From: Candidatus Blautia faecipullorum
GTDB taxonomy: Bacteria > Bacillota > Clostridia > Lachnospirales > Lachnospiraceae
DNA length: 64,000 bases
Assembly (NCBI GenBank): GCA_019115125.1
Contig: DXEG01000001.1
Span: 23,420-87,419, forward strand
Direction: 5' to 3'
A program made the position numbers and the translations under genes. This document shows, piece after piece, positions 1-64,000 of the stretch. Each line of letters opens with the position of its first letter. The first letter of the stretch is position 1. The notes beneath the pieces were generated by a model. It had not been told where the DNA came from and did no database searches. It saw only the letters and a program-made list of their open reading frames with translations.

Positions 1-46
1 ATATTTACCAGTGTTGCAGTTCCGCATTTCCAAAGGAGGATAAAGA

Positions 47-1495
47 ATGATGGAATACATAAACAAAAGGAATCCGATTCTTCCGCTTAAATATCATGTC
101 CCGGACGGGGAGGCGCATATGATGCCGGATGGCAGGCTGTATGTGTACGGCAGCTATGACGCTCTGGATATGACGTACTGCAGCCAGAAGTATCATGTTG
201 TATCTACAGGAGATATGGAGCATTGGACAGTTCATGGCGACGTGGCTTTCCATGCGCAGGACGTCCCGTGGATGGGGGATCCGCAGGCAAAGCGCTATCC
301 GGGAATCGACTGGACTCATCCGACTCCGTTCCTGCAGAAGATGATAGATGCCATGCCGGAGGAGGTAAAGACTGCGGCTGTTGAAGCGCAAAAAGCAGAG
401 GCGTCAAAAGCACAGGAAGGAGATGGAGCAGAATGTGAAACTCAGACTGCGGCAGCGCAAATGACGGATGGCTTTATGCAGGACAGAAAACAGGAGCTTC
501 TTTTCGCGCCGGACTGCCTATACAGGAATGGGAAATACTATCTGTATTTCTGCATGTCTGACGACAGCGAAGGCGTGGCGGTGTCCGACAGACCGGAAGG
601 CCCGTTTAAAAATCCTGTTCAGCTTCCGTGCGGAGGGATCGATCCTGCGGTATTCATTGATGATGATGGGCAGGCGTATTATTACTGGGGGCAGGTATTC
701 GCCCATGGCGTGAAACTCAATGATGATATGGTGTCGTTTAATGAAAATGAAATCGTGGATGACATTGTGACAGAAGAAGAACACTGTTTTCACGAGGGAT
801 CTTCCATGCGTAAAATCGGTGACACTTATTACTATGTGTATGCGGATATGGAGCGGGGAAAGCCCACTTCATTAGGATATTCTACTGGAAAGAATCCTTT
901 GGGTCCGTTTACATACAGAGGTATTATCATCGACAATGACGGATGCGATCCGCAGAGCTGGAATAATCACGGTTCCATTGAGTGTGTGGATGGACAGTGG
1001 TATGTATTCTATCACCGCTGCAGCAGAGGAACTCAGCAGTATAGAAGGCTGTGCGTTGAGAAGATCACGGTCAATCCTGACGGTACGATAGATGAAGTGA
1101 AGATGACTTCTCAGGGAATCGGCGATCCGTTCGCGCCGGGAGAAAAGATCATGGGATATCAGGCGTGCGGACTGAAAGGAAACTGCTGTATTGATGTTGA
1201 CAATGATTACGGATATGAGGAAAAACTGACCAGGATATCAGATGGGGACGAAGCGGTGTTCCGCTATGTAAAAAGTGAAGCGGCATGGAAAGGGATTGAG
1301 ATTACATGTACCGGCGGCGGAGTGGTCTCTGTATTTTTGAATGGGGAAAAGGCAGGAGAAGTACATGCTTCATGTGAGAAAGGAACTATTCAGACAATGA
1401 GCGCGCCGATCAACATGGACGCGGGAGAGTATGAGCTTCTGCTGAGATTTGAAAAGCCGGAGGAGCTGGAAGTGCTTTCAGTTACATTATTTTAA
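47..1495 (+). CDS. Glycoside hydrolase family 43 (beta-xylosidase / alpha-L-arabinofuranosidase type)
   Basis: 482 aa. The first half has the five-bladed propeller signatures of GH43: an Asp-containing opening (PDGEAH near residue 20), GIDPAVFIDDDGQAYYYWG near residues 197-215, and HEGSSM near 247 carrying the likely acid Glu. It should release xylose or arabinose from non-reducing ends in the cytoplasm, since no signal peptide is visible. The last ~110 residues look like a small beta-sandwich accessory domain. Residues ~103-142 are an Ala/Glu/Gln-rich stretch that interrupts the propeller and is unusual. The start is chosen from AAAGGAGGA 7 bases upstream. The gene lies at the left edge, so upstream operon partners are unseen. 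Family is confident; exact substrate is not. Confidence 0.85.
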   Translation: MMEYINKRNPILPLKYHVPDGEAHMMPDGRLYVYGSYDALDMTYCSQKYHVVSTGDMEHWTVHGDVAFHAQDVPWMGDPQAKRYPGIDWTHPTPFLQKMIDAMPEEVKTAAVEAQKAEASKAQEGDGAECETQTAAAQMTDGFMQDRKQELLFAPDCLYRNGKYYLYFCMSDDSEGVAVSDRPEGPFKNPVQLPCGGIDPAVFIDDDGQAYYYWGQVFAHGVKLNDDMVSFNENEIVDDIVTEEEHCFHEGSSMRKIGDTYYYVYADMERGKPTSLGYSTGKNPLGPFTYRGIIIDNDGCDPQSWNNHGSIECVDGQWYVFYHRCSRGTQQYRRLCVEKITVNPDGTIDEVKMTSQGIGDPFAPGEKIMGYQACGLKGNCCIDVDNDYGYEEKLTRISDGDEAVFRYVKSEAAWKGIEITCTGGGVVSVFLNGEKAGEVHASCEKGTIQTMSAPINMDAGEYELLLRFEKPEELEVLSVTLF

Positions 1496-1517
1496 GTTTG
1501 AGAAAGGAGTAACCTAA

Positions 1518-2245
1518 ATGGACAAGAAAAAAATATTTCCGGATGATTTTTTTATGGGGAGCTGCCAGTTCGGCAGTACAGATAGAGGGAGCGTGGGATG
1601 CAGATGGAAAAACACCGAGCATCTGGGATACCATGCCGGCAGAGAAAATAAAAAGAGGAGAAAACTGCCATGTCGCGTGCGACCATTATCACAGGTGGAA
1701 AGAAGATGTGGCGATCATGAAAAAACTTGGTTTAAAAGCGTACAGATTTTCTATCAGCTGGCCGCGGGTGATCCCGGAACACGGCAAAGTCAATAAAAAG
1801 GGGCTTAAGTTCTACATTGATCTTGTCAACCAACTGCTGGAAGCGGGAATTGAACCAATGGTAACACTGTTCCATGCTGATATGCCGGTCAGAGAAAAGG
1901 CAATGTATTATTTCGCGAAATTTACATGGGAGAGATACGGGCTTCCTGTTCTGTTTACGGAAAATGGTTTTGCCAATATTGATTTTGTCATGCTTAACGG
2001 GCGGGTGGGGGATCCGCAGAGAGCAGATTATATCCATCGGTATCTTGGGGAGGTAAAACATGCGCTCGAAGAGGGAATTCCGGTGATCGGATATTTATAC
2101 TGGTCTTTATTGGACAACTTTGAATGGTTCCACGGATACGATATGCGGTTTGGGCTGGTTCATGTATCAGACGCAGAAGCGGACAATCAAGGATTCCGCA
2201 TATTATTACGCAGAAATAATAAAAGCAAATGGAGCGATTATATAA
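1518..2245 (+). pseudogene. Decayed GH1 (beta-glucosidase / 6-phospho-beta-glucosidase) gene
   Basis: This is a GH1 gene with three lesions. (1) It opens as MDKKKIFPDDF, then a run of seven T at 1546-1552 shifts the frame; six T would give FPDDFLWGAASSAVQIEGAW, the standard GH1 start. (2) After VTLFHADMP (~1890) it jumps to YYFAKFTWERYGLPVLFTENG, losing roughly 200 residues of a ~450-residue enzyme, including the NEP acid/base region. (3) Near 2166 about 5 bases are missing; reading the next frame restores TQKRTIKDSAYYYAEIIKAN and a stop at 2243-2245. The nucleophile motif TENG survives but no working enzyme can be made. RBS AGAAAGGAG lies before the start. It sits between two GH43 genes, so it was once part of this locus. 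Confidence 0.9.
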
Positions 2246-2268
2246 ATTTGCAGGAGGATTATAGAGAT

Positions 2269-3342
2269 ATGAGCAATAGTATGAAGAACAACAGAATTTA
2301 CCCGGGACAGACGATGAGAGATGAAAACGGGAACCGGATTCAGGCGCACGGCGCGGGGATGATCTATGACAATGGAACTTATTACTGGTATGGTGAGAAT
2401 AAAGAGTGTACCACGGGGAAGGACGATATCTGGACATGGGGGATCCGATTCTATTCCTCAAAGGATCTGGTCAACTGGAAAGAAGAGGGGCTGGTGATTC
2501 CGCCTGATACGGAGAATCCGGACTCCAGCCTGCATCCCTCAAAGCATGTGGACCGTCCTCATATCCTGTACAACAGGAAAACAGAGAAGTATGTATGCTG
2601 GCTGAAGCTCAGTGAGGAGGAAGGCTATTTCGTGATCCTGAGTTCTGCGGACTTGCTGGGGCCGTACAGCATAGAGAAAGACCACTACCGCCCGTTCGGA
2701 GTGTCGGTCGGTGACTTTGACCTCTGGCAGGATGAGGAGGGGAATGGATTCCTGTATTTTGAACACGATCACGCCGGGGTGATCGCAACAGGTCTGACTG
2801 ATGACTTTCTGGATGTTCAGGGAGAGTATCTGGATATGTTCACCGGGCTAAAGCCGCCGTATACGAGAGAGGCATGTACGCATTTTGTCTATAAAGGCAG
2901 GCATTATCTGCTGACAAGCGGCATGATTGGGTATATCCCGAATCCAAGCGAAATTGCGGTGAGCGACAATCCTCTGGGATCGTATGAGGTGCTGGGAAAC
3001 CCGCATATTGACGATGAGAGCAGCGCGTCCTTTAACAGCCAGATATCCTGCGTTTTTCAGGATCCTGCCCGACCGGGGGTTTATCTGGTGATGGCAGACC
3101 GGTGGGTGCCGGATTACGTCATGACAAAGGAACGTTATGAAAGGCTGGAACGGGTGATCACTTCACAGAGTAATCCGGACGTTCATCCCACAGAGGAGGA
3201 TTATAAAGAAGCCATGAACGCACCATTTCTCGGAAACGCGAACACGTCCATTGCGGAATATGTATGGCTGCCGCTTAAGCTGGACGGGGAATACCCTGTG
3301 ATCGAGTGGAAAGATGAATGGAGCGCTGAGGATTGGGAATAG
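2269..3342 (+). CDS. Glycoside hydrolase family 43 (galactanase-like subgroup)
   Basis: 357 aa from the ATG at 2269, preceded by AGGAGG at 2252-2257. An open frame runs through from the GH1 remnant upstream, but only because of its second frameshift; the true start is here. The N-terminal motif QAHGAGMIYDNGTYYWYGEN is typical of the GH43 group around exo-beta-1,3-galactanases (subfamilies 24/34). VGDFDLW near the middle and SFNSQISCVF near residue 250 are also family-like. No signal peptide, so a cytoplasmic enzyme acting on imported oligosaccharides is likely. It follows the pseudogene by 24 bases. A hairpin at 3369-3408 lies behind it. Subfamily assignment is an inference. Confidence 0.8.
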   Translation: MSNSMKNNRIYPGQTMRDENGNRIQAHGAGMIYDNGTYYWYGENKECTTGKDDIWTWGIRFYSSKDLVNWKEEGLVIPPDTENPDSSLHPSKHVDRPHILYNRKTEKYVCWLKLSEEEGYFVILSSADLLGPYSIEKDHYRPFGVSVGDFDLWQDEEGNGFLYFEHDHAGVIATGLTDDFLDVQGEYLDMFTGLKPPYTREACTHFVYKGRHYLLTSGMIGYIPNPSEIAVSDNPLGSYEVLGNPHIDDESSASFNSQISCVFQDPARPGVYLVMADRWVPDYVMTKERYERLERVITSQSNPDVHPTEEDYKEAMNAPFLGNANTSIAEYVWLPLKLDGEYPVIEWKDEWSAEDWE

Positions 3343-3368
3343 ACCAGTAAGACGAGTCTTGAAATTAT

Positions 3369-3410
3369 AACAACGCCGGTGTGTGGATTCCATACATCGG
3401 CGTTGTTCTT
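3369..3410. terminator. Bidirectional hairpin between convergent genes
   Basis: Perfect 10-bp inverted repeat (AACAACGCCG / CGGCGTTGTT) lying between the convergent GH43 and GH78 genes. Only short T-rich tails follow on each side, so strength is uncertain. Confidence 0.6.
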
Positions 3411-3447
3411 TGAAGTAAATTGAAGTTTGTTTGAAGTAAATCAAAGA

Positions 3448-6207
3448 TCAAAATACCGCCTCAACCTCAAATTCTCCATTTCCGATTTCTTTGATGCTTC
3501 CATCCGGCAGTCTGATCTCAGCAGACGTATTCGCCGGTATTTTGCCAAAGATGCGTATTTTGTCTATATCTTTCTCCCATCTCAGCTCAATGGCGCCGTG
3601 GGGACAGTGATAGCTGCCCTCCGCCCATTCAAATGGACAGCTGTACTCCGGCGTGATGAGGATCTTGTCATAGCCTGTCCCGGCATTGTTGAGACCGAGT
3701 ACTCTGCGGTAGAGGAAATCACCTACACAGCCGAAGGCATAATGGTTAAAGGAGCAGTTTGCCAGTTCACCGTCGGGGCGCACAGCGTCCCAGTTCTCCC
3801 AGACTGTTGTAGCGCCGTTCTTTATTTCATACAGCCATGAGGGACATTCCTCCTGAAGAAGCACTTTCCACGCGGTACCCTGATATCCGTACTGGCACAG
3901 AATATCCAAAAGATGAGGTGTTGCCATGAACCCGGTATCCAGACGGAAGCCGTTTCCTTCGACCAGCTCATTCAGCCGTTTTGCCAGCAGCGGTTCTTTC
4001 TCAAGAGACACCATATGGTGCTTCAATGCCAAAATGTAGTTTCCCTGCATTTCCTGCTCCAGCCTGCCGTCGTCGGAGACATATTCTTCCTCAAATGCCT
4101 GCCGGACTCTCTTTGCGTAGGTACGGTATTTCTTCGCGTTTTCCTGATATCCAAGCAGCTCGGAGATCTCTGCGTACATATCGGCATTTGCAGCGAGGAG
4201 ACTGCTTCCCACGCAGTGCATGGTAAGAAATGCCGATGCAGGGCCGTCTGTAAATCCCTGTTCATTGACGACACTGGGGATAATCCAGTCGCCGAAGTGG
4301 AATCCGGTGTTGATCAGGTAATGCATATTTTCAAGCCGGCGTTCATCTGTAGGAAGTTCCGGTATGGAACCCATGGTATTTGCGGGAGACGGAAGTTCGT
4401 CGGCTGCCTGTACCATTGCCTCCATCCATTTGCTCATGGCTTCATAGTTCGCCGCCAGAACATCCTTGTCTCCGCGCAGTTTGTAGAGCTGTAAAGGAAG
4501 CGTCATGATGACGTCGCCCCAGCCAAGGGAGCCGCCGGAATCCTGCATGATATAGCTGCGGATCTGCGGGACAGTCCCCAGAATATGTCCGTCTTCTCTC
4601 TGTTCCGTACGGATACTTTTTAGCCAGTCCTCATAGAAAGCGGTCATGTCCTGATTAAAAAGGGCGGTTGCGCCGTAGACTACCACATCGCCTGTCCAGC
4701 CTGCCTTCTCACGGGTAGGGCAGTCGGTGGGGATGGTGATATTATTGGAGCGCTGGCTCCAGTAAATATTGCTCTGGAGCTGGTTGAATTGCGCGTCGGA
4801 GCAGCGGAAGCTTCCGGTCACCTCATTGTCCGTGCTGACAGCAAGGGCGGTAAAGTCTTCTTTTTTCCAGTCTGTGCCGCCGGTCACGCGGACATAACGG
4901 AAGCCGTGGTATGTAAAGTGAGGCTCAAATACCTCAAAGTCGTTCCCGCCGCAGATATAAGTATCTTTTTGTTCGATATTCGTACCCGAGAATATGTAGA
5001 AATAATTGCCGTCCTTGTCGAGCTGTTCTCCGTGCTCAAAGGTGATCTTCGTCCCTTTTGGCTCGCGAATCTGCACGCGGATGACTCCGGCAAGATTCTG
5101 TCCGAAATCAACGATCGTATCACCGTTGGGCGCAGTCAGGATCTCCAGAGCAGGTACTTCTTTGAAGACCCGGGCAAGAGGACTGATCTGCGCTTCCAGT
5201 GTATTGTCCGGAGCGTCTTTTACCTGCACAGGAAGCCATCTGCTGTCATCGTAAGAAGAAAGAGAAGGATCGCCGTCTGCCATCTGTGCATCGTACACTT
5301 CTCCAAGGAAGAGATCGGCTGTGCGTACTGGACCGTCAAAGGAATATTTCCAGTTTCCGTCTGTGGCAATGATCTGTTTCTGACCGTCCGGCGCCGTCAG
5401 CTCAAGCTGGAGGAGCAGCCCCGGTACTTCGCCGTACTCGCAGCCACGGCCTACCGCGATCTTGCCCTTATACCAGCCGTCCGCGACTGTGGCGGAGATG
5501 GCGTTCGCGCTGCCGCAGATCAGGTCGTTTACATTATATACCTGATATTTCAGACGCTTATCATAAGTTGTAAATCCCGGGTTGAGCAGGGCGTCTGTGA
5601 CCGGTCTGCCGTTGATCTTTACTTCATACAGGCCGTGCGCCGTCACATACAGGCGCGCTTTGGATACGGGGACTTCTGAGATGAATGTGCGTCTCATCTG
5701 CACAGCGGGATCGTAAGGCTCCAGCGGGAGCGAATGGAGAATGTCTCCGTCCGAGCCCACCTCTGACGACTCGCCCCGCATCATGGCTTCCAGGGATTCC
5801 GCCCACTGCTTCTTTGCGGTGATCAGCGGATTGACCTCAAGCTGAGGCAGCGGATCAGGCTCGATCCAATGGGCGCGCCAGTCAGTGAGATCAAAGAAAG
5901 CCGTCTCGAAAGCGTATGTATCGCTCTTAATCTCTGCCCCGGTGTCCGTCCGGACAGATACGCTATATGTATAGGAAGAAGCGGACTTAAGTTCTTTTCC
6001 CTCGTATGGGATTCCGGTGGAGTCAGAGCTGTTTCGGATGCCGCTGTCCCACATCAGACTGCTGTCTTTATCCTTGACGATGATCTGATATGCAGTCTGA
6101 AATACATTATTATCTTTGGTTGCGATCTCCCAGGAAAAGCGCGGATGTTTACAGTCCAGAGAGATCGGGTGATGTGAAAATTCGCAGGTTACATTTTGAA
6201 TGACCAT
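3448..6207 (-). CDS. Alpha-L-rhamnosidase, GH78
   Basis: 919 aa, full GH78 architecture: N-terminal beta-sandwich (FSHHPISLDCKHPRFSWE), Bac_rhamnosid_N region (~150-330), the (alpha/alpha)6 catalytic barrel (~430-800) and a C-terminal beta domain. The motif DCPTREKAGWTGD places the likely general acid at Glu500; TTVWENWD gives the likely base Glu804. No signal peptide, so cytoplasmic hydrolysis of imported rhamnosides is expected. It is a paralogue of the GH78 at 7756 but only partly alike. The start has GAGGAGG upstream (minus strand). It is transcribed away from the AraC regulator and carries a copy of the shared paired operator at 6279-6308, about 72-101 bases before its start. Confidence 0.92.
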   Translation of the reverse strand: MVIQNVTCEFSHHPISLDCKHPRFSWEIATKDNNVFQTAYQIIVKDKDSSLMWDSGIRNSSDSTGIPYEGKELKSASSYTYSVSVRTDTGAEIKSDTYAFETAFFDLTDWRAHWIEPDPLPQLEVNPLITAKKQWAESLEAMMRGESSEVGSDGDILHSLPLEPYDPAVQMRRTFISEVPVSKARLYVTAHGLYEVKINGRPVTDALLNPGFTTYDKRLKYQVYNVNDLICGSANAISATVADGWYKGKIAVGRGCEYGEVPGLLLQLELTAPDGQKQIIATDGNWKYSFDGPVRTADLFLGEVYDAQMADGDPSLSSYDDSRWLPVQVKDAPDNTLEAQISPLARVFKEVPALEILTAPNGDTIVDFGQNLAGVIRVQIREPKGTKITFEHGEQLDKDGNYFYIFSGTNIEQKDTYICGGNDFEVFEPHFTYHGFRYVRVTGGTDWKKEDFTALAVSTDNEVTGSFRCSDAQFNQLQSNIYWSQRSNNITIPTDCPTREKAGWTGDVVVYGATALFNQDMTAFYEDWLKSIRTEQREDGHILGTVPQIRSYIMQDSGGSLGWGDVIMTLPLQLYKLRGDKDVLAANYEAMSKWMEAMVQAADELPSPANTMGSIPELPTDERRLENMHYLINTGFHFGDWIIPSVVNEQGFTDGPASAFLTMHCVGSSLLAANADMYAEISELLGYQENAKKYRTYAKRVRQAFEEEYVSDDGRLEQEMQGNYILALKHHMVSLEKEPLLAKRLNELVEGNGFRLDTGFMATPHLLDILCQYGYQGTAWKVLLQEECPSWLYEIKNGATTVWENWDAVRPDGELANCSFNHYAFGCVGDFLYRRVLGLNNAGTGYDKILITPEYSCPFEWAEGSYHCPHGAIELRWEKDIDKIRIFGKIPANTSAEIRLPDGSIKEIGNGEFEVEAVF

Positions 6208-6278
6208 GAAAGATACCTCCTCTGTTTTGATGATAGTTGTATACTGACGTTATTTTAACAGGAGAATCAGAATAAATA

Positions 6279-6308
6279 TTGTAGATATGACTTTTAAATT
6301 GTAAATAT
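6279..6308 (-). promoter_or_regulatory. Predicted AraC-type operator of the GH78 gene at 3448-6207
   Basis: On the minus strand two direct 10-mers, ATATTTACAA and ATATCTACAA, start exactly 20 bases apart with TTTAAAAGTC between. The same arrangement, with a near-identical spacer (CTTTAAAGTC), stands before the divergent GH78 gene at 7668-7697. Binding by the neighbouring AraC protein is inferred. Confidence 0.6.
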
Positions 6309-6366
6309 GCTCTCTCTTTGCAAGGACACACATGTGTTTTTGTAAAGAGAGGGCAGGATAGATGTG

Positions 6367-7563
6367 CTATATTTTGTGCGTATTATTACGGTACTGGAGC
6401 GGTGTGACTCCGTATTTTTTCTTAAATACATTCTGAAAATAAGACTGGCTGGAGAAGCAGAGGTAATTGCTGATCTCACTGAGTGACTTGTTAGAATAAG
6501 TCAGGAGGCTTTTGGCCTCTTCCAGCCGACATCGCATAATAAAGCTGCTTACGTCAAAACCCAGCTCCTTTTTGAACTTCCCGGTCAGGTAGGATCGGCT
6601 TCTGCCAATATGCTCCGCTACGTCTCCCACCTGGATCGGTTCGTTGACATGATGGGTGATAAATTGGATACATTGGAAAATTTCAGGGGACATCCCTTGC
6701 GGGATCTTGTTCTGCGCAACACGTTCTGTAAAGTCGATGAGCATGGTATAATTCAGCGTAGAGATATGGGCGATGTCCTGTGAGCGTTCACACTCCTGAA
6801 TATAGATATCAGAGAGCATATAAGCCTGTTCCATGTCCATGCCGCCTGCGATGGCGCTTCTTGTGACAATGGCGGCTGTGGAGATGAAAAGATTCTTCTC
6901 CTGCCGCAGAGAATTGTCAGCCATAATTCCCCCGGAGAGGTCAGCGGTTGTTTTGAGCAGTTGTTTTAAGCTTTTCAGGTCACCGTTCTGGATATACTGG
7001 GAGAGCTGACGCTCAAATTCGTATGTATTGTGGAAACGCTGTGTTTCCTTAGCGTTGATAACCTGATCAGAATGCAGATTGGAAAATTCATGGATAGCGC
7101 TTGTATTATCAAGCCCGAAGTGCTGTCCGATGTTAATTTGCTCATCATTGAGGCACAGATGAAGATAGGCGACCATATGGAGGAACTGGTCAAAAGACAG
7201 CAGGGGGATATGGGATAGGAAATGTGTGATCGTCTCTTTATGCTCCCCATTGATGGCCCACTCCAGCATAAAAGAGTGGATCGCCTGACCTGACACGGGT
7301 GTGCTGAAAACAGGACCTATCGTGATTCCGCTTTCCATGCTTTTTACGTTAATGTAGCCGAAATAACCGAATGACTGTGAGATAAAGTAATCGGGATTTT
7401 TGTTAAGGTGTATTATATCCGAAGGGATGCTTTTGTAAAGCGCTTTATCTCCGGGAACAGTGGGATATGAGGTTATGTCTCCGGTGGGATAGTGGCAGCA
7501 GCTTACAGGAATAGCTGTTGAAAGATAAAATAAACGGCAGAATGCTTTCAGATCTGTGATCAT
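6367..7563 (-). CDS. AraC-family transcriptional regulator of the rhamnoside locus
   Basis: 398 aa. The C-terminal ~100 residues form the double helix-turn-helix of AraC/XylS proteins (VGDVAEHIGRSRSYLTGKFK, then LSEISNYLCFSSQSYFQNVF, ending YGVTPLQYRN). The N-terminal ~285 residues are a poorly conserved sensor region; no cupin signature is obvious. An in-frame start 15 codons upstream exists, but the ATG at 7563 has GGGAGGA six bases before it and is preferred. It lies between two GH78 genes and is the obvious regulator of the four transcription units that share paired ACAA-type direct repeats. Ligand (probably rhamnose or a rhamnoside) is inferred from context. Confidence 0.88.
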   Translation of the reverse strand: MITDLKAFCRLFYLSTAIPVSCCHYPTGDITSYPTVPGDKALYKSIPSDIIHLNKNPDYFISQSFGYFGYINVKSMESGITIGPVFSTPVSGQAIHSFMLEWAINGEHKETITHFLSHIPLLSFDQFLHMVAYLHLCLNDEQINIGQHFGLDNTSAIHEFSNLHSDQVINAKETQRFHNTYEFERQLSQYIQNGDLKSLKQLLKTTADLSGGIMADNSLRQEKNLFISTAAIVTRSAIAGGMDMEQAYMLSDIYIQECERSQDIAHISTLNYTMLIDFTERVAQNKIPQGMSPEIFQCIQFITHHVNEPIQVGDVAEHIGRSRSYLTGKFKKELGFDVSSFIMRCRLEEAKSLLTYSNKSLSEISNYLCFSSQSYFQNVFKKKYGVTPLQYRNNTHKI

Positions 7564-7667
7564 TACAGTCCTCCCTTGCGGTAAAAAAAGTTTCGGGTAT
7601 GATATCATAATTTATAATCAACGTCTTTTTAATCATTATAAGAAGTTTTTCTGACTGAATCAAGAAT

Positions 7668-7697
7668 AAAATTACAACTTTAAAGTCAAAATCACAA
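7668..7697 (+). promoter_or_regulatory. Predicted AraC-type operator of the GH78 gene at 7756
   Basis: Direct repeats AAAATTACAA (7668) and AAAATCACAA (7688), starts 20 bases apart, 59-88 bases before the start codon. Same layout as at 6279, 10514 and 12165. Confidence 0.65.
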
Positions 7698-7755
7698 TAC
7701 AAAGGACGGTTTATCTGATATTCTATCAACAGAAAACGTTAGGAGGATAAAGGGT

Positions 7756-10509
7756 ATGATTTATGATTTCAGGATCGAATATAGAGAAAATCCGCTGGGA
7801 ATCGACAGAAAGCCGCGTTTCTCGTGGAAGCTTGAAAGCGGTGAACAGAATGTGGTGCAGACACATTACCAGATCCAGGTGATCAGCGAGGGAAAGCTTG
7901 TGTGGGACAGCGGCCGCGTGAAGAGCAGTCAGTCCGTGCTTGTGCCTTGTCTGGGCGCGGAGCTGAAACCGTTCACATCCTATCAGGTGCAGGTGAGCGT
8001 GTGGGATAACTACGGGAATCTGGGGCAGGCGTCGGGCAGCTTTGAGACGGGAGTTATGAGTGAAGAGAACCTGAATGCAAAGTGGGTCACTCATACACTT
8101 CCGGAAGAGGAGACGGCGTGCCCGGTGTTCGTGAAGTGTTTTTCGGCGGAGAAACCGGTGAAGAAAGCCAGATTGTACGTCACGGCGTGCGGCGTGTATG
8201 AAGCGCAGGTTAACGGAAGGAAAGTGGGTGACTGCTTTTTGGCGCCGGGCTGGACGTCCTACCACAACCGTATCCAGTATCAGACCTATGACATTACAGA
8301 GCTTTTGGATGGGGAAAATGAAATCGCCATCACAGTGGGAAACGGCTGGTATAAAGGGGAGCTGGGATTTGACGCAAAACCCGATAATTACGGAGACAGA
8401 ACGGCGCTCCTTGCCATGGCGCGGATCGAATATGAGGACGGGGAGACAGATGTTATCGGTACAGATACCGACTGGAGCGTAGAGACGAGAGAGATCCGTT
8501 TCTCCGAGATCTACCACGGCGAGACGCAGGACTTTACGAGCGGTATAATGGAGGTCGGAAACACGGTTCTTTTTGAACAGACAGAGCGTATTGGCTGTAT
8601 CACGGCACAGGAGTCAGAGCCTGTCCGTGTGACAAAACGATTTGAAGTGAAAGAGAAAATCGTGACGCCCAAAGGCGAGGTAGTCTTTGACTTCGGGCAG
8701 AACATGTCAGGACTTGTGGAAGTCAGACTTCCGAAGACAGAAGGAGGCAGACTGGTGATCCGCCATGCGGAGACGCTGGATAAAGATGGAAACTTTTACA
8801 CGGAGAATCTGCGTACCGCGAGATGCACGGATACCTATATCTATGGAGACGAGCAGGTGGGAATGACAGTGATGCCGCATTTTACATTCCATGGCTTTCG
8901 CTATATCTGCGTGGAAGGCGTGGGAACGGATGTGAGCGAACAGTGCTTTACAGCCTGCGCGCTGCATACAGATATGAGGCAGACCGTCAGCTTCCATACA
9001 GATAATAAATTAGTGAACCAGCTTCAGAGCAACATCGAGTGGGGGCAGAGGGGCAATTTCCTTGATATCCCCACGGATTGTCCGCAGAGAGACGAGCGTC
9101 TTGGCTGGACGGGGGATGCGCAGGTATTCTGCGGCACTGCTTCCTATAACTTTGATACGGCATTATTTTTCCGCAAATGGATGAGGGATATGGCGGCGGA
9201 GACCACAGATGAATGGGGAGTGCCCCATGTAGTTCCGAACATTCTGGGAGATCAGGCGGGAGCCGCGGCGTGGAGCGATGCGGCGACCATTATACCGTGG
9301 ACACTCTGGCAGGTGTACGGAGATAAGGAGATACTGGCGGAGCAGTTCCCCATGATGAAGCAGTGGGTGGACTACATTCATGCAAGAGTGTCTGACAACG
9401 GACTGTGGCAGACAGGATTCCAGTACGGGGACTGGCTGGCACTGGATATTGAGTCCGGAAGTACAGACCGCACGGGAGGAACAGACAAGTACTTAGTCGC
9501 AAATGCTTATTATGCATATTCCACAAGGATCGTCCGCGACGCGGCAGCGGTTCTGGGATATGAAGACGAGGCAAAAGCCTACGGTGAGTTGTATGAACAG
9601 ATCGTGGATGCGATCAATGTAGAATTTGTCACAAGGAGCGGGCGGCTGGTGAGCGAGACACAGACAGCCTGCGTGCTGATGCTGCATTTTGGCCTTGTAA
9701 AGCTGGAGTTCAGGGAGCGGATCTTAAATACTCTGGAGACAAATATCGGCGCCCATCACAATCATCTGACAACAGGGTTCGTGGGAACCCCATATTTGTG
9801 CCACTGCCTGTCTGAAAACGGGCTGCATGATCTGGCGGACGAGATCTTCATGAAAGAGGATTTTCCCGGATGGTTCTACGCGGTGAAGAAAGGCGCTACT
9901 ACGATCTGGGAGAGATGGAATTCTATTCTCCCGAATGGGGATTTCGACGAGTCCGGTATGAACTCCCTGAACCATTATGCATACGGTTCGATCGGAAGCT
10001 GGCTGTATGAGAAAGCGGCGGGTATCCGTTGTGAGGAGCCGGGGTACAAGAAGATCAGAATCCAGCCTATGCTCACGAAAGGCCTGACGGAAGCAGATGC
10101 CTCTTTTGAATCCGTATACGGGACAATCCGAAGCGCATGGAGCTGTAAGAACGGGAAGATCACAGTGGATGTGCAGATTCCGGCAAATACGACGGCGGTG
10201 ATCTGTCTGCCGGAGAAAGAGGAAGAAATCAGCGTCGGCTCAGGCTCTTACCACTATGAATATGAGACAGAGACGAATCTGGAACTGGATAAATATACGA
10301 TGGAATCCACTCTGGGCGAGCTTGTGGCAGAAGAACTGGGCAGGCAGCTGTTTGAGCAGATGGTTCCGGGAATGCTTGCCAATCCGATGATAAAATTCGC
10401 TTATGGAATGACGATTTCCGAACTGATCATCCAGGCGCCGGATGCCAAGCCTTTGTATATGGCAGTTATTGACGCATTGAATGAAAAATACAGGAATGAG
10501 ATGAAATAA
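7756..10509 (+). CDS. Alpha-L-rhamnosidase, GH78, with C-terminal helical tail
   Basis: 917 aa. The motif DCPQRDERLGWTGD puts the predicted general acid at Glu447 and GATTIWERWN the base at Glu719. The N-terminal sandwich (NPLGIDRKPRFSWKLESG), central barrel and C-terminal beta domain are complete. After the beta domain (~835) comes an extra helical tail beginning KYTMESTLGELVAEELG; a similar tail ends the GH3 enzyme at 13280. No signal peptide is seen, so it should act in the cytoplasm. RBS TTAGGAGGATAA. It is the first gene of the rightward unit and is followed after 115 bases by the symporter, which has its own operator copy. Confidence 0.93.
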   Translation: MIYDFRIEYRENPLGIDRKPRFSWKLESGEQNVVQTHYQIQVISEGKLVWDSGRVKSSQSVLVPCLGAELKPFTSYQVQVSVWDNYGNLGQASGSFETGVMSEENLNAKWVTHTLPEEETACPVFVKCFSAEKPVKKARLYVTACGVYEAQVNGRKVGDCFLAPGWTSYHNRIQYQTYDITELLDGENEIAITVGNGWYKGELGFDAKPDNYGDRTALLAMARIEYEDGETDVIGTDTDWSVETREIRFSEIYHGETQDFTSGIMEVGNTVLFEQTERIGCITAQESEPVRVTKRFEVKEKIVTPKGEVVFDFGQNMSGLVEVRLPKTEGGRLVIRHAETLDKDGNFYTENLRTARCTDTYIYGDEQVGMTVMPHFTFHGFRYICVEGVGTDVSEQCFTACALHTDMRQTVSFHTDNKLVNQLQSNIEWGQRGNFLDIPTDCPQRDERLGWTGDAQVFCGTASYNFDTALFFRKWMRDMAAETTDEWGVPHVVPNILGDQAGAAAWSDAATIIPWTLWQVYGDKEILAEQFPMMKQWVDYIHARVSDNGLWQTGFQYGDWLALDIESGSTDRTGGTDKYLVANAYYAYSTRIVRDAAAVLGYEDEAKAYGELYEQIVDAINVEFVTRSGRLVSETQTACVLMLHFGLVKLEFRERILNTLETNIGAHHNHLTTGFVGTPYLCHCLSENGLHDLADEIFMKEDFPGWFYAVKKGATTIWERWNSILPNGDFDESGMNSLNHYAYGSIGSWLYEKAAGIRCEEPGYKKIRIQPMLTKGLTEADASFESVYGTIRSAWSCKNGKITVDVQIPANTTAVICLPEKEEEISVGSGSYHYEYETETNLELDKYTMESTLGELVAEELGRQLFEQMVPGMLANPMIKFAYGMTISELIIQAPDAKPLYMAVIDALNEKYRNEMK

Positions 10510-10513
10510 AAAC

Positions 10514-10543
10514 AATATTGCAATTATTTGTTCAAAATTACAA
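10514..10543 (+). promoter_or_regulatory. Predicted AraC-type operator of the symporter gene
   Basis: AATATTGCAA (10514) and AAAATTACAA (10534), starts 20 bases apart; the left half differs from the consensus at two bases. It lies 82-111 bases before the symporter start, so the symporter likely has its own promoter. Confidence 0.55.
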
Positions 10544-10624
10544 TACTGAAATGAGTGACTGTGGTAAGTTTATACCATCAGATCTGAAGCGAAGAGACGA
10601 AGAGAAAAGTGAAGGAGGAATATT

Positions 10625-12025
10625 ATGAGTAAGAAACCGTTGGGGAAAGACAAAGACGGCATCCAGAAAGTGATGCGGTTCGGGGATTATTTTGGAGACG
10701 CGGCAGGACAATTCGCGCTGAACGCAATATCCGGTCTGGTCGGACAGCTTACATATTTCTACACAGACAAGGTCGGACTGGCGGCAGGAGCGGTAGGTAC
10801 CGCTTTTCTGATCGTAAAGATTTTAGATGCTTTTACTGACCTGATCATGGGATACATTGTAGACCACACAGCACCCGGAAAAGAGCGTTATCGTCCATGG
10901 CTGCTCAGGATGGCGATACCTGCGGCGGCAATGATCATATTGCTGTTTACCGTACCGGCAAGTGTCAGCTCAACTTTGCAGATGGTCTATATGTTTATCA
11001 CGAACTTCCTGCTGACGGCAGTAATCTATACTGCGATTTGTATACCGTACAATTCTCTCATGGTTGTGCGTACGGCGAGCCAGCAGGAGAGAGGCAACAT
11101 GGGAACATGGCGCGCAGGTGCCGGATATGTGGCAGGAATGGTGATCGCGGTGGCGATTATCCCGATTACGAATATGCTCGGCGGCGATCAGGCTGCATGG
11201 ATCAAATTCAGCGTTGTACTCGCTGTACTTTCGGCACTGTGCCTTCTGCTTACATGGAAGACAAGCAAAGAGACGAATCCGGTTATGGGTGCAGAGAATG
11301 CACAGTCGGATGCAGACGAGGCAATTCCGTTTAAGGATGCGGTTGTGAATCTGTTCCACAATAAATACTGGGTGATGATCCTGATCATGGGGCTTGCGGC
11401 AAATATCACGTACGGTCTTGCGAATTCAGCAGGAACTTATTATGCGAAATGGATCTACGGCAATGACAACCTGGTCGGCATCCAGGGCGCGGTTGGCCTG
11501 ATCCCCACGGTGCTCGGCTTCGCTTTAGTCGGCCCAATGATCAAAAAGCTGGGCGTCACAAAGACCCTGAAAGTATCATTCTTTATAGGAATGGCAGCAA
11601 ATATCCTGCGTCTGTTCAACCCGTATGACTTCGTATATAATACAGTACTCGGCTGCTTCAGCACATTTGCCAATATCCCGATGATGTGTCTGCTCGGTGT
11701 GCTGACAGCAATGGCGATCGATTACAATGAATATAAATTCAACAATCGTATGCTTGCCTCTTCACAGGCGGCGTCCGGATTCGGAAACAAGGTTGGAAAC
11801 GGACTTGGCTCATCGCTGGTTGCATGGTGCTTAGCGATCGCGTCATATAATCCGTTGGCAGAAACAGTTACAGGCGGAGTAAAACAGGCAATCTTCACAT
11901 TCAATATCTATGTGCCGCTGATCCTGTTCGCGCTCATGTTTGCCATTTCTCTGAAATTTGATCTGGAGAAGAGACTTCCGGAGATCCACACGGAGATTGC
12001 GCAGAGGAAAGCGCAGAATAAGTAA
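10625..12025 (+). CDS. Sugar:cation symporter, GPH (MelB-like) family
   Basis: 466 aa, about 12 membrane helices. The N-terminal region RFGDYFGDAAGQFALNAISG followed by VGLAAGAVGTAFLIVKILDAFTDLIMGYIVD is the MelB/XynB/UidB family hallmark; Asp residues in the second helix region (DAFTD) match the cation site of MelB. It would import a glycoside or oligosaccharide with Na+ or H+ for the cytoplasmic GH78/GH43/GH3 enzymes. RBS GAAGGAGGAAT. Central cytoplasmic loop around 220-240 is charged, as usual. Substrate (a rhamnoside or xyloside) is inferred from neighbours only. Confidence 0.9.
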   Translation: MSKKPLGKDKDGIQKVMRFGDYFGDAAGQFALNAISGLVGQLTYFYTDKVGLAAGAVGTAFLIVKILDAFTDLIMGYIVDHTAPGKERYRPWLLRMAIPAAAMIILLFTVPASVSSTLQMVYMFITNFLLTAVIYTAICIPYNSLMVVRTASQQERGNMGTWRAGAGYVAGMVIAVAIIPITNMLGGDQAAWIKFSVVLAVLSALCLLLTWKTSKETNPVMGAENAQSDADEAIPFKDAVVNLFHNKYWVMILIMGLAANITYGLANSAGTYYAKWIYGNDNLVGIQGAVGLIPTVLGFALVGPMIKKLGVTKTLKVSFFIGMAANILRLFNPYDFVYNTVLGCFSTFANIPMMCLLGVLTAMAIDYNEYKFNNRMLASSQAASGFGNKVGNGLGSSLVAWCLAIASYNPLAETVTGGVKQAIFTFNIYVPLILFALMFAISLKFDLEKRLPEIHTEIAQRKAQNK

Positions 12026-12045
12026 GAAATACAGAGATGCAGAAG

Positions 12046-12071
12046 CAGAGTCCCCATATCAGGGGACTCTG
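12046..12071. terminator. Perfect hairpin after the symporter gene
   Basis: CAGAGTCCCC / GGGGACTCTG, 10 bp with a 6-base loop, 20 bases after the symporter stop. No T-run follows, so it may act as an mRNA end-protector rather than a full terminator. Confidence 0.5.
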
Positions 12072-12164
12072 TTGCGTACATATGGATGCCCTCGGTCGAT
12101 GTTTAACGAAAGCGTGATAATGCATGAGAATATAGGTTACAAACTATGAAAGAAAAACGGATTT

Positions 12165-12194
12165 AAAATCACAAAATAAAAAGCAAAATTACAA
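12165..12194 (+). promoter_or_regulatory. Predicted AraC-type operator of the esterase-GH3 unit
   Basis: AAAATCACAA (12165) and AAAATTACAA (12185), starts 20 bases apart, 60-89 bases before the esterase start. Same halves as at 7668, in reversed order. Confidence 0.65.
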
Positions 12195-12253
12195 TACAAA
12201 AGAAGAGCAGAATGATACTCTATTAGAAATAGAATTAAGGGAGGAAGCAGGTT

Positions 12254-13258
12254 GTGGTGAAAAAACGTTATGATCTGTGGGAAAGCGGAGAATATACATA
12301 TCCCCTGTCCTTTGGATTTCAGCCGAATCTTGTCAGTTATCTGCATGAAGATACGGATGAGCCCAGACCATGTGTGATCGTGGTCCCCGGCGGCGGGTAC
12401 CGGATCGTATCACCGTCCGAAGGAGAGATCGTGGCAAAAAAGTTTTATGGGAAAGGGTACCAGACATTTGTATGTACATACACCGTTAATATAACGGGAG
12501 CAGCGCCGCTCAAGGACCAGCCGGTGAAGGATCTGGCGCGGGCAGTGCGTTATGTGAGAAAGAATGCGAAGGATCTGGGTGTAGATAAAGACAGAGTAGC
12601 AGTCTGTGGCTTTTCAGCCGGGGGACATGTGTGCGGAAGTCTCTGTGTACATTATGAAGATATCGAGGAGAAGAATTCCGAGTATGCGGACTGTTCCCCG
12701 CGCCCGGACGCCGGGCTTCTCTGTTACCCGGTGATCTCTTCGGGAAACTGCGGACACAGCGATTCGTTTAAGATGCTTCTGGGTGATGACGCAGATCCGA
12801 CGGAACTGGAATATGCGTCTCTTGAGAAACAGGTAACGCAAAATACGCCGCCTTGCTTTCTCTGGCAGACAGCCACGGACGAGCTTGTCCCGGTGGAGAA
12901 CAGTTATCTGATGGCACAGGCGCTGAAAGAAAAGGGAATTCCGTTTGCCCATCATATCTTTTCCCAGGGGAGGCACGGTCTTTCCCTTGCCAATCAGGAG
13001 TGGGCGGATGAAAACTACGGTGAACCGTATACAATGGAGCAGGTTTTTCGGTTCGTGGAACTGGTAAAAAGTGGGCGGATCCCCTGTACGAACGAGGAGA
13101 GAGAACAGCTTCCTGCCGCATTTGACTACAGCGATGAGAGCAGGGAGATCCCACGTCCGAAATGTGAACCCAACAGGGAAGTGGAGATCTGGCCGGATCT
13201 TGCAGACTGGTGGTTGCAGGAAATATTCAGCAAGAAAGAAATGAAACAAAATAAATAA
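12254..13258 (+). CDS. Alpha/beta-hydrolase, probable carbohydrate esterase
   Basis: 334 aa serine hydrolase. Oxyanion motif PGGGYRIVS (~55), nucleophile elbow CGFSAGGH with Ser121, acid Asp209 (TATDELVP) and His241 (GRHGLS) make a full triad. Similar proteins deacetylate xylan or other acetylated sugars. The start is GTG, with AGGGAGGAAG about 8 bases upstream. No signal peptide, so it would deacetylate imported oligosaccharides. It is first in a two-gene unit with GH3 (21 bases apart) and has its own predicted AraC operator. The C-terminal ~60 residues, after the hydrolase fold, are rich in charge and of unknown role. Confidence 0.82.
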   Translation: MVKKRYDLWESGEYTYPLSFGFQPNLVSYLHEDTDEPRPCVIVVPGGGYRIVSPSEGEIVAKKFYGKGYQTFVCTYTVNITGAAPLKDQPVKDLARAVRYVRKNAKDLGVDKDRVAVCGFSAGGHVCGSLCVHYEDIEEKNSEYADCSPRPDAGLLCYPVISSGNCGHSDSFKMLLGDDADPTELEYASLEKQVTQNTPPCFLWQTATDELVPVENSYLMAQALKEKGIPFAHHIFSQGRHGLSLANQEWADENYGEPYTMEQVFRFVELVKSGRIPCTNEEREQLPAAFDYSDESREIPRPKCEPNREVEIWPDLADWWLQEIFSKKEMKQNK

Positions 13259-13279
13259 TGAATACGGAGGATTTTGAAA

Positions 13280-15571
13280 ATGGAAAGAGAAAAGATCAGA
13301 GAACTTATTTCGCAGATGACTCTGGAAGAAAAAGCCGGACTTTGCTCAGGGCTTGACTTCTGGCGCACGAAAGGGGTTGAACGCCTTGGGATCCCGTCAG
13401 TTATGGTGACTGACGGACCTCACGGACTCAGAAAGCAGGATGGCGAGGGGGACCATCTGGGAATTAATGTCAGCATTAAGGCAGTCTGCTTCCCGGCGGG
13501 ATGCGCTACGGCATCCAGCTTTGACCGGGAGCTGGTCACAAAACTCGGAGAGACGATCGGGGAGGAATGTCAGGCGGAGAATGTCAGCACGATTCTTGGG
13601 CCGGCAATGAACATTAAGCGCTCTCCGCTGTGCGGACGCAACTTTGAATATTATTCCGAAGACCCCCTCGTGTCAACAGAGATGGCGGCTGCACTCGTTC
13701 ATGGCGTACAGAGCAAAAATGTGGGAACAAGCCCCAAGCATTTCATGGCGAATAATCAGGAGTACCACCGTCTGACCAGTTCTTCCGAGATGGATGAACG
13801 AACCATGCGGGAGATCTATCTTTCCTCCTTTGAAGGGATGGTAAAAAAGGAGAAGCCGTGGACGATCATGAACTCTTACAACAAGCTGAACGGCACCTAT
13901 CTCTGTGAAAATAGAGAGATGCTGACAGACGTCCTCCGCAAAGAATGGGGATTCGACGGTTATGTGATGACAGACTGGGGCGCGATGAATGATCGTGTGG
14001 AGTCATTAAAAGCGGGCTGCAATCTTGAGATGCCGGCAAGCGGCGGAGAGACGGACGGAGAAATCGTGGCGGCCATTAAGAATGGTACGTTGGAGGAATC
14101 TGTGCTGGACGCATGCTGCGAGGAGTTTTTAAATATCGTGTTCCGTTATGAGGAGAATCGTGACAGAGAGGCTGTATTCAATCTGGAAAAGGACCATGAG
14201 ACCGCGCGCCGTATTGAGGAGGAGTGTATCGTACTTTTGAAAAATGAGGATGAACTCTTGCCGCTGACTGCGGATAAAAAGGCGGCATTTATCGGGAAAT
14301 ATGCGGCAGCGCCGCGCTATCAGGGCGGCGGAAGCTCACATATTAACAGCTTTAAAGTGGAATCTGCAATGAATGCGGTGGAAGCCTTTGATTATATAAA
14401 GAAAGAAAACATCACGTATGCACAGGGCTTTGATGACGCTGCGGATCAGGCGGATGAAACATTAGTAAGGGAGGCTGTCGATGCAGCGAAGAATGCAGAT
14501 GTGGCAGTGATCTTTGCCGGACTTCCGGATAATTTCGAATCCGAGGGATATGACAGGAAGCATATGAGGATGCCGGACTGCCAGAATGCGCTGATCGAGG
14601 CAGTGGCGGAGGTCCAGCCGAACACGGTTGTTGTGCTTCACAACGGAGCTCCGGTGGAAATGCCGTGGATCGATAAGGTGAAAGCCGTGCTGGAGGCGTA
14701 TCTGGGCGGCCAGGCTGTTGGGGGAGCCACAGTGAATGTGCTCTATGGAGCGGTCAATCCCAGCGGACGTCTGGCAGAGACATTCCCGCTGAGAGTACAG
14801 GATACACCGTGCTATCTGAATTATGGCGGAGAGCATGAAAAGTCTGTTTACTCGGAAGGTGTGTTTGTAGGATACCGGTATTATACTTCCAAAGACATGG
14901 AAGTACTCTTCCCCTTCGGACACGGGCTGACCTATACTGAATTCTCTTACAATGGTCTTACAGTCAGCAGTGAACGAATCAAAGAAAGTGAGACGCTGGC
15001 AGTGTCAGTGGATGTGACAAATACAGGAAGCCGGGCGGGAAAAGAGGTCGTACAGCTCTATGTGGCGCCCAGAGGCGGCACGATCATCCGTCCGCTAAGG
15101 GAACTGCGTGCGTTTGAGAAGATCGAGCTTGCGGCGGGAGAGACGAAGAAAGTGACATTTATTCTGGACAAGAGAGCGTTCGCATACTGGAGCACAGAGA
15201 TCCATGACTGGCATGTGGAGAGCGGAGAATATGAGGTCCAGATCGCAAAGAACGCGCAGGATGTCGTCCTTTCAACAGCAGTGTATGTTGAGTCCGGGAC
15301 AATCATCCCGAAAGTATTCACATTGAATTCCACTATAGGCGAAATCATGGCGGATCCAAAAGGCAGGACGATCCTGGAGCAGTCCATGGGCGCTATGATG
15401 GGAGCGGAAGGACAGCAGATGGCGGAAGAAGCTCAGGAGGGCGACGGTGTGATCAATGATGAAATGATGGCGGCGACTATGGAGGCGATGCCTCTGAGAC
15501 AGCTTGCAAGCTTCGTGCCGGGTGTGACGAGAAAGGCGCTGGAGCCTCTCATCCAGGCGTTAAATTCATAA
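13280..15571 (+). CDS. Glycoside hydrolase family 3 beta-glycosidase
   Basis: 763 aa. Domains in order: TIM barrel (VTDGPHGLRKQ near 45; KHFMANNQEYHR substrate Lys/His pair; nucleophile Asp232 in YVMTDWGAM), alpha/beta sandwich (~300-560), fibronectin-III-like domain (~590-680) and an extra helical tail from ~685 (VFTLNSTIGEIMADPKG) resembling the tail of the GH78 at 7756. Cytoplasmic by lack of a signal peptide. It probably removes glucose or xylose from the backbone after rhamnose removal. ATG at 13280 has CGGAGG 9 bases upstream; a TTG two codons earlier is the alternative. It ends the rightward sugar operon at a strong terminator. Confidence 0.93.
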   Translation: MEREKIRELISQMTLEEKAGLCSGLDFWRTKGVERLGIPSVMVTDGPHGLRKQDGEGDHLGINVSIKAVCFPAGCATASSFDRELVTKLGETIGEECQAENVSTILGPAMNIKRSPLCGRNFEYYSEDPLVSTEMAAALVHGVQSKNVGTSPKHFMANNQEYHRLTSSSEMDERTMREIYLSSFEGMVKKEKPWTIMNSYNKLNGTYLCENREMLTDVLRKEWGFDGYVMTDWGAMNDRVESLKAGCNLEMPASGGETDGEIVAAIKNGTLEESVLDACCEEFLNIVFRYEENRDREAVFNLEKDHETARRIEEECIVLLKNEDELLPLTADKKAAFIGKYAAAPRYQGGGSSHINSFKVESAMNAVEAFDYIKKENITYAQGFDDAADQADETLVREAVDAAKNADVAVIFAGLPDNFESEGYDRKHMRMPDCQNALIEAVAEVQPNTVVVLHNGAPVEMPWIDKVKAVLEAYLGGQAVGGATVNVLYGAVNPSGRLAETFPLRVQDTPCYLNYGGEHEKSVYSEGVFVGYRYYTSKDMEVLFPFGHGLTYTEFSYNGLTVSSERIKESETLAVSVDVTNTGSRAGKEVVQLYVAPRGGTIIRPLRELRAFEKIELAAGETKKVTFILDKRAFAYWSTEIHDWHVESGEYEVQIAKNAQDVVLSTAVYVESGTIIPKVFTLNSTIGEIMADPKGRTILEQSMGAMMGAEGQQMAEEAQEGDGVINDEMMAATMEAMPLRQLASFVPGVTRKALEPLIQALNS

Positions 15572-15583
15572 TACTGATGACAA

Positions 15584-15645
15584 GGGGCTGACGCAGCTAT
15601 GATGATGATTTTTATCATAGCTGCGTCAGCCCCATTTTCTTTACT
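15584..15645. terminator. Strong shared terminator between GH3 and dapF
   Basis: Perfect 20-bp inverted repeat (arms 15584-15603 and 15614-15633, GGGGCTGACGCAGCTATGAT and its complement) followed by ATTTTCTTTACTTT. It lies between two convergent genes and probably serves both. Confidence 0.9.
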
Positions 15646-15711
15646 TTATCACAGCAAGCCCCATTTTGATGCGTTAATGTATAAAAGTGATGGTTTTCCT
15701 ATGATTAATTG

Positions 15712-16566
15712 TCAGTTTCCGAGAAAGGAAAGATCGATCTCTCCCTCAAAAACCGTAGTGGCAGGTCCCGTCATGTAGACAAGATTTTCCTGGCGGTTCC
15801 ACAGGATCTGGAGCTCGCCGCCCAGAAGCCGGACAGTGACAGGCATATCCTCGTCCACAAGACCGTTTAAGGTGGATGCCACCGCTACTGCGCAGGCGCC
15901 TGTACCGCAGGCGAGAGTTTCCCCGGAGCCGCGCTCCCAGACCCTCATCTGCAGAGTCCGTCTGTCAATGACCTTTACAAATTCCGTATTGATCCGGTCA
16001 GGGAAGGCGAGATGATTTTCAAACAGCGGCCCCACAGTCTGGATATCCAGGCTGTCGATATCGTCCATATATACGATGGCGTGTGGATTCCCCATAGAAA
16101 CAGCAGTAATACGATACGTCTGTCCGTTTACTGTCAACGGATAGTCGATCACCTGCTCCGTATCAGAGACTACAGGAATCTCACTGGCCAGGAGGATGGG
16201 AGAACCCATATTCACCTTCACTGTGGAAACCTTTCCGTTTCTGGTGGAAAGAGATACATGCTTGATCCCGCTTCTGGTGGATATGCTGAGGTTTTTCTTT
16301 TTGACGATACCCTTATCATAGACAAATTTTGCCACGCAGCGGATCCCGTTGCCGCACATGGCTCCCTGAGAGCCGTCCAGATTATACATATCCATCTCGC
16401 AGTCGGCCGTGTCAGAAGGCTTGATGAGGATCAGCCCGTCTGAGCCGATGCCGAAGTGTCTGTCGCTGACAAATTTCGCCACGGACGAAGGGTCGCTGAC
16501 GGTCTCCTCAAAACAGTTTACATATACATAATCGTTGCCGATTCCCTGCATTTTCGTAAATTTCAT
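15712..16566 (-). CDS. dapF: Diaminopimelate epimerase
   Basis: 284 aa. Converts LL- to meso-diaminopimelate for lysine and peptidoglycan. Both catalytic cysteines are present: GNGIRC (~78) and ACGTGAC (~221), with the opening MQGIGNDYVYVN typical of the family. The start has GAGGAG upstream on the minus strand. It fits the DNPR-type (DAP-adding) MurE found at 41.2 kb. No operon partner on its strand in either direction; the next 400 bases upstream belong to the edge of the mobile element. Confidence 0.97.
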   Translation of the reverse strand: MKFTKMQGIGNDYVYVNCFEETVSDPSSVAKFVSDRHFGIGSDGLILIKPSDTADCEMDMYNLDGSQGAMCGNGIRCVAKFVYDKGIVKKKNLSISTRSGIKHVSLSTRNGKVSTVKVNMGSPILLASEIPVVSDTEQVIDYPLTVNGQTYRITAVSMGNPHAIVYMDDIDSLDIQTVGPLFENHLAFPDRINTEFVKVIDRRTLQMRVWERGSGETLACGTGACAVAVASTLNGLVDEDMPVTVRLLGGELQILWNRQENLVYMTGPATTVFEGEIDLSFLGN

Positions 16567-16973
16567 AAAACTCCTCCTCTATTATTATTTATACTTTTAT
16601 CCCCTTTGACAGTTCCTTTGTACACTCTACCCAGTATATAGATAAAATGTTATGGTTCTGTGAAATCCATATAAAAAATATGGGAATAATTTTATGATGC
16701 CAAAGGCAAAGCGGTTTATCCTGTGTGGATCCGCTTATAAAAGGGCAAATACATTGTCAACAAATATAAATACTTTTAAATAAAAAAATGACCTATCTCT
16801 CGATAGGCCAAAATAAAAACGCTCCAAACACTCATTTTTTCATTTTACAAGCAAAATTTCAATTAACTAATTTACTTTTTTATGCTTTTGTTTTTAATGC
16901 TTTTTGTAGCTAATTGATTGAAGTTTCTATATCATTTCGTTTTAACCTTAATTAAGACTTACAAACTTGGAAT
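16567..16973. other. AT-rich gap, probable left flank of the integrated element
   Basis: No gene. It holds a short palindrome (CCATAT / ATATGG near 16670-16690), a loose AAGCGG/CCGCTT hairpin, and the minus-strand terminator at 16782-16807. Base composition falls abruptly from the host level after dapF. The left end of the mobile element must be here, but I found no direct repeat matching the right flank. Confidence 0.5.
16782..16807 (-). terminator. Minus-strand terminator
   Basis: On the minus strand CCTATC-GAGA-GATAGG followed by TCATTTTTTTA. Fits the end of the leftward transcript from the small membrane protein. Confidence 0.7.
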
Positions 16974-17417
16974 TTACGCTTCAATATTAAATGTATTCTT
17001 GTCTTTTTTATAAAGCAATGTCATAACGAACGCAACAATTATCAATATATGTAATACTATATGATATACATCAGGAACATATCTTCCGTCTACATTTATC
17101 AGTTGAATACAGTCTGCAAAGTAGGCAATCTTCTTGTCCATATCTCCCATAAATCCGCTACCAAATATAGTATACCATTCGTGGCTTAAAAACTGGATAA
17201 TAAACCACATTCCCAACCACGCCAAATGTATATTTTTTCCAATTTTTCCTGCGATTAAACATAAAATAAATGTAACAGTTGGAACAAGCATGAATATCCA
17301 TTCTTCCTTAAATGCACTTGTTACTAAGTATTTATCTCCAATTTTCAACCCTGTCATAGAAAGAAAATACCACAATAACAGAATGATATTTCCGATTATT
17401 ATATAAGATTTTTTCAT
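16974..17417 (-). CDS. Four-helix membrane protein, unknown function
   Basis: 147 aa, not recognised. Four predicted membrane helices: ~6-24 (IIIGNIILLLWYFLSMTGL), ~40-58 (WIFMLVPTVTFILCLIAG), ~66-80 and ~115-137, with a Lys/Asp-rich C-terminal tail. GAGGTG lies 11 bases before the ATG. Strongly AT-rich, unlike the host genes around. It lies between the relaxase and the left edge of the element and runs the same way, so it is likely cargo. No toxin, immunity or resistance motif is visible. Confidence 0.6.
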   Translation of the reverse strand: MKKSYIIIGNIILLLWYFLSMTGLKIGDKYLVTSAFKEEWIFMLVPTVTFILCLIAGKIGKNIHLAWLGMWFIIQFLSHEWYTIFGSGFMGDMDKKIAYFADCIQLINVDGRYVPDVYHIVLHILIIVAFVMTLLYKKDKNTFNIEA

Positions 17418-17479
17418 AAAAATATATCACCTCGTCAACTTCCAATTTGTCTTTCCAACACATTATAACAAATAGGGCG

Positions 17480-17524
17480 GGAAAGTTCAATCGGACATCC
17501 AACGGATGGCCGGTGGAACTTTCC
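17480..17524. repeat. Inverted repeat just after the relaxase gene
   Basis: GGAAAGTTC / GAACTTTCC arms (17480-17488, 17516-17524) enclosing a smaller CCGG-type stem, directly downstream of the relaxase stop. No T-run on either strand. It could be a transcription end or a replication-related structure. Confidence 0.5.
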
Positions 17525-17528
17525 TCTG

Positions 17529-18464
17529 CTATCGTCTTATTTCTGGATTGTTTCGCTCTGGCTCTATCTCTTTTTTAATCTCTCTGTCTGGATTGTTTTT
17601 TTCTGGCTCTGGATATTCTCCATAACCTTTACTTGCATAAAAGCATTGCTTTTCATACTGCATGAAAGTAATTCCCTGTTCTCTGCAATATTCTTCAATC
17701 TTCAAATTGTGTTGATGTGATTGTTCAGCCTTTTCATATGCTTTATCAAGCTGTTTTTGTATATCCTTTAACTTCTCATTCTTAGCTAACAGTCGCTGTC
17801 TTTCCTGCTCAATTTCTTTCTTAAAGTCTTGATTTTCCTTATACTCTCGTACAGACATTTTCTTTCTATGTTCTTTCTCTGGGTCTGTACGTTCTAAGTT
17901 TTTATCAGGGCATCGTTCTTTCATATGCTCATAAAATCTGTCTTGAAAGCCCTTAAAATAATCTTTTCCCTTTTGGTGCTGAGTTACATTAAATGATTTG
18001 CTCCCATCTTCTTTTTCATGTATCGGCAACATGGAAGTATGACAATGAGGTAAGCCCTTTTCATCAAAATGTATTCTACTATCCACTACATGAAAAGTTG
18101 GATATTCTTCCTTTAAGAAATCTAGTCCAGCCTTAAAATATTCTATTTGTTCTTCCCTTGTCATGCTTGCTATCAGGTCATGGCTAGCCCCCATTACAAA
18201 ACAAGACAGCACTTTTGTAGCGTTCCTATCGCTTGTTGTATCTATATTGAATCTTCCGCCAATATGTTCCTGCTCTTTGTATGCTGTCACATATGCCCTA
18301 AATGTCTTATATTCGTCCGCTTTATTATCATGTTCCAATATTACATTATGCGAAGATTTGGCAGGGTCATAATTTACATGGCTTAAATCCTTGACGCACA
18401 AAGTGCGTTCCTGTTCTCTCTCCACACTGTTTGCGTCCTTGCAGTTATAATTTTCACACGTCAT
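17529..18464 (-). CDS. MobV-type relaxase (Pre/Mob plasmid recombination protein)
   Basis: 311 aa. The metal-binding triad region VDSRIHFDEKGLPHCHTSML matches the HxDE...PHxH motif of MobV relaxases, and LSHVNYDP matches the conserved NYD region. The C-terminal third is a charged coiled coil (~205-265). It would nick oriT to start transfer. Odd: the N-terminus (NSVEREQERT) has no HNxR motif, where the nucleophilic His of MobM (pMV158) sits, and the ATG lacks a close Shine-Dalgarno (AAGGAGG is ~26 bases up, with a stop between). It may be N-terminally altered or inactive. An oriT-like palindrome lies just upstream. Confidence 0.8.
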   Translation of the reverse strand: MTCENYNCKDANSVEREQERTLCVKDLSHVNYDPAKSSHNVILEHDNKADEYKTFRAYVTAYKEQEHIGGRFNIDTTSDRNATKVLSCFVMGASHDLIASMTREEQIEYFKAGLDFLKEEYPTFHVVDSRIHFDEKGLPHCHTSMLPIHEKEDGSKSFNVTQHQKGKDYFKGFQDRFYEHMKERCPDKNLERTDPEKEHRKKMSVREYKENQDFKKEIEQERQRLLAKNEKLKDIQKQLDKAYEKAEQSHQHNLKIEEYCREQGITFMQYEKQCFYASKGYGEYPEPEKNNPDREIKKEIEPERNNPEIRR

Positions 18465-18500
18465 TATTGCTATATTGATTAGCTATCAGCCTCCTTATAA

Positions 18501-18539
18501 ATTATCGTATAGGGCATATAGCACGCCCTACATGATAAT
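18501..18539. other. Candidate oriT palindrome
   Basis: Nested inverted repeat: ATTATC (18501-18506) / GATAAT (18534-18539) outside TAGGGC (18510-18515) / GCCCTA (18525-18530), directly followed by the CATG seen next to MobV nick-site palindromes. It lies 37 bases before the relaxase start, the usual place for a MobV oriT. Assignment is by position and shape only. Confidence 0.45.
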
Positions 18540-18582
18540 TATATAATTCCAGCCCCACCGACCGCAACAGTTCGATAGAGAA

Positions 18583-18623
18583 CCCACTCTGTCGATAAAT
18601 CGACGTGGGCAGGGGAAATCCCC
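18583..18623. repeat. Paired hairpins in the element's non-coding core
   Basis: CCCAC-TCT-GTCGA-TAAA-TCGAC-GTGGG (18583-18608) followed at once by GGGG-AAAT-CCCC (18612-18623). Such stacked hairpins are common in rolling-circle origins; function unproven. Confidence 0.45.
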
Positions 18624-18652
18624 TTGACCCCTTTTCAAGTTCACAGATCGTT

Positions 18653-18748
18653 CAGACTTTGATCTATTGCTTCAGCAGATTTTCTATTATACAATCAATG
18701 TATAAGGTAACAGGAAGAAACCTGCTGGTGCGAATCCAGTCAAGTCTG
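18653..18748 (+). ncRNA. Candidate structured RNA or origin upstream of the replication-type gene
   Basis: A 7-bp outer stem CAGACTT (18653) / AAGTCTG (18742) closes a multibranch holding three clear hairpins: TTATACA-ATCAA-TGTATAA, CAGG-AAGAAA-CCTG and CTGG-TGCGAAT-CCAG. The last loop and the order AGGAA...GGTGCGAATCC...CTGTAA recall the core of cobalamin riboswitches, but the CCCCGC segment is missing. An alternative pairing AGGAAGAA / TTCTTCCT (18712 / 18752) would break the outer stem. A hairpin AAGGGG...CCCCTT lies at 18787-18808. Identity is open. Confidence 0.35.
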
Positions 18749-19019
18749 TAATTCTTCCTTTCAGTATTGCGTTTCAAACTTGTCTAAAAGGGGTTATTAG
18801 TAGCCCCTTAATATTTATCAATGTATGTTCCTCTGGACTCTGCAAAGACTCATCAAGGACTCTTGTATTGTAGCGTCTGGTAAGATATTTTGATGTTTTT
18901 TGCTTATATGTCTTGTGAAATGATATGTTGATTTATATTGTAGAGTGCTTTATTGTTCTGTACTTTGATGTACTCTCCTAATACTAAAATATATATGATA
19001 CTGAAAGGAAAATCGAAAT

Positions 19020-19664
19020 ATGAATAAGAAAGAAAAGAAAACCGCTATAGAAAAAAGAGAAAAACTGGATAACTCTGTACTTGCTGAAATCAACCAAAAA
19101 TATCCTAAAGTCAGCGTAAACGGAGTTGCATACGACTTAGGGCTAACCTACTTTACAATAGAAACGGACTATTTATCATCTGTCAATGTGCGTAAGCTAA
19201 TCAAAGCACAGGGCGCAGAAGTAATCGCAGTTATTTGTTTCTTCCGACAGGAGATGTGCCAACCTTATGGCTGGTATTGTAAGGTTGATAAGGATAATCT
19301 TGAAAACCTTATTGAACGATGTGCATTTACTCTCAAAATGAATGAGGAAGAAGTCCAAAACCACTACCAAGCCTTAATTGATAACCAAATCTTTTTCTTG
19401 CTAAATGATGAAAAAGGCTCATACCTAGCTGACACACAACAGCTTTTCAACTTTGAGATTTTAAACAACTCCCGTATTGTGGACAGAGAACGAAAAGCGA
19501 AAGCGAGAAAAAAGGCAAAAGAACAGGAGCAAGAACAGGAACAAGAAGAAATTGAAGATACCACTCCCGAAACACCTGTCAAAGCACCTTTGGAAGAAAT
19601 ACCCAAAATATCTGCTGACGAATTTCTTCTTTTCAATGAAGATGAAAATGAGATATTCTTTTAA
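19020..19664 (+). CDS. Replication-type protein with a DUF4373-like N-terminal domain
   Basis: 214 aa. Residues ~42-135 (YFTIETDYLSSVNVRKLIKA ... LIERCAFTLKMNEEEVQNHY) read like the winged-helix DUF4373/Lin1244 domain found at the start of phage and plasmid replication initiators. The C-terminal part is Glu/Gln/Lys-rich with a run of QE repeats (~165-180) and ends in an acidic tail. AAAGGA lies 9 bases before ATG. It lies opposite the relaxase, past a ~550-base structured gap, so it may drive copying of the excised element. The domain call is a judgement by eye. Confidence 0.5.
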   Translation: MNKKEKKTAIEKREKLDNSVLAEINQKYPKVSVNGVAYDLGLTYFTIETDYLSSVNVRKLIKAQGAEVIAVICFFRQEMCQPYGWYCKVDKDNLENLIERCAFTLKMNEEEVQNHYQALIDNQIFFLLNDEKGSYLADTQQLFNFEILNNSRIVDRERKAKARKKAKEQEQEQEQEEIEDTTPETPVKAPLEEIPKISADEFLLFNEDENEIFF

Positions 19665-19671
19665 TGCTAAG

Positions 19672-19699
19672 CCACTGGCAAGTACGCTAGTGGTTTTTT
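19672..19699 (+). terminator. Terminator of the replication-type gene
   Basis: CCACTGGC-AAGTAC-GCTAGTGG stem with one G-T pair, then six T, 8 bases after the stop. Confidence 0.9.
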
Positions 19700-19710
19700 A
19701 GATTTATTAA

Positions 19711-19755
19711 GAAAAAGAGTTCTTTCGGAATCACAGCGTGATTCCGGAAGAGCTC
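19711..19755 (-). terminator. Terminator of the serine recombinase gene
   Basis: On the minus strand an 18-bp stem (GAGCTCTTCCGGAATCAC with two wobble pairs) followed by TTTTTCTT, just after the recombinase stop. Confidence 0.88.
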
Positions 19756-19762
19756 TTGCGGA

Positions 19763-21295
19763 TTAAATTTTCCAAACAATTTCAATTTCTCCATTTTCAA
19801 ATAGCGAAACTTTTTCTATAAGTTCATTTGCTATCTTCTTTTTTTCTTCGTCTGATAACTCTATAAATAGAATATCTTCATAATCTGCCAATTGTTCTGT
19901 GAAGAAATCTCCTTTTAATCGTAATTGGTTAATATGCGCTTGCTTTTCTTTGATTTTTTCAGCGACTTCTTTTATATCTATTTGTAGTGCTAATTCGATA
20001 AGTCTTTGAATATCTTGTTCTTCTTTTTCAATCTCAATTTTGATGTTAGACCATTCATGTTTTTTGTTCTGATGTATTCTCTCGATGTCTGATATATGTT
20101 CTTGTATTTTATTAGCTACCTTTGATTTCAACTGTTCAAATGTAATATTTTTAACGCTAAAAGTCGCATCACATTCGTGCATAACTGATTTACCAAAGCA
20201 AGAAAGATATTTATGTTCGTGACTATAAATTCTAATACCATAGCCACATTTCCCACATTTTACAAGACCAGCTAGCCATTCCATTTTAGAAGGTTTATTA
20301 CCTCTTGCCATTTGCTTATTTTTTGCAAGTCTATTCTGAATTTTTATATATTCCTTGCTTGTGATAAATCCTTGAATATTCGTCAAATATACAACACAAT
20401 CTTTGTAATAATCTGCCGTATATTTCTTGCCTGTCTTATTACAAATCAAATGTGCAGTATGTTGACCGTTCCAATCTTCAATGTTATTTAAAATCGTACA
20501 ATTAAGTGATTGAAAATAATAGTATAATGTCTGGTCTGCAATAACATAAATAGGATTTCGTAAAACATTCAAAACTAAAGTTGTTCTAAAGTTTTTACCT
20601 TTACGAGCCTTATAACCTAATTCTTCTAAATCACGAACAATTCTAACAAGAGAAATATTGTCATTGTTATAATACTTGTCGTACATAATTTTGACTGCTT
20701 CAATCTCTGTTGAATTGTATTCTAACATAGGCGGTTTACTGGCTTTCCTTACATTACACCCGAACGGAGCAGGTCCACCAGGCCACCGACCATCTCTTTC
20801 TATCCTTGAATAGTAATTATCAGTTATACGCATTTGTATAGTTTCTCTTTCAAGTTGAGCAAATACAACAATAATCCCAAGCATAGCCCTGCCTGTTGGG
20901 GTATCTGTATTAAACTGGTCATTTACACTAAAAAAAGCACAATCATTATTTTTAAGAATTTCGTATGTATCGTAAAAATCAACCGTTGAGCGTGAAAATC
21001 TATCAAGTTTATAAACAATGATTTTATAAATCTTACCGTTTTTCACATCTTTAAGCATTTGTTGAAATGCAGGGCGGTCTGTATTTTTTCCAGAAAATCC
21101 TTTATCTTCATAAGTTTTAAATAATTCATTATCATTTAGAAATTTTTTGCATTCGTTGATTTGTGTTTCAATGCTTATACTGTCTTTTTTATCAACCGAT
21201 TGACGAGCATAAATAGCAACACGCCGAGCAGGTTCAACGCCCCAATAGTCTTTTTCTTCAGTATGTTTCTGTTTGTAAAAATCTAATCTACCCAT
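19763..21295 (-). CDS. Large serine recombinase (integrase of the mobile element)
   Basis: 510 aa. Resolvase catalytic domain first (~22-170): RRVAIYARQSVDKK gives nucleophile Ser33, and YKLDRFSRSTVDFYDT the helix with catalytic Arg residues. Then the recombinase domain (~185-290, GGPAPFGCN...), a zinc ribbon (CGKCGYGI...C...C, ~345-375) and a long coiled coil (~395-450). This layout is that of Tn4451/TndX-type integrases. The ATG at 21295 has GAGGTG 7 bases up; an in-frame GTG three codons earlier has no RBS. Its 5' end faces hydF, so the right attachment site should lie between 21300 and 21436. Confidence 0.95.
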   Translation of the reverse strand: MGRLDFYKQKHTEEKDYWGVEPARRVAIYARQSVDKKDSISIETQINECKKFLNDNELFKTYEDKGFSGKNTDRPAFQQMLKDVKNGKIYKIIVYKLDRFSRSTVDFYDTYEILKNNDCAFFSVNDQFNTDTPTGRAMLGIIVVFAQLERETIQMRITDNYYSRIERDGRWPGGPAPFGCNVRKASKPPMLEYNSTEIEAVKIMYDKYYNNDNISLVRIVRDLEELGYKARKGKNFRTTLVLNVLRNPIYVIADQTLYYYFQSLNCTILNNIEDWNGQHTAHLICNKTGKKYTADYYKDCVVYLTNIQGFITSKEYIKIQNRLAKNKQMARGNKPSKMEWLAGLVKCGKCGYGIRIYSHEHKYLSCFGKSVMHECDATFSVKNITFEQLKSKVANKIQEHISDIERIHQNKKHEWSNIKIEIEKEEQDIQRLIELALQIDIKEVAEKIKEKQAHINQLRLKGDFFTEQLADYEDILFIELSDEEKKKIANELIEKVSLFENGEIEIVWKI

Positions 21296-21361
21296 TTTTT
21301 GCACCTCGTTAATTGTATTCTAGCACATATAGGCTATATTTACAATTATACATAAGGTTAA

Positions 21362-21416
21362 AGCCTCTGGATATCGGCATCATTTTTGTAAAAGAAATTA
21401 TCTGGAATCAGAGGCT
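21362..21416. repeat. Long-loop inverted repeat at the element/hydF border
   Basis: AGCCTCTG (21362-21369) / CAGAGGCT (21409-21416) with a 39-base loop, just downstream of the hydF stop on its strand. It may be a hydF terminator arm split by, or adjacent to, the integration point. Confidence 0.35.
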
Positions 21417-21435
21417 GACGCGCGGCTTTTCCGGC

Positions 21436-22698
21436 CTACGGAAGGAGCCGGAGGATATCCGGGAAAGGTTCCAGGCTTCTTTTGAGGATTCCGGTGATCC
21501 GGGCGATGAGTATGCCGTAATTTGTAATGGGGACATTCTGGTCCCGGCAGCAGGCAATCCGGTATTTCATTTCTCTTTCATTGAGCATACAGCCTCCGCA
21601 GTGTACCACCAGCCTGTATCCGCTTACATCTTCCGGAAATTCCGTGCCGGAGACAAAAACAAATTCAGGAGATTTTCCGGTGTACTGACGGATCCATCCC
21701 GGGATTTTTACAGTGCCGATGTCGTCGCACTGGCGGTGGTGGGTACAGCCCTCCGCAATGAGGATCTTATCTCCGTCCTGAAGCTGGTCAAGGGCAGCGG
21801 CGCCCTGGACGGCGGTCTGAAGATCTCCTTTATATCTGGCGAACAGAATGGAAAAAGAAGTCAGAGGTATATCCCCGGGAACATCCTGAGAAACCCGGGC
21901 GAAGGCCTGACTGTCCGTGACTACCAGACGTGGACGGACGCCTTTATCCAGAAGGTTCTCTAAAGAGTCCTTTAGTTCGGTATCTCGAACCACCACGGAA
22001 AGTCCGCCGTGCTCCAGAATGTCCCGGATCGTCTGCTGCTGCGGCAGGATCAGCCGCCCTTTTGGAGCTGCTTTGTCAATGGGGACCACAAGGACGATCA
22101 GATCCAGAGGGGACATCAGATCCCCGATCAGCGGATATTTATGCGTATCCTCCGGCTTCAGAGACGCGATCAGCTCCTTTAGTTCGTAAATGTTTGTTTT
22201 CTGTGAGGCGCTGACCAGAATAGAGTGAGCGTCGGAGAATGGAGCGTCCTCTCTGCCGGAGAGCGCGCTGGGCACCGCAGAGGCTGCGTCTGTATCGTCT
22301 GAAAGCAGATCGCACTTGTTATAAACCACCACATAGGGGATTCCCTTTTCCTGGAAACGCCGGATCAGGGCATCTTCGGGAACGCCCTTTCCTACAGTGC
22401 TGTCCACTACAAGCACCGCGATATCTGTTTTGTTCAGTACCTGGTAACTTTTTTTTACTCTGAGAGAGCCAAGCTCTCCTTCATCATCAATACCCGGAGT
22501 ATCAATGACCATTACCGGTCCCAGCGGAAGAAGCTCCATTGTTTTATATACAGGGTCGGTGGTAGTGCCTTTCACGTCAGAGACAATGGCAAGCTCCTGA
22601 CCAGTCACGGCGTTGATGATACTGGATTTTCCCGCGTTGCGCCTTCCAAAAAAGCTGATATGTACCCGTTCAGAGGCAGGTGTCTGATTCATTCCCAT
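21436..22698 (-). CDS. hydF: [FeFe]-hydrogenase maturation GTPase HydF
   Basis: 420 aa. GTPase domain first (P-loop GRRNAGKSS at ~18, TPGID at ~66, NKCD at ~131), then dimerisation domain, then an iron-sulfur domain with CTHH near 305 and HCGGC near 355, the CxHx(n)HCxxC cluster ligands of HydF. It is the scaffold on which the H-cluster 2Fe precursor is carried to the hydrogenase. RBS GGAGGA 7 bases before ATG. HydE, HydG and a hydrogenase are not in the window, so the gene stands alone. It ends ~140 bases from the serine recombinase start. Confidence 0.95.
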   Translation of the reverse strand: MGMNQTPASERVHISFFGRRNAGKSSIINAVTGQELAIVSDVKGTTTDPVYKTMELLPLGPVMVIDTPGIDDEGELGSLRVKKSYQVLNKTDIAVLVVDSTVGKGVPEDALIRRFQEKGIPYVVVYNKCDLLSDDTDAASAVPSALSGREDAPFSDAHSILVSASQKTNIYELKELIASLKPEDTHKYPLIGDLMSPLDLIVLVVPIDKAAPKGRLILPQQQTIRDILEHGGLSVVVRDTELKDSLENLLDKGVRPRLVVTDSQAFARVSQDVPGDIPLTSFSILFARYKGDLQTAVQGAAALDQLQDGDKILIAEGCTHHRQCDDIGTVKIPGWIRQYTGKSPEFVFVSGTEFPEDVSGYRLVVHCGGCMLNEREMKYRIACCRDQNVPITNYGILIARITGILKRSLEPFPDILRLLP

Positions 22699-22900
22699 AA
22701 GTATTTCCTCCTGACCGTTGAAGATTTTAGAAAAATGATTCTGTACAGAAAAGCGTTTGATTCCATGCTGACGTTTTTCTGTACGTCTGTTTCAGATATT
22801 TCTGAGTCTGAGTATAGCAAAAACGGCGCTTAAATTCAATGAACTAACGCGGCAGCGCGGAAGAAAAAAAGTTACTGTTCAGATCCAGCACCGTAGTCGG

Positions 22901-22931
22901 CTTAAAATGGGCTGGATTCTGTTACAGTTCA
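22901..22931. repeat. Dispersed repeat A, copy 1
   Basis: CTTAAAATGGGCTGGATT followed by CTGTTACAGTTCA. The first 18 bases recur exactly, inverted, at 33692-33709, and the TTACAGTTCA part also follows there. Confidence 0.75.
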
Positions 22932-22987
22932 GCCCGCGCCATTCGTAAAACCGCACTGCGTGCTTACTGTGGCTGACGCCACTGTTT

Positions 22988-23050
22988 TATATTATAGGAA
23001 AGCACTCTAAATTGTTCTAAACTGTAATATACATACTTTCCTATAATATA
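22988..23050. repeat. MITE-like palindrome, copy 1
   Basis: Perfect 15-bp terminal inverted repeats (TATATTATAGGAAAG / CTTTCCTATAATATA) around 33 bases. A near-identical copy lies at 31121-31183, and a related shorter one at 38207-38262. Confidence 0.85.
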
Positions 23051-23071
23051 AATGCTCCGCTGTGGATGCGA

Positions 23072-23142
23072 CCAGATGCATGTGGAATTATGACTGCCTG
23101 CGGCAGTCTGCATCTGGCGCGCAAAGTGTGCTCGCACACTTT
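23072..23142. repeat. Hairpin repeat B, copy 1
   Basis: CCAGATGCA / TGCATCTGG (23072-23080, 23109-23117) enclosing GACTGCC-TGC-GGCAGTC, then AAAGTGTG-CTCG-CACACTTT (23123-23142). Copies 2 and 3 are at 31205-31275 and 33995-34106. Confidence 0.85.
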
Positions 23143-23270
23143 GTTCCTTATAAACGGGCGCTCAGCTCATACAGATGTCCGTTCACAAAAACATGCAGGC
23201 ATGTTTTATGCTTCCCGACCACTGTATGGCTGAACTGATACAAATAAGTTTATATTATTCACGCAGGCTA

Positions 23271-23298
23271 TTGCAATTTGTAAAAAACATGGTACAAT
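23271..23298 (+). promoter_or_regulatory. Promoter of the amino-acid ABC transporter
   Basis: TTGCAA, 16-base spacer, TACAAT. About 150 bases before the binding-protein gene, leaving a long leader. Confidence 0.6.
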
Positions 23299-23447
23299 TA
23301 GAACCATAATTTCAAGGGAGAGTTCTGTATTTGTGGGAAATATTTCAAACACAGGCGCTTCCGGACAACTGTGTTTCACAGTGAGCTTTATACATTGAAA
23401 TGTATAAATATGCCTGCTTTCCATAGCGGGCCAAAAGGAGGAAAAGA

Positions 23448-24236
23448 TTGAAAATGAAAAACATGAAGAAATTTACAGCATTAGCATTAAGCGCGGCTAT
23501 GACAGCTTCCATGGCGGTATCCGTATCCGCGGCGGTAGAATCCAAGGACGATCTTCCGGGAAAGACCATCGGCGTTCAGCTTGGAACTACCGGAGATCTG
23601 GAGGCTTCCGAGTATGAGGCGGAGGGCGCTACCGTAGAGCGCTACAGCAAGGGAAGCGAAGCCGTTCAGGCGCTGAAGGCAGGACAGGTGGACTGCGTGA
23701 TTATCGACTCCCAGCCTGCTCAGAAGTTTGTGGAAGCCAACGATGATCTGAAGATCCTCGACGATCCTTTTGTAGACGAGCAGTACGCGATCTGCCTGGC
23801 AAAGGACAATGAGGAGCTTCTGGAGGAGATCAACGGCGCTCTCAATGAGCTCAAAGAGGACGGCACCATCGACAGCATCATGGATAATTACATCGGAGAG
23901 GATGTCGGCAAGACTCCCTACGAGTCTCCTGAGGATGTGGACCGCTCCAAGGGCGAGCTGGTAATGGCGACCAATGCGGAATTCGAGCCCTATGAGTATC
24001 ATGAAGGCGACGAGATCGTGGGAATCGACGCGGATATCGCTCAGGCGATCTGCGATAAGCTTGGCTACGAGCTGAAGATCGAGGATATGGAGTTTGACGC
24101 GATCCTTCCCGCTGTTCAGTCCGGCAAGGCGGATTTCGGCGCTGCAGGAATGACGGTGACAGAGGATCGTCAGGCAAGCGTAAACTTTACCGATACCTAC
24201 GCAAACGCGAGCCAGGTAATCATTGTGAAGAAGTAA
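23448..24236 (+). CDS. Amino-acid ABC transporter binding protein, circularly permuted
   Basis: 262 aa (TTG start 7 bases after AAAGGAGG; an ATG two codons on is the alternative). Signal peptide 1-29 ends SVSAA with no lipobox Cys. Residues 33-150 (SKDDLPGKTIGVQLGTTGDL ... LKEDGTIDSIMDNYIG) are what is normally the second lobe of a family 3 binding protein; residues 169-262 (GELVMATNAEFEPYEYHEGD ... MTVTEDRQASVNFTDTY, ASQVIIVKK) are normally the first. The linker 151-168 joins the old C- and N-termini. Ligand residues (Arg of TEDR, GTTGD, IIDS) are kept. It should capture a polar amino acid for the permease and ATPase that follow. Confidence 0.9.
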   Translation: MKMKNMKKFTALALSAAMTASMAVSVSAAVESKDDLPGKTIGVQLGTTGDLEASEYEAEGATVERYSKGSEAVQALKAGQVDCVIIDSQPAQKFVEANDDLKILDDPFVDEQYAICLAKDNEELLEEINGALNELKEDGTIDSIMDNYIGEDVGKTPYESPEDVDRSKGELVMATNAEFEPYEYHEGDEIVGIDADIAQAICDKLGYELKIEDMEFDAILPAVQSGKADFGAAGMTVTEDRQASVNFTDTYANASQVIIVKK

Positions 24237-24281
24237 CTATCGGGATCCTATTTCCGGGAGGAGAACAACCGGAACACATAC

Positions 24282-24312
24282 AGAGCTGTTGACGATCGCC
24301 AACAGCTCTTTT
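24282..24312 (+). terminator. Attenuating hairpin between binding protein and permease
   Basis: AGAGCTGTTG / CAACAGCTCT with a TTTT tail. A leaky terminator here would keep binding-protein mRNA in excess over permease, a common arrangement. Confidence 0.75.
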
Positions 24313-24337
24313 GCTGAGGAAAGCAGGGAGAAACCAA

Positions 24338-25036
24338 ATGATATTGGCAGATATTAAACAGGATTTTTATTTGAATTTTATTAAGGAAGACCGCTATATG
24401 TGGCTGGTGGACGGATTAAAAACCACCCTCATCATCACATTATTCGCGGTGATCGTTGGGATCGTCCTGGGATTTCTTGTGGCGATCATCCGTTCTTCCC
24501 ATGATAAGTCCGGACGCTTTAAGATTTTGAACGCCGTTTGCCGCGTTTATCTTACGGTGATCCGCGGTACGCCTACTATGATCCAGCTTCTGATCATGAA
24601 TTTTGTTATCTTCGGATCAGTGAGCATGAATAAAATTGTCGTAGGAGGCCTGGCGTTCGGAATCAATTCCGGCGCCTATGTGGCTGAGATCGTCCGCTCC
24701 GGGATCATGTCCATCGACCAGGGACAGACGGAGGCGGGCCGCAGCCTGGGGCTGAATTTTACCCAGACCATGCGCCTGATCATTATGCCGCAGGCGTTCA
24801 AAAATGTTCTTCCGGCGCTGGTAAACGAGTTTATCGTGCTGATCAAGGAGACGTCTATTATCGGATATATCGGCATGATGGATCTTACAAAGGGAGCGAT
24901 GCTTATCCAGAGCCGTACATACAACGCTTTCTGGCCCCTTATGGCCGCGGCGGCGATCTATCTGGCGCTGGTAATGTTCCTGACCTTTGTTATGAATAAG
25001 CTGGAGAGGAGGCTGAGAACCAATGAGCGTAAATAA
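24338..25036 (+). CDS. Polar amino-acid ABC transporter permease
   Basis: 232 aa, PAAT/HisMQ family. Membrane helices ~24-46 ([20 protein letters not shown]), ~60-110 and ~195-220. The EAA loop [25 protein letters not shown] contacts the ATPase, and [11 protein letters not shown] is also family-typical. Only one permease gene is present, so it would work as a homodimer. CAGGGAG 7 bases before the ATG at 24338 decides the start. Its end overlaps the ATPase gene by 14 bases. Confidence 0.95.
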
Positions 25037-25769
25037 GGACAACGTTCTGATAGAAGTACAGGGACTTCAGAAGGCTTTTGGAAGCAATCAGGTTCTTGAC
25101 GGGATTACCACAGATATCTGCCAGGGCGAGGTTGTGGTCGTCATCGGTCCTTCCGGCTCCGGAAAATCAACATTCCTTCGTTCTCTGAACCTTCTGGAGG
25201 TTCCCACGGGAGGAAGGATATTGTTCGAGGGGACGGATATCACGGATCCAAAGGTGGATATCAACCGCCACCGCCAGAAGATCGGCATGGTTTTCCAGCA
25301 GTTTAATCTTTTTCCCCATAAGACGGTGAAGGAGAATATTATGCTCGCGCCGGTGACACTGAAGCTTATGACTAAGGAAGAAGCCTCCAGACGCGCGGAT
25401 GAGCTGCTGGAGAGAGTCGGACTGCCGGAGAAGGCGGATACCTATCCGGATATGCTTTCCGGCGGACAGAAGCAGCGTATTGCCATTGCGAGAGCCCTGG
25501 CGATGAATCCCGACGTGATGCTCTTCGACGAGCCTACCTCGGCTCTTGACCCGGAAATGGTGGGGGAAGTCCTGGAGCTGATGAAGGAGCTTGCGCAGTC
25601 AGGAATGACGATGGTTGTGGTAACTCATGAGATGGGATTTGCCCGAGAGGTGGGAACAAGAGTCCTCTTTATTGACGACGGAAAGATCCAGGAGGAGAAT
25701 ACTCCCGAGGAATTCTTTACCAATCCAAAGAACCAGCGTCTGAAAGATTTTCTTTCCAAGGTGTTATAA
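25023..25769 (+). CDS. Polar amino-acid ABC transporter ATP-binding protein (GlnQ type)
   Basis: 248 aa. Walker [10 protein letters not shown] (~41), Q-loop FQQFNLFPH, signature LSGGQKQR (~145), Walker [15 protein letters not shown] and H-loop THEM are all intact. [16 protein letters not shown] is typical of the glutamine/arginine/histidine importers. Start overlaps the permease 3' end, so they are translationally coupled. Last gene of the three-gene unit. Confidence 0.96.
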
Positions 25770-25776
25770 TATGATT

Positions 25777-25952
25777 CAAGCGTCAAAAGTCATTCCACAC
25801 GTTGTGCTTGCACATAAGTGGGGACATGACTTTATGACGCACCCCGACATGAGGAAGTAGTGGGGCGGGGACCCCGCGGATTCCGAATGGCGGGTAGGAT
25901 TGTGGGAGCACGAAGTGCGGAACAATCCGTGAATTAGCTTTTGACACCCTAA
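25777..25952. repeat. Palindrome-ended intergenic element
   Basis: GTCAAAAG near 25783 pairs both with CTTTTGAC near 25942 and, extended, with ATGACTTTATGAC at 25828-25840. Inside are GC-rich GGGGACCCCG-like and GTGCTTGCAC hairpins. No gene. It resembles other intergenic palindromic repeats here but I saw no second copy. Confidence 0.4.
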
Positions 25953-25966
25953 TCATAATATGATAA

Positions 25967-26002
25967 GAAAAGAGCCCCGGAGCGGTTTGCCTCCGGGGCT
26001 CT
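25967..26002 (-). terminator. Terminator of the CBS-domain gene
   Basis: AGAGCCCCGGAG / CTCCGGGGCTCT stem (25971-26002); on the minus strand TTTTCTTATC follows. Confidence 0.85.
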
Positions 26003-26071
26003 TGATGTCTCTGGCTCTGTATGAGCGGCTGCGCGGGAAAAGTGCTGAGGTTCTCCCTGCGGCTGTATGTG

Positions 26072-26527
26072 TTACTGCTTCTCTGTCTGAAGGCGTCCTT
26101 CCAGCTCAAGCTTTTCCGCGTTGATGGCCTTCAGTTCCTTGTAGCAGTATTTGATGATCTCTTTGCGGGTGATGATGCCGATGAAAAAGCCCTGGTCATC
26201 TATGACCGGAACGTAATTCTGATTGATGGCCCGGTCCAGGAGGTCTTCCATGTCAGCGTCCGCGTGAACGGGCTTATAGGTGGCTCTCCGGGGGATAGCC
26301 ATAATGGAAATGTCCTCCATGTCCTTCACATCTATGATATTCATCCGTTTCAGCCCCCAGAGGAGATCGCCCTCGGAAATCGTGCCTGTGTAGCGGCCGT
26401 CCACGCTGAGGAGGGGAATACAGGAGAACTTCCGGTGTTCCATTTTCTCAATGGTCTGGCGCAGAGTGTCGTCTTCAAATATATAAGCTACTTCACTTTT
26501 GGGTGTCAAAAAAAACAAAATATTCAC
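26072..26527 (-). CDS. CBS-domain pair protein
   Basis: 151 aa. Two CBS motifs (~14-60: TLRQTIEKMEHRKFSCIPLL and GTISEGDLL; ~84-135: DMEDLLDRAINQNYVPVIDD and GIITRKEII) form one Bateman module likely to bind an adenine nucleotide. No enzyme or channel domain is attached. The start is GTG with AGAGGT about 8 bases upstream. Alone on its strand with its own terminator. What it controls is unknown. Confidence 0.88.
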   Translation of the reverse strand: MNILFFLTPKSEVAYIFEDDTLRQTIEKMEHRKFSCIPLLSVDGRYTGTISEGDLLWGLKRMNIIDVKDMEDISIMAIPRRATYKPVHADADMEDLLDRAINQNYVPVIDDQGFFIGIITRKEIIKYCYKELKAINAEKLELEGRLQTEKQ

Positions 26528-26708
26528 GTTATGTACCTCTGTCTTTCATTTCAATATGGGAAACCGGAAGAAAAATTCCGGTCCCCATCTCTGAACATAT
26601 GTCTCAGATTCTATTGATATGATAGTATGAAGCCCCTCTGCTGTCAATAAGATCAAATATTAAATTTTTGTGAAAAATCACCTATAAAAAGCGCGAAACA
26701 TTCCTGTT

Positions 26709-27716
26709 TTACAGCAGTTTTACTCCTTTTTCTTCCGCCTGACGCAGCACCTCCTCAGGCCACAGGGAAGCGTGTACCTCACCGATATGAGCCTTGCGCA
26801 GGAAGAACATACAGATGCGGGATTGACCGATACCGCCTCCTATAGTGTAGGGAAGCTCCCGGTTCAGGACAGCCTTCTGGAACGGAAGCTCCCGGCGTTC
26901 GTCGCAGCCTGCTTCCCGAAGCTGGATATCCAGAGCGTCCTCATCCACGCGGATGCCCATGGAGGAAAGCTCCAGAGCAATGTCGAGAACGGGATAATAA
27001 ACAAGGATATCGCCGTTCAGCTCCCAGTCGTCGTAGTCCGGCGCGCGTCCGTCGTGGCGCTCCCCGTTGCTCAGGGTTTTGCCTACCTGCATAAGGAAGA
27101 CAGCGCCCTTTTCTTTTACGATCTTGTATTCTCTCTCCTTGGGAGTGCAGTCCGGATACATATCAACCAGTTCCTGAGTGGAAACAAAAGCGATCTCTCT
27201 TGGAAGAATTTCTTCTATATAATCGTACTGAACGGCCATATATTTTTCGGTCTTGCGAAGAACGCTGTAAATGGTCCGCACGGTGCTGACCAGAGTAGAC
27301 ATGTTCCGTTCTTCCTTGGAGATGATCTTTTCCCAGTCCCACTGATCCACATAAACAGAATGGATATTGTCGGTATCTTCGTCTCTGCGGATGGCGATCA
27401 TGTCGGTATACAGACCTTCGCCCTGGGCAAAGCCGTATTTTTCCAGCGCGTAGCGTTTCCACTTGGCAAGGGAGTGTACGATCTCCGCGTTTTCATTCAG
27501 TCCTTTGATATCGAAGCTGACCGGACGTTCCACGCCGTTCAGATTATCGTTGAGCCCTGAAGAAGGGGATACGAAGATGGGAGCGGACACACGCAGAAGA
27601 TTCAGCTTCTGCGCCAGGGTCTGCTGAAAAAAGTCCTTGACTGTTTTGATGGCTACCTGGGTATCATGAAGGTTCAGGTCAGAACGATATCCGGCAGGAA
27701 TTTTAAACTGTTCCAT
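26709..27716 (-). CDS. asnA: Aspartate-ammonia ligase (asparagine synthetase A)
   Basis: 335 aa, the normal length for AsnA. Makes asparagine from aspartate, ammonia and ATP; fold related to class II aminoacyl-tRNA synthetases. Typical segments are seen: VSAPIFVSPSSGLNDNLNGV near 44, DQWDWEKII near 123 and TIGGGIGQSRICMFFL near 297. GAGGAGGA precedes the ATG. Single gene; no T-box is visible in its 200-base leader. Confidence 0.97.
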   Translation of the reverse strand: MEQFKIPAGYRSDLNLHDTQVAIKTVKDFFQQTLAQKLNLLRVSAPIFVSPSSGLNDNLNGVERPVSFDIKGLNENAEIVHSLAKWKRYALEKYGFAQGEGLYTDMIAIRRDEDTDNIHSVYVDQWDWEKIISKEERNMSTLVSTVRTIYSVLRKTEKYMAVQYDYIEEILPREIAFVSTQELVDMYPDCTPKEREYKIVKEKGAVFLMQVGKTLSNGERHDGRAPDYDDWELNGDILVYYPVLDIALELSSMGIRVDEDALDIQLREAGCDERRELPFQKAVLNRELPYTIGGGIGQSRICMFFLRKAHIGEVHASLWPEEVLRQAEEKGVKLL

Positions 27717-27925
27717 AATAAGTCCTCCTCGTCATTAATAACGCTATTATAGCAGGAAAAAACAGCCATTGCAATTTTTAACTTGTGCGGACAGGGATAA
27801 TTTAATACAATGGTAATAGAAGAATGAGGCAGAAACCGCCGCGATTTTGGAAACTGCGGATGTAATGAAAGCAGTATCGCCGGAAGGCGGCGGCAGTACT
27901 GGGAGGAAAGGATGGAGGTATGGCT

Positions 27926-28771
27926 ATGATCGGAGAAAAATGTCCGCTGTGCGACGGCGCAGTTTCACAAGGAAGATGTACCGTCTGCGGAATGCCCTAT
28001 AAAAAAGACGAAATTCTGTATCACCTGAATGAGAACAGCAGGGATCACTACAAACATGCCACTGAGAAGGCCCGGGCGCTTATGAGAGGAAAGGCCCCGG
28101 CGCCAGAGGGCAAGGCGGTGGGAAAGAACGCCACCAGAGAGGATATCCGCGCTTATCAGGAAAAGCTGCGCCAGGAGGCTGTGAAGCGTATGACGACTAC
28201 CAAAGCTCCTGTATTTTCGGGGAAGAGCTCCGAAAAGAAGAAAAACCGGAAACAGGCGGAAGCCGCCCGTGGAGCCGAAAAGAAAAAAGGAAAAGCGAAT
28301 TTTATTTTCTGGATCGTTCTGCTTCTGATCATTGTCCTGCCGTCTGCAGTCAGCTTTGTAAGGACGGAGTACGATCAGTACATGTACGAAAAGGAACTGG
28401 AGCGTTATATGGAAGAGCAGGATGACGGTACATACATAGAATCTGGAATTACAGATTTTGACGATCCTTATTTTTACGAACAGACGGATGAGGACGGGCT
28501 GGGATATATCCTGATGGCCGGACATGGAGACGGAGAGGTGGGAACGGAGATTCAGCCCGGTTTATATACTCTTGTGGGCCTGGACGAGGAGGCTCCTGTC
28601 ACTCTGGTTATAGAAAATTCATCTGAAGTAAGAGAGTTCAGGGTTTCTCTCAGCACAGTGATCCCGGACGTAGATCTGGAGGAGGGAGATGTCCTGAAAG
28701 TGGAGGATTTTTCGGAGGATTATGACGGAGTATACCTTTATCTCCAGGACGACTCCTCAAAAGAAGCATAA
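27926..28771 (+). CDS. Zinc-ribbon membrane protein with extracellular domain
   Basis: 281 aa, unknown function. An N-terminal treble-cysteine ribbon (CPLCDG...CTVCG, ~5-22), a basic Lys-rich region (~55-122), one membrane helix (~125-143, FIFWIVLLLIIVLPSAVSFV), then an acidic outer domain. Likely topology is ribbon in, C-terminus out. GGAGG 7 bases before the ATG at 27926 favours this start over the ATG two codons earlier. It stands 140 bases before nrdD in the same direction. Such ribbon-TM proteins are common in Clostridia without known roles. Confidence 0.7.
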   Translation: MIGEKCPLCDGAVSQGRCTVCGMPYKKDEILYHLNENSRDHYKHATEKARALMRGKAPAPEGKAVGKNATREDIRAYQEKLRQEAVKRMTTTKAPVFSGKSSEKKKNRKQAEAARGAEKKKGKANFIFWIVLLLIIVLPSAVSFVRTEYDQYMYEKELERYMEEQDDGTYIESGITDFDDPYFYEQTDEDGLGYILMAGHGDGEVGTEIQPGLYTLVGLDEEAPVTLVIENSSEVREFRVSLSTVIPDVDLEEGDVLKVEDFSEDYDGVYLYLQDDSSKEA

Positions 28772-28909
28772 AAAAGTAGAATTTGCTCTTTTCTTTTACA
28801 GGATATTGTGCTATACTCTCTCTTGCAACACCAGATATGGGAAGTGGAATTGACGAAGAGAGTGGTGTCTGCAGGGACTTCTTCGTACTGTGTAACAGGA
28901 GAAATTGGT

Positions 28910-31045
28910 ATGATCTATGTAATTAAGAAAGACGGAACAAAAGAAGAATTCAATCCGCAGAAAATCGTAGCTGCGGTAAACAAATCCGCGGCGCGGATCC
29001 TTTATACGTTTTCTCAGGAGGAAAAGGACTTTATCTGCCGTTTCGCTGAGGAACACGCGGCGTCCCTGGGAAAAGAAGAAATTCAGATCCAGGAAATGCA
29101 CAATATCGTGGAGGGCGCTCTGGAGAGAGTGAACCCTGCTGTGGCGAAGAGCTACCGTGATTACCGGAATTATAAGCTGGACTTTATCCACATGATGGAT
29201 GACGTATACACGAAGAGCCAGGCGATCCGTTATATCGGAGACAAGAGCAACGCCAATACGGACAGCGCTCTTGTGGCTACCAAGAGAAGCCTGATCTTCA
29301 ATGAGCTGAACAAAGAGCTTTACCGGAAGTTCTTTATGACCCGCAACGAGCTTCAGGCCTGCAAGGACGGATATATCTATATCCATGACCAGTCCGCCCG
29401 TCTTGATACCATGAACTGCTGCCTTTTTGATGTGGCGTCTGTTCTGAAGGGCGGCTTTGAGATGGGAAACGTCTGGTATAACGAGCCCAAGACTCTGGAT
29501 ACCGCCTTCGACGTTATGGGAGATATCGTGCTGAGTACGGCGGCCCAGCAGTACGGCGGCTTCACCGTGCCGGAGGTGGACAAGATCCTGGGGCCGTACG
29601 CGGAGAAAAGCTATAATAAATATGTACAGGAATTTTTGAAATATGCGGATAAAAGCTGGCCGGGCAGAGAAGAAAAGGCTATTGAGTACGCCCTTGACAA
29701 GGTTCGCAGGGATTTCGACCAGGGCTGGCAGGGAATTGAGTACAAGCTGAATACTGTGGGCTCTTCCAGAGGAGATTATCCCTTTGTCACAGTGACGCTT
29801 GGTCTGGGAACCGGGCAGTTTGAGAAGATGTGCAACATTTCCCTTCTTGAGGTGCACCAGGGAGGACAGGGAAAAGCGGGGCACAAAAAGCCGGTGCTGT
29901 TTCCGAAGATCGTATTCCTGTATGACGAAAATCTCCACGGCCCGGGCAAATGCTGTGAGGACGTGTTTGAGGCGGGCGTTGACTGCTCCGCCAAGACTAT
30001 GTATCCCGACTGGCTTTCTCTTACCGGCAAGGGTTACATTGCCAGCATGTACAAGCAGTACGGCAAGGTGATCAGCCCCATGGGCTGCCGTGCTTTTTTG
30101 AGTCCATGGTACGAGCGCGGCGGTATGTATCCGGCGGATGAGAAGGACGTTCCCGTGTTTGTGGGAAGATTTAACGTGGGCGCGGTAAGCCTTCATCTTC
30201 CTATGATCCTTGCGAAGGCGAGAGCTGAGAGCAGAGATTTCTACGAAGTGCTGGATTTTTACCTGGAAATGATCCGGAATCTCCACATCCGCACCTATGA
30301 ATATCTGGGTCAGATGAGAGCCTCCACCAATCCTCTGGCATACTGCGAGGGCGGTTTCTACGGAGGGCATCTGGATCCTCACGAAAAGATCGGCAAGATC
30401 CTGAAGCCCATGACTGCGTCCTTTGGAATCACGGCTCTTAACGAGCTTCAGGAGCTGTACAACGGCAAATCCATCCGGGAGGACGGCAGGTTCGCCCTGG
30501 AGGTACTGAAATATATCAATGACAAGGTAAATGAGTTCAAGCAGGAGGACGGCAATCTGTACGCGATTTACGGAACTCCCGCGGAGAGTCTCTGCGGGCT
30601 CCAGGTGGAACAGTTCCGTAAGATGTACGGCATTGTGGAGGGCGTTTCCGACAGGCCCTATGTGAGCAACAGCTTCCACTGCCATGTGACAGAGGATGTA
30701 ACTCCTATTGAGAAACAGGATTTGGAGGGACGTTTCTGGGAGCTGTGCAACGGCGGAAAGATCCAGTATGTGCGCTATCCCATCGGCTATAATAAAGAAG
30801 CGATCCGCACTCTGATCCGAAGAGCTATGGATCTGGGTTATTATGAGGGAGTCAATCTTTCTCTGGCCTACTGCGACGACTGCGGCCATGAGGAACTGGA
30901 AATGGACGTATGCCCGGTCTGCGGATCCAAAAATCTTACCAAAATTGACCGTATGAACGGCTATCTTTCCTATAGCCGGGTGCATGGAGACACTCGTCTG
31001 AATGAGGCGAAGATGGCGGAGATCGCGGAGCGGAAATCCATGTAG
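28910..31045 (+). CDS. nrdD: Anaerobic (class III) ribonucleoside-triphosphate reductase
   Basis: 711 aa. N-terminal ATP-cone (~3-90: VIKKDGTKEEFNPQKIVAAV), then the ten-stranded barrel of glycyl-radical reductases, a C-terminal zinc site (CDDC...CPVC, ~663-680) and glycyl-radical Gly684 in DRMNGYLS. Makes dNTPs without oxygen. An open frame extends 34 codons upstream, but the ATG at 28910 with AGGAG before it begins the ATP-cone correctly. The activase gene nrdG is not next to it; a repeat cluster follows instead. Confidence 0.96.
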   Translation: MIYVIKKDGTKEEFNPQKIVAAVNKSAARILYTFSQEEKDFICRFAEEHAASLGKEEIQIQEMHNIVEGALERVNPAVAKSYRDYRNYKLDFIHMMDDVYTKSQAIRYIGDKSNANTDSALVATKRSLIFNELNKELYRKFFMTRNELQACKDGYIYIHDQSARLDTMNCCLFDVASVLKGGFEMGNVWYNEPKTLDTAFDVMGDIVLSTAAQQYGGFTVPEVDKILGPYAEKSYNKYVQEFLKYADKSWPGREEKAIEYALDKVRRDFDQGWQGIEYKLNTVGSSRGDYPFVTVTLGLGTGQFEKMCNISLLEVHQGGQGKAGHKKPVLFPKIVFLYDENLHGPGKCCEDVFEAGVDCSAKTMYPDWLSLTGKGYIASMYKQYGKVISPMGCRAFLSPWYERGGMYPADEKDVPVFVGRFNVGAVSLHLPMILAKARAESRDFYEVLDFYLEMIRNLHIRTYEYLGQMRASTNPLAYCEGGFYGGHLDPHEKIGKILKPMTASFGITALNELQELYNGKSIREDGRFALEVLKYINDKVNEFKQEDGNLYAIYGTPAESLCGLQVEQFRKMYGIVEGVSDRPYVSNSFHCHVTEDVTPIEKQDLEGRFWELCNGGKIQYVRYPIGYNKEAIRTLIRRAMDLGYYEGVNLSLAYCDDCGHEELEMDVCPVCGSKNLTKIDRMNGYLSYSRVHGDTRLNEAKMAEIAERKSM

Positions 31046-31120
31046 ACAGATATTGAGTTTTGACGAGAGAGCTTCGGCTTCCATTAGTATGACAGATATT
31101 GACGGGAGCAGGAGCCTTTT

Positions 31121-31183
31121 TATATTATAGGAAAGTACTCCAAATTGTTCTAAACTGTAATATACATACTTTCCTATAATATA
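31121..31183. repeat. MITE-like palindrome, copy 2
   Basis: Same 15-bp terminal inverted repeats as 22988-23050; the 33-base centre differs at only two positions. Confidence 0.88.
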
Positions 31184-31204
31184 AACGCTCCGCTGTGGAT
31201 GCGA

Positions 31205-31275
31205 CCAGATGCATGTAGAATTATGACTGCCTGCGGCAGTCTGCATCTGGCGCGCAAAGTGTGCTTGCACACTTT
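31205..31275. repeat. Hairpin repeat B, copy 2
   Basis: CCAGATGCA (31205) / TGCATCTGG (31242) with inner GACTGCC/GGCAGTC stem, then AAAGTGTG-CTTG-CACACTTT (31256-31275). Nearly identical to copy 1 and joined to the palindrome in the same order. Confidence 0.88.
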
Positions 31276-31288
31276 GTTCTATTATGCG

Positions 31289-31336
31289 AAAAAAACAGAC
31301 AGCGGACTTCGCCGAGTTCCGCTGTCTGTTTTTTTG
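31289..31336. terminator. Bidirectional terminator between nrdD and arcC
   Basis: 18-bp stem (core ACAGACAGCGGA / TCCGCTGTCTGT) flanked by runs of seven A and seven T, so it works in both directions. Confidence 0.93.
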
Positions 31337-31357
31337 CGCTCTTTAAAAGAGGATGTT

Positions 31358-32290
31358 TTATTTGATGATTGTGCCCGTCTTTTCCCTGTAGCCGTCTTTG
31401 GCGTGGGCGATATCGGTGATAACTGTCTTTCTGCCGGTTCCCTTTTCAATAAAGGAAAGACCTGCTTCGATCTTCGGGAGCATGGAGCCTTTGGCGAACT
31501 GATTCTCGGAGATGTAGCGGCGGGCGTCCTCCGCGGAAATGACTCCAAGATATTTTTCGTGGTCAGTGCCTCTGTCCAGACTTACCTTCTCTACACTGGT
31601 AAGGATCAGCAGCGTGTCCGCGTTTAATTCCTCCGCCAGAAGTCCGCTGGCAAAATCCTTCTCGATAATGGCGCTGGCGCCGTGGAGATCGATGCCCTGC
31701 TCCATTACAGGAATTCCGCCGCCGCCGGCCGCGATGACGATCTGCCCGGCCTCTGTAAGGGTACGGACGGTCTCAAGCTCCACGATCTTCTGGGGCTTCG
31801 GTGAAGCTACGATTCTGCGGTATTCTCCGGGAGCGACTTCTGTGACGAAATTCCCCTTGTCTTCCTCCGCCTCTGCCTCCTCCGCGCTCAAAACCCGGCC
31901 GATGATCTTCTCAGGCTCAGCGAAAGCATCGTCATAGGGATCGATGACAACCTGGGTCAGCACAGTGGCGACAGGCTTATATATGCCCCGTGAGATCAGC
32001 TCCGCGCGGATGGCGTTCTGCAGGTCATAGCCGATATATCCCTGGCTCATGGCGGAACATACGGACATCGGCGCAAAGGTATAGCCAGGATGTGCCTTTC
32101 CGAATTCGTTCATAGCGGTATGGATCATACCTACCTGGGGGCCGTTGCTGTGGGAGATCACCACTCTGGCGCCCTCTTCTGCAAGATCAGCGATCGCTCT
32201 GGCAGCCTGCCGGGTAGCAAGCTTCTGTTCCGGCAGAGTCGTACCCAGAGCTCTGTGTCCAAGTGCAACTACTACAGTTTTTTCACTCAT
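31358..32290 (-). CDS. arcC: Carbamate kinase
   Basis: 310 aa amino-acid-kinase fold. Reversible carbamoyl phosphate + ADP to ATP, NH3 and CO2. The substrate loop SHSNGPQVG (~46), AAGGGGIPV (~190) and KDFASGLLAEELNADTLLIL (~215) are carried. Odd: the N-terminal motif is VVALGHRALG where most carbamate kinases read ALGGNAL. No arginine deiminase, ornithine carbamoyltransferase or related genes flank it, so the carbamoyl phosphate source is not shown here. GAGGAT precedes the ATG. Confidence 0.9.
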   Translation of the reverse strand: MSEKTVVVALGHRALGTTLPEQKLATRQAARAIADLAEEGARVVISHSNGPQVGMIHTAMNEFGKAHPGYTFAPMSVCSAMSQGYIGYDLQNAIRAELISRGIYKPVATVLTQVVIDPYDDAFAEPEKIIGRVLSAEEAEAEEDKGNFVTEVAPGEYRRIVASPKPQKIVELETVRTLTEAGQIVIAAGGGGIPVMEQGIDLHGASAIIEKDFASGLLAEELNADTLLILTSVEKVSLDRGTDHEKYLGVISAEDARRYISENQFAKGSMLPKIEAGLSFIEKGTGRKTVITDIAHAKDGYREKTGTIIK

Positions 32291-32415
32291 AGAGAATCCT
32301 CATTTCTTTTTCAGTTTGAATATATTTATTATAAAAGAACAGGTACGGAAATGCAAGAGAGGAATCACCGAAATGGATTACGGACAGTATCAGTTCGATC
32401 ACTGTATGGCTGGTA

Positions 32416-33243
32416 CTATGGACGTTCCACTGGGATCTGGATTTCAGTGACGAACTTGGAGATATCGTCGGTGAGACCATAATCGATCATGGTGATTTCC
32501 CGGGAAAAGCCGCTGACCCTGAAGTGATGAGTCTCGATATACGACAGAAGCTGTTCATAATAATGGACGGCTTTTTCGTGACCGCCCTGAAAACGGAGAA
32601 CCGCGCAGTCGCTTTCCGGGAGAAGCATGGTATCGCCCCGGAACTGATCCTCCTCCTCCAGAAGTATAAAAACAAGATCATAGGGATGGAAGCGGCGCTG
32701 CGTAAGATGCTCCGCGGAGATGCCTACGCCCACCTTTCCGAGGAAGGTGACGGCGGTTTTTTCTGACTGCTCTAACTGGCGGATGGAGTATTCCAGATCC
32801 AGGTAGCTTTTGGGAGAGACCTTCTGGCGGACGGATGTGATCTGCCGCTGGGAAAAGTGAACCACAGAAATCTCCTCCAGCCGGGAAGAGAGCGCGTCTC
32901 CGATCTGGGAAAGACGGTTGTCGATTTTTTTCTCAATGAGAAGAAGCTCCTGGCGGCGGCGTGCCACCTCCTCTTTCTGAGTCAGAAGAAGCTCGCGGAT
33001 AGTGTCCAGATTCCGGTTCTGCAGAAAAGTGGAAATCTGTTCCAGAGGCATATCCAGAGCGCGGAGATACCGTATGGTGTTGAGACATTCGAACTGTCTG
33101 GCGCTGTAATAGCGGTAGCCTGTATCGGGATCAGTGTATTCCGGCTTTAAAAGTCCGATTTTGTCATAATGGCGGAGGATGCTGACGCTGATATGGAACA
33201 GCCGGGAAACCTCGCCGATCTGGAACCATTCATTGTTTTTCAT
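32416..33243 (-). CDS. MerR-family regulator with GyrI-like effector domain
   Basis: 275 aa. N-terminal winged helix (IGEVSRLFHISVSILRHYDK IGLLKPEY at ~8-35), a linking coiled coil (~78-120) and a C-terminal domain similar to BmrR/GyrI multidrug-binding domains (~125-275). Likely activates an export or detoxification gene on binding a hydrophobic ligand. It follows the HicB-like gene by 12 bases on the same strand. The MATE exporter ~900 bases away, divergent, is a plausible but unproven target. Confidence 0.88.
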   Translation of the reverse strand: MKNNEWFQIGEVSRLFHISVSILRHYDKIGLLKPEYTDPDTGYRYYSARQFECLNTIRYLRALDMPLEQISTFLQNRNLDTIRELLLTQKEEVARRRQELLLIEKKIDNRLSQIGDALSSRLEEISVVHFSQRQITSVRQKVSPKSYLDLEYSIRQLEQSEKTAVTFLGKVGVGISAEHLTQRRFHPYDLVFILLEEEDQFRGDTMLLPESDCAVLRFQGGHEKAVHYYEQLLSYIETHHFRVSGFSREITMIDYGLTDDISKFVTEIQIPVERP

Positions 33244-33255
33244 GGCGATTGATCC

Positions 33256-33534
33256 TTATTCGTCCCAGCCCTCATAGAAGCGGATGTTTACAGAGATATT
33301 CCGTACAATGTCTCCCTCCTGAAGCTCCATATCCTCCTCGTCAGAAACACGGGGAAGCTCGCCGCCGTCCTCAGAAAGCTCAAGGGAGATCCAGTCACAG
33401 GCCGCTTCGTTGGCTTTCTCGATGGCGTCGTCCAGGGTGTCTCCTTCCGCGTAACAACATTCCAGATCCGGGAAAAAGCCCCTGTAAGTGCCAGATTCTG
33501 TTTTGCGGAAAACCGCAGGATAAATAAACTTCAT
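33256..33534 (-). CDS. HicB-like protein without HicA
   Basis: 92 aa. MKFIYPAVFRKTESGTYRGF FPDLE followed by AEGDTLDDAIEKANEA is the HicB antitoxin fold (degenerate RNase H). No HicA toxin gene lies on either side, and the C-terminus (IRFYEGWDE) lacks an obvious DNA-binding domain. AAAGGA lies before the ATG. It is 12 bases upstream of the merR gene and probably shares its transcript. Solitary HicB proteins are common; function unknown. Confidence 0.78.
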   Translation of the reverse strand: MKFIYPAVFRKTESGTYRGFFPDLECCYAEGDTLDDAIEKANEAACDWISLELSEDGGELPRVSDEEDMELQEGDIVRNISVNIRFYEGWDE

Positions 33535-33658
33535 AATTCAACGTCCTTTCCGGCAGCCGTATCCGGCGCCTGTTCGATAATTCTCAGCTAGAAAATATAA
33601 ACATATGATAACATAAGATGATCATGAAGGACAAGCCGTGATTCGCCTGAGTTTCCGC

Positions 33659-33800
33659 GTTACAGTTCACGCCATGCGTGAACTGTAACTGAATCCAGCC
33701 CATTTTAAGTCGCCTGCGGCGAGGGGCTGGATTCTTTGGTCATTTTTCGTACTGGCCCGTGCATTTTCAGCGAGCGAAAATGCCGGGAGTGAACTGTAAC
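33659..33800. repeat. Dispersed repeat A, copy 2, with nested palindromes
   Basis: TTACAGTTCACG-CCATG-CGTGAACTGTAA (33660-33688); GAATCCAGCCC (33691) / GGGCTGGATTC (33724); GCATTTTC (33761) / GAAAATGC (33776); and a third GTGAACTGTAAC at 33789-33800. The inner 18 bases match copy 1 inverted. Confidence 0.8.
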
Positions 33801-33994
33801 GTCTCCGTCCGTTCTGCTGAAATATAGGAAATTTTGCGGTTGATTTTTCCGCCTTTGTATTGTAATATAAAAAACACGGATTGACACTTCTTGCCGCCGG
33901 GTAAGGAGTTAAGCGTCAGACTTTCTGTCATTAGGCCTTTGAAGACAGAAAGAGCTGGCGTTATTTTTTGTATCATTTCGTGCAGCGATGCGCA

Positions 33995-34106
33995 CAGATG
34001 CGCGCGGTATGATATTGCTTCGCAATACGCATCTGGCGCGCAAAGAGTACAAGTCCTTCATGAGTAAGGAATATAGGGAGTTGAAGAGGACTTGTCCTCT
34101 TTGTTC
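33995..34106. repeat. Hairpin repeat B, copy 3, diverged
   Basis: CAGATGCG (33995) / CGCATCTG (34028) with inner TATTGC-TTC-GCAATA, followed by GGCGCGCAAAG as in the other copies. The second hairpin is enlarged (AAAGAG..CAAGTCC / GGACTTG..CTCTTT) and ends TTTGTTC as in copies 1 and 2. The stems differ by paired changes. Confidence 0.75.
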
Positions 34107-34129
34107 CAGATTTAGGAGTGAGCAGACAT

Positions 34130-35473
34130 ATGGAACGACAGTCTTGTATGCGGGATTTTGTCCACTATACAATTTTAAGTGTTTTAGGAACACTGGGAGT
34201 ATCCTGCTATATATTAGCGGACACATTTTTTGTATCAAAGGGGTTGGGAACAAACGGTCTTACCGCCTTAAATCTTGCGATTCCTGTATATAATTTTATC
34301 CACGGCACAGGACTTATGCTCGGGATGGGCGGCGCGACAAGGTTTTCGATCTGTAAAAGTCAGGAAAAAATGGAGGAAGTGGACCGGGTTTATACAAATA
34401 CCATATATCTTGCCCTGCTTTTTTCAGGAGTATTTGTCCTGCTTGGTTTCTTTTTCCCGCGTCAACTGGCGGCGCTCTTAGGGGCGGATACGAGCGTATT
34501 GGAAATGACAGCGACATATTTGCGCTGGCTGCTGCTGTTTGCCCCTGCGTTCATACTGAACGATATATGGCTTTGTTTTGTCAGAAACGACGGCAGTCCG
34601 CAGCTTCCCATGATAGCCCAGTTAATTGGAAGCTTTGCCAATATCCTATTGGATTATATTTTCATTTTTCCGATGGGAATGGGGATTTTTGGCGCTATTT
34701 TTGCCACAGGATTATCGCCGGTCATCAGTATTGTCATCATGCTTCCCCACTGGGGCAGGAAGAAAAATACGTTCCATCTTGTAAAAACAAAAGTCAGGAA
34801 ATACATTATACAGCAGGATCTATCCTTAGGTTTTCCGTCTCTTATTGCCCAGGTATCCTCTGGGATCGTAATGATCACTTTTAACGCTATTATATTAAAA
34901 TTGGCGGGAAATACAGGGGTTGCCGCATATGGAGTAGTTGCAAATATTTCACTTGTGGTCGCGGCAGTATATACAGGTATCGCACAGGGCATTCAGCCGT
35001 TGGTGAGTACCTTTTATGGCGCTGGGAATAACAGGCAGACAAAAGAGGTACTTAAATATGCCATGGTAACGTTGTTCTCAGTATCTATGATTGCTTATTT
35101 GTTTATTTTTGTGTTTGCGGATCCCATCACTGCCGTTTTCAATAGTGAAAAAAATCTGGAGCTGCAGCAAATTTCTGTAACAGGATTAAAATTATATTTT
35201 ATCTCTATTCCGTTTGTTGGTTATAATATTATTTTGGCGACCTTTTTTACTTCAATAGAAAAAGCGCTGCCCGCCCATATACTTTCGATACTAAGGGGAT
35301 TGGTTTTGATTATCCCTATGGCATTTTTACTGTCTGCATTATGGAAAATGACGGGGGTCTGGCTTGCTTATCCCATAACAGAATTTTTAACTGCGCTGCT
35401 TGGATTTATAATATATCAGCACAAAAATAAACAGAAAGGAACAACAGGCGGTCAATACAATACTATCATATAA
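34130..35473 (+). CDS. MATE-family multidrug/cation antiporter
   Basis: 447 aa, 12 membrane helices. Opening VHYTILSVLGTLGVSCYILA DTFFVSKGLGTNGLTALNLA is standard for MATE proteins of the DinF/NorM type. It would export cationic drugs or metabolites by Na+ or H+ exchange. GGAG at 34113 and the ATG at 34130 fit better than the GTG at 34118. Base composition looks AT-richer than the flanking host genes, suggesting transfer. The stop is 17 bases before the next gene, likely co-transcribed. Confidence 0.93.
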   Translation: MERQSCMRDFVHYTILSVLGTLGVSCYILADTFFVSKGLGTNGLTALNLAIPVYNFIHGTGLMLGMGGATRFSICKSQEKMEEVDRVYTNTIYLALLFSGVFVLLGFFFPRQLAALLGADTSVLEMTATYLRWLLLFAPAFILNDIWLCFVRNDGSPQLPMIAQLIGSFANILLDYIFIFPMGMGIFGAIFATGLSPVISIVIMLPHWGRKKNTFHLVKTKVRKYIIQQDLSLGFPSLIAQVSSGIVMITFNAIILKLAGNTGVAAYGVVANISLVVAAVYTGIAQGIQPLVSTFYGAGNNRQTKEVLKYAMVTLFSVSMIAYLFIFVFADPITAVFNSEKNLELQQISVTGLKLYFISIPFVGYNIILATFFTSIEKALPAHILSILRGLVLIIPMAFLLSALWKMTGVWLAYPITEFLTALLGFIIYQHKNKQKGTTGGQYNTII

Positions 35474-35490
35474 GATAAGGAAGTGAAGAT

Positions 35491-36327
35491 TTGGGAATAA
35501 AATTAATTGCCAGCGATCTTGACGGAACGCTTCTCACAGATCAGAAAACACTGTCCCCCTATACAAGAAGCGTCCTTGGGATGGCGGCGGAGAGAGGGAT
35601 ATTTATTGTTCCGGCCACCGGAAGGTCGTTTAAAGCCGTCCCGGATATCGTAAAGACACTGCCGGGCGTAGAATATCTGATCACCGCCAACGGGGGAGCC
35701 GTTTATTCTGTTTCAGCTAAAAAGAGAATTTATCAGTGCCTGTTGGAAGAGACTTCCGTGGAAGCGGTTCTGGCGCTGGAAAAGCCGTCAAAGACCGTTC
35801 TTGAGGTGTTCATTGACGGCGTGCCCTATTCGGAGGAAGCATATGTAAAGTCTCCCATGGATTACGGAGCTACGGAATATGGCGCGGAATATGTGCGGCA
35901 GACGAGGACTCCGGTGAAGGACATGGCTGCCTTTGTCCGAGAGCATAAAAAAGAACTGGACAGCATGGCGTTCGTGTGCGGCGACAGGGCGGCAAGAGAA
36001 AAATTCCGCAGGGAGCTTGTCGGTAAAGTCCCGGATATCTATGTGACTGCCTCTGTCCCTCATCTACTGGAAATCGGCCATAAGAACGCGGGTAAGGGAA
36101 ATACCCTTCTGTATCTTCTGAAGCGGCTGGGGATCTCTCCGGAGGAGGCACTGGCCTTCGGAGACGCGGATAACGACTGCAGTATGCTTTCCGCGGTGAA
36201 ATATGGAATCGCGGTAGCCAACGGGACCGCGGCCTGCAGGGAGGCGGCCGTCTGTGTCGCCGATACGAATCAGAACGACGGCCCGGCTAAGATGATTTAT
36301 AAGGCTTTGGCGGCAAAATTAAATTAG
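35491..36327 (+). CDS. Cof-type HAD hydrolase (sugar-phosphate or cofactor phosphatase)
   Basis: 278 aa. Motif I DLDGTLL at residues 9-15 with nucleophile Asp9, motif II ATGRS, Lys region (GHKNAGKG) and motif IV FGDADNDCSML give a complete class IIB HAD phosphatase. The start is TTG with AAGGAAG 7 bases upstream; no later start would keep motif I. It follows the MATE gene closely. Substrate cannot be told from sequence. Confidence 0.93.
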   Translation: MGIKLIASDLDGTLLTDQKTLSPYTRSVLGMAAERGIFIVPATGRSFKAVPDIVKTLPGVEYLITANGGAVYSVSAKKRIYQCLLEETSVEAVLALEKPSKTVLEVFIDGVPYSEEAYVKSPMDYGATEYGAEYVRQTRTPVKDMAAFVREHKKELDSMAFVCGDRAAREKFRRELVGKVPDIYVTASVPHLLEIGHKNAGKGNTLLYLLKRLGISPEEALAFGDADNDCSMLSAVKYGIAVANGTAACREAAVCVADTNQNDGPAKMIYKALAAKLN

Positions 36328-36404
36328 AAAATATAAAAAAACATGTTGACAAATGAACTCTTATAGAGTAAAATACATTTTGTTGCGAAGGAAATCGCAA
36401 GGAT

Positions 36405-36478
36405 GTGCGTTTAGCTCAGCTGGATAGAGCGTTTGGCTACGGACCAAAAGGTCGGGGGTTCGAATCCTCTAACGCACG
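36405..36478 (+). tRNA. tRNA-Arg (anticodon ACG)
   Basis: Full cloverleaf: acceptor GTGCGTT / AACGCAC, D-arm GCTCAGCTGGATAGAGC, anticodon stem TTTGG-CTACGGA-CCAAA, T-arm GGGGGTTCGAATCCTCT, discriminator G. CCA is not encoded. The loop CTACGGA gives anticodon ACG, read as ICG for CGU/CGC/CGA. Confidence 0.98.
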
Positions 36479-36489
36479 CTGCGGAGAAA

Positions 36490-36521
36490 AAGGAGTCTTG
36501 AGAAATCAAGGCTCCTTTTTT
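36490..36521 (+). terminator. Terminator of the tRNA-Arg gene
   Basis: GGAGTCTTGA-GAAA-TCAAGGCTCC stem with a central G-T mismatch, followed by TTTTTT, 12 bases after the tRNA. Confidence 0.9.
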
Positions 36522-36567
36522 GCTACCCAGTTGGGCGGCCGGATTTTGCCGGGCCGCCCTGCTTTGT

Positions 36568-36738
36568 TCATCGGTAATCCAGATACTCCAAAAACCTCTG
36601 TACCGCCAGGGACGCGTTTTTTTTATTCCGCAGGGCGATGCCGATCCGTCGGTAAGCAGGGATATCCAGCTCCTTTGCCGTGATCCGGTAGGGAATGCGC
36701 TTCAATATCAGCTCCTGGCAGAGGAATGGTACGGCTGC
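36568..36738 (-). pseudogene. C-terminal remnant of a LysR-type regulator
   Basis: The minus strand encodes AAAVPFLCQELILKRIPYRI then IPAYRRIGIALRNKKNASLA VQRFLEYLDYR and a stop: the last ~50 residues of a LysR substrate-binding domain. No DNA-binding domain or remaining effector domain is found upstream, where an unrelated plus-strand tail begins. Confidence 0.6.
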
Positions 36739-36840
36739 AGCGACGGCACGACTACCGGATATATGAAGATAAAAACGGACGACATATATAAAAAGCTTCT
36801 GCCCTTTGCGAATCATTCCGCCGCTGTGATCGAGGTGTGA
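36735..36840 (+). pseudogene. C-terminal remnant of an unidentified gene
   Basis: Plus-strand reading ends GCSDGTTTGYMKIKTDDIYK followed by KLLPFANHSAAVIEV and TGA. It looks like a genuine protein tail with no body upstream, since the preceding frame is the LysR remnant on the other strand. I do not recognise the family. Confidence 0.35.
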
Positions 36841-36869
36841 TATCCCCCCCTTGCCAGGCGACAAAAATC

Positions 36870-36898
36870 TTGAAAACCTCATCAAAATCCCGTATAAT
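36870..36898 (+). promoter_or_regulatory. Promoter of the parA unit
   Basis: TTGAAA, 17-base spacer, TATAAT: a near-perfect sigma-A promoter 43 bases before the parA start. Confidence 0.85.
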
Positions 36899-36940
36899 TG
36901 ACAATATCAGAAGTGAAACGACAATTAAGGGAGGTATCCC

Positions 36941-37732
36941 ATGAAAAAAACCACAACAATCTGTTTCGCGAACAATAAGGGAGGAAGCGGAAAGTCCACC
37001 ACCTGTTCCAATGTGGGAGCCGCTATGGCCCGCTCCGGAAAACAGGTGCTGATGATAGACGGAGATATGCAGCTTAATCTGTCCCTCTCTTTTTTTTCAG
37101 AGGAGTGGGTGCTGGAGCAGGCTGCCGGAGAAAAAAATCTGTACAAGGCCATCGGCGGGCAGAAGGATCTGACGGATTATATTGTACATACGCCCTATGA
37201 AAATCTAGATCTGATCCCCTCGTCCACTTTGATGAGCTCCGTTGAGTATGAGCTGTTTACGAAATGGCAGAGAGAATTTATACTCCGCAAATGTCTCCAG
37301 AAGATCAAGGACTCGGGAACCTATGATTATATTCTGATCGACGCGCCTCCTACCCTTGGCGGATGGGTGATGAATATTCTCTGTGCTTCCGATTGGGTAA
37401 TCGTTCCGGTGGAGGCCAGTCCCTGGGGGATGTTCGGTCTGGCGAATATGTTCGATTTCCTGAACGAAGTCAGGCAGATCGCTCCGGAGCTGGAGGCGGC
37501 GGGGATTGTTGTGACGAAGGTGGATACCCGCAAAAACTATTTTAAACAAACCATGGAAACCCTGCGCGAGCTGGAGGGTATTCATCTGTTTGAGACCTAT
37601 ATCCGGGTGGACAGCTCGGTAGAATGGGCCCAGGACAACAGCGCCCCGGTGGTGGAATACAAAAAATCCAGCAGAAGCGCGAAGGAATATACGGATTTGG
37701 CAGAGGAGGTAATAAAACGTGTCAGTAGGTAA
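36941..37732 (+). CDS. ParA/Soj-family ATPase
   Basis: 263 aa. Deviant Walker A NNKGGSGKST (~11-20), switch I region MIDGDMQLNLS, Walker B YILIDAPPTLGG (~130). Such ATPases bind DNA non-specifically and position chromosomes, plasmids or protein assemblies. No N-terminal helix-turn-helix. GGGAGG lies 8 bases up. No ParB gene or parS is seen; instead its end overlaps a Lys/Ala-rich small protein by 14 bases. tRNA and gene remnants to the left hint at an integration site, but the ATPase has host-like composition. Confidence 0.92.
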   Translation: MKKTTTICFANNKGGSGKSTTCSNVGAAMARSGKQVLMIDGDMQLNLSLSFFSEEWVLEQAAGEKNLYKAIGGQKDLTDYIVHTPYENLDLIPSSTLMSSVEYELFTKWQREFILRKCLQKIKDSGTYDYILIDAPPTLGGWVMNILCASDWVIVPVEASPWGMFGLANMFDFLNEVRQIAPELEAAGIVVTKVDTRKNYFKQTMETLRELEGIHLFETYIRVDSSVEWAQDNSAPVVEYKKSSRSAKEYTDLAEEVIKRVSR

Positions 37733-38039
37733 GGAAAGCATCAAACGCGCGGCTAGCGCGGGAACAAAGAAAAGTACAGTGAAGGCGCTGGCGGAAGAGG
37801 TAAAAGCGGCTGCGGAAAACAAGGCTGCGGAAAAACCGGCGGCTCCGGCAAAGAAGACCACGAGAGCGAAGACGGCCGCGCCCAGAAAGACGGCGGCTAA
37901 GGCGAAAACTGTAAAAACTTCTGTTCTTACTCCGGCCAACGCAGAAGAACTTCAGGCGAAGTTCCTTTCAGACAAAGCGAAAGAAAAGGCCGGCGGTCCG
38001 GTGCATATCACAGAAGAACTTCCGGTTTATCTTCTTTGA
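37719..38039 (+). CDS. Lys/Ala-rich histone-H1-like protein coupled to ParA
   Basis: 106 aa, GTG start inside the parA 3' end with GAGGAGG 9 bases upstream. Residues ~10-70 are built from Lys, Ala, Pro, Thr and Arg (AAEKPAAPAKKTTRAKTAAP RKTAAKAK), the composition of H1-like DNA-binding tails. The last ~35 residues differ (ANAEELQAKFLSDKAKEKAG GPVHITEELPVYLL) and could be a docking segment for ParA. No known ParB domain. Function inferred only from charge and coupling. Confidence 0.7.
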   Translation: MSVGKESIKRAASAGTKKSTVKALAEEVKAAAENKAAEKPAAPAKKTTRAKTAAPRKTAAKAKTVKTSVLTPANAEELQAKFLSDKAKEKAGGPVHITEELPVYLL

Positions 38040-38054
38040 TCGTGATTTTTGAAG

Positions 38055-38108
38055 ACCGCTCCGGCACACCTTCAAATAAGACGAAATTGGTGTGCCTGCC
38101 CTGGCGGT
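38055..38108. repeat. Nested inverted repeat after the parA unit
   Basis: ACCGC (38055) / GCGGT (38104) outside GGCACACC (38063) / GGTGTGCC (38089). No T-run. It may stabilise the mRNA or be a DNA site. Confidence 0.45.
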
Positions 38109-38157
38109 AAAAATGTTTTGGTTTTATATTTTATGGACATGATATCAAACGGATGTG

Positions 38158-38208
38158 AAAAATCCCATGCGGAAGGTGTTGGAGTACCTCGGGCGTGGGA
38201 TTTTTTGT
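38158..38208 (+). terminator. Terminator of the parA unit
   Basis: AATCCCATGC / GCGTGGGATT stem with G-T pair, then TTTTTGTGT. Confidence 0.8.
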
Positions 38209-38262
38209 GTCATAGGAAAGGCTGTATGAATTTAAACGTAAAATGCGATTTTCCTATGACAC
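38207..38262. repeat. Palindrome related to the MITE-like repeat
   Basis: Perfect 13-bp arms GTGTCATAGGAAA / TTTCCTATGACAC around 30 bases. It shares the ATAGGAAA...TTTCCTAT ends and a similar AT-rich centre with the elements at 22988 and 31121. Confidence 0.6.
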
Positions 38263-38362
38263 CCCCGGGGATTCTTCATAACGACTTGGATTTTGTTCCC
38301 TGTGTAACAGAAACAACATTCTTTTCCCGTTATACTTTTTCACAAGAAAGGAGAGATCGCTT

Positions 38363-38698
38363 ATGAAACATAAAGTAAAAATCACAGTATTACGCCGAGA
38401 GCTTTTCCCCGATCTGCAGGAACAGTATCTTGCAGATCCTAAATCGGGAAAATGCGAGGTATTCCATGAGGGACAGGAATTTATTGTAGGCGCGGAGGAA
38501 TATATGAATATGCTGAATGGAAAATTCTGCGCGGAAGCGTGGGATTGCGTGAGCAGATATATTTATACCGCATTGCAGGGCGGTTCCATTATGGGTGGGT
38601 GGACAAACGATGAAAAAATGATGATCGCCTGCTGTAATGACGGCACACGCCCTGTCATTTTTAAGCTGGAGCGAATGGATATTGATGAGGATAACTAA
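38363..38698 (+). CDS. TIGR04076-family protein
   Basis: 111 aa, full length for the family: KVKITVLRRELFPDLQEQYL at the start, CEVFHEGQEFIV, then FCAEAWDCVSRYIYTALQGG and the conserved CCNDGTRPVIFKLERMD end. Cysteines at ~31, 56, 61, 90 and 91 are kept as in the family. Function is unknown; found widely in anaerobes. AAAGGAGAG precedes ATG. Stands alone. Confidence 0.85.
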   Translation: MKHKVKITVLRRELFPDLQEQYLADPKSGKCEVFHEGQEFIVGAEEYMNMLNGKFCAEAWDCVSRYIYTALQGGSIMGGWTNDEKMMIACCNDGTRPVIFKLERMDIDEDN

Positions 38699-39335
38699 AG
38701 GGAGGCTTTGACGGGACGGTCAAGCCAATAATTTACAGCCTGGGAAATGATTTGCGTAATTATGGAACCGACGAAATGATATGAAGAAAAAAAGCCAAGG
38801 AAAAACCGCCTGTCTCCAGGCGGCCATTTTCCTTAACTTTTTGAGGGGGGAGATAGAGAGTGGTTATTCATCTATCCGAGAATCATTATATCCAAAAAAT
38901 GTGAGCAAAGTGTGTACGCTTTCTAAAAGAAAACGAAAATTTATAAAGAAAGATTAAATTAATTTTATAATTCAGAAGATACCTTGTTTGTCTCCGAAAA
39001 ACATGGTACATTAGCCTTGTCTGAACAATGCGTTCTGCAAAGTTTAAAAGCCGGACTTGCCGCTGTTCTAAAAAATGCGGAAGTTTCCGGCAGTCTTCCG
39101 CCGTTTCGGCGATTTTTCAATGTGATGAAAAGTATTGATAAAGGAAGGGGAGATGCCTATGTCCCGGGAAAACTGAAGCTATGCCGGAAGTCATTCTGTA
39201 ATGTTGGGATTATTTTGACTACTGTGATATTGGAGCGATGATTTTTTAATTCTGGTATCTTTTTATCCCGACAGAATGATTTCTGACTGCGTGTTGAAGT
39301 TGCACATTATAAAAATCAACAGAAAGGACAGTTAT
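38699..39335. other. Gap before the surface-protein gene
   Basis: About 640 bases with no credible gene. A hairpin AAGGAAAA.CCGCCTG-TCTC-CAGGCGG.TTTTCCTT (38797-38834) probably ends the upstream transcript. At ~39045-39110 nested GCCGG/CCGGC and CGCC/GGCG stems occur. An 85-codon open frame (38984-39241) shows no recognisable protein. Confidence 0.5.
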
Positions 39336-41072
39336 ATGAGGAGAAGAAAATTTCATAAGAGCAAAGGGACATGGACGGCGGCGGTTCTGGCTGCTGTATT
39401 TCTGGCGGGAGCAGGGCTCTCCAGGGGCACCCTGGCGGCGGAGGCGCCTCTGTATCATGTCTGGGAATCATCTCAGGAGACGGAGAGCAGGAGCATGTCT
39501 GAAACAGGGAGGGAATGTGGAAAAACAGACGCAGGCCCGGAATATATTGTGGAAAAAGAGAGGGATAGCGCGGGAGGAAATGCTGATTTTATGTCCGTTA
39601 TAGAAGAAACGGACGAGAATAAACCAAATGCAGGGAATGCCGGAGAAAATGATCCGGATGCGGGAAAGGCCGGAGAGAATCCGCCGGATACAGGAAAGGC
39701 CGGCGAAAACCAGCCGGGCGCAGGGAATGCCGGGGAGAATGAGACGGATACCGGACAGAAACCGGGAGAAACGGGACAGGACGCCGGAGAATGTACGGAC
39801 ATAAATATAGAAAACGGAAAGCCGGAGGCAGCAGAAAATACAGATCAGGAGTTCCCTGAGCCGGAGGATGAGAATAATCCGCACGGCTATGAAGAGAAAC
39901 CTCCCAGTACAGACACAGCAGGAGCCGCCGGAAAGCAGCCGGGTACAGCCGCAGAGACAGAAAATATAGAGCAGGCTGTGGAAACGGAGACGCAGCCGGG
40001 CCGGGAAGAACCAGAAAATTCAGACCAGGAGCCTTCTGATATGGGAGATAGAGAATCCTCAAAAGAGGGAGAAGCTGAAGGGGCCGAAGTAACTAAGAAA
40101 GCGGACTTCCGCATCCAGGCTTCCGCCATTCCCGAAACCGCGAAGGCAGGAGAAATCCTCCTCTATGAAGTGACTGTGGAAAACACCGGGGAGCTTCCGC
40201 TGGAAGCCCTGAAGCTGTACAGCGTTTTCGGGCAAAGCGGACAGAATGGCCAGTGGGAGGAGACGCCGGGACTGATAACCTCAGAGGGAAACGCCGTCCT
40301 GGATCATCTGGAGACCGGAGAGGAGACGGCCCTTTTCCTGAGACTGCCCCTTGCAGAAACCCAGGAGACTCCGGTGAAGCTGAAGCTTACGGGGGAGGCA
40401 GAAAACGCGGCGGATGCGGAGGAAATCTCCGGTGAGGGAGGAAAACTGGTAAAAACAGTGGAAGTGCTGACGGAGATCACACCTCTGAAGGCGGATTTTC
40501 AGGTGACCAAGACCGCGGACAGGGAGACTGCGGCTGCGGGAGATACCGTGTATTTTCAGATCTGTATCCGCAATACAGGGGAGAGGACTCTTCACTCTGT
40601 ACTGACTACCGAGAAATTTCAGGCGGAGGATATTCCGGTGCGGTTTTTGGAAAAAGAAGGCATAAAGCTGAACCAGAATAAAACGAAAGCCCTGATCCCC
40701 CAGATCGGGCCGGGAGAAGCGGTCAGTCTGAGGGCCGCCGTGGAGCTGCCGGAAAAAGTGGAATCCCGTGAGCTGATCAACGAGGTTTCTGTGGTAACTG
40801 CGGAGACAGGGGAGAGAGAAGTGAGCTCCCGGGCAGAGCTGCAGGTTTATGGCCCGCCGGAACAGGAGCCTTCAGAAGAAACGGATATAGACGCGGAAAC
40901 AGAACCTCCATCGGAGAAAAGCAGCCGGGTTTCCGAAAATCCTAAGACAGGAGACGGCTCCCGTACGGCTCTGTGGTGTCTGGCGGCGTTTTTGTCAGCT
41001 CTGGCGGCAGGCTTCATGGGACGCGGATTTTGGCGAAGGCTTTTGCGTAAGCTGACGAAAACGAAAGATTGA
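39336..41072 (+). CDS. Sortase-anchored surface protein with repeats and two DUF11-like domains
   Basis: 578 aa. Signal peptide ~1-35 (basic RRRKFHKSK, hydrophobic core, TLAAEA). Residues ~95-150 hold four to five ~11-residue repeats built on AGENxPxxGK. A long acidic, Pro/Glu-rich stalk runs to ~255. Two similar DUF11-like beta-sandwich repeats follow (KADFRIQASAIPETAKAGEI ~260-370; KADFQVTKTADRETAAAGDT ~385-500). The C-terminus NPKTGDGSRTALWCLAAFLS plus helix and RRLLRKL is a variant LPXTG sorting signal. It should be fixed to the wall by a sortase not in this window. Confidence 0.85.
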   Translation: MRRRKFHKSKGTWTAAVLAAVFLAGAGLSRGTLAAEAPLYHVWESSQETESRSMSETGRECGKTDAGPEYIVEKERDSAGGNADFMSVIEETDENKPNAGNAGENDPDAGKAGENPPDTGKAGENQPGAGNAGENETDTGQKPGETGQDAGECTDINIENGKPEAAENTDQEFPEPEDENNPHGYEEKPPSTDTAGAAGKQPGTAAETENIEQAVETETQPGREEPENSDQEPSDMGDRESSKEGEAEGAEVTKKADFRIQASAIPETAKAGEILLYEVTVENTGELPLEALKLYSVFGQSGQNGQWEETPGLITSEGNAVLDHLETGEETALFLRLPLAETQETPVKLKLTGEAENAADAEEISGEGGKLVKTVEVLTEITPLKADFQVTKTADRETAAAGDTVYFQICIRNTGERTLHSVLTTEKFQAEDIPVRFLEKEGIKLNQNKTKALIPQIGPGEAVSLRAAVELPEKVESRELINEVSVVTAETGEREVSSRAELQVYGPPEQEPSEETDIDAETEPPSEKSSRVSENPKTGDGSRTALWCLAAFLSALAAGFMGRGFWRRLLRKLTKTKD

Positions 41073-41185
41073 AAACCCTTCATGTGTGTGCTATTCTATA
41101 AAAGAGTATCCTGCTTTCGGGACACCGGAGGCAGAATGGAATCTGCGGCAGAAGGTACTGCCGTATTCTTCTTGGAGGACAGAAC

Positions 41186-42643
41186 ATGAAATTATCAGCT
41201 TTATTGGAACGTATAGAGTATACCTGCTGTCAGGGAAGCCTGGAGCAGGAAGTAAGCACAGTGGTCTATGATTCCCGCAGGACGGAGAAGGATTCTCTTT
41301 TTATCTGTATTCGCGGAGCCGTAGTGGACGGACATAAATTCATTCCGGACGTTCTGGAAAAAGGAGCGAAAACCCTCGTGGTGGAAGAGCCGGTTCAGGC
41401 TCCCGCGGATGTGACCGTGATCCTGGTGAAAGATACCAGATACGCCATGGCCTTTATTTCCGCGGCTTATTTCGGATATCCGGCGGAAAAGCTGAAAACT
41501 ATCGGGATCACCGGAACAAAGGGTAAGACGACTACCACCTATATGGTAAAATCCATCCTGGAAAACGCCGGGTATAAGGTTGGGCTTATCGGCACCATTG
41601 AGGCGGTGATCGGGGACGAGGTGATCCCCGCCGCCAATACCACTCCCGAGTCCTATGTGATCCAGGAGTATTTCCGCAGAATGGTGGATAAGGGCTGCGA
41701 CTGCGTGGTGATGGAGGTTTCTTCCCAGGGACTGATGCTCCACCGTACCCAGGGATTTATTTTTGATTATGGAATTTTCACGAACATCGAGCCGGATCAC
41801 ATCGGCCCCAACGAGCACCGGGATTTTGACCATTATCTGTCGTGCAAATCCATGCTTCTGCGTCAGTGCAGAGTGGGGATCGTAAACCGCGACGACGAAC
41901 ACTTTGAAAAGATTATCGAGGGACATACCTGCAGCCTGGAAACCTACGGCTTTTCTCCGGAAGCGGATCTGAGAGCGGAGGACGCCCGTATGGTAAACGG
42001 AAAAGGCTACCTTGGCATTGCCTACCATGTAAAAGGCCTGATGGATTTTCCTGTGGAGATTGATATTCCCGGAAAATTCAGTATTTATAATTCCCTGACG
42101 GCTATTGCGATCTGCCGTCATTTCAAGGTTTCCCGGGAGAATATCATACGGGCTTTGAAGGTGGCGAAGGTGAAGGGCAGGATCGAAATGATCAAGGTTT
42201 CCGACGAGTTTACCCTTATGATCGATTACGCTCACAACGCCATGGCTCTGGAAAGCCTTCTGACCACGCTGCGGGAATACCGTCCCCACAGGCTGGTTTG
42301 TCTTTTCGGCTGCGGGGGAAACCGCGCAAGGCAGAGAAGATTTGAGATGGGAGAGGTTTCCGGAAGGCTTGCGGATCTGACGATCATCACTTCCGACAAC
42401 CCGAGATACGAAGAGCCCCAGGCGATCATTGACGATATAAAAACCGGAATCGCCGGGACAGGCGGGAAATATGTGGAGATCTGTGACAGGAAGGAAGCCA
42501 TTGCCTACGCTATCCGCCACGGAGAGCCGGGAGATATCATCGTCCTTGCAGGCAAAGGACATGAGGATTACCAGGAGATCAAAGGCAAAAAGTATCCTAT
42601 GGACGAGAGGGTGCTGATCGGGGATATCCTGGCCGGAAGATAA
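41186..42643 (+). CDS. murE: UDP-MurNAc-tripeptide synthetase, MurE-like
   Basis: 485 aa Mur ligase. ATP loop GITGTKGKTTTTYM (~109), central DYAHN (~351) and the amino-acid-selecting SDNPRYEEP (~408), whose DNPR signature marks meso-diaminopimelate. Adds the third residue of the peptidoglycan stem. It is followed after 15 bases by priA. It is away from the mraZ/PBP cluster at 57.7 kb, so a second MurE could exist elsewhere. GGAGGA 9 bases before ATG. Confidence 0.9.
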   Translation: MKLSALLERIEYTCCQGSLEQEVSTVVYDSRRTEKDSLFICIRGAVVDGHKFIPDVLEKGAKTLVVEEPVQAPADVTVILVKDTRYAMAFISAAYFGYPAEKLKTIGITGTKGKTTTTYMVKSILENAGYKVGLIGTIEAVIGDEVIPAANTTPESYVIQEYFRRMVDKGCDCVVMEVSSQGLMLHRTQGFIFDYGIFTNIEPDHIGPNEHRDFDHYLSCKSMLLRQCRVGIVNRDDEHFEKIIEGHTCSLETYGFSPEADLRAEDARMVNGKGYLGIAYHVKGLMDFPVEIDIPGKFSIYNSLTAIAICRHFKVSRENIIRALKVAKVKGRIEMIKVSDEFTLMIDYAHNAMALESLLTTLREYRPHRLVCLFGCGGNRARQRRFEMGEVSGRLADLTIITSDNPRYEEPQAIIDDIKTGIAGTGGKYVEICDRKEAIAYAIRHGEPGDIIVLAGKGHEDYQEIKGKKYPMDERVLIGDILAGR

Positions 42644-42658
42644 AGAAAGAGAGAATTC

Positions 42659-44878
42659 ATGGTATATGCGGATGTAATTGTGGATATATCCCACGAAAAG
42701 CTTGACCGCAGCTTTCAGTATCTGGTTCCGGAGGAGCTGGAAGAGGAGATACGGGTGGGGATGGTGGCCGCCGTCCCCTTTGGACAGGGAAACAGAGAAC
42801 GGAAGGGATATATCATAGGGATCTCAGGAGAACCAAAATACGACCGGGAGAAAATGAAATCCCTCCTCAGACTGTGCAGCGGCGAGGAGACCACAGAGGC
42901 GAAGCTTGTGGCGCTGGCGGCATGGATGAAGGAACGGTACGGCTCCACCATGGTACAGGCGCTGAAAACAGTGCTTCCTGTCCGTGAGAAGGTGGCGCCC
43001 AGGGAAAAAAGACGGCTGTACCTGAATGTGGACCGGGAACAGGCGGAGGCGCTGGCGGAAAACCTGGAGTCCGGCCGCTGCAGAGCCAGGGCGAGGCTTG
43101 TCAGGGCTCTGCTGGAGGAATCGCCTCTGGATTATACGAAGGCCTCCAGAGAGCTTGGGACAACGGCAAATGTTTTGAAGCCTCTTCTGGAGCAGGGAGC
43201 AGTCCGGCTGGAACAGGACGAGGTTTACCGCACACCGCTGGACGGCGCCGGGATCCCCAGAGAAAAAGCCGCTCTTCTGTCTCCCGCGCAGCGGGAGGCC
43301 CTGGAAGAGATCCAAAAGGAATGGAACAATCCTTCGCCCCGCCCTGTGCTGCTCCATGGGATTACAGGCAGCGGGAAAACTCAGGTCTATATGAAGCTGA
43401 TCAGCCAGGTCATGGAGGCGGGACGGCAGGTGATCGTATTGATACCGGAGATCGCTCTTACTTATCAGACCGTGCGCAGGTTTTACGGGTGGTTTGGAGA
43501 CAAAGTCTCCGTGCTGAATTCCAGAATGTCTCAGGGAGAGCGGTACGATCAGTTCAGAAGGGCCAAAAAGGGAGAGATCCAGATTATCGTAGGTCCCCGT
43601 TCGGCTTTGTTCACTCCATTTTCCAGACTGGGGCTGATCATTGTGGACGAGGAGCACGAAAGAACCTACAAAAGCGAAACCAGCCCCAGATATCAGGCCG
43701 GGGAGACGGCGGTACGCCGCGCTCAGGCAGAAGGAGCTTATGTGGTTTTCGGCTCGGCGACTCCTTCCCTGGAGGCCTATACAAAAGCGGTAAAAGGCGA
43801 ATACGCTCTGGTAAAGCTGGAAGAAAGATACCAGGACCGTCCCCTTCCGGAGGTGTCCGTGGTGGATATGCGGGCGGAGCTGAGGACGGGGAACCGTTCC
43901 ATACTCAGCCGGGAGCTTCAGAACGCCATAAAAAAACGTCTGGAACACGGCGAACAGACCATGCTGTTCCTGAACCGGAGAGGGTACGCCGGATTTGTAT
44001 CCTGCCGCTCCTGCGGCCAGGTTCTGAAGTGTCCTCACTGCGACGTGTCGCTTTCGGAGCACAGCAACGGCAGAATGATCTGCCATTACTGCGGATATGA
44101 GAGACCTGCGGTAAAAACATGTCCGTCCTGCGGCTCTCCGTATATAGGAGGCTTTAAGGCGGGAACACAGCAGATTGAACAGGTGCTCCGAAAAGTGTTT
44201 CCAGAAGCCGGGATCCTCAGGATGGATTATGACACTACCAGGACCAAGGGCAGCTACGAGCAGATTCTTTCCTCCTTTGCGGCCCACAGAGCAGATATTC
44301 TGGTGGGGACTCAGATGATCGTAAAGGGTCATGATTTTCCGGATGTGACGCTGGTGGGCGTCATCGCTGCGGATCTTTCTCTGAACGCAGCGGACTTCCG
44401 GTGCGGGGAGAGAACCTTTCAGCTTCTCACCCAGGCAGTGGGACGCTCCGGCAGAGGAAAAAAGAGAGGGGAAGCGGTGATCCAGACCTACCATCCTGAG
44501 CATTACAGTATCCAGGCCGCCGCGGAACAGGATTACGAGCGGTTTTATCAGGAGGAGATGGGATACCGGTCGCTTCTGGACTACCCTCCGGCCGCGTACA
44601 TGCTTACCGTGCTTGCGTCAGGCGGCGACGAAGAGCTTCTGGAAAAGGGAATTGATTTTATACGGAAATTCGCGGAGCGTATCGGCTCCGGCGGCAGGCT
44701 CCATATGATCGGGCCGGCCAGCCCGCCGGTGGGGAAGGTAAACGATGTGTACAGAAGGGTGCTGTATCTGAAGCACGAGGATATCGGAACCCTGATAAAA
44801 ATAAAAAACAAAATTGAGGAATATGTTGAAATAAATTCCGGATTTCGGAAACTATATATACAGTATGATTTAGAGTAA
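42659..44878 (+). CDS. priA: Primosomal protein N' (PriA helicase)
   Basis: 739 aa. N-terminal 3'-DNA-binding domain (DVIVDISHEKLDRSFQYLVP), winged helix, helicase core with HGITGSGKTQVYM (~233), DEEH (~330) and motif VGTQMIVKGHDFPDV, plus the zinc-binding cysteines CRSCGQVLKCPHC ... CHYCG ... CPSCGSPY (~450-500). Restarts stalled replication forks. A leading ATG directly follows murE. Normal length. Confidence 0.97.
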   Translation: MVYADVIVDISHEKLDRSFQYLVPEELEEEIRVGMVAAVPFGQGNRERKGYIIGISGEPKYDREKMKSLLRLCSGEETTEAKLVALAAWMKERYGSTMVQALKTVLPVREKVAPREKRRLYLNVDREQAEALAENLESGRCRARARLVRALLEESPLDYTKASRELGTTANVLKPLLEQGAVRLEQDEVYRTPLDGAGIPREKAALLSPAQREALEEIQKEWNNPSPRPVLLHGITGSGKTQVYMKLISQVMEAGRQVIVLIPEIALTYQTVRRFYGWFGDKVSVLNSRMSQGERYDQFRRAKKGEIQIIVGPRSALFTPFSRLGLIIVDEEHERTYKSETSPRYQAGETAVRRAQAEGAYVVFGSATPSLEAYTKAVKGEYALVKLEERYQDRPLPEVSVVDMRAELRTGNRSILSRELQNAIKKRLEHGEQTMLFLNRRGYAGFVSCRSCGQVLKCPHCDVSLSEHSNGRMICHYCGYERPAVKTCPSCGSPYIGGFKAGTQQIEQVLRKVFPEAGILRMDYDTTRTKGSYEQILSSFAAHRADILVGTQMIVKGHDFPDVTLVGVIAADLSLNAADFRCGERTFQLLTQAVGRSGRGKKRGEAVIQTYHPEHYSIQAAAEQDYERFYQEEMGYRSLLDYPPAAYMLTVLASGGDEELLEKGIDFIRKFAERIGSGGRLHMIGPASPPVGKVNDVYRRVLYLKHEDIGTLIKIKNKIEEYVEINSGFRKLYIQYDLE

Positions 44879-44982
44879 ACACAGAAGAGGAGACATTGCC
44901 ACGCGGATTGTTCCGCGCTGGGCTCAGACCTTTTGACCCTAGCATTTATATAAAATATACAGAAGAAAGAGAGAGGATAGAT

Positions 44983-45459
44983 ATGGCATTAAGAAAAATC
45001 AGAACAGAAGAGGATCCGGTACTTTACAAGATCAGCCGTCCGGTAAAAGAGATGACGCCGAAGCTCCATACGCTGATCGGAGATATGCTGGACACCATGT
45101 ACGAGGCTATGGGCGTAGGCCTGGCGGCGCCCCAGGTGGGAATCCTGAAACGTATTGTGACGATAGACATAGGAGAAGGCCCTCTTGTGCTGATCAACCC
45201 TGAGATCCTGGAAACCTCCGGGGAGCAGACGGGGGACGAGGGATGTCTCAGCGTTCCGGGGATGTCCGGGCAGGTTACGCGGCCCAACTATGTAAAAGTA
45301 AAAGCCCTTGACGAGGATATGAACGAGGTGATCTATGAGGGAACCGAGCTTCTGGCCCGGGCGTTCTGTCATGAGATCGATCATCTGGACGGAAAGATGT
45401 ATACGGAGCTGGTAGAGGGCGAGCTTCACAGGACGACCTATGAAGAAGACGAGGTGTGA
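44983..45459 (+). CDS. def: Peptide deformylase
   Basis: 158 aa. The three motifs GVGLAAPQ, EGCLSVPG and HEIDHLDG give the metal ligands Cys and two His with catalytic Glu. Removes formyl from new proteins. GAGAGGA before the ATG at 44983 decides the start; a longer in-frame reading upstream is not typical. It overlaps the RBS of fmt, so the two are coupled. Confidence 0.97.
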   Translation: MALRKIRTEEDPVLYKISRPVKEMTPKLHTLIGDMLDTMYEAMGVGLAAPQVGILKRIVTIDIGEGPLVLINPEILETSGEQTGDEGCLSVPGMSGQVTRPNYVKVKALDEDMNEVIYEGTELLARAFCHEIDHLDGKMYTELVEGELHRTTYEEDEV

Positions 45460-45464
45460 ATGAG

Positions 45465-46421
45465 ATGAAAGTTGTTTATATGGGAACACCGGATTTCGCG
45501 GTGCCTCCGCTGGAGGCTCTGGCAGAAGCCGGATATGAAGTGGCCGCCGTGGTAACGCAGCCCGATAAGCCTAAGGGCAGAGGGAAAACTCTTCTTCCTA
45601 CTCCGGTGAAGGAGGCGGCCCTGAAGCATGGAATTCCTGTCTGGCAGCCGGCGAAGGTGAGAGAACCGGAATTCATGGAGAAGCTGGAGGCCCTTAAGCC
45701 GGATGTGATCATTGTGGCCGCTTTCGGGCAGATCATCCCTGAGAAAATTTTGAACCTGCCGGAATACGGCTGTCTGAATATCCACGCGTCCCTGCTTCCG
45801 AAGTACCGGGGGGCCGCGCCTATCCAATACGCGGTGATCGACGGGGAGAGGGAATCCGGCGTGACGCTGATGAAAATGGGGACAGGACTGGACACGGGAG
45901 ACATGATCGCCCGGGCTGTGGTGCCCCTTTCTGAGGAAGAGACAGGAGGCAGCCTTTTTGACAAGCTGGCCGTGGCCGGAGCAGAGCTTCTGATAAAGAC
46001 ACTCCCTTCTGTCTTTGACGGGACGGCGGTATATGAAAAGCAGCCTGAGGAAAGTCCCACTCCCTACGCGGCAATGATCACCAAGCAGATGGGGCTTTTG
46101 GACTTTTCCAGAAGCGCTGTGGAGCTGGAGAGGCTTGTGAGAGGTCTGAATCCATGGCCCAGCGCATATACCTTCCTGAACGGCAAAACATTAAAGGTAT
46201 GGAAGGCGGCGGTCCGCGGCGGTGAAAATACAGCCGGGCAGGAGCCTGCGCCGGGGACGGTGACGTCCGTAGACAGAGAAGGAATTCATGTTGCCTGCGG
46301 AAAAGGGTGCCTGGTTCTGCAGGAAGTGCAGCTTGAGGGGAAAAAGCGCATGGACGCGGCCGCTTTCCTCCGGGGCTTCCAGGTGGAACCGGGAACGAAG
46401 CTTGCAGATCATAAGGAGTGA
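45465..46421 (+). CDS. fmt: Methionyl-tRNA formyltransferase
   Basis: 318 aa. Formyl-THF site with AAFGQIIP and SLLPKYRGAAPIQYAVIDGE (Asn/His/Asp catalytic group, ~105-125) and the C-terminal OB-like domain from ~205. Uses 10-formyl-THF to formylate Met-tRNA. The ATG at 45465, 5 bases past the def stop and after GAGGTG, is preferred to the overlapping GTG at 45456. Confidence 0.97.
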   Translation: MKVVYMGTPDFAVPPLEALAEAGYEVAAVVTQPDKPKGRGKTLLPTPVKEAALKHGIPVWQPAKVREPEFMEKLEALKPDVIIVAAFGQIIPEKILNLPEYGCLNIHASLLPKYRGAAPIQYAVIDGERESGVTLMKMGTGLDTGDMIARAVVPLSEEETGGSLFDKLAVAGAELLIKTLPSVFDGTAVYEKQPEESPTPYAAMITKQMGLLDFSRSAVELERLVRGLNPWPSAYTFLNGKTLKVWKAAVRGGENTAGQEPAPGTVTSVDREGIHVACGKGCLVLQEVQLEGKKRMDAAAFLRGFQVEPGTKLADHKE

Positions 46422-46425
46422 GTAA

Positions 46426-47142
46426 ATGTACGGATATGGATATGGTTACGGATTTTATGGATTCGACTGGACATATATACTGCTGATCATTGGGATGCTG
46501 CTTTCTCTGACGGCTTCCGCGAAGCTGAAAAGCACGTTTGCCAAATATCGGAGTGTGCGGAGCGCCTCCGGAATGACCGGGGCGGAAGCGGCGGCAAGGA
46601 TTCTGAGAGCGGCCGGGATAACGGATGTGCAGATCCGGGCTATTCCCGGAAGCCTTACGGATCACTATGATCCCAGAACAAAAACAGTAAGTCTGTCTCA
46701 GGATATTTACGGACAGACATCTCTCGCCGCGGTGGGAGTGGCGGCTCATGAGTGCGGACATGCCATCCAGCATGCCGTTCATTACGCTCCTCTTGAGCTG
46801 AGAAGCACGATCGTGCCTGTGGCGAATTTTGGCAGCACCTTATCCTGGCCTTTGTTTCTTATCGGACTGCTGGCGGGAATCCAGCCTTTGATCACTGCCG
46901 GGATTGTTTTATTTTCTCTGGCGGTGCTGTTTCAGCTTGTGACGCTTCCCGTGGAGCTCAACGCCTCGTCCAGGGCCCTCCGTATGCTGGAAACCACAGG
47001 GATCCTGGGAAGGGACGAGACGGGAGGCGCCAGGAAGGTGCTGAGAGCCGCGGCCCTGACCTATGTGGCGGCGCTGGCGGCTTCCGTACTGCAGCTTCTG
47101 CGGCTTTTGATACTTGCAGGAGGAAGGAGACGAGATGACTAA
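46426..47142 (+). CDS. Membrane zinc metallopeptidase, YugP family
   Basis: 238 aa. Gly/Tyr-rich start, helix ~15-31, then the zinc motif AAHECGHAIQHA (~105) and hydrophobic segments around 125-165 and 205-225. DPRTKTVSLSQDIYG ahead of the motif is family-typical. A predicted integral membrane protease of unknown substrate, regularly found between fmt and rsmB in Firmicutes. Starts 4 bases after fmt and overlaps rsmB by 8 bases. Confidence 0.9.
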   Translation: MYGYGYGYGFYGFDWTYILLIIGMLLSLTASAKLKSTFAKYRSVRSASGMTGAEAAARILRAAGITDVQIRAIPGSLTDHYDPRTKTVSLSQDIYGQTSLAAVGVAAHECGHAIQHAVHYAPLELRSTIVPVANFGSTLSWPLFLIGLLAGIQPLITAGIVLFSLAVLFQLVTLPVELNASSRALRMLETTGILGRDETGGARKVLRAAALTYVAALAASVLQLLRLLILAGGRRRDD

Positions 47143-48487
47143 CGGCATCAATACCAGAGAAATGATCCTGGAGATCCTTCTCAAAATTGACGAGGAGGGC
47201 GAACACAGCCATATCGCCATTCGGGAAGCTCTGTCGAAATATCAGTTTCTGCCCAAGCAGGACCGGGCTTTTATTACAAGAGTGTGCGAGGGAACTCTGG
47301 AATACAGGATCTATATTGATTATATTATTGATTCCTTTTCAAAGATAAAAGTGGATAAAATGAAGCCTCCGATCAGAGAGATTCTGAGAAGCGCGGTTTA
47401 TCAGCTTAAGTTTATGGACAGAGTGCCGGACAGCGCGGTGTGCAACGAGGCGGTGAAGCTGGCCCAGAGAAAGGGCTTCTACAATCTGAAGCCCTTTGTA
47501 AACGGCGTGCTCCGTACCATCACACGCCAGATGGATCAACTGGAGTATCCTGTCAGGGAGCAGAATCTGATCCGGTATCTTTCCGTGAGATATTCCATGC
47601 CCGAGGCGCTGGTGCAGCGCTGGCTTTTGGACTATGGAGAGGAAACCACCGAAAAAATGCTCGCGGACTTTCTTGAGGAAAAGCCTCTTACGGTCCGCTG
47701 CCGTACATATCTGAATTCTGTGGAAAAAACCTGCGACAGCCTCCGGGCTCAGGGAGTGGCTGTGGAGCCGGCGCCGTATCTTCCATATGCCCGGCGGATT
47801 TCCGGGTTTAATCATATCCTTGCCCTGGACGCTTTCATACAGGGCAGGATACTGGTGCAGGATGTAAGCTCCATGCTGGTGGCGGAGATCGCGGATCCCC
47901 AAAAGGGAGATTATGTGATCGATCTCTGCGCGGCGCCGGGGGGCAAAAGCCTCCATATCGGCGATAAGATGGAAGGCTTCGGGACGGTGGACGCAAGAGA
48001 TGTAAGCGGGTATAAGGTCGGGCTGATCGAGGAGAATATCCATAGGACAGGCTCTATCAATGTGCAGGCAAAAGTGCAGGACGCCACCGTATTCGACGTG
48101 GATTCCGAATGTCTGGCGGATATTGTGCTGGCGGATGTTCCATGCTCCGGCTATGGAGTGATCGGGAAGAAACCGGAGATCAAATTCCGTTCGACTCCGC
48201 AGAAGCAGGACGAGCTGGTCATACTTCAGAGAAATATCCTGGACAAGGCCGCGGAGTATGTGAAGCCAAGAGGGACTCTGATTTTCAGTACCTGTACCAT
48301 AGCCAGGGAGGAAAATGAAGAAAATATGATGTGGTTTATGAACAACCATCCATTTAAACTGGAGAGTATCGACCCTTACCTTCCCGACGAGCTGAAGTCA
48401 GAAACCACGGCTCTGGGATATCTCCAGCTTCTTCCGGGCGTACACGGAACAGACGGCTTTTTTATTGCGAAATTCAGAAGAAAATAG
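47135..48487 (+). CDS. rsmB: 16S rRNA m5C967 methyltransferase RsmB
   Basis: 450 aa. NusB-like N-terminal domain (~1-140), then the methyltransferase: AdoMet loop DLCAAPGGKSLHIG (~270), DVPCSGYGVIGKKPEI with one catalytic Cys (~335) and STCTIAREENEEN with the second (~390). GGAGGAAGGAG before the ATG at 47135 decides the start over an in-frame start 7 codons earlier. Coupled to the protease gene. Confidence 0.95.
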   Translation: MTNGINTREMILEILLKIDEEGEHSHIAIREALSKYQFLPKQDRAFITRVCEGTLEYRIYIDYIIDSFSKIKVDKMKPPIREILRSAVYQLKFMDRVPDSAVCNEAVKLAQRKGFYNLKPFVNGVLRTITRQMDQLEYPVREQNLIRYLSVRYSMPEALVQRWLLDYGEETTEKMLADFLEEKPLTVRCRTYLNSVEKTCDSLRAQGVAVEPAPYLPYARRISGFNHILALDAFIQGRILVQDVSSMLVAEIADPQKGDYVIDLCAAPGGKSLHIGDKMEGFGTVDARDVSGYKVGLIEENIHRTGSINVQAKVQDATVFDVDSECLADIVLADVPCSGYGVIGKKPEIKFRSTPQKQDELVILQRNILDKAAEYVKPRGTLIFSTCTIAREENEENMMWFMNNHPFKLESIDPYLPDELKSETTALGYLQLLPGVHGTDGFFIAKFRRK

Positions 48488-48504
48488 CACTGCCTGCAAA
48501 AGAG

Positions 48505-48600
48505 AAGACCAAATAGAAAAACAAAATAGAAAATAAAATAAAAAACATAATAGAAAAGCCAAATAGAAAAACCAATAAAATAGAAAAACCATAAAATATC
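48505..48600. repeat. A-rich degenerate tandem repeat between rsmB and rlmN
   Basis: About nine units built on AAATAGAAAA / AAAATA with occasional C, almost pure A on the plus strand for ~95 bases. No hairpin; likely an unstructured leader or slippage tract. Confidence 0.7.
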
Positions 48601-48627
48601 ATATAGTTTATAGAAGGAAGCAATCAA

Positions 48628-49668
48628 ATGACAGATATCAAATCCATGACATTGGAGGAAGTAAAAGCTCTGATGGTCTCCTTGGGAGAAAAGCCCTTCC
48701 GGGCAAAGCAGATTTATGAGTGGCTTCATCAGCATTTTGCGGTCTCCTATGACGAGATGACAAATCTGCCGAAAAGCCTGAGAGAAAAGCTGGAGGGATA
48801 TCCCATTACAGCTCTGGAAATACTGGACGTTCAGATTTCAAAGGCAGATGGAACGAGAAAATATCTGTTTCGCCTTGAGGACGGAAATACCATTGAAAGC
48901 GTGCTGATGAAATACAGGCATGGGAATTCCGTCTGTATTTCCTCCCAGGCGGGATGCAGGATGGGATGTCGGTTCTGCGCCTCGACCATAGGCGGTCTTG
49001 CCAGAAATCTTCTTCCCTCTGAGATGCTGGATCAGATTTACCGGATCCAGGCCTCCGTCGGAGAGAGAGTATCCAACGTAGTGGTAATGGGATCCGGGGA
49101 GCCGCTGGATAATTATGACAATCTGATAAGATTTATCCATCTTCTTACGGAAGAGGGAGGAATACATATAAGCCAGAGAAACCTGACGGTTTCCACCTGC
49201 GGTCTTGTGCCCAGAATGTATGAGCTGGCGGATGAAAAATTTCAGATGACGCTGGCGGTTTCGCTTCATGCTCCCAATGATGAAAAAAGACGGGAGCTGA
49301 TGCCGGTCGCCAATAAATACACCATGGAAGAGCTGCTGAGGGCCTGCAGGTATTACTTTGAAAAAACCGGGAGAAGGATCACCTTTGAGTACAGCCTTGT
49401 GGCCGGAGTGAACGACACAAGGGAGGACGCCCTGGAGCTTGCGGGGCGGCTGAAGGGACTGAACTGCCATGTGAATCTGATTCCTGTCAACCCCGTGAGA
49501 GAGCGCTCTTTTGTGCGTTCTGCCAGGGAAGCGGTGGAGAATTTCAAAATAAATCTTGAAAAATGCGGAATTAATGGTACTATTAGAAGAGAAATGGGCA
49601 GCGATATAGATGGTGCCTGTGGTCAACTAAGAAAAAGATATATGGAAAAAACAGAAAGCGAGAAGTGA
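48628..49668 (+). CDS. rlmN: Dual-specificity 23S rRNA/tRNA m2A methyltransferase RlmN
   Basis: 346 aa radical-SAM enzyme. Cluster ligands Cys110, Cys114 and Cys117 in CRMGCRFCAST, MGSGEPLDNYDN, and the C-terminal GTIRREMGSDIDGACGQL with the methyl-carrying Cys. Methylates A2503 of 23S rRNA. GAAGGA 9 bases before ATG. Next gene begins 2 bases past the stop. Confidence 0.97.
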   Translation: MTDIKSMTLEEVKALMVSLGEKPFRAKQIYEWLHQHFAVSYDEMTNLPKSLREKLEGYPITALEILDVQISKADGTRKYLFRLEDGNTIESVLMKYRHGNSVCISSQAGCRMGCRFCASTIGGLARNLLPSEMLDQIYRIQASVGERVSNVVVMGSGEPLDNYDNLIRFIHLLTEEGGIHISQRNLTVSTCGLVPRMYELADEKFQMTLAVSLHAPNDEKRRELMPVANKYTMEELLRACRYYFEKTGRRITFEYSLVAGVNDTREDALELAGRLKGLNCHVNLIPVNPVRERSFVRSAREAVENFKINLEKCGINGTIRREMGSDIDGACGQLRKRYMEKTESEK

Positions 49669-49669
49669 G

Positions 49670-50416
49670 ATGAGGGTATATTCAGCTACGGATGTGGGGC
49701 AGAGGCGGAAAATGAACCAGGATTATGTGTTCGTATCCAAAAATCCGGTGGGCAATCTTCCAAATCTGTTTGTCGTTGCTGACGGGATGGGCGGCCATAA
49801 CGCGGGAGATTTTGCGTCTTCCCACGCGGTTCAGATTCTGGTGGACGAGATTCGGAAGGACGCGGATTTTAACCCGATCAAGGTACTTCGCCATGCTATT
49901 GAAACTGCCAACACGGAAATACTGGACCGGGCGCAGCAGGAAGAATCCATGAAAGGAATGGGGACGACCATTGTTGCGGCAGCCATCGTGGGCCATTATG
50001 TGTATGTGGCAAATGTGGGGGACAGCCGCCTGTATCTGATTCAGGATCAGATCCGGCAGATCACGAGAGATCATTCCCTAGTGCAGGAAATGGTAAGAAT
50101 GGGTGAGCTGAAGCCGGAGGAGGCAAGAAATCACCCGGATAAAAATATCATCACCAGAGCATTGGGAGCGGAGAGAACAGTAGATATTGATTTCTTTGAC
50201 CTCAAGCTGGAACCGGGAAGCACGATACTGATGTGTTCCGACGGGCTGAGCAATATGGTGGAGGACAGTAAGATTGAAGAGATCATACTGGATAAAACAA
50301 AGGAACTGCCGGAAAAGGGGGAGCGGCTCCTGAGAGAAGCAAACCGGAATGGCGGTAAGGATAATATTGCAGTAATTTTGGTAGAACCATTCACGAATGA
50401 GGTGGACAAATGTTAA
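49670..50416 (+). CDS. stp: PP2C-type Ser/Thr phosphatase
   Basis: 248 aa. Motifs DVGQRRKMNQDYVF, VADGMGGHNAG, NVGDSRLYLI, TRDHSLVQ and GGKDNIAVILV carry the metal-binding Asp residues. Removes phosphates placed by PrkC. Overlaps prkC by 7 bases, the usual Firmicute pair. Confidence 0.96.
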   Translation: MRVYSATDVGQRRKMNQDYVFVSKNPVGNLPNLFVVADGMGGHNAGDFASSHAVQILVDEIRKDADFNPIKVLRHAIETANTEILDRAQQEESMKGMGTTIVAAAIVGHYVYVANVGDSRLYLIQDQIRQITRDHSLVQEMVRMGELKPEEARNHPDKNIITRALGAERTVDIDFFDLKLEPGSTILMCSDGLSNMVEDSKIEEIILDKTKELPEKGERLLREANRNGGKDNIAVILVEPFTNEVDKC

Positions 50417-52605
50417 AAACAGGAATGATTATAGCGGAGCGCTATGAAATTTTAGGAAAGATAGGCTCCGGCGGTATGGCCGACGTGTATAAGGCCAAGG
50501 ATCACAAGCTGAACCGTTTTGTGGCGGTGAAGGTGCTGAAGCCGGAATTCAGAGAGGACACGACTTTTATCAGGAAATTCCGCAGCGAGGCTCAGGCCGC
50601 TGCCGGCCTGACGCATCCGAATATCGTCAATGTGTTTGACGTGGGCGATGACGAGGGCGTTTACTATATTGTTATGGAGCTTATCGAAGGCATTACGCTG
50701 AAAGAGTATATCGCCAAAAAGGGCAAGCTTTCCATCAAGGAGGCCACCAGTATTGCCATTCAGGTTTCCATGGGTCTGGAGGCGGCGCATAATCACGGAA
50801 TTGTACACCGCGACGTAAAGCCTCAGAATATTATTATTTCCACTGACGGAAAAGTAAAGGTCACAGATTTTGGTATCGCCAGGGCGGCTTCCTCAAACAC
50901 CATCAGTTCAAACGTGATGGGGTCTGTCCATTACAGCTCTCCGGAACAGGTGAGGGGCGGCTACAGCGATGAAAAATCCGACATTTACTCTCTGGGTATT
51001 ACTCTGTATGAAATGGTAACAGGAAGGGTTCCCTTTGACGGAGACACTACAGTGGCTATTGCCATCAAGCATCTTCAGGAGGAAATGGTTCCCCCCAGCG
51101 TTTATACAGAAGACCTTCCCTACAGTCTGGAGCAGATTATCTTCAAGTGCACCCAGAAGAGCGTAGGACGCCGTTATGAGAAGATGGAGGATGTGATCGC
51201 TGATCTGAAACATTCTCTGATCGATCCCCAGGGGGATTTTGTGAAGCTCTCCGACGTGGATAACGACGCGAAAACAGTTGTGATATCCGATGAAGAGCTT
51301 GGGGAGATCAAGCATACGCCGAAAACAAGGAATGTCCAGAAAAAATCAGATATCGCCCAGCTTGAGGACGAGGATTACGATACGGATTATGACGACGGGG
51401 ACGAGGACGACGGGTATGAGGATGATGAATATGAACGCAGAAAAGCCCGTCAGAAGAAAACGAAGAACCGTAAGAAGCAGGCAATGAGCAGAGGATTTAC
51501 CATCGCGGCGTTTCTGGCCGGCGCAGTGATCCTGGTGGCGGTGATCTTTTTCGTTGTCAGGTCAACGGGGCTTCTTGGAGGCCAGGCAGAAAATAATAAC
51601 GAACAGGAACAGCAGACCCAGGAGGACAACAACGGGCTGGTGCAGGTTCCCGATCTGGTTGGAAAAACAGAGGAGGAAGCCAAGGCTCTTGTGGAGGAAG
51701 TAAATCTGGGAACACAGATGATCGGCGAGGAGGCGTCCACCCAGGAGAAGGGCAGGATTTCTTCTCAGGATATCCCTGCAGGAACTATGGTAGAGGCCTA
51801 TACGACGCTGAAATATTATATCAGCGCGGGAGCGGAGGAGCTGACGATCCCGGCTCTGGCAGGCGAAACCGGAGTTGAGGCGCAGAGGACTCTGGAGGAT
51901 ATGGGTCTGGTTGTATCCGTGCAGAAGGAGTACAGCGAGGACGACGGAAGCGGCAATCCTGTAGTATCGCCGGGATATGTGGCGGCGGTTACTCCGGAGG
52001 AGGGCAGCTCTGTGAATTCCGGAGACAGCGTAACTCTTACAGTGAGCCGCGGTCTGGATTTCGGCGGCGGCGCGGAGGTGCCCAGCGTTGTGGGAATGTC
52101 AGAGGACGACGCGCTCACTGCATTAGGAAAATGGATCGATATTCAGGTGGTTGAGGAACAGAACGCGGAAATTCCGGCGGGAGAAGTTATATCCCAGAGT
52201 CTGGAGGCTTATTCTTCCGCAGATCCTGACGAGCCGATCACGATCACTGTCAGCAGCGGAGATCAGGCTCCGGGAGCGGCGGACGCAGCTTCCCCTGAGC
52301 AGACCGCCGATGCCGCGCAGCAGAATACGGCAGCCGCCAATGGAGAGATCTGGAAGTGCACACAGACGCTGAATACGCCTCAGGGCTATCAGGGAGGCGC
52401 TCTCCGTCTGGAGCTGATCCAGGAATCCGGAGGAGAAACAGAGTCTATGAACGTTGTGGACGGACAGGCGCTTGAGTTCCCCTATCAGCTTGATGTGACC
52501 GGAGTTCCGGGAGTAAGCCAGGGAACTCTGTATGTGTACGAGTTAATAGACGGAAATTATCAGCAGTTGGGAACATATCCGCTGACTTTTGAAAAGGCAG
52601 AATAA
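50410..52605 (+). CDS. prkC: PASTA-domain Ser/Thr protein kinase
   Basis: 731 aa. Cytoplasmic Hanks kinase (GSGGMADVYKA, VAVKVL, HRDVKPQN, DFGIARA, SPEQVRGG; ~1-275), a charged acidic/basic juxtamembrane segment (~295-360), one helix (~363-386), three PASTA domains (~410-475, 477-548, 550-615), then an Ala/Gln linker and an extra C-terminal beta domain (~640-731). Senses muropeptides or lipid II outside and phosphorylates division and wall proteins. Paired with the phosphatase upstream. Confidence 0.96.
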   Translation: MLKTGMIIAERYEILGKIGSGGMADVYKAKDHKLNRFVAVKVLKPEFREDTTFIRKFRSEAQAAAGLTHPNIVNVFDVGDDEGVYYIVMELIEGITLKEYIAKKGKLSIKEATSIAIQVSMGLEAAHNHGIVHRDVKPQNIIISTDGKVKVTDFGIARAASSNTISSNVMGSVHYSSPEQVRGGYSDEKSDIYSLGITLYEMVTGRVPFDGDTTVAIAIKHLQEEMVPPSVYTEDLPYSLEQIIFKCTQKSVGRRYEKMEDVIADLKHSLIDPQGDFVKLSDVDNDAKTVVISDEELGEIKHTPKTRNVQKKSDIAQLEDEDYDTDYDDGDEDDGYEDDEYERRKARQKKTKNRKKQAMSRGFTIAAFLAGAVILVAVIFFVVRSTGLLGGQAENNNEQEQQTQEDNNGLVQVPDLVGKTEEEAKALVEEVNLGTQMIGEEASTQEKGRISSQDIPAGTMVEAYTTLKYYISAGAEELTIPALAGETGVEAQRTLEDMGLVVSVQKEYSEDDGSGNPVVSPGYVAAVTPEEGSSVNSGDSVTLTVSRGLDFGGGAEVPSVVGMSEDDALTALGKWIDIQVVEEQNAEIPAGEVISQSLEAYSSADPDEPITITVSSGDQAPGAADAASPEQTADAAQQNTAAANGEIWKCTQTLNTPQGYQGGALRLELIQESGGETESMNVVDGQALEFPYQLDVTGVPGVSQGTLYVYELIDGNYQQLGTYPLTFEKAE

Positions 52606-52608
52606 TCC

Positions 52609-53487
52609 ATGAAGGGAAAAATCATAAAAGGGATCGCCGGATTTTACTATGTACACAGCGAGGACGGCTTTGTTTACGAGTGTAAGGCGAAAGGGATTTT
52701 CCGCAAGGACAATCAGAAGCCTCTTGTGGGAGATGATGTGGAGATCACTGTTCTGGATATGGAGGCGAAGGAGGGAAATCTGATAAAGATACTTCCCAGA
52801 CGGAATTTTCTGATACGTCCGGCGGTAGCCAATGTGGATCAGGCATTTGTGATCTTTGCCCTGGAAGATCCCCGCCCCAATTTCCTTCTTATGGACAGAT
52901 TCCTGGTTATGATGGAACAGGCGGGGATACCCGCTGTGATCTGCTTCAATAAAAAAGATCTTGTGAAGGAAGAGGAGGCCAGGAAAATCTGCGGGACATA
53001 CAGAGACTGCGGGTATCAGGTGCTCCTTACAAACGCAAAAGCCGGAGAGGGCGTGGAAGAGATCCGTCAGATCCTCAGGGGCAGGACGACTGTTGTGGCA
53101 GGGCCCTCCGGGGTCGGGAAATCTTCTCTGACCAATCTTCTCCAGGATGATGTGCGGATGGAAACGGGAGAGATCAGCAGAAAGCTGAAGCGGGGGCGCC
53201 ATACCACCCGCCACTCTCAGGTGATCCCTGTGGGAGAGGAAACCTACCTTGTGGATACGCCGGGATTTTCCTCTCTGTATCTGACGGGCATGGAGCAGCA
53301 GGATCTGAAAAATTATTTTCGTGAATTCCAGAAATATGAGGGCTGCTGCAGATTTCAGGGCTGCAGCCATATTCACGAACCGGACTGCCAGGTGAAGACG
53401 GCTCTGGAAAAAGGAGAGATCAGCAGGCTCCGGTATGAGGATTATCTTAGTTTGTACGAAGAATTAAAAGAGAAAAGGAGATATTAA
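52609..53487 (+). CDS. rsgA: Ribosome small-subunit assembly GTPase RsgA
   Basis: 292 aa. OB-fold start, circularly permuted GTPase (FNKKD G4 before GPSGVGKSS G1, then DTPGF G3), and C-terminal zinc site CCRFQGCSHIHEPDC. Helps 30S maturation. Starts 3 bases after prkC and abuts rpe. Confidence 0.96.
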   Translation: MKGKIIKGIAGFYYVHSEDGFVYECKAKGIFRKDNQKPLVGDDVEITVLDMEAKEGNLIKILPRRNFLIRPAVANVDQAFVIFALEDPRPNFLLMDRFLVMMEQAGIPAVICFNKKDLVKEEEARKICGTYRDCGYQVLLTNAKAGEGVEEIRQILRGRTTVVAGPSGVGKSSLTNLLQDDVRMETGEISRKLKRGRHTTRHSQVIPVGEETYLVDTPGFSSLYLTGMEQQDLKNYFREFQKYEGCCRFQGCSHIHEPDCQVKTALEKGEISRLRYEDYLSLYEELKEKRRY

Positions 53488-54162
53488 ATGGAATATCAGT
53501 TGTGTCCTTCGATTTTATCAGCAGATTTTAACCGTTTGGGCGAACAGATCCAGACACTGGAAAAGGAAGGCGTCAAATGGCTTCACATTGATGTGATGGA
53601 CGGAGATTTCGTACCCAGCATTTCTTTTGGTATGCCGGTGATCCGATCTATCCGAAAAGAGTCAAAAATGTTTTTCGATGTGCATCTGATGGTTTCTGCC
53701 CCTGAAAGATATATTCAGGATTTTGTGGACTGCGGGGCGGATTCGATCACGGTCCACGCTGAGGCATGTGAAGATCTGGAGCGGGCGGTTGAGCTGATCC
53801 GCGACGCGGGGGTGAAAGTGGGGATTTCCATTAAGCCCGCTACTCCGGTGAATGATATCAGCCATCTTCTGGAGGACGTGGATATGGTCCTGGTGATGAC
53901 AGTGCAGCCGGGCTTCGGAGGACAGAAGTACATTGACGACTGTACGGAGAAGATCCGGGAGCTTCGCGAGCTGATAGAAAAGGAAGAGCTGAATACAGAC
54001 ATCCAGGTGGACGGAGGGATCAACGATTCCACTATGGAAACAGTGATCAGGGCAGGAGCGAATCTTCTGGTCGCGGGTTCCTATGTATTTAACGGAGATC
54101 TTGCTTCCAATGTAAATAGAATAAACAGAAAAATGCAGGAGATCATAAACACTGTTGAGTGA
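53488..54162 (+). CDS. rpe: Ribulose-phosphate 3-epimerase
   Basis: 224 aa TIM barrel. CPSILSADFNRL with the first catalytic Asp region, LHIDVMDGDFVPSISFG with the metal-binding His/Asp, VMTVQPGFGGQKYI and QVDGGIND with the second catalytic Asp. Interconverts ribulose-5-P and xylulose-5-P. AAAGGAGA precedes ATG. Confidence 0.97.
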   Translation: MEYQLCPSILSADFNRLGEQIQTLEKEGVKWLHIDVMDGDFVPSISFGMPVIRSIRKESKMFFDVHLMVSAPERYIQDFVDCGADSITVHAEACEDLERAVELIRDAGVKVGISIKPATPVNDISHLLEDVDMVLVMTVQPGFGGQKYIDDCTEKIRELRELIEKEELNTDIQVDGGINDSTMETVIRAGANLLVAGSYVFNGDLASNVNRINRKMQEIINTVE

Positions 54163-54170
54163 GGCGCAGT

Positions 54171-54830
54171 ATGACAGATGTGATAATCGTAAGCGGGGGC
54201 AATATCCAGAAAGATTTTGCCCTCGATTTTTTGAAGAAAAACAGAACGGACGCAACCTGTATCATGGCTGCGGACAGCGGTCTGGATTTTTTGAGAGAGA
54301 CCGGAATAGAGCCCGATGTTGCGGTGGGCGATTTTGACAGTCTGACAGAAGCCGGGGCCGCTTATCTGGGAGCGCTTTCCCATACGGAGATCCTGAAGCT
54401 CACCCCGGAAAAGGATGATTCAGATACCCAGCACGCCGTGAACTTCGCCATGGACCGGGGAGCGGAACGGATCCTGATACTGGGAGCCACCGGGAGCAGG
54501 ATCGATCATCTGCTCGCCAATCTTGAGCTTCTCCTTCTGGGAAAAAAGAGAGGAGTAAAAATTGCGCTGGCGGACAGCAAGAATTATGTGACCCTTATTG
54601 AAAGCGGCATGGTGCTGAAAAAGCAGGAGCAGTTCGGAAGCTATGTATCCTTCTTCCCTCTGGGCGGAGACGTGCGGGGGCTTACTCTGAAAGGCTTTAA
54701 ATATCCTCTTTTTGAACATCATTTAAGGGCGGAGGACTGCGGCCTCTCTGTCAGCAACGAGATTGTGGAGGATACTGCCTCGGTAGAATTTTCCGGGGGA
54801 AATCTTATGATGCTCATGACAAGAGACTGA
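54171..54830 (+). CDS. thiN: Thiamine pyrophosphokinase
   Basis: 219 aa. AADSGLDFL, VGDFDSL and KDDSDTQHAV (~80) form the catalytic Asp cluster; GATGSRIDHLLANL is typical. Makes ThDP from thiamine. ATG at 54171 is taken; an in-frame GTG overlapping the rpe stop is the alternative. Last gene of the prkC-rsgA-rpe-thiN run. Confidence 0.94.
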   Translation: MTDVIIVSGGNIQKDFALDFLKKNRTDATCIMAADSGLDFLRETGIEPDVAVGDFDSLTEAGAAYLGALSHTEILKLTPEKDDSDTQHAVNFAMDRGAERILILGATGSRIDHLLANLELLLLGKKRGVKIALADSKNYVTLIESGMVLKKQEQFGSYVSFFPLGGDVRGLTLKGFKYPLFEHHLRAEDCGLSVSNEIVEDTASVEFSGGNLMMLMTRD

Positions 54831-55013
54831 GCTCTTTGCGTAATCTCCCATTGAAAATCCCTGTAAAATCATGTAAAATGATGAAGCAAATAACAGGAAA
54901 TTTTTGTATAGTCCCCGCGTGCCGGCAAAGAGGGCGCAAAAGGGCGTAAACAGAAAACAGAGAAAGGCAGAAAGCCAGTAAAATCAAGGCTTTCTGGACA
55001 GGTAAAGCATAAA

Positions 55014-56111
55014 ATGAAATTAGGAATCGTAGGTCTTCCCAATGTGGGAAAAAGCACGTTGTTTAATTCCCTGACAAAGGCGGGGGCGGAATCGGCCAAT
55101 TATCCTTTCTGCACCATTGATCCCAATGTGGGCGTAGTGACGGTGCCGGATGAACGACTGAAGCTTCTGGGGGATTTTTACCACTCAAAAAAAGTGACGC
55201 CGGCAGTGATCGAATTCGTGGATATCGCGGGCCTGGTCAAGGGAGCGTCCAAGGGAGAAGGACTGGGAAATCAGTTTCTGGCGAATATCCGTGAGGTAGA
55301 CGCGATCGTTCATGTGGTGAGATGCTTTGAGGATCCCAATGTGATCCATGTGGACGGAAGCATCGACCCGCTCCGGGATATCGAGACGATCAATCTGGAA
55401 TTGGTTTTTTCAGATCTTGAAATCCTGGAAAGAAGGATCGCCAAGGTGACAAAGACAGCCAGAATGGATAAAGAGGCCGCCAAAGAGCTGGATTTTCTCC
55501 AGAAGGTTAAAGCCCATCTGGAGGAAGGAAAGATGGCGATCACCCTGGAACTGGAAAACGAGGAGGAAGAGAGCTGGATGCCCTCCTATAATCTTCTCAC
55601 CTGGAAGCCGGTCATCTACGCGGCGAATGTGGCTGAGGACGAGCTGGCGGACGACGGAGAGTCCAATCCTCATGTAAATGCGGTGAAGGAATACGCTTCA
55701 GAGCAGAAAAGCGAGGTGTTTGTGATCTGTGCCGAGATTGAGGAGGAGATCGCGGAGCTGGATGAGGATGAGAAAAAAATGTTCCTTGAGGATCTGGGGC
55801 TCAAAGAGTCCGGTCTTGAAAAGCTGGTGCGGGCAAGCTACCGGCTTCTGGGGCTGATGAGCTTTCTTACCTCCGGAGAGGACGAGACCAGAGCCTGGAC
55901 CATCAGGATCGGGACCAAGGCTCCTCAGGCGGCCGGAAAGATCCATACCGATTTTGAGAGAGGCTTTATCAAGGCGGAGGTTGTAAATTACCGGGATCTT
56001 CTTGACAGCGGCTCCTACGCAGGCGCAAGGGAAAAGGGTCTGGTACGGATGGAAGGAAAAGAGTATGTGGTTCAGGACGGCGACGTGATCCTGTTCCGCT
56101 TCAACGTATAA
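55014..56111 (+). CDS. ychF: Redox/stress-related Obg-type ATPase YchF
   Basis: 365 aa. GLPNVGKSTLFNSLTKAGAE P-loop, DIAGLVKGASKGEGLGN, a coiled-coil arm (~130-200) and the C-terminal TGS domain (TWTIRIGTKAPQ onward, DVILFRFNV end). Binds ribosomes and, unlike other Obg proteins, prefers ATP. Its ~180-base leader shows nothing special. Confidence 0.97.
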   Translation: MKLGIVGLPNVGKSTLFNSLTKAGAESANYPFCTIDPNVGVVTVPDERLKLLGDFYHSKKVTPAVIEFVDIAGLVKGASKGEGLGNQFLANIREVDAIVHVVRCFEDPNVIHVDGSIDPLRDIETINLELVFSDLEILERRIAKVTKTARMDKEAAKELDFLQKVKAHLEEGKMAITLELENEEEESWMPSYNLLTWKPVIYAANVAEDELADDGESNPHVNAVKEYASEQKSEVFVICAEIEEEIAELDEDEKKMFLEDLGLKESGLEKLVRASYRLLGLMSFLTSGEDETRAWTIRIGTKAPQAAGKIHTDFERGFIKAEVVNYRDLLDSGSYAGAREKGLVRMEGKEYVVQDGDVILFRFNV

Positions 56112-56124
56112 TGAAGGTGTTTTT

Positions 56125-57435
56125 ATGGATATGTCAATTCGATTTCCGAATCTGCAGATATATTTTGGCTATGTAGGCCGGTCCTTTTCTGTTTTTGGTT
56201 TTGAGGTCACCATTTATGGACTTCTTATCGCGGTTGGAATGCTTCTGGGCCTGTGTTATGTGCTGCGCCAGGCGAAGCGCCGGAATGAAGACCAGAATCT
56301 TTATCTGGAAATGATGATCCCCGCGGTTCTCGGAGGCTTGCTGGGTGGCCGGTTCCTTTATGTGGCGCTGAACTGGGAGCTTTTCAGCGGACAGTCTTTA
56401 TCCGGGATCTGGAATATCAGAAACGGAGGCATGTCTCTGTTTGGAGGCATCCTGGGCGGAGCGCTTTTTTCCGCGCTGTACTGCAGGATCAGGAGAATCT
56501 CCTTTCAGCGGATGGCAGATACTGCCAGTATGGGATTTCTGATCACGCAGATAATAGGAGTATGGGGAAACTTTTTTAACCGGGAATCCTTCGGCGGATA
56601 TACAGACAGTCTCTTTGCCATGCAGATTCCGCTGGATGCGGTAAGCGGCAGCCAGCTGACAGACGCTGTCAAAGACCATCTGGTCACAGTGGAAGGAGTT
56701 TCATTTATACAGGTACATCCGCTGTTTCTTTATGAGAGCGCGTGGTGTCTGCTGCTGTTCCTGATACTTCTCGTATATACCCGGAGGAAGACGTATCAGG
56801 GAGAAATCTTCCTGAGATATCTTGCAGGATACAGTCTGGGAAGGATTGGGATCGAGTGGCTTCGCACCGACGCGCTGAAAATTCCCGGAACTGATATTCC
56901 GGTTTTCCTGCCTGTGTGTGCGATCCTGTTTATCGTCTGCGGAAGCTGCGCGTCTGTGCGCAGGTTTTTATCCAAAAAGCGTGCGGCAAGAAGCATGCGC
57001 AGGAGAGAGGAGCAGTATGCGTCAGAAGAGAACACAGAGGACAGCTATGACAATGCAGAGATCTTTAAAACGATGGAGGACGAATCCAGGAGTACAGACA
57101 GCACGGCGGAAACTGCAGAAGCTTCCGGAAGCGGTGAGTCAGATATGGGATTTTCCGGGGACCCTTCTGAGACTGATGAAATCCAGGACGGAGATGCTGA
57201 TGAGGTTACGGGAAATCATGATAATTCCAGGGAAGATGGCCGGGAGATTTCAGAAAATCCTCCGGAGACTTCAGAAGACGGAGAACATAGCCCTTCAGAT
57301 ACGGAAGACGCAGTGGTGGAACAGCCGGAAAAACAAGAGGCTGTACCGGAGGATGGAAAGGATACGCCGGAAACTGAACCGGGCGGCCGGGAGAAAGAAT
57401 CTGGACAGATGTCTGAGGATCAGCCGCAGGCTTGA
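56125..57435 (+). CDS. lgt: Prolipoprotein diacylglyceryl transferase with acidic C-terminal extension
   Basis: 436 aa against the usual ~270-290. Membrane core ~1-280 with WGNFFNRESFGG signature and HPLFLYES; GGMSLFGGILGG near 105. Transfers diacylglycerol to lipobox Cys of lipoproteins. Residues ~295-436 are a Glu/Asp/Ser/Pro-rich disordered tail (SEENTEDSYDNAE onward). A large open frame on another phase exists over the tail but has basic, unlikely sequence. 13 bases after ychF; ends at a strong terminator. Confidence 0.93.
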   Translation: MDMSIRFPNLQIYFGYVGRSFSVFGFEVTIYGLLIAVGMLLGLCYVLRQAKRRNEDQNLYLEMMIPAVLGGLLGGRFLYVALNWELFSGQSLSGIWNIRNGGMSLFGGILGGALFSALYCRIRRISFQRMADTASMGFLITQIIGVWGNFFNRESFGGYTDSLFAMQIPLDAVSGSQLTDAVKDHLVTVEGVSFIQVHPLFLYESAWCLLLFLILLVYTRRKTYQGEIFLRYLAGYSLGRIGIEWLRTDALKIPGTDIPVFLPVCAILFIVCGSCASVRRFLSKKRAARSMRRREEQYASEENTEDSYDNAEIFKTMEDESRSTDSTAETAEASGSGESDMGFSGDPSETDEIQDGDADEVTGNHDNSREDGREISENPPETSEDGEHSPSDTEDAVVEQPEKQEAVPEDGKDTPETEPGGREKESGQMSEDQPQA

Positions 57436-57469
57436 CAGGCTGATCGGACAACTTCAAAAAGGATAAGCG

Positions 57470-57502
57470 AAGACCTTTGGGCAAAAACCCAGAGGTCTTT
57501 TT
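57470..57502 (+). terminator. Terminator after lgt
   Basis: AAGACCT..GGG-CAAAAA-CCC..AGGTCTT stem, then TTTTT. Separates lgt from the mraZ operon. Confidence 0.9.
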
Positions 57503-57532
57503 GAATTTGAACATAAAAACAAATATTTTTAC

Positions 57533-57561
57533 TTGTATTTTTTATATAAATGGGGTAGAAT
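57533..57561 (+). promoter_or_regulatory. Promoter of the mraZ operon
   Basis: TTGTAT, 17-base spacer, TAGAAT; the -10 box overlaps the MraZ operator. Confidence 0.65.
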
Positions 57562-57599
57562 GGGTTCATAAGTGGTAGAAAGTGGTGAATAGTGGTGGT
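57551..57599 (+). promoter_or_regulatory. mraZ: MraZ operator, five decameric repeats
   Basis: TGGGG (57551), TGGGT (57561), AGTGG (57571, 57581, 57591): G-rich pentamers at strict 10-base spacing, as in the TGGG-N5 direct repeats bound by MraZ in E. coli. Position over and just after the promoter fits autorepression. Confidence 0.8.
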
Positions 57600-57684
57600 G
57601 AATGGAGGAGATGTGGAAGCATAATCCATTTCCACAGGAAAGTGCGAAGGGGAGAATCGCACTTTGCGGAAGTAGGTGAGTAAC

Positions 57685-58116
57685 ATGTTCATGGGAGAGT
57701 ACAGTCATACAATCGACGCGAAGGGGCGTCTGATCATTCCTTCTAAGTTCAGAGAACAACTGGGAGAAGAGTTCGTTCTGACAAAGGGACTGGACGGCTG
57801 TCTTTCTATTTATCCCATGAATGAATGGGAAGCCTTTGAAGAAAAGCTTAGAGCCTTACCACTTACAAACAAAAATGCAAGAACCTTCTCACGTTTCTTT
57901 GTGGCGGGAGCCGCTTCCTGTGAGCTGGACAAGCAGGGGAGAATTCTCGTGCCGCAGACGCTGCGGGAATTTGCTGGTCTGGAAAAGGATGTGGTTCTGA
58001 CCGGGAATCTGAACAGGATTGAGGTCTGGAGCAAAGAAAAGTGGAGCGAAAACTGCAATTATGATGATATGGACAGTATTGCAGAGGGTATGCAGGACAT
58101 GGGTATTATCATCTAA
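57685..58116 (+). CDS. mraZ: Transcriptional regulator MraZ
   Basis: 143 aa, the standard length. Two AbrB-like repeats, each with Dxx[16 protein letters not shown] (~13) and [14 protein letters not shown] (~84). Forms ring oligomers that bind decameric repeats and repress the division operon it heads. ATG at 57685 gives the family start [11 protein letters not shown]; an in-frame GTG three codons up is less likely. Confidence 0.97.
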
Positions 58117-58152
58117 GCGCTACGCTGGAAGGAAATCCAACAGGAGACGGAT

Positions 58153-59094
58153 ATGGAATTTAAACATAAGTCTGTATTACTGGAAGAAACCATTGAGGGC
58201 TTGAGGGTGAAGCCAGATGGAATCTATGTGGATGGGACTTTAGGAGGTGCAGGGCATGCCGGTGAGGTATGCAGAAGACTTTCTGCCAAGGGGAGATTTA
58301 TTGGCATAGATCAGGACCAAGATGCAATAATTGCTGCGAGTGAGCGGTTGGCTGCCTATGGTGACCGGGTGACGATCATTCGCAGCAATTATTGTCACAT
58401 GGTAAGTGAACTGAGAGGCCTTGGTATCAGCCGGGTGGACGGAATACTGCTGGATCTTGGAGTTTCTTCTTATCAGCTTGATAATGAGGAGCGTGGGTTT
58501 ACCTACAGAACAGATGCTCCTCTGGATATGAGGATGGATCAGAGGCAGAACCAGACGGCGGCAGATATAATCAATGGCTATGATGAAAAAGAGCTGTACC
58601 GGATCATCCGTGATTACGGTGAAGATAAATTCGCGAAAAATATCGCGAAGCATATTGTGGCGGCGAGACAGAAGGCGCCGGTCCGTACGACAGGAGAGCT
58701 TGCGGAGATCATCCGTCATGCGATCCCGATGAAGATACAGGCGGCAGGAGGGCATCCCGCAAAGAGAACCTTCCAGGCTGTGCGGATCGAGCTGAACAGG
58801 GAGCTTGACGTTCTGCGGGAGTCTCTGGACGGCATGATCGACATTCTGGCCGACGGCGGACGCATCTGTGTGATCACGTTCCACTCTCTGGAGGACAGAA
58901 TTGTAAAGACGATTTTCCGGAAGAACGAAAATCCATGTACCTGTCCGCCGGATTTTCCTGTTTGTGTATGCGGGAAAAAATCAAAAGGAAAAGTAATTAC
59001 CAAAAAACCCGTTTTGCCCGGCGAGGCGGAGCGGGAAGAAAACCCGCGTTCAAAAAGCGCCAAACTGCGGATTTTTGAGCGCAGGTATACATGA
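58153..59094 (+). CDS. rsmH: 16S rRNA m4C1402 methyltransferase
   Basis: 313 aa. [17 protein letters not shown] AdoMet loop (~32), [15 protein letters not shown] (~98), [14 protein letters not shown] and the C-terminal [12 protein letters not shown]. Methylates N4 of C1402 in the 30S decoding centre. 36 bases after mraZ. Confidence 0.97.
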
Positions 59095-59155
59095 AATCTG
59101 CAGTACCGGAACAGCTTCCGGCGCTGATATGTATTTGATTTAAGGGAGTTTAGCG

Positions 59156-59728
59156 ATGGACAGGACGAACAGAGCAGTGACATCCAGAAGAAGCAGAATG
59201 AACGCCAGAAATGTCCAGGGAATGCGTGTGGATGGAAATACTGTAAGGAGAATTGAGGAGATGCCCGCGAGACCGCGGACGCCGGCGCCGGGGTATAACC
59301 GGACAGGAAGCCGCAGGCCGGCGGCAAGACCGGCTTCCCAGTCACAGAAGCGTATCCGCCAGGTCAGCCGGGAGACGGTGAGGAACCGTCAGAAGGCTAT
59401 GAGTATGGGGCGGGGATTCGTACTTTTCCTGACAGTAATCTGCATGGCGATTCTGTTCTTTGCGGTGAACTATCTGCAGTTGAAGTCGGATATCACAGGA
59501 AAGATCAAAGATGTGGCCGCCCTTGAATCAGAATACTCAGAGCTGAAGGAGGAAAACGACGCCTATTACAGCCAGGTAACATCCAACGTGGATCTGAACA
59601 AGATTAAAAAAATCGCAATCGGCCGTCTTGGGATGAATTATCCCACTGAAGAGCAGAAAAAGACATATACGATATCCAGCAACAGTTATGTAAGGCAGTA
59701 TCAGGATATTCCTGAAGGCAAGAGGTGA
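59156..59728 (+). CDS. ftsL: FtsL-like division protein
   Basis: 190 aa. Basic, Arg/Pro-rich cytoplasmic part (~1-82), one membrane helix (~85-106, GFVLFLTVICMAILFFAVNY), then a coiled coil (~110-150, LESEYSELKEENDAYYSQV) and IAIGRLGMNYPTEEQKK, the FtsL C-terminal pattern. Would bind FtsB/DivIC and FtsW-PBP at the septum. Identified by topology and place between rsmH and the PBP. Confidence 0.88.
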   Translation: MDRTNRAVTSRRSRMNARNVQGMRVDGNTVRRIEEMPARPRTPAPGYNRTGSRRPAARPASQSQKRIRQVSRETVRNRQKAMSMGRGFVLFLTVICMAILFFAVNYLQLKSDITGKIKDVAALESEYSELKEENDAYYSQVTSNVDLNKIKKIAIGRLGMNYPTEEQKKTYTISSNSYVRQYQDIPEGKR

Positions 59729-59732
59729 GGAT

Positions 59733-62003
59733 TTGAGCAGTACCAACAGGAGGAGAACCAGAAGAAAACCTATACGAAAACTGAATCATCAGATGAGGGG
59801 AAAGCTAGTGGGACTATTCGGAGTAGTGCTGCTAGCTTTAGTTTGTTTGCTGGCCAGGATCACTTATATTAATGCGACCAATGGCAATAAGTATTCAAGG
59901 CAGGTGCTGTCCCAGGCCCAGCAGAGATATGAAAGCAATGTGCTTCCCGCCAGGCGCGGGGATATTTACGACCGCAACGGAAATATCCTTGCCACCAGCA
60001 ATAAGGTGTACAATGTGATCCTTGACTGCAAAACAGTGAATTCAGATAAGGATTATATTGAACCCACCATCCGGGCGCTGACGACGGTGCTGGGATTGGA
60101 TGAGGCGGATATCCGTTCACGGCTGGAAGACAGCTCTACAAAAGAAAGTCAGTATCAGATCCTGAAAAAAGAGCTGTCCATGGATCAGAAAAAAGAATTT
60201 GAAAATTATACCACAGTTACAGAGGACAGTGATCTTTCGGATTCGGAAAAAGCAGAACGGCAAAATGTAAAGGGAGTCTGGTTTGAGGAAGATTATCTGA
60301 GAAGCTATCCCTTTGGCGCCCTTGCCTGCGATACCATCGGCTTTACTCTTGCCAGAGATGTGGCGGACGTAGGTATTGAAAGCTATTATAACAGTACGCT
60401 GATGGGAACCGACGGGCGCCAGTACGGATATGTGAGCAGCAATTCCAGCGTAGAGCAGACGATCATAGAGCCCACTGACGGGGAGAATATTGTAACATCT
60501 CTGGATGTAGGCGCGCAGCAGATCGTGGAAAAATACGTCAACGGCTTCAATAAGCGAATGGGAGCAAAAAATATCGGCGTGATCGTGGAAGATCCCAATA
60601 CCGGAGAAATTATCGCCATGGACGGCGGAGACCGCTATAATCTGAATGAACCCAGGGATATGTCCAATGTACATTCCGAGGAAGAGATCAAAGCCATGAA
60701 TGATGAGGAGACGGTAGACGCGCTCAACGCCATGTGGAATAATTTCTGTGTGACGGATGCCTATGAACCGGGATCTGTTGTGAAGCCCATTGTTATGGCG
60801 GGCGCTCTGGAAAAAGGAGCGATTTCTGATGCCGATAACTTTGAGTGCGACGGCGGACAGTCCTTTGGAGCCAACGGAGATACCTATATTAAATGTGCGG
60901 TATGGCCCAATGCTCATGGAAGTGAAGGACTCAGGGAGGTCATTGCCAATTCCTGCAACGACGGTATGATGCAGATCGCGGCCCGGATGGGAGCGGAACA
61001 GTTTATCAAAGCTCAGAGCCTTTTTAATTTCGGAACAAGGACAGGAATCGATCTTCCCAATGAAGGGACAGGTATTATTCATACCACAGATACCATGGGG
61101 GAAACGGAGCTTGCCTGCTCGGCCTTCGGACAGGGATATACCTGTACCATGATCCAGGAGATCAACGCCATGTGCTCTGTCATTAACGGCGGATATTATT
61201 ATCAGCCTCATCTTGTGACGGAGATCCAGGACAGCAACGGAAATACTGTAAAAAATGTGGAGCCGGTGCTTCTCAAGCAGACCATCTCCTCTGATATTTC
61301 CGCGAATATCCGTTCCTATATGGAGGCCAGCGTTCAGGAAGGTACCAGTACCCATTCCAAGGTGCAGGGCTACAGCTCCGGCGGTAAGACCGGTACGGCG
61401 GAAAAGCTTCCCCGTGGAAATGGGAAATATCTGGTATCCTTTATCGGCTTCGCCCCTGTGGAGGAGCCTCAGGTCGTCATTTATGTGGCGATAGACGAGC
61501 CGAACGCGGAGGAACAGGCGGACAGTAAATATCCGCAGTATGTTGCTCAGGGAATTTTGTCGGAGCTGCTTCCGTATCTTAATATTGAGCCGGATGAAGC
61601 CGAGGACGGTATTATTCCGGAGACAGAGCTGTGGGAAGGCTTCAACGGAGTGCTGGAGGATGTTTCCGGCAGCAACGTAGACGAGGCCGGCAACCTGGTG
61701 GACGCAGAAGGCAATCTTATTGATATGGAAGGCAACCGGGTGGATGAAAAGGGCTATCTCCTGAACGAGAACGGGGAGCATATTCTGAACGACAACGGAG
61801 AGTATGTAATGTCTGAGAATCTGGAGACCTTTTCCGATGAACTAACAGGCACCGAACCTTCCGTGGATGCGGACAACAGTATGTCGGAGGATGCCGTGTC
61901 GAATCCGGACGCGCCGGAGCCTCTGGAAAATGATGAGGATCCTATCATTGGAAATGATATGGAAAGTGAAGGAATCACCAATGAGGAGGCCGGACTGGAA
62001 TAA
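59733..62003 (+). CDS. Class B penicillin-binding protein with long acidic repeat tail
   Basis: 756 aa, TTG start with GAGGTGAGGA upstream. Helix ~25-45, dimerisation domain (RRGDIYDRNGNILATS), transpeptidase with SVVK (YEPGSVVKP), SCN (IANSCNDG) and KTGT (GGKTGTAEK). Cross-links septal or spore wall peptidoglycan (FtsI/SpoVD type). After ~615 a ~140-residue acidic outer tail holds six heptad-like units (VDEAGNL, VDAEGNL, IDMEGNR, VDEKGYL, LNENGEH, ILNDNGEY; ~649-690). No PASTA domain. Active-site Val-Val between Ser and Lys is unusual but allowed. Confidence 0.93.
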   Translation: MSSTNRRRTRRKPIRKLNHQMRGKLVGLFGVVLLALVCLLARITYINATNGNKYSRQVLSQAQQRYESNVLPARRGDIYDRNGNILATSNKVYNVILDCKTVNSDKDYIEPTIRALTTVLGLDEADIRSRLEDSSTKESQYQILKKELSMDQKKEFENYTTVTEDSDLSDSEKAERQNVKGVWFEEDYLRSYPFGALACDTIGFTLARDVADVGIESYYNSTLMGTDGRQYGYVSSNSSVEQTIIEPTDGENIVTSLDVGAQQIVEKYVNGFNKRMGAKNIGVIVEDPNTGEIIAMDGGDRYNLNEPRDMSNVHSEEEIKAMNDEETVDALNAMWNNFCVTDAYEPGSVVKPIVMAGALEKGAISDADNFECDGGQSFGANGDTYIKCAVWPNAHGSEGLREVIANSCNDGMMQIAARMGAEQFIKAQSLFNFGTRTGIDLPNEGTGIIHTTDTMGETELACSAFGQGYTCTMIQEINAMCSVINGGYYYQPHLVTEIQDSNGNTVKNVEPVLLKQTISSDISANIRSYMEASVQEGTSTHSKVQGYSSGGKTGTAEKLPRGNGKYLVSFIGFAPVEEPQVVIYVAIDEPNAEEQADSKYPQYVAQGILSELLPYLNIEPDEAEDGIIPETELWEGFNGVLEDVSGSNVDEAGNLVDAEGNLIDMEGNRVDEKGYLLNENGEHILNDNGEYVMSENLETFSDELTGTEPSVDADNSMSEDAVSNPDAPEPLENDEDPIIGNDMESEGITNEEAGLE

Positions 62004-62028
62004 AAGTACCATCATCGGTCAGAGTCAT

Positions 62029-62083
62029 ACCCTGCAGAGATTTGTCATATACTGTTATGACAATCTCTGCGGGGCTTTTTTTA
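62029..62083 (+). terminator. Terminator overlapping the start of the next PBP gene
   Basis: CCTGCAGAGATTTGTCATA / TATGACAATCTCTGCGG (one bulged T), then GGGC and seven T. A classic intrinsic terminator 25 bases after the first PBP gene; the next reading frame begins at or inside it. Confidence 0.88.
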
Positions 62084-63814
62084 TTGAAGAAAAATAAAAC
62101 ATTTCATAAGAAAAAGGTTTGGGTGATCTTTCTGTGCTGCTCGGCAATGCTGGCCGGACTTCTTGGGCGTCTGGTCTATCTTATGGGCTTCCGCTCAGAT
62201 TATTATTATGAGAAGGCGGAGGATCTCCACGAAAGGGAGAGGGATATTAAGGCCGCGAGAGGAGAAATCCTGGATGCCGCGGGAAAAGTGCTGGCAGCCA
62301 ATAAAACAGTATGCACGATCTCCGTGATCCACAGCCAGATTGAAGAGCCTGAAAAGGTGATACGTCTTCTGACGGAAAAACTGGGGATATCTGAGGAGCA
62401 GGTCAGGAAAAAGGTAGAAAAAGTATCTTCTATCGAGAGGATCCGTACAAATGTGGACAAAGAGGTAGGGGATGAGATCAGAGAGGCCGGCCTCGCCGGC
62501 GTGAAGGTGGATGAGGATTACAAAAGATACTATCCTTATGATTCTCTGGCCTCCAAGGTTCTCGGCTTTACCGGAGGAGACAATCAGGGGATCATCGGCC
62601 TGGAGGTGGAGTATGAGGAGGTCCTGAGCGGAACTCCGGGAAAAATCCTTACCACCACGGACGCGAGAGGCATAGAGATCGATGAGATCGGAGAAAGCAG
62701 AGTGGAGCCTGTGGCCGGAGATAATCTGAGGATCAGCCTGGACGCCAATATCCAGGAATATGTACAGCAGGCGGCCCTGAAGGTGATGGAGGAAAAACAG
62801 GCGGAAAGGGTTTCGATCCTTCTTATGAATCCCCAGAACGGAGAAATCTACGCCTGTGTCAATGTGCCTGAATTTAATCTGAACGATCCGTTTACTTTAA
62901 ATACCGGGGAGGATACGTCTGCCCTGAGCGAGGAGAAGAAGCAGGAGCTTCTGAATCAGATGTGGAGGAATCCCTGTCTTAACGATACCTACGAGCCCGG
63001 CTCTACCTTTAAGATCATAACAATGTCGGCAGGGCTGGAGGAGGGCGTTGTTTCTCCTGGGGATACTTTTTACTGTCCCGGATATAAGCTGGTGGACGAC
63101 AGGCGTATCCACTGCGCCAACAGGCGGGGCCACGGCTCACAGACATTTGTGGAGGGGGCTGAAAATTCCTGCAATCCGGTGTTCATTGAGGTGGGGCTGC
63201 GGCTGGGAATAGATAATTACTATAAATATTTTACTCAGTTCGGCCTTATGAAAAAGACTGGCGTAGATCTCCCTGGAGAGGCGGGAACGATCATGCACAA
63301 AAAAGAAAATATGGGAAACGTGGAGCTGGCGACGGTGGCCTTTGGACAGTCCTTCCAGATCACTCCAATCCAGCTTGCCGCTACCGTAAGCTCTCTGATC
63401 AACGGAGGAAACCGCGTCACTCCTCATTTCGGTGTGACAGTGGAGAGCCCGGACGGCTCCTACGCGAAAAAACTGGAATATCCGGTGGAGACAGGGATCG
63501 TCTCTGAAGAAACCTCAGAAATGGTGAGGGGTATTCTGGAGAAAGTGGTGGCGGAGGGATCCGGAAGAAACGCCGGTATCGAGGGCTATGCCATAGGCGG
63601 AAAGACAGCCACCTCCCAGACTCTGCCAAGAAGCGCCAACCGGTATATCTCCTCCTTCCTGGGATTCGCTCCGGCGGATGATCCCAAGGTGCTGGCTCTG
63701 TGCATCATTCATGATCCCCAGGGCGTTTATTATGGAGGAACCATCGCGGCCCCTGTGGTGAGGAGTATTTTCGAGAATGTGCTGCCGTACCTGGGCATAG
63801 AGAAAAAAAGCTGA
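62084..63814 (+). CDS. Class B penicillin-binding protein (second copy)
   Basis: 576 aa from TTG 62084 (MKKNKTFHKKKVWVIFLCCS). Helix ~10-30, dimerisation domain (AARGEILDAAGKVLAAN), transpeptidase with STFK (YEPGSTFK), SCN (AENSCNPVF) and KTAT (GGKTATSQT). The last motif is KTA in place of KTG. The start is uncertain: TTG follows the terminator T-run with no good RBS; ATG 62057 and TTG 62042, inside the hairpin, are alternatives. Related to SpoVD/FtsI; no PASTA domain. Confidence 0.9.
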   Translation: MKKNKTFHKKKVWVIFLCCSAMLAGLLGRLVYLMGFRSDYYYEKAEDLHERERDIKAARGEILDAAGKVLAANKTVCTISVIHSQIEEPEKVIRLLTEKLGISEEQVRKKVEKVSSIERIRTNVDKEVGDEIREAGLAGVKVDEDYKRYYPYDSLASKVLGFTGGDNQGIIGLEVEYEEVLSGTPGKILTTTDARGIEIDEIGESRVEPVAGDNLRISLDANIQEYVQQAALKVMEEKQAERVSILLMNPQNGEIYACVNVPEFNLNDPFTLNTGEDTSALSEEKKQELLNQMWRNPCLNDTYEPGSTFKIITMSAGLEEGVVSPGDTFYCPGYKLVDDRRIHCANRRGHGSQTFVEGAENSCNPVFIEVGLRLGIDNYYKYFTQFGLMKKTGVDLPGEAGTIMHKKENMGNVELATVAFGQSFQITPIQLAATVSSLINGGNRVTPHFGVTVESPDGSYAKKLEYPVETGIVSEETSEMVRGILEKVVAEGSGRNAGIEGYAIGGKTATSQTLPRSANRYISSFLGFAPADDPKVLALCIIHDPQGVYYGGTIAAPVVRSIFENVLPYLGIEKKS

Positions 63815-63903
63815 AGCTCCTGTCCGTCCTTTTTATTTTCTGAACAGTAACGCTGTGGCTGAACGGATACACTTAGAGTATAATTATCATTGGCAAAAAT
63901 AAA

Positions 63904-63927
63904 GGGAAGAGATCGAAACCTCTTCCC
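63904..63927. terminator. Hairpin after the second PBP
   Basis: GGGAAGAG-ATCGAAAC-CTCTTCCC. The T-rich tail (TTTATTTTT) is on the minus strand, so its role for the plus-strand gene is unclear. Confidence 0.4.
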
Positions 63928-63983
63928 AATCATACAGATTTATCTTATTGTTTAATTGACGAGAAAAAACATAAGGAGTCTGT

Positions 63984-64000
63984 ATGATGAGTTCAATGAT
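63984..64000 (+). CDS. Start of a gene cut by the window edge
   Basis: ATGATGAGTTCAATGAT after AAGGAG (63973-63978), five bases' spacing. Only MMSSM is visible, so no identity can be given; mraY or another division gene would be usual here. Confidence 0.5.

Follow-up and report, generated by a model that had tools for sequence, protein, structure and literature searches.

The question raised by this locus is whether an open reading frame (ORF) in the 64,000-nucleotide stretch of Candidatus Blautia faecipullorum DNA analysed here (the window) encodes an amino-acid-binding protein whose parts naturally stand in a rotated order. The ORF at 23448..24236 (+) encodes 262 amino acids, with the start and stop given in the original prediction. 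Its candidate start codons are TTG 23448 and ATG 23454, and a ribosome-binding site, AGGAGG, was read in the sequence at 23436..23441 (+). In type II binding proteins, both chain ends together build lobe 1. The canonical protein is written here as A-B-C, where A is the N-terminal part of lobe 1, B is the first part of lobe 2, and C comprises the last strand of lobe 2, the hinge-2 strand and the C-terminal helices of lobe 1. GlnH-like proteins start with segment A, whereas the ORF, profiles, sequence searches and AlphaFold2 give the window protein as a circularly permuted family-3 protein of order B-C-A, with the chain broken at hinge 1. A signal peptide (23448..23531, +), with probable cleavage after SVSA (residue 28) and without a lipobox cysteine by sequence reading and motif scan, is followed by segment B (residues 34-100; 23547..23747, +), which contains GTTGD and IID (Asp87), and by segment C (residues 101-151; 23748..23900, +). 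A linker connecting the old C- and N-termini (residues 152-167; 23901..23948, +) then leads into segment A (residues 168-262; 23949..24233, +), which carries GMTVTEDR (Arg241) and has the hinge-1 strand last.

Sequence comparison recovered the two parts in swapped order. In a phmmer search of PDB sequences, residues 9-104 of AncQR (4zv1) aligned with query 168-262 and residues 108-233 with query 29-151 (E 1.4e-47), and TmArgBP (6svf) gave an identical swap. The Pfam SBP_bac_3 profile (PF00497) matched two separate stretches with a score of 125.6 bits (curated cut-off 26.4), its positions 1-92 falling at query 171-262, while the canonical relative L079, used as control, gave a single in-order stretch. 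Positions 114-250 of NCBIfam TIGR01096 lay at query 21-149; among the NCBIfam equivalogs and subfamilies (TIGR01096, GlnH, ArtJ and others) none exceeded its curated cut-off, the best being TIGR01096 with 148.6 bits versus 256.35. The canonical family-3 order, i.e. lobe 1, lobe 2 and a C-terminal return to lobe 1, is therefore rotated here, and the protein has the features of a natural circular permutant: two parts homologous to one canonical protein, swapped, with the old ends joined and, by prediction, a compact fold. The original prediction had placed lobe 2 first and lobe 1 last, with a new 18-residue linker (151-168). The swap and the linker are real, but lobe 2 is followed first by the C-terminal helices of lobe 1, then by the linker and last by the N-terminal part of lobe 1, and the profile boundaries make the linker 16 residues long. 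Its proposals that the break lies at the hinge between the lobes and that the site residues are kept were both upheld. Both residues of the putative amino-acid site are present, the Arg of TEDR (Arg241) being conserved in 179/182 B-C-A, 54/54 A-B-C and 43/43 C-A-B units and the lobe 2 Asp (Asp87) in 182/182, 54/54 and 43/43, respectively. As in the GlnBP and LAO structures, these two residues would hold the amino acid's alpha groups.

With an alignment of 76 relatives (77 sequences), drawn from the best 80 loci of relatives, AlphaFold2 returned one compact model (mean pLDDT 95.5, pTM 0.90) that closes as one two-lobed fold, the outcome that the original prediction had anticipated. The confidence of this model is due to the alignment, since the single-sequence prediction was poor (pLDDT 49.2) and was not used. 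The linker region is confident and ordered. Two ten-residue strands lie at the expected hinge places (model residues 84-93 and 227-236; adding 25 gives ORF numbering), the second forming the C-terminus. The top PDB match in Foldseek was 6h30, the SBD1-SBD2 tandem of GlnPQ (rmsd 19 A), of which residues 94-324 match query 22-256 in one linear stretch across the SBD1-SBD2 junction. The 50 Foldseek matches listed were of mixed kinds, with TM-scores by query length of at most 0.51, and none of them had the B-C-A topology in a single domain. Low TM-scores are expected for a rotated protein, because a sequential aligner is unable to superpose rotated lobes.

Downstream of the binding-protein gene lie the genes of a permease (BPD_transp_1; 24311..25036, +, possible start ATG 24338) and an ATPase (ABC_tran; 25023..25769, +), as in importer operons. 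The closest named relative, L117 of Candidatus Blautia intestinipullorum, is 96% identical over the mature protein, with a DNA identity of 84.7% over window 23242-25769. No second copy was found in the window's genome (67 contigs), where other family-3 matches are 33-41% identical, nor any second-copy remnant within the 64-kb window. Window 16694-23242, which contains a resolvase-family recombinase (19763-21304) adjoining hydF (21436-22698), is not matched by blastn in L117, which is syntenic elsewhere, the interval being 6.5 kb here versus 1.4 kb there. On the other side, genes for the aspartate-ammonia ligase AsnA (26709-27716, -) and a CBS-domain protein (26072-26527, -) adjoin the importer, and matching DNA is also found beside the importer in L117. 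Such neighbours possibly point to a substrate resembling aspartate or asparagine.

The original prediction treated the gene as one odd protein, but it belongs to a widespread family. A B-C-A-order match spanning both lobes with E 1e-63 or better was found in at least 81 of 397 family genomes, a lower bound as it was read from matches listed down to about 1e-37. Fetched loci covered 72 of these 81 genomes, and all 72 were B-C-A or B-C-A fused to a permease. When matches were counted whatever their form down to a threshold of 1e-40, they occurred in 93/291 class genomes (by profile), 26/295 order genomes and 4/398 phylum genomes; the 30 loci kept from class genomes, the window's own included, comprised 16 B-C-A, 1 B-C-A-permease and 13 C-A-B. 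Among the candidate stretches listed, 589/591 encode a relative in one order or another. The best 80 loci held 65 B-C-A and 11 B-C-A-permease ORFs (76 single, in open frames), 4 open B-C-A arrays and one distant canonical tandem adjoining a B-C-A gene. Frames of about 500 amino acids, considered as tandem binding proteins, were rejected as such, since they scan as B-C-A fused to a permease. Relatives occur in Blautia, Roseburia, Ruminococcus, Kineothrix, Eisenbergiella, Anaeromassilibacillus and other genera, and L154, a complete-chromosome record, has the B-C-A order. The 39 permuted proteins of set A1 share 34-79% identity with the window protein. Counting each distinct ORF of the fetched loci once gave 131 B-C-A, 44 B-C-A-permease, 50 A-B-C and 45 C-A-B, plus arrays and fragments, a tally that is no census because the loci were picked by likeness to the queries. 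In genome G112, two B-C-A genes are adjacent (L054:3424-4221 and 4369-5184, the same place as L011), one of them being much longer-branched.

Matches covering only query ~100-261 in frames of ~290 residues represent a second rotation, C-A-B, laid out as signal, C, linker, A, hinge, B and stop, with the break inside lobe 2 ahead of its last strand (L112:1219-2052; L197-L210; L217-L241; L293-L300; L302-L306; L317; operons with permease and ATPase). Permease and ATPase genes lay downstream of 15/15 of the first C-A-B genes found. Searched with a C-A-B query, 25/250 family genomes have one (the query's own included), 24 of them with at least 48% identity and the remaining one with 41%, and 25/25 loci scan as C-A-B. 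As canonical, B-C-A and C-A-B proteins were all found, all three cyclic orders exist among the relatives of this gut bacterium's protein in other gut bacteria. Among distinct genes of the fetched loci, a permease then an ATPase follow 49/49 A-B-C, 115/128 B-C-A and 38/43 C-A-B genes, and an ATPase gene comes after 43/44 B-C-A-permease fusions; neither partner was present within 400 bases of 7/128 B-C-A and 4/43 C-A-B genes.

The three orders tended not to share genomes. Among the matches listed for the 397 family genomes, 81 genomes had B-C-A, 39 a close canonical protein and 14 C-A-B, with no genome shared, against 7.96 (B-C-A/canonical) and 2.86 (B-C-A/C-A-B) expected under independence. The hypergeometric chance of zero overlap with B-C-A, being based on matches listed and weakened by genome kinship and by a limit of six scored candidates, is 8e-5 for canonical and 0.039 for C-A-B; the absence of overlap between canonical and C-A-B is not significant (0.23). 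An exception is G168, which has a divergent C-A-B gene (L240) and an A-B-C gene (L316). This distribution suggests that the rotations replace each other across genomes.

Several relatives carry repeated units in a single frame. Canonical units occur in (A-B-C)x3-permease (L034:2413-5331) and, distantly related, in (A-B-C)x2-permease (L195). Permuted ones are found in (B-C-A)x2-permease (L167:4179-6404; L196:1685-4006; L314) and (B-C-A)x3-permease (L190:688-3729; L194:1333-4434; L307, with one C below threshold), while L308:1263-4715 (-) encodes (B-C-A)x2-permease-ATPase with divergent units, a single 1151-aa frame thus covering the entire importer. Between C and A, the linker is 17 residues long at the median in B-C-A (range 14-29), 15 in C-A-B and 13 in L034. 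Other architectures were also seen. L310:1510-3654 (+) has a Pkinase domain (Pfam, 119 bits) and, after it, a divergent family-3 domain scanning as C-A-B, in which B and C are weak (18 and 17 bits); judged from its domains, it is a possible amino-acid-sensing kinase. In L309:2686-4542 (-), one 619-aa frame joins a divergent B-C-A unit to a type I binding domain (Peripla_BP_4, 44 bits).

In a FastTree phylogeny of 253 units, B-C-A formed one main clade and several outliers, and 27 C-A-B rows formed one clade, with L112, L197 and L198 among the canonical rows. The permease fusions were nested within unfused B-C-A rows, so fusion to the permease probably came later than the B-C-A order. Tree tests were made on rows hand-picked and thinned from 279 units to 83 and later 68. 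With the binding protein alone, no test rejected a single clade: p-AU was 0.258 for the full B-C-A set (44/83 rows), 0.408 once the L109/L286/L288/L291 group was taken out of it, 0.225 for the full C-A-B set (14/83 rows) and 0.178 when the large L199-L304 group was removed from C-A-B. When the permease was joined on, one clade for all B-C-A was rejected with p 0.017 (29/68 rows), a value to be read as suggestive because the rows were hand-picked, several tests were made, the groups were named partly after viewing the trees, and some long or odd rows were omitted (L002-L004, L092, L110, L111, L116, the L195 canonical pair, L211, L240, L301 and the first units of L190 and L194). One clade was not rejected for B-C-A without the outlying L109/L286-L291 group (p 0.531) or for all C-A-B (p 0.108). 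In the permease tree this outlying group joins canonical L266-L275 (support 91). Two origins of B-C-A are thereby suggested.

As in-frame tandem arrays fused to permeases exist, with canonical as well as permuted units, duplication followed by loss of the outer parts is a likely route to B-C-A, and hinge-to-hinge excision from an array would yield this order. The linear match across the GlnPQ junction and a 16-residue linker of tandem-linker length also support a tandem origin. The tandem duplication with loss of outer halves that the original prediction proposed is thus plausible and fits the arrays of the relatives, among which its direct precursor was not found: array L034 groups with canonical L074, away from B-C-A, and is an example of an array, not a direct precursor. 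Fusion of two separately encoded half-proteins, or an intragenic cut-and-paste, would reach an identical end product without tandem duplication, and no tandem sister of the B-C-A clade was found. However, free half-lobe genes of the family were not seen in the fetched loci, broken frames aside, while arrays do exist and have linkers of the same length; we consider such a fusion or cut-and-paste unlikely, though a serious competitor to the array.

Could the halves instead pair between chains, as a lobe-swapped dimer or a string of binding domains? Tandem arrays could likewise pair in this way, as the inner A-B-C of a (B-C-A)n array has the canonical order (in L308, SBP_bac_3 finds such a stretch at 196-410) and the A-to-B join within arrays is 8-25 residues long. 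Against this, the single-chain monomer is modelled confidently and its linker is predicted to be ordered, which makes inter-chain pairing improbable. An assembly rearrangement, conceivable in a genome of so many contigs, or a decaying pseudogene was rejected and has a negligible probability, as the relatives share the order, the open frames and the site residues. The same order in so many other genomes excludes chance and misassembly, and it answers the rearrangement that the original prediction had named as its possible undoing.

Taken together, these features make it very probable that the window protein serves a polar-amino-acid ABC importer as its extracellular substrate-binding component and is circularly permuted at its first hinge, with a tandem array as its likely source. 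The protein would be exported from the cell and fold into the usual two-lobed flytrap, with an amino acid held in the cleft, its alpha-carboxylate by Arg241 and its alpha-amino group by Asp87. The ligand-bound lobes would then close and the amino acid would be passed to the permease. With the chain broken at hinge 1, the lobes would be covalently joined by hinge 2 only, and the hinge-1 strand would be kept as a free C-terminus. We give about even chances to a broader picture, in which this kind of Clostridia importer has its binding protein in all three rotations, replacing one another, with multiple origins, passing through tandem arrays cut in a new phase, and with rotated domains reused as parts of permease fusions, of a single-chain importer and of a kinase receptor.

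Few natural permutants have been described among binding proteins, and explanations of how a permutation is fixed while function is preserved usually rest on individual examples. One transporter family with three rotations, arrays and permease fusions allows direct comparison of how such proteins arise, how they fold and what each hinge contributes, and the series is a natural experiment in re-cutting a protein that apparently still works. Designers of amino-acid sensors can find permuted scaffolds in it that already exist. Routine domain annotation masks such permutants, two out-of-order matches being read as a single SBP_bac_3. In the PMC full-text literature searched, which covers few subscription papers and no preprints, no permuted family-3 protein and no case of several rotations was found; the permuted protein in PMC9732360 is GFP. 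The sole natural permuted binding protein found in the literature searched was TpMglB-2, of another class.

The window protein resembles GlnH, ArtJ, TmArgBP (6svf) and AncQR (4zv1) in the full-length homology of its two parts, its site residues, its signal peptide and its operon with permease and ATPase. It differs from them in that the chain begins at lobe 2 and finishes at the hinge-1 strand, with the old termini linked. GlnPQ SBD1-SBD2 (6h30) is alike in that the stretch from the SBD1 hinge to the SBD2 hinge has the layout of the window protein, with a linker of 14 residues (PMC8025302) versus 16 here. It is unlike in having two complete canonical domains, so that its linker is flanked by lobes from two different domains. 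Another natural circular permutant among binding proteins, with an ABC importer of its own, is TpMglB-2 (Tp0684) of Treponema pallidum, which by its authors' data still binds ligand and changes shape (PMC4990184). The authors class it there as 'type Ic', i.e. of the type I sugar-binding class (cluster B fold) with a break inside the N lobe and an extra crossover, and give 13% identity for the poorly matching moved part (PMC4990184). The window protein, in contrast, is of the type II amino-acid class by profile, is broken at the hinge, shows clear homology of both parts and has more than one rotation in its family. The same authors suggest that permutation may suit membrane anchoring (PMC4990184). 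In our set, a loose lipobox motif is present in 113/127 B-C-A, 36/44 B-C-A-permease, 42/43 C-A-B and 46/49 A-B-C proteins. The window protein does not have it, and neither do its Blautia relatives L117, L118, L006 and L094. Lacking a lipobox, the window protein may be secreted or retained by an uncleaved signal, and this loss fits poorly with membrane anchoring as a general reason for permutation.
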